Below are positions 1-10,057 of a stretch of 10,057 nt of DNA, piece after piece. A program made the position numbers and the translations under genes. The notes below the pieces were generated by a model. That model ran no database searches, had not been told where the DNA came from, and saw only the letters and a program-made list of their open reading frames with translations. Position 1 is the first letter of the stretch. Every line of letters starts with the position of its first letter. The stretch is from Lachnospiraceae bacterium. Lineage in GTDB: Bacteria; Bacillota; Clostridia; Lachnospirales; Lachnospiraceae. The DNA lies in the NCBI GenBank assembly GCA_017476305.1, contig JAFVAA010000098.1:1-10057 (forward strand), in the 5' to 3' direction.

Positions 1-55
1 GTGCTCAGAGGAAATATACTTTTGATTCACTGAAAAAAGAACTGGAGGAAGATAA

Positions 56-982
56 ATGTTGCAGGAGATTGAAACGTATATTTTGGAGAATCATTATGAT
101 GGCGAAAAAGTACCGGGGGCCGAGGATTTCGTGGTTATATATAAAGAGCATCAGCTGTTTGTGAAGCTTAGGGATGATGGGAGACTTTCTTTTCCCAGGA
201 TTTCAGAATGGACAGAGCCTGTGGGAAAAGTGGAAAAAGAAAAATTTATCTATCTTTTTCAGATAAAAAAAGAAAAAGTGGAACGTTTTTTTCTGGATTT
301 TTCTTTTCTTCATCGTAAGGATGATGAAGAAAAAATATCAGAAAATGAATCAGCAGAGAAAGAAAAAATATTTGATGCTTTTTTTAAGAAGGGGTATTCT
401 TTTTTGACTGCGAGAAAGATCGGTTCCCTGATTCCGGAGCCAAAGAAATATGTTTTTGCTGCCTATACCGCTATGCATCTGGCAGAGTGGTATCTGGAAA
501 AACGTTTTTGCGGAGCTTGTGGGAAAAGACTGCATCATGACACTGTGGAGCGTGCGATGGTGTGTGATTCCTGTGGAAAAAAATATTATCCCAGAATCAA
601 TCCGGCGGTTATCGTCGGCGTGAAAAACGGGGAAAAGCTTTTACTGACCAGATACCGGGAGGGCTACAGGCATAATGCATTGATTGCAGGCTTTTGTGAG
701 ATCGGGGAGACCTTAGAGGAAACAGTAGAAAGAGAGGTTTATGAGGAAACCGGTCTTTTGGTGAAAAACATCACCTACTACAAATCACAGCCGTGGGGCT
801 TGGCGGGAGACATGCTTGCAGGATTTTTCTGTGAGGTGGATGGAGATACGGTGATTCATATGGATGAGGGAGAACTAAAGTATGCAGAATGGGTGGAGCG
901 GGAGAAGATTGAACTGCAGCCTTCGGATTACAGTCTGACGAATGAGATGATGAGAAGGTTCAAAGAAGGGATGGAGAAGTAG
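56..982 (+). CDS. nudC: NudC-like Nudix hydrolase (NAD(H) pyrophosphatase family) with zinc ribbon
   Basis: 308 aa. Family enzymes cleave NADH/NAD+ (and NAD caps on RNA) to NMN(H) and AMP in the cytoplasm. Seen in order: a lysine- and glutamate-rich N-terminal domain (about 1-140), a four-cysteine zinc ribbon (C152, C155, C170, C173) followed by YYPRINP, then the Nudix fold with a perfect Nudix box from G212 (E218, R226-E227, E230-E231, G233). After it comes SQPW at 244-247, the landmark that separates NudC from other Nudix enzymes. The usual motif continues PFPxS, but here it reads GLAGD, so substrate preference may differ. The ATG at 56 has GGAGG at 44-48. The first 55 bases hold no gene I can name. 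The 3' end lies 6 bp from the convergent kinase gene. Family assignment is firm; the exact substrate is inferred. Confidence 0.9.
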   Translation: MLQEIETYILENHYDGEKVPGAEDFVVIYKEHQLFVKLRDDGRLSFPRISEWTEPVGKVEKEKFIYLFQIKKEKVERFFLDFSFLHRKDDEEKISENESAEKEKIFDAFFKKGYSFLTARKIGSLIPEPKKYVFAAYTAMHLAEWYLEKRFCGACGKRLHHDTVERAMVCDSCGKKYYPRINPAVIVGVKNGEKLLLTRYREGYRHNALIAGFCEIGETLEETVEREVYEETGLLVKNITYYKSQPWGLAGDMLAGFFCEVDGDTVIHMDEGELKYAEWVEREKIELQPSDYSLTNEMMRRFKEGMEK

Positions 983-988
983 GCTGTA

Positions 989-2275
989 CTAGTTTTTCAC
1001 AACTCTTATCGTAAACCACCCGTCTTTTGTTTTGAAGTCGCAGACGGCATTGTTTTTCTCGCAGTAAGCGAGGATGGAGCGGATACCGATACCGTGTCCG
1101 CTCTTTTTGGATGTCGGAATACCGGCTTCATCAAAGAGGATAGAACCTGTATAGGGATTGCTGACGGAGAACATGAGCTTTGGAAATTTGAGAGCCCGTG
1201 TACGGATGATACGTTTCTCCGGTGGCAGCTTTATCACAGCCTGTATCGCATTTTCGATGGCATTGGCAAAAACAAAAGACAGCCCCATGGCATCTTCATC
1301 CGTGAGCTCCGGTAGATCGAGCTTGGCTTCAATCTGTATTTCATGACTTCCGGCACTGCCGAAGTATGCAGAGAACATGGCATTGAGCACTGGATTTTTA
1401 CACCATTTCTGGTTTTTCACAGAATCTATGGTACCGATATTATTCTCGATGTAGACAAGAGCTGCATCATTTTGATGGTCAGCGAGCATACCTGCCAGGG
1501 TATTTAACATGTGTCTAAGGTCGTGGCGGTAGATGGAAATGCTTTTTTCCGTCTGAGCGGTCTGGTCTATCTTTTGCTGCATCATTTTCATCTGCAGCTC
1601 CAAGAACTGGTTGATTTCCTTCTCATGGTAGTAATCCTGCTGACGGAGCAGAGTCTGTATATAATAAAAATTCGTTAAAAGCATTAGAATAAAGATTAAA
1701 ATAAGTGCAGGGATATCATAGGGACGTTTGTGGAGCGTGTCCGGAAAATTAAAAACCAGTAGTAAGAGCAGTGTGTATAGTACGGATAGATATGCAAAGA
1801 AATTCCAGCCTGTGTGGATGGAGTTCATCGCACGTCTGTGCGGCTTCTGCATGGCTTTGACAATGAAAAAGAGAGCGACCGGGTATAGAACCACCCGGAT
1901 GAGAAACATTACGATATTATTATCACAGGGGGAATAGTAGTCGATCAGGTTTGATATCTGAATGATAAAAATATTGATACCGGAGGTGAAAAAATAGGTG
2001 GAAAAAAATCTTCCGTCCCGGTAGCGTGAAATCACGAGATAAACGACTGTTTGTGGAATAATATAAAAAAGCAGTGCGAACTGTCCTCCGCTTTCGGAAC
2101 CAAGTAAAATGTAAATGGAGACCGTTACGAGGAGGATTGGAATATTTAAAAGTATCGTTAAAAAAGCAGCCCTTTTTCTGGAATAGCGAAATTCGTTCAG
2201 AGCGAAAAATATAGCGATATGGAAAATAATGGCATAAGGTGCAGTTAATGCTTTAAATATGGTAACAGATTCCAA
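989..2275 (-). CDS. AgrC-like GHKL sensor histidine kinase, membrane-bound
   Basis: 428 aa from the TTG at 2275-2273. The N-terminal half (about residues 1-210) is a run of six or seven hydrophobic membrane segments. Next comes a glutamine-rich coiled-coil linker (HEKEINQFLELQMKMMQQ), then the kinase core: phospho-acceptor box YRHDLRHMLNTL with H251, N-box NAIENAIQ with N342, and G-box SGHGIGIRS with G393, G395 and G397. This is the architecture of the peptide-sensing AgrC/ComD group, in which autophosphorylation on His feeds a LytTR regulator. I prefer the TTG at 2275 over an in-frame TTG at 2299 because an ideal GGAGGG lies 6 bases before it, whereas the upstream codon lies inside the regulator gene. 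That ribosome site overlaps the regulator's stop codon, suggesting translational coupling. No agrB/agrD peptide genes are in the window, so the signal is unknown. Confidence 0.88.
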   Translation of the reverse strand: MESVTIFKALTAPYAIIFHIAIFFALNEFRYSRKRAAFLTILLNIPILLVTVSIYILLGSESGGQFALLFYIIPQTVVYLVISRYRDGRFFSTYFFTSGINIFIIQISNLIDYYSPCDNNIVMFLIRVVLYPVALFFIVKAMQKPHRRAMNSIHTGWNFFAYLSVLYTLLLLLVFNFPDTLHKRPYDIPALILIFILMLLTNFYYIQTLLRQQDYYHEKEINQFLELQMKMMQQKIDQTAQTEKSISIYRHDLRHMLNTLAGMLADHQNDAALVYIENNIGTIDSVKNQKWCKNPVLNAMFSAYFGSAGSHEIQIEAKLDLPELTDEDAMGLSFVFANAIENAIQAVIKLPPEKRIIRTRALKFPKLMFSVSNPYTGSILFDEAGIPTSKKSGHGIGIRSILAYCEKNNAVCDFKTKDGWFTIRVVKN

Positions 2276-2286
2276 TGTAATCCCTC

Positions 2287-3018
2287 CTATTCCAGCCAAA
2301 AATCGAGCCAGGCTTTATATAGTGACTTTGTCGAGCTCCTGGGAATCGTCAGTCTGACATCGTTTGAAAAGGTAAGTTCATTCTTATCAATGACCTTTAT
2401 CTGTCCGAGATTGACGAGGATGCTGGTTCCGCACGGAAAAAACTGCGGCTCCATAGCAAGCTGTGCAGTAGCAGATTTAAAAGATCCCGGTATCGTTATA
2501 CTTTTAATCTTTCTGTCGAAGCACACATAGGAGAGGGCACGGGCTTCCAGCATGATGTAATAGATTTCGTCATAGGTAACCGGATAGGTTCCGGACTTCG
2601 TGCGGACGGGAAGGGTGCGTACCTTGTTTTTTTCTACCTGTCTGACGGCATTTGTCAGGATTTTATCAAATTTATCATATGCTACGGGCTTCAGGAGATA
2701 GAAAAAAGCCCGGACCTCGTAGCTTTCCACAGCGAACTCAGGAGAGGAGGTAAGGTAGATGATGGGGGTATCATGACCGGCTGTTTCTACTGTGCGAAGC
2801 TTAGAGCCGAGTTCGATCCCGTTCATTTCCGGCATGAGAATATCTAAAATATACAGATCATAGCGATTGTCGATGATGACCTGATTTATCAATGCTTCTG
2901 CCTTTTCGAACGGATATGCATGTATGGTACAGCCATGAGAAGAGGTCCACATATCTATCATATCCTGGATGTGCTTAAGTTCTTCTGTATCGTCGTCACA
3001 TATAGCAATTTTTATCAT
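2287..3018 (-). CDS. LytTR-family response regulator (AgrA/VirR type)
   Basis: 243 aa. Receiver domain at about 1-125: acidic pocket D8-D10, phospho-acceptor D59 in YILDILMPEMNG, switch T90 and conserved K110 before P111. A LytTR DNA-binding domain follows (about 140-243), with the typical TKSGTYPVTYDEIYYI entry and FFPCGTSILVNLGQI core; such domains bind pairs of direct repeats about two helical turns apart. The ATG at 3018 is preceded by GGAAGG at good distance and begins the canonical MIKIAICDDD. An open frame runs 63 codons further upstream but contains the TATAAT promoter, so it is rejected as coding. It is first in an operon with the kinase downstream (11 bp between genes). Candidate targets are the direct repeats at 3183-3214 and 6575-6606. 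Confidence 0.92.
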   Translation of the reverse strand: MIKIAICDDDTEELKHIQDMIDMWTSSHGCTIHAYPFEKAEALINQVIIDNRYDLYILDILMPEMNGIELGSKLRTVETAGHDTPIIYLTSSPEFAVESYEVRAFFYLLKPVAYDKFDKILTNAVRQVEKNKVRTLPVRTKSGTYPVTYDEIYYIMLEARALSYVCFDRKIKSITIPGSFKSATAQLAMEPQFFPCGTSILVNLGQIKVIDKNELTFSNDVRLTIPRSSTKSLYKAWLDFWLE

Positions 3019-3068
3019 GACTTTTGCCTTCCTTTTCTCTGTGTTCTTATGACGCTTGCAAAATCCTC

Positions 3069-3122
3069 TTACCGAAGGCAAACACTCGAAAAACCTTCGG
3101 TTTTCCTCGTGCGCGTGCGCAT
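3069..3122 (-). other. Possible 17-residue leader peptide before the response regulator
   Basis: On the minus strand an ATG at 3122 opens a short frame, MRTRTRKTEGFSSVCLR, closed by TAA at 3071-3069, about 50 bases before the regulator ATG. It begins about 26 bases after the expected transcript start and has only a weak AGGA in front. Its 3' half and stop codon lie inside the overlapping hairpins of the leader, the arrangement of an attenuation-type leader peptide. With so short a frame, chance is a real alternative. Confidence 0.2.
3071..3104 (-). promoter_or_regulatory. Leader RNA with two mutually exclusive hairpins
   Basis: Read on the minus strand, AAAACC-GAA-GGTTTT (3104-3090) is a 6-bp hairpin. 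The segment ACCGAAGG inside it (3101-3094) is also perfectly complementary to CCTTCGGT at 3078-3071, giving an 8-bp stem with a 15-base loop. Only one can form at a time. The element lies in the untranslated leader between the regulator's promoter and its start codon, so it could tune expression of the two-component operon. There is no U-run after the second stem, so it is not a plain terminator. Confidence 0.4.
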
Positions 3123-3154
3123 CTATCCTAACACCTGCTTTTGCCTTTGCGACT

Positions 3155-3183
3155 ATTATATCATGCTTTTTCCATTTTGAAAG
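3155..3183 (-). promoter_or_regulatory. Promoter of the response regulator / kinase operon
   Basis: A consensus TATAAT at 3160-3155 on the minus strand is preceded by TGA, making an extended -10 (TGATATAAT). The -35 at the right distance is CTTTCA (3183-3178), a poor match. The start would be near 3148, giving a leader of about 130 bases. A weak -35 with a strong extended -10 is common at activator-dependent promoters, and the direct repeats begin at its upstream edge. Confidence 0.55.
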
Positions 3184-3214
3184 ACAAATTTCGCAGAAAA
3201 AGGACAAATTTCAC
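3183..3214 (+). promoter_or_regulatory. Direct-repeat operator, probable LytTR regulator site (copy 1)
   Basis: GACAAATTTCGC at 3183-3194 and GACAAATTTCAC at 3203-3214 agree at 11 of 12 positions and are exactly 20 bp apart, two turns of the helix. LytTR proteins bind such paired direct repeats, and a LytTR regulator is encoded next to it. The site lies between divergent promoters: 22 bp from the -10 of the regulator (3155-3160) and 30 bp from the -10 at 3245 on the + strand. The same module recurs at 6575-6606. Binding by this regulator is inference. Confidence 0.55.
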
Positions 3215-3241
3215 ATTTTTTCCCATATCACAGAGGAAAAA

Positions 3242-3250
3242 TGATATATT
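3242..3250 (+). promoter_or_regulatory. Extended -10 promoter of the metallophosphoesterase gene
   Basis: TGATATATT at 3242-3250 is an extended -10. The region where a -35 would be (CCCATA, 3222-3227) is poor, pointing to help from an activator at the repeats that end 30 bp before the hexamer. The start would be near 3257, about 58 bases before the ATG at 3315. Confidence 0.45.
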
Positions 3251-3314
3251 AAGAATGATGTGTCGAAATAAGGAATCCGTGAAGAAGTTGGATTTAGGAC
3301 AAGGAGGAGATTTG

Positions 3315-4496
3315 ATGAAAGCAGTAGTGATTAGTGACATTCATTTGGGTATAGATGATAAGATCGCGGAAAATGTGAAGAATCGTCCGCTTCTTATGGA
3401 TTTTATCGAGAGGCTCCGAAAGGAAAAAAAGACGGATGAAATCGTAATCAATGGGGATTTTTTAGATCAGTGGTTTTTACCGGGGACATATGAGCATGAA
3501 CCGGATTCCGATATCTTTTACCGGCAGATTGCAAAGAACAATCAGGATGTTATGGAGGCTTTTCAGGCTGTGATCCGGGACGGGATCCGTCTGGTGTATG
3601 TACCGGGAAACCATGATATGACACTTTCCCATCAAACGTTAGTCTCCATCCTTCCGGGGATTACGCAGGCGCGGGATGTGCGCGGACTGGGACGGTACCG
3701 GACCGGAGCGAGGGGAGAGATTGTTATAGAGCACGGACACCGCTATGAGTCGTTCTGTGCGCCGGACATGTTCTCCAATAAAGCGTTTATGGAATACGGG
3801 GAACCGATTCTGCCACCGGGATATTTCTTTGCCAGAATCGGTGTGCAGAGCATTGTAGAAGGGCATCCCGAGGTACATAAGCAAATAGCGGAGCTTCCGC
3901 TGCCGGACAGAGAGGATGCGTACCAGGTGATCCGGTATGCGTATTATAAGGTCTGGAAGGATGTGGTCGAAAAAATCTTTCCGGTGAAGGAGGACATAGG
4001 GGACAAATTTATCCGGGTGGGAATCGATGGCTTTCAAGGACAGTTTTCCATGAAGGACATCGTTCCGGGGGCGGGATCGGACGGAATTTCCCAGGAGCTC
4101 TATTCGGATTTCGGAAAGCACTGGGAGGAAGTGCAGAGGCGGAATCTGGTGCCGCATCCGGTAAGTCTCCCGGAGCAGCTCTCCAGGATGACAGATCAGA
4201 CGCTTCGCGCAGAGTATGCGAAAAAACAGTATTTTGATCTCGATCCGACCGTGGATGTCGTGGTATTCGGGCACACCCATGTGCCGTTTTACCAGGAGTT
4301 TGACGGTTTTGACCGGAAAAAAATCTATGTAAACGAGGGGACATGGGTGGATCATAATTCAGATGATCCGGAGAATACAGCGGTCTTTGCTGAGATTGTT
4401 TCCGATGAAAGAGAGACAAGGGTTTCGCTTTTAAAATGTGTCGGGGATGACAGGGCAGAGGATATTGTTCCTGTAAAAAATCAATATGTAAAATAA
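3315..4496 (+). CDS. Calcineurin-like metallophosphoesterase
   Basis: 393 aa, cytoplasmic, no signal peptide. All metal-binding motifs of the family are present in order: DxH at D8-H10 (SDIHLG), GDFLD at 47-51, GNHD at 98-101, HGHRYE at 140-145 and GHTH at 319-322. The last two histidine motifs are about 175 residues apart, so a large, mostly charged and aromatic insert sits within the fold. The start order resembles LpxH-type hydrolases, but a Gram-positive host without lipid A makes that substrate unlikely; substrate unknown. The ATG at 3315 has AGGAGG at 3302-3307 and starts directly at the first strand. An open frame continues upstream to 3141, but it crosses the control region and is rejected. 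It is transcribed away from the two-component operon, and its stop codon forms part of the first repeat hairpin at 4494. Confidence 0.88.
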   Translation: MKAVVISDIHLGIDDKIAENVKNRPLLMDFIERLRKEKKTDEIVINGDFLDQWFLPGTYEHEPDSDIFYRQIAKNNQDVMEAFQAVIRDGIRLVYVPGNHDMTLSHQTLVSILPGITQARDVRGLGRYRTGARGEIVIEHGHRYESFCAPDMFSNKAFMEYGEPILPPGYFFARIGVQSIVEGHPEVHKQIAELPLPDREDAYQVIRYAYYKVWKDVVEKIFPVKEDIGDKFIRVGIDGFQGQFSMKDIVPGAGSDGISQELYSDFGKHWEEVQRRNLVPHPVSLPEQLSRMTDQTLRAEYAKKQYFDLDPTVDVVVFGHTHVPFYQEFDGFDRKKIYVNEGTWVDHNSDDPENTAVFAEIVSDERETRVSLLKCVGDDRAEDIVPVKNQYVK

Positions 4497-4736
4497 AGCC
4501 GAAAGCGGTTTTATTCAGCAGCTTGGTTATGCAAAAAGGCATGAACATTTTTCGGATAAATTTTTCGGATAAAATGAACGCTAAAGCGTTCATCATGGAA
4601 GTTACTCCGTAACTTCATTATGCCAGAAAGCATGGCAATAAATAGGGTAAAATAAACGCTGAAGCGTTTATCATGCAAATTGCTCCGCAATTTGGTTATG
4701 TCCAACAAACCTTCGGTTTGTAAGAAGCGTGGACAT
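4494..4736 (+). repeat. Three structured ~80-bp repeat units with covarying stems
   Basis: This gap between genes is three units whose first hairpins start at 4494, 4575 and 4653. Hairpin A: 4494-4513 (8 bp, one G-T pair), TGAACGC-TAAA-GCGTTCA (4575-4592), TAAACGC-TGAA-GCGTTTA (4653-4670). Hairpin B: GAAGTTAC-TCC-GTAACTTC (4598-4616) and CAAATTGC-TCC-GCAATTTG (4676-4694); B is shrunken in unit 1. Hairpin C: ATGC/GCAT around a 6-base loop (4529-4542, 4620-4633), and in unit 3 ATGTCC/GGACAT (4698-4703, 4731-4736) enclosing ACAAACC-TTC-GGTTTGT (4705-4721). Between units 2 and 3, stem A differs at one pair and stem B at three, all compensated, while the TCC loop is kept. The first hairpin overlaps the metallophosphoesterase stop codon and may end its transcript. 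Confidence 0.75.
4548..4573 (+). repeat. 13-bp tandem duplication inside the repeat block
   Basis: TTTTTCGGATAAA occurs twice back to back (4548-4560, 4561-4573) at the junction of the first and second structured units. The same junction in the next unit reads AATAGGGTAAAATA once, so the doubling looks like a local slippage event. Confidence 0.7.
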
Positions 4737-4741
4737 TTTTA

Positions 4742-4750
4742 TGGTAAAAT
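4742..4750 (+). promoter_or_regulatory. Possible extended -10 promoter of cstA
   Basis: TGGTAAAAT at 4742-4750 is an extended -10 (TGn plus TAAAAT) 45 bases before the cstA start. No convincing -35 is seen at 17 bp; TGGACA at 4730-4735 is too close. A similar GGGTAAAAT occurs at the start of the third repeat unit (4645-4653), so the box may simply be repeat sequence. Confidence 0.3.
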
Positions 4751-4794
4751 ATAAGCATATTTATCAAAACAGAAGAAAGGTGAGGAAACACAGG

Positions 4795-6237
4795 ATGATT
4801 ACTTTTTTTATAGGACTGGTTATTTTGATACTTGGCGGTGCTTTGTACGGGAAGCTCTGCGAGAGGGTGATGAAGCCTACGGAGCGTGAGACACCGGCAG
4901 TTGCCATGCGGGATGATGTGGATTTTGTACCGATGTCAAAGTGGAAGAACAGTCTGATCGAGCTTTTAAATATTGCAGGAACCGGACCGATTTTAGGACC
5001 GATTCAGGGGATTCTTTTCGGACCAGTCGCTTTTATTACGATTCCTATCGGATGTGTGATTGGTGGTGCTGTCCATGATTATATGACGGGAATGATTTCG
5101 GTGCGGAACAAGGGAGAGCAGATGCCGGATCTGATCCGTCGTTTCCTTGGAAAGCATTTGTATGTGGTCTATAATATTTTCGTTTGTCTTTTGATGCTCT
5201 TAGTGGGTGTCGTTTTTATCTATACGCCGGGCGATCTGTTTGTGACACAGATTCTCGGAGGGAAAAGCGTGGTCTCAAATCCTGCTCTCTGGGTGGTCTA
5301 TGGTGTGATTTTTGCTTACTATGTGATTGCTACGCTGTTTCCGATTGATAAGATTATCGGAAAGGTGTACCCGGTTTTTGGAGCGATTCTTCTTCTCTCT
5401 GCAGTGGGCGTGTTTATCGGGCTTTTTACGAAAGGATATCCCCTTGTGGAGCTGTGGGATGCTTCTGCGGCAGGGTTTCCGCTTCAGAGCAGATTTATCC
5501 CCATCTTTTTTGTGACCGTGACCTGCGGTATCTGCTCCGGCTTCCATTCGACACAGGCAACACTCGTTTCGAGAACGGTTTCCAATGAGCATGAGGGAAG
5601 GACGACCTTTTACAATATGATGATTGCAGAGGGATTCATTGCGATGATCTGGGCGGCTGCAGGCATGGGCGCACTACAGATGGGGCTTGCGGATCGGGAT
5701 ACACTCTGGGGCTCGGCAACTCTGGTGGTTGGTACGGTGGCGAAGGATATGCTCGGGACAGTCGGAGGAATTATTGCTGTTATAGGTGTCATCGTGCTTC
5801 CTATCACATCAGGGGATACGGCACTCCGTTCCCTCAGGCTGATGGTGGGGGATGCACTTCGCATTGACCAGAGAAAGAAGAAAAATGCGCTGCTTTTGGC
5901 TCTCTGTATTTTTGCTATCGTGGGCGTGCTCCTTATCTGGGCAAAGGGAAATCCGGCAGGCTTTAACATTATCTGGCGGTACTTTTCCTGGGCAAATGAA
6001 ACGACAGCGGTTTTTGCCTTTGCGATGATTGCAGTCTATATGAAGAAAAATCAGATGCCGTACTTGATGGCAGTTGTCCCGGGCACCTTTTATATGTATA
6101 TCATATCCTGCTATATCCTGAATGCACAGATCGGTTTTAACATTCCGTGGACGATAAGCTATATCCTTGCGGGGGTTCTGGCTGCCCTGTATGCTCTGCT
6201 TCTTTTGATAAAGAAGCAGGCGAAAGCTTCGGCATAA
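4795..6237 (+). CDS. cstA: CstA-family carbon starvation / pyruvate-peptide transporter
   Basis: 480 aa integral membrane protein with about twelve hydrophobic segments. Family signatures: NIAGTGPILGPIQG from N59, DYMTGMISVRNKGEQMPDL from D95, and GFHSTQATLVSRT from about 249. Characterised relatives in Escherichia coli (CstA, BtsT) take up pyruvate and perhaps peptides during carbon limitation. This protein is the short form without the C-terminal extension of the 700-residue enterobacterial proteins. I start at the ATG at 4795 (MITFFIGLVILI), directly before the first membrane segment, with AGGTGAGG at 4778-4785. A longer frame to 4729 would add a basic 22-residue tail and covers the likely promoter. 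It is separated from the metallophosphoesterase by the repeat block and followed by a strong terminator, so it is probably transcribed alone or with that gene. Transport substrate is inferred. Confidence 0.9.
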   Translation: MITFFIGLVILILGGALYGKLCERVMKPTERETPAVAMRDDVDFVPMSKWKNSLIELLNIAGTGPILGPIQGILFGPVAFITIPIGCVIGGAVHDYMTGMISVRNKGEQMPDLIRRFLGKHLYVVYNIFVCLLMLLVGVVFIYTPGDLFVTQILGGKSVVSNPALWVVYGVIFAYYVIATLFPIDKIIGKVYPVFGAILLLSAVGVFIGLFTKGYPLVELWDASAAGFPLQSRFIPIFFVTVTCGICSGFHSTQATLVSRTVSNEHEGRTTFYNMMIAEGFIAMIWAAAGMGALQMGLADRDTLWGSATLVVGTVAKDMLGTVGGIIAVIGVIVLPITSGDTALRSLRLMVGDALRIDQRKKKNALLLALCIFAIVGVLLIWAKGNPAGFNIIWRYFSWANETTAVFAFAMIAVYMKKNQMPYLMAVVPGTFYMYIISCYILNAQIGFNIPWTISYILAGVLAALYALLLLIKKQAKASA

Positions 6238-6243
6238 GAAAAC

Positions 6244-6280
6244 ACAAGAGTTTCGCTTGCGAAACTCTTGTTTCTGTTTT
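6244..6280 (+). terminator. Rho-independent terminator after cstA
   Basis: ACAAGAGTTTCGC (6244-6256) pairs perfectly with GCGAAACTCTTGT (6259-6271) across a 2-base centre, a 13-bp stem followed by TTCTGTTTTT. It begins 6 bases after the cstA stop. On the minus strand the stem is followed by GTTTTCTT, so it may also stop transcripts coming from the other side. Confidence 0.9.
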
Positions 6281-6425
6281 TACTTCAAACGGTGTTATGA
6301 TACCATCCTTAACAATGATGTAGCCAGCCTCTGCAGTATTGTTTAATTTCCGTTCGATTAAATCTTTATTAATATTTCATACTAAAATACCACATAACAG
6401 CATCCCCCATCCCTTCATTTTTCAT
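6262..6425 (-). pseudogene. Possible frameshifted remnant of a small minus-strand gene
   Basis: On the minus strand an ATG at 6425 opens MKNEGMGDAVMWYFSMKY and stops at two consecutive TAA codons. One base out of frame, the reading continues with protein-like composition, INKDLIERKLNNTAEAGYI followed by IVKDGIITPFEVKTE, into the terminator. The second part has no start codon of its own. The easiest reading is a small gene of about 55-60 codons broken by an indel near 6372-6380. I do not recognise the family. No good ribosome site precedes 6425. A promoter (6427-6455) points into it. A non-coding transcript is the main alternative. Confidence 0.3.
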
Positions 6426-6426
6426 C

Positions 6427-6455
6427 ATTATAAGATAACAAACAAATAAAATCAA
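6427..6455 (-). promoter_or_regulatory. Minus-strand promoter facing the cstA terminator
   Basis: On the minus strand TTGATT (6455-6450), a 17-bp spacer and a perfect TATAAT (6432-6427) form a sigma-A type promoter. The start would be near 6420. A transcript would run about 170-180 bases to the inverted repeat at 6244-6271. The -35 lies inside the first of the three 33-bp-spaced motifs, which suggests those motifs control it. Confidence 0.45.
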
Positions 6456-6528
6456 GGGTTTTAAATTGGGTGAAATGAATAAAATCATGGGTTTTAAATT
6501 TACTTTAAACGATAAAATCCAAGGTTTT
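6446..6528. repeat. Three AAAATC-NNN-GGTTTT motifs at exact 33-bp intervals
   Basis: AAAATC-N3-GGTTTT occurs at 6448-6462, 6481-6495 and 6514-6528, each starting exactly 33 bp after the last and each preceded by AT. The first two copies are also followed by AAATT. The three middle bases differ (AAG, ATG, CAA), and each motif is an imperfect dyad with one G-T mismatch. 33 bp is about three helical turns, so all copies face the same side of the DNA, as in an operator array. The sequence between copies is not conserved. Confidence 0.6.
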
Positions 6529-6574
6529 CGATTGATAGTAAATTATATCGTCCGGGAAAAGTGGATCGGATTTT

Positions 6575-6606
6575 GACAAATTTTGCAAAAAATCGACCGA
6601 TTTTAC
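6575..6606 (+). promoter_or_regulatory. Direct-repeat operator, probable LytTR regulator site (copy 2)
   Basis: GACAAATTTTGC (6575-6586) and GACCGATTTTAC (6595-6606) are 20 bp apart. Aligned without gaps over 32 bp to the site at 3183-3214, they agree at 25 positions; the first half-site differs at one base of 12. The -10 of the downstream operon starts 30 bp after the second repeat, the same distance as in copy 1. An overlapping inverted repeat AAAATCG-AC-CGATTTT (6589-6604) could be a second operator or chance in AT-rich DNA. TTGACA at 6573-6578 overlaps the first repeat, but no -10 lies at a proper distance from it. Confidence 0.55.
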
Positions 6607-6633
6607 AGAAATTAAGACGAATGTGGGAGAATG

Positions 6634-6642
6634 TGATACGAT
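6634..6642 (+). promoter_or_regulatory. Extended -10 promoter of the DUF308 / Calx-beta operon
   Basis: TGATACGAT at 6634-6642 is a TGn-extended -10 (TACGAT, four of six). Taken alone it is weak; support comes from its position, 30 bp after the direct repeats, exactly as TGATATATT lies after copy 1. The start would be near 6649, about 40 bases before the ATG at 6689. Confidence 0.4.
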
Positions 6643-6688
6643 GCTTTTAAATACGAAAGCAGCAGAAGCTTGCGATAAGGAGGTAAAG

Positions 6689-7222
6689 ATGAGAACGAGA
6701 AGTATAGTAGCGGTTATTATGGGCGTGCTGTTAATCATTTCAGGGTTTCTATGTATTTTTCATCCTGCGATGACACTTGGGACGATTCCCTGGCTGATCG
6801 GCCTGGATATGGTGTTTGATGGTGTCGGAGAACTGTGCACCTGGTCGGACCGGAAAGCGAGAGGGGGAGCCGGCGGTTTGGCTCTGGCAGGAGCGATACT
6901 CTCCCTGCTCTGCGGAATCGCATTATTTATCAGCTTTGCAGCAAGATTGTTAGCAGCAGAGTTCGTGATTTTTTTCGTTGCAGTTTGGATTTTGCTGTTA
7001 GGAATCATACGCATCGTGAAAGCATTTCAGTTAAAAAAAGCACCTGTAGAGGAGCTTGCGAACAAGTGGTGGATTGCACTGGTCATGGGGATTACATTGG
7101 TGATCTGCGGGATATTCAGTATCTGCAATCCGCTTGTTTTGGGACTGGTAATCGGTATCAATCTGGGGGTTATGGTTCTGATTGCAGGAATCAATCTGGT
7201 TACAGTGGCTACAGCAGGATAG
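6689..7222 (+). CDS. HdeD-like DUF308 membrane protein
   Basis: 177 aa with six hydrophobic segments and very short loops. The first (GVLLIISGFLCIFHP) and fifth (GITLVICGIFSICNP) are clear internal repeats of the G-x-x-x-I-x-x-G-x-x-x-x-x-x-P pattern typical of DUF308/HdeD, a family linked to acid resistance in Escherichia coli but of unknown molecular function. The ATG at 6689 has an excellent AAGGAGGT at 6677-6684. An in-frame GTG at 6623 would add 22 polar residues and overlap the promoter, so it is rejected. It is the first gene of an operon with the Calx-beta protein 49 bp downstream and no terminator between, which hints at a role in envelope or surface protein biology. Confidence 0.8.
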   Translation: MRTRSIVAVIMGVLLIISGFLCIFHPAMTLGTIPWLIGLDMVFDGVGELCTWSDRKARGGAGGLALAGAILSLLCGIALFISFAARLLAAEFVIFFVAVWILLLGIIRIVKAFQLKKAPVEELANKWWIALVMGITLVICGIFSICNPLVLGLVIGINLGVMVLIAGINLVTVATAG

Positions 7223-7271
7223 GATTGGAAGGATTTCAAAAAAAATGGTGCATAGAAAAAGGAGGAAAAGG

Positions 7272-10057
7272 ATGAAATTCAGAAAGAAAAAATTTGCAAA
7301 CTTTGCAGACAGGGGGAAAAGGATACTCGCCCTGACACTGGTGACAGCACTTTCCGTGACAGGAAACGGAGTGGAAAGCTTTGCTGCCAAACCGGATTCC
7401 GTTTCAGACGGGGGAAAGGCATATGTTTATCTGGAAAAAGCGACTATGCCGGAGGAGATTCAGCAGAATGACGTGTTCTATGTGGCGATGACTTCTGCAG
7501 AATTCATGGAGAGCAGTGAAAAGTCCTATGTCCTTACCGTGGGCAGGGGTGGAGAGGCAAAAGAGGCTTCTCATGTCACGGTGAAGCTCTCCGATTGGAC
7601 TGCAAAGTACGGAGAGGATTATACGGTGCGCCGGATGGAGGATGCGGAAGAACTTCCGGAAAATCCTGACAGCGTGAACCTGTTCGAACTCATGGACCAG
7701 GGTGAGTATGAGGGAGAAATCCCGTACTCCGAGGAAGACATGAAAACTGCAGTCAATCAGATCGTAGAAGAAACTTCGGGTTCTTTCAAAGCTTCTCAGG
7801 AGGAGAAAAAGAGTACCTCTGACAATCCTCTGCAGCAGGCAAAGGAGGAGCTTACGGGAATTTCTTCTGACCGTGAGGCTATGACGGGCAGTGGAAACGA
7901 TATGATCGAAATGATGTCGCAGGTCAGCAATCTTCTGACGGAGACCGTGGCGGGAACGACACTGAAACTGGATTTTTCACCGGGAGAAAAGGAGAAAGAG
8001 ATTGTCATCACTCCAAAGGATAACCGGAAATCCGATGGTGACCGTTTCTTCTATCTGGTGCTTTCGGAGCCGTCCGAGGGTATGAAGAACAGCAGCATTT
8101 CCGAATCAATCTTTACAATAAAGGATGATGAGCCAGAGGTAAAAGCGAGCATTTCTTTTGATGTGGAAAGTTTTCGGGCAGAAAATGGCGAGGTACAGGT
8201 GCGCCTGATCAGGGAAGGGGCACTGACACAGACCGTGGCTGTCCATATGACATCAAAGGATGGATCGGCAAAGGCAGGAGAGAACTATGAGGGCGTGGAT
8301 TCCGAGGTCGTCTTTCCTTTTGGTGTAAAGGAGAGAAATCTTACGTTTACCGCGAAAAGCGACGGGCTAAAAACGGATGCAGACTATACGCTTTCCATTA
8401 AAGAGAGTAGCGGGGCAGTTACGGGAGAAGTGGCAGAAGCGAAAGTCGTGATTCCAAAGGAGACGAAAGTAAAACGGGTCAAAGCATCCGACCGTGGAAA
8501 GAAGATCAGTGATGTTAGGCTTGGGAACCCGATTACGGAATTTGAGAAAGTGCTATCCGATACAGGACAGAAAGGAGCTACATGGGAAAGCTACAGTGAA
8601 AGTTCCGGGAAACACTCTTTTGATGTGACATCAGAGAAACAGATCTACCTGTATGGATATGATAATGCTGCGGGTTCCGGTGGAAACGGAGTCGTACAGG
8701 CGAACTCCAGACTGATCGATGATGTACAGATGAAAGACAGTGACCGGAAGGACAGTCTGGTATCGACCTATGATGGTGTCCGTATTAATTGGAAGGTGAA
8801 ACGGAGTGGTATTATCCCGAGTATTATATGGAGCGTCTATGCATCCGATACCACAGGGACTACGGATGTCGGGAAACAGCTTTATGAAAGTAAGAAAACG
8901 GGATGGGACGAGGACTGGCGCGAGGATGACTTTATCTTTGGGATGGAGGATGTCTTTAGCTGGGGCTTTAGAAACCGTACAGAAGATTACACCGAAGAAG
9001 TCTGGATCAAAAAGGTGACTCCGATTTTAAGACCTTTTAAGGTCAGACTGACCGAACCGGAGCCGGTGGAATTATATACCGGTGAGGTGGATGCGAACGG
9101 AGTGCCCAGAACGTCGAAAAATCAGGAAGCAGTAGCCACCACACTGGCAGGTTCTTCAGATGGGAATCCAGTCATGAAATATGACGGTGATACGATCGTA
9201 ATTCAAAATTCGCTTCCGGTCAATTTACAGACGGTAAAGATGGTCGGCGCGAAAATCGTCAAGACGAACAGCGAGAACCGTACTGCTGAAAAAAGCACGC
9301 TGATCAATCCGGAATACATACAGATTAATCAGAATACGGGAATCATAGAGCTTAATAATGCGTTTGTGCGTGAGTACCGGGATTATATCTCCTTTGCCGA
9401 TATGGAGGGCAGCGTGGGTGACAAGCAGCCTTCCACGATTCATAGAAAATATGGCTATTTTAATATACAGCCGGTCTATGGGAAAACGATGACACAGGGA
9501 GTCACGGTAAATGAAAATACAGCAGTAAGGGATTCAAGTGGGAAGACTGTGCCGGTCAAGATATTTTTAAATGGCAAAGAGGTAACATATGGAGAAAAAA
9601 TGACGGGTTACGGCATCGGTGACAAGCTTACCTTTACGGCCCAGTGTTCGGATGAGACCTATCGTGTCACAGGAATGGATGTGGATTACTATAGTGAAGG
9701 CAATAAAAGAGGGGAAAGCGGAACCATGAATGCCGATCCGGTGGATCATGATGTGAAGCTGACCATTACGACGGATTATGGATACGTCTTTACCCCGACA
9801 ATCCAATCCAATGACAATAAGATGGTCATACGTGTCAGGGAGGAGGATCTATCCAGGTTTGAGGCGACCGGATTCTTTACAGAAGAAAACCTGGCGGCTC
9901 ATTCTGCCAAAAATGAAACGTATGGATACCGGGAGATCGTGGTGGCAGATGCAGATGCGCTTCAGTCGGTAAAGGAAATTTACCTGGCTGTGGAGCCAAA
10001 GTCTGGAACTGTTCCAGTCTGGAAACTGACAAATGTCAATCGTTGGGTCATGGGAAA
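7272..10057 (+). CDS. Large exported Calx-beta domain protein (3' end outside window)
   Basis: At least 928 residues without a stop; the end is cut by the window. Signal peptide: basic MKFRKKKF start, hydrophobic core at about 18-34, likely cleavage after SFA at 36-38. A Calx-beta-like fold starts near 50 (VTVKLSDW at 102, YGEDYT at 113-118), is interrupted at about 122-227 by an acidic, helix-prone stretch rich in E, S, Q and M, and resumes at TLKLDF (about 230) to end with FTIKDDE (to 287). A second, uninterrupted Calx-beta domain spans about 291-397 (GSAKAGENYEGV near 332-342). The remainder is beta-rich and glycine/aspartate-rich, with only one cysteine seen, and I recognise no domain. 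Calx-beta domains bind calcium and are frequent in adhesins. No anchor motif can be seen because the C-terminus is missing. The ATG at 7272 follows AAAGGAGG at 7258-7265; an in-frame ATG at 7245 lacks a well-placed site. Confidence 0.85.
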   Translation, partial: MKFRKKKFANFADRGKRILALTLVTALSVTGNGVESFAAKPDSVSDGGKAYVYLEKATMPEEIQQNDVFYVAMTSAEFMESSEKSYVLTVGRGGEAKEASHVTVKLSDWTAKYGEDYTVRRMEDAEELPENPDSVNLFELMDQGEYEGEIPYSEEDMKTAVNQIVEETSGSFKASQEEKKSTSDNPLQQAKEELTGISSDREAMTGSGNDMIEMMSQVSNLLTETVAGTTLKLDFSPGEKEKEIVITPKDNRKSDGDRFFYLVLSEPSEGMKNSSISESIFTIKDDEPEVKASISFDVESFRAENGEVQVRLIREGALTQTVAVHMTSKDGSAKAGENYEGVDSEVVFPFGVKERNLTFTAKSDGLKTDADYTLSIKESSGAVTGEVAEAKVVIPKETKVKRVKASDRGKKISDVRLGNPITEFEKVLSDTGQKGATWESYSESSGKHSFDVTSEKQIYLYGYDNAAGSGGNGVVQANSRLIDDVQMKDSDRKDSLVSTYDGVRINWKVKRSGIIPSIIWSVYASDTTGTTDVGKQLYESKKTGWDEDWREDDFIFGMEDVFSWGFRNRTEDYTEEVWIKKVTPILRPFKVRLTEPEPVELYTGEVDANGVPRTSKNQEAVATTLAGSSDGNPVMKYDGDTIVIQNSLPVNLQTVKMVGAKIVKTNSENRTAEKSTLINPEYIQINQNTGIIELNNAFVREYRDYISFADMEGSVGDKQPSTIHRKYGYFNIQPVYGKTMTQGVTVNENTAVRDSSGKTVPVKIFLNGKEVTYGEKMTGYGIGDKLTFTAQCSDETYRVTGMDVDYYSEGNKRGESGTMNADPVDHDVKLTITTDYGYVFTPTIQSNDNKMVIRVREEDLSRFEATGFFTEENLAAHSAKNETYGYREIVVADADALQSVKEIYLAVEPKSGTVPVWKLTNVNRWVMG

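Follow-up and report, generated by a model that had tools for sequence, protein, structure and literature searches.

A recurrent direct-repeat promoter module associated with a LytTR response regulator lacking the canonical histidine in a Lachnospiraceae bacterium

The window, by which we mean the whole analysed stretch of 10,057 nucleotides, carries on its minus strand a LytTR response regulator gene (2287–3018), trailed after 11 bp on the same strand by the gene of a GHKL sensor kinase (989–2275). The regulator combines a receiver domain (PF00072, 4.1e-14) with a LytTR domain (PF04397, 5.5e-9; 36.6 bits against a cut-off of 22.6), which defines it as a LytTR response regulator, and the kinase has the AgrC-like HATPase_c_5 domain characteristic of Agr-type signalling (PF14501, 6.8e-13). 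Because the two genes lie so close together on one strand, the kinase is likely to be the cognate partner of the regulator. The term orphan AgrC-like kinase in the preliminary description does not suit a kinase gene that adjoins a regulator gene; it is apt insofar as a Pfam scan of seven window proteins revealed neither AgrB nor AgrD.

On the plus strand follow a calcineurin-like metallophosphoesterase gene (3315–4496; PF00149, 2.8e-14), a gene for a CstA-family transporter (4795–6237; PF02554, 1.3e-39; 79% identical to the L390 gene), a gene for a DUF308 (HdeD-like) membrane protein (6689–7222; PF03729, 8.9e-18) and a gene for a large Calx-beta protein (7272–10055; PF03160, 4.4e-19) which continues beyond the window end. 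The open reading frame list places the cstA start at 4729, and we read the ATG at 4795. For DUF308 a start at 6689 appears more likely than one at 6623, since AAGGAGGT precedes the former. The Calx-beta gene begins 49 bp past DUF308, and the two are likely to share one transcript.

Two promoter-like modules lie in this region, both on the plus strand. Module 1, which adjoins the regulator gene and precedes the metallophosphoesterase gene, its predicted target by position, consists of a first half-site GACAAATTTCGC (3183–3194), a second half-site GACAAATTTCAC (3203–3214) and an extended –10 element, TGA followed by TATATT (3242–3250). Module 2, with DUF308 as predicted target, consists of GACAAATTTTGC (6575–6586), GACCGATTTTAC (6595–6606) and TGA followed by TACGAT (6634–6642). 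Direct reading bears out the arrangement first described: in both modules the half-sites start 20 bp apart and the TGA-preceded –10 comes after a gap of 30 nt, the first half-sites differ by one base, both second half-sites end in AC, and module 2 stands before the DUF308/Calx-beta genes, as the Pfam assignments confirm. By eye, a poor –35 (CCCATA, 3222–3227) is found in module 1 if a 17-bp spacer is assumed, and AAGACG (6614–6619) occupies the –35 position of module 2. The originally proposed pattern has exactly two matches in the window, even when three mismatches are allowed, where a mean of 0.01 is expected, and none of 200 shuffled windows contained two. The module pair is thus real and not a product of chance. 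The cstA gene, which the preliminary description omitted, ends at 6237 and sits between both modules. No module was detected directly upstream of it (best score 22.5 at 4440–4800, not above background), and transcripts that start at module 1 may possibly run on across the metallophosphoesterase gene into cstA.

The assembly of the organism's own genome comprises 4.01 Mb in 957 contigs and is 79% complete. Without mismatches the proposed pattern occurs there only as the two window modules. A pattern one base longer, at up to three mismatches, gave one further site, C926:1121, against one match for the reversed control pattern. This site precedes the gene of a DUF3089 protein and keeps the spacing and the –10 of module 1, to which it is 83% identical over 90 bp; outside these roughly 90 bp the flanks are unrelated.

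The regulator falls in a supported clade of the LytTR tree whose members show FxxxGxS at the place of the signature FxRxHRS; in the window it is FFPCGTS. Glycine stands in place of the histidine in all 119 alignable sequences among the best 120 of 1741 homologues, and the receiver residues Asp59 and Lys110 are invariant in an alignment of 32 sequences. The canonical DNA-contact motif is accordingly absent from the window regulator, and its domain membership rests on the profile. Since most of the FxRxHRS contact residues are missing, weak binding or none is conceivable. A literature search, which covered subscription journals only partly, returned no named Gly-type LytTR clade and no such operator.

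A similar repeat pair, pointing away from the regulator gene, was found at 8 of 15 Gly-type loci (p ≤ 0.01, 400 dinucleotide shuffles each; module 1 scored above all 400), while in the direction toward the regulator no locus reached p ≤ 0.01, the lowest value being 0.02. At the other seven loci the divergent scan gave no adjacent module. An extended –10 exactly 30 nt on is present in six of the eight adjacent sites, L039 and L139 being without it. The scan weights were fixed after inspection of the window, L035, L037, L038, L039 and, by eye, L010, and among the ten loci without a site seen beforehand only three were positive (L135, L139 and L141). With half-site position 5 left free and p ≤ 0.005, Gly-type loci gave 7/15 divergent and 0/15 toward the regulator, versus 2/39 and 1/39 for His-type loci. 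Of the Gly-type loci, a scan requiring C and TT at fixed places recovered the window alone, since A takes the place of the first T in many half-sites. The core base in 34 half-sites from 17 collected sites is A in 31, T in two and G in one, a count that is partly circular since some sites were searched with A; when the core place was left free, the 14 half-sites of seven adjacent sites still showed A in 12, with one G and one T. Second sites using the genome's own repeat variant were found at G010:C317 and G507:C41. The general layout of a paired operator of the VirR/RgaR type, two direct repeats 20–22 bp apart just upstream of a promoter, is present.

No site with at most one mismatch was found in 60 relatives, which are without close homologues of the window regulator, and a looser pattern gave six matches in 294 other genomes against three control matches; as a conservation test across the family the exact-motif search was uninformative and was discarded. 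Few close homologues of the window regulator exist among the genomes searched. The closest relative among the genomes searched, G310, has a regulator 63% identical and a kinase 66% identical over 410 residues, keeps the kinase–regulator gene pair, and does contain the module. It has two more sites with 20-bp spacing and a –10 at 30 nt, one before cstA and one before a STAS gene, and the CstA protein encoded directly behind the module is an orthologue, 79% identical, of that of the window. Judged by the refuting condition first named, a lack of conservation, the module is missing at this mismatch level from the 60 relatives and present in the genome with the nearest regulator; the 20-bp spacing is common to this closest regulator pair, the window and G310.

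A search by the repeats alone was also made across whole genomes, with G298, which has the Gly-type motif FVTCGNR, left out. The repeat pair occurred 64 times versus 25 for control patterns in Gly-type genomes and 119 versus 48 times in genomes without a Gly-type regulator. As the ratio to controls is alike in both groups, raw counts, which alone show no enrichment over controls, were set aside, and the analysis turned to where the –10 lies. In Gly-type genomes 7 of the 64 sites are followed by an extended –10 at a distance of exactly 30 nt; offsets of 29–31 nt account for nine sites and all remaining offsets together for eight. The seven matches stem from 5 of 15 genomes. One of them, G010:C53, has only 8 of 12 half-site bases identical. 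In 15 same-genus genomes without the Gly type, 13 of which have a best match whose motif is of His or Asn type while G003 and G012 are classed on a weak best match alone, the –10 was found at 30 nt behind none of 118 sites, at 29 nt in two and elsewhere in 23. The difference at 30 nt is significant (Fisher p 0.0005), also after removal of the two sites that had contributed to setting the offset (p 0.004). In the search with 20-bp spacing, flanks were inspected for 30 of 45 sites.

The window half-sites are AT-rich and match what we take to be the VirR consensus of Clostridium perfringens in part, at 6 of 11 positions; they resemble the half-site of the VirS/VirR system. The window modules differ from it in a CAGTT core whose G is replaced by A and in a 20-bp spacing, and the regulator differs in being without FxRxHRS and in its target genes. 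VirR repeats are described as 7–8 nt apart and immediately upstream of the –35 (PMC2838878), and CCCAGTTATTCACG, a VirR-box sequence, is present in a pfoA primer (PMC2706048). In published LytTR promoters the two repeats mostly begin 21 bp from one another and lie about 10 bp ahead of the –35 (PMC6193735). The geometry first proposed for the window, paired direct repeats two turns apart as in known LytTR sites, agrees with these accounts (PMC6193735, PMC2838878). RgaR of Clostridioides difficile uses VirR-like direct repeats with critical bases at –51 and –72, that is 21 bp apart, the critical base being G; it has few direct targets, and RgaS is called an orphan kinase (PMC10602386). The window system resembles RgaS/RgaR in its VirR-like repeats and small set of predicted direct targets, but its kinase and regulator genes are adjacent and its core base is A instead of the critical G.

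AgrC/AgrA offers a likeness in the combination of GHKL kinase and LytTR response regulator. The Staphylococcus aureus system likewise has paired direct repeats, which precede promoters whose –35/–10 spacing is poor, and in the AgrA motif FFRCHNS the residues R198, N201 and S202 touch DNA (PMC4227749). The corresponding FFPCGTS of the window regulator is different, and AgrB and AgrD were not found among the seven window proteins scanned. In the LytTR Regulatory Systems HdrRM and BrsRM, 9-bp repeats are mostly 12 bp apart with a strong bias to 10 bp upstream of the –35, half-site sequences vary while spacing is kept, and hdrRM has a putative extended –10 (PMC6193735). In these systems a membrane inhibitor partners the regulator, and the repeats serve autoregulation. 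The window regulator has a receiver domain and an adjacent kinase, and modules of its type point away from the regulator (8 of 15 loci, none toward it at p ≤ 0.01), which places it outside this group. Finally, BtsT and CstA form one family (PMC7730263) and btsT is activated by BtsR in Escherichia coli (PMC10653868), so that BtsS/BtsR-BtsT likewise links a LytTR regulator to a CstA-family transporter. BtsR is the best NCBIfam match of the window regulator, at 55.7 bits and far below the equivalog cut-off of 246, and BtsS is a pyruvate receptor with seven transmembrane segments, whereas the window kinase matches the GHKL domain only.

Taken together, the sequence comparisons suggest that the modules are probably activator-dependent LytTR-type promoters regulated by the neighbouring Gly-type regulator. 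The reading as a LytTR regulon gains support from the recurrence of the architecture beside same-clade regulators and elsewhere in their genomes, and from the 15 same-genus genomes where the type is missing, in which no –10 stands 30 nt behind the repeats. In the mechanism that we propose, a signal sensed by the GHKL kinase would lead to phosphorylation of the response regulator. Binding as a pair, the regulator would then occupy both direct half-sites (consensus ACMAATTYYRCA), which are spaced by 20 or 21 bp, on the same face of the helix and immediately ahead of the –35 position. It would thereby recruit RNA polymerase to a promoter without a good –35 whose extended –10, TGN TAnnnT, follows at a distance of exactly 30 nt. 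The genes switched on would be that of the metallophosphoesterase, perhaps together with cstA downstream, the DUF308/Calx-beta pair and the DUF3089 protein gene at C926. The label envelope genes fits some of these predicted targets and does not fit others. Glycine for the FxRxHRS histidine in the regulator may go together with A for the VirR/RgaR-box G in the operator. The earlier suggestion of an undescribed specificity is plausible in view of both replacements, but the half-site is still VirR-like, and the operator should therefore be seen as a variant.

The modules could also be genuine LytTR operators that are bound by another LytTR regulator of the same genome and not by the neighbour, which we consider unlikely. 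The own genome contains 41 matches to the window regulator at E ≤ 0.001, so another LytTR protein could bind the modules, and similar modules accompany other types: GCCAGTTATGCA with a –10 at 30 nt at L034 (His type), TCAATTTAGTGT at L144 (Ser type), and two sites with a –10 at 29 nt in G011 (FIRINKG type). Regulation by the neighbour is favoured by the adjacent modules at 8 of 15 Gly-type loci, by the spacing of 20 bp that the closest regulators share, and by the 0/118 result, which was obtained in same-genus genomes rich in other LytTR genes. It is considerably less probable still that the repeats are part of an RNA element or belong to some unrelated factor, the LytTR adjacency being misleading. 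The AT-rich half-sites with their partial match (6/11) to the presumed VirR consensus would allow this; the association with LytTR genes argues against it, and a search of the window at gathering scores matched no Rfam family. The published LytTR arrangement is, moreover, one of paired direct repeats that lie two turns apart just ahead of the –35 (PMC6193735, PMC2838878). Recent copying of one promoter stretch, uninformative on regulation, might explain the likeness of module 1 and the C926 site over about 90 bp between unrelated flanks, but is hardly credible as a general explanation since module 2 and the G310 sites match in half-sites, spacing and –10 and not in the intervening sequence, and since the –10 offset is constant across genera.

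Beyond the proposed regulation of the modules by the neighbouring Gly-type regulator, a wider reading can be put forward tentatively. A widespread LytTR clade in which FxRxHRS has become FxxxGxS may read a VirR-like operator with A for the critical G, which would represent a natural specificity change in a beta-type DNA-binding domain. The –10 would be fixed at exactly 30 nt, the spacing would have undergone a single shift between 21 and 20 bp, and the regulons would be small and fast-changing, including a CstA transporter, STAS and chemotaxis proteins, secreted surface proteins, a kinase and another Gly-type LytTR gene.

LytTR regulators are numerous in these genomes, as the 41 matches to the window regulator in its own genome illustrate, and most are without a known operator. 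The signature of a half-site pair at 20–21 bp, a 30-nt gap, an extended –10 and a Gly-type neighbour provides a testable regulon prediction obtained without experiments. If glycine for histidine truly tracks A for G, a recognition rule for LytTR domains could be tested by a swap of one residue and one base. With cstA linked to the system in two genomes, a parallel with nutrient sensing by BtsR-BtsT suggests itself.

Direct reading of the sequence agrees exactly with the preliminary description of two modules, each made of two direct half-sites and an extended -10, at 3183-3250 (module 1) and 6575-6642 (module 2). In the window the module pattern matches at these two places alone, also when three mismatches are allowed, against a chance expectation of 0.01 on average (two matches in 0 of 200 shuffles). 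Domain assignments bear out that module 1 stands in front of a metallophosphoesterase gene, after which cstA comes next, and that module 2 precedes DUF308 and Calx-beta genes. The regulator (2287-3018, minus strand) has Response_reg and LytTR domains, and a GHKL kinase gene follows 11 bp after it on the same strand. No Rfam family was found in the window at gathering scores. Positions 4497-4794, which separate the metallophosphoesterase gene from cstA, contain an array of short hairpins, two units of which are alike. At 6440-6538 a 33-bp unit occurs three times in tandem; its later copies match the first at 79% and 67% identity. This tandem array stops 36 bp before module 2, and its units are possibly sites of a second regulator.

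The assembly from which the window comes is fragmented (957 contigs, 79% complete). A search of it at up to three mismatches gave one extra site, with one mismatch, at C926:1121-1153; the reversed control gave one match. This site has TGATATATT 30 nt on, as in the window modules, and precedes the gene of a protein of 785 aa in which two stretches match DUF3089. Over 90 bp (L006, the locus on that contig, 1118-1207 versus window 3180-3270) it shares 83% identity with module 1, while the flanks are unrelated, with identity down to background. This suggests that the promoter was copied. Module 2 lies outside the copied stretch.

The regulator reads FFPCGTS where FxRxHRS is expected, and Gly occupies the His position in all 119 alignable sequences among the best 120 of its 1741 homologues. 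In AgrA (motif FFRCHNS) R198, N201 and S202 are described as DNA contacts, and H200 in AgrA and H188 in VirR are described as important for activity (PMC4227749). One branch of an 80-row tree holds 31 of the 32 Gly rows (support 100/99), L031 being the only one placed elsewhere; the Ser-type sister set (5 rows) is also one branch. A profile of the Gly type was run against 397 genomes of the family. Among the loci retrieved for its top-scoring hits, nine genomes besides the window's own have Gly at this position (L134-L142), and searches around two of the nine gave one further candidate genome. In the Ser-type LytTR branch (L143, L144, L145, L148, L150) Ser replaces His (IS[SA]S or VSSS); the divergent side of L144 carries a perfect 21-bp repeat, TCAATTTAGTGT, with TGG TAAGAT at 29 nt.

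When 400 bp upstream of 15 Gly-type regulators were scanned against 400 dinucleotide shuffles each, a repeat pair was found at p<=0.01 for eight, all reading away from the regulator; no pair reading toward it reached this level at the 15 loci (lowest p = 0.02). The -10 lies exactly 30 nt from the second half-site in six of the eight. The scan weights were fixed after five of the eight positive loci had been seen, and 3 of 10 loci not previously seen to carry a site were positive. In a second scan, with the fifth half-site position free and mononucleotide shuffles, Gly-type and His-type loci were treated alike. At p<=0.005 it gave 7/15 divergent and 0/15 toward pairs for the Gly type, against 2/39 and 1/39 for the His type.

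A repeat-only search (21-bp pair, up to 2 mismatches) covered 15 genomes with a Gly-type regulator, with the reversed pattern and 15 same-genus genomes without the type as controls. Raw counts were uninformative (64 versus 25 reversed in Gly-type genomes; 119 versus 48 in the others). The position of the -10, unlike these counts, sets the Gly-type genomes apart. With the extended -10 defined as TGN plus a TA-hexamer (at least 4/6 matches) and offsets 4 to 70 scored, it occurs at exactly 30 nt in 7 of 64 sites, at 29-31 nt in 9, and at all remaining offsets combined in 8. Genomes without the type have none at 30 nt in 118 sites, two at 29 nt and 23 elsewhere (Fisher p = 0.0005 for the 30-nt offset; 0.004 after dropping two sites that helped fix it). 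The two 29-nt sites are both at G011:C169 (L360), where two ACAGATTATGCA-type repeat pairs of 21 bp are followed by TGC TATAAT and TGC TATACT, and which also carries a LytTR regulator of a different type, with the motif FIRINKG. The seven 30-nt sites are spread over five genomes; one of them, G010:C53, could be a chance hit, its repeats being poor. Second sites in G010 and G507 reuse each genome's own half-site variant. In G507 the sites precede genes for a chemotaxis protein and, beside the regulator, for an LRR surface protein. The downstream gene in G006 encodes a GHKL kinase, the one in G480 a LytTR regulator whose motif, FVKLGVS, is likewise of the Gly type, and the one behind the 29-nt site of G010 a CBM2 protein. 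At G010:C317 the nearest good ORF with a motif is 375 nt off, so any target assigned to this site would be tentative.

The closest relative among the genomes searched, G310, also has the regulator-kinase pair (63% and 66% identical to the window's), and its regulator-adjacent site shares the window's 20-bp spacing. With the spacing set to 20 bp, the 15 genomes yielded 45 matches, versus 15 for the control. Of 30 sites inspected, five have the extended -10 at 30 nt, three of these being in the window's genome and two in G310; in four it lies at a different offset. Spacing thus goes with the regulator branch. One G310 site lies 109 nt upstream of a CstA gene that shares 79% identity with cstA of the window; a second precedes a STAS gene. 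CstA is thus a predicted target gene family common to both, although the window module fronts the phosphoesterase gene, with cstA after it, and the G310 module stands directly before the CstA gene. At the regulator-adjacent module of G310 (L204 from 2007) a small RNA is possible, because 900 nt of sequence showed no ORF on the same strand that has a good ribosome site, and a hairpin-like stretch occurs about 130 nt behind the -10.

By its domains the window regulator belongs to the LytTR response regulators and would work like them. However, it is without the FxRxHRS motif and the modules are without the G of the VirR/RgaR box. Because the literature searched, with partial coverage, also held no description of this clade or its operator, both are regarded as a variant within the LytTR kind, apparently undescribed in that literature. 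We hypothesize that Gly pairs with A and His with G, in view of VirR and RgaR in the literature and of L034 here, a His-type locus with half-sites GTCAG/GCCAG.

Published accounts of LytTR geometry place the repeats about two turns apart, immediately upstream of a weak or absent -35, and the window modules fit this arrangement. By eye, the likely -35 positions are CCCATA in module 1 and AAGACG in module 2, and the TGN of the extended -10 would make up for such a poor -35. Modules 1 and 2 are therefore quite probably activator-dependent promoters under the control of the adjacent kinase-regulator pair.
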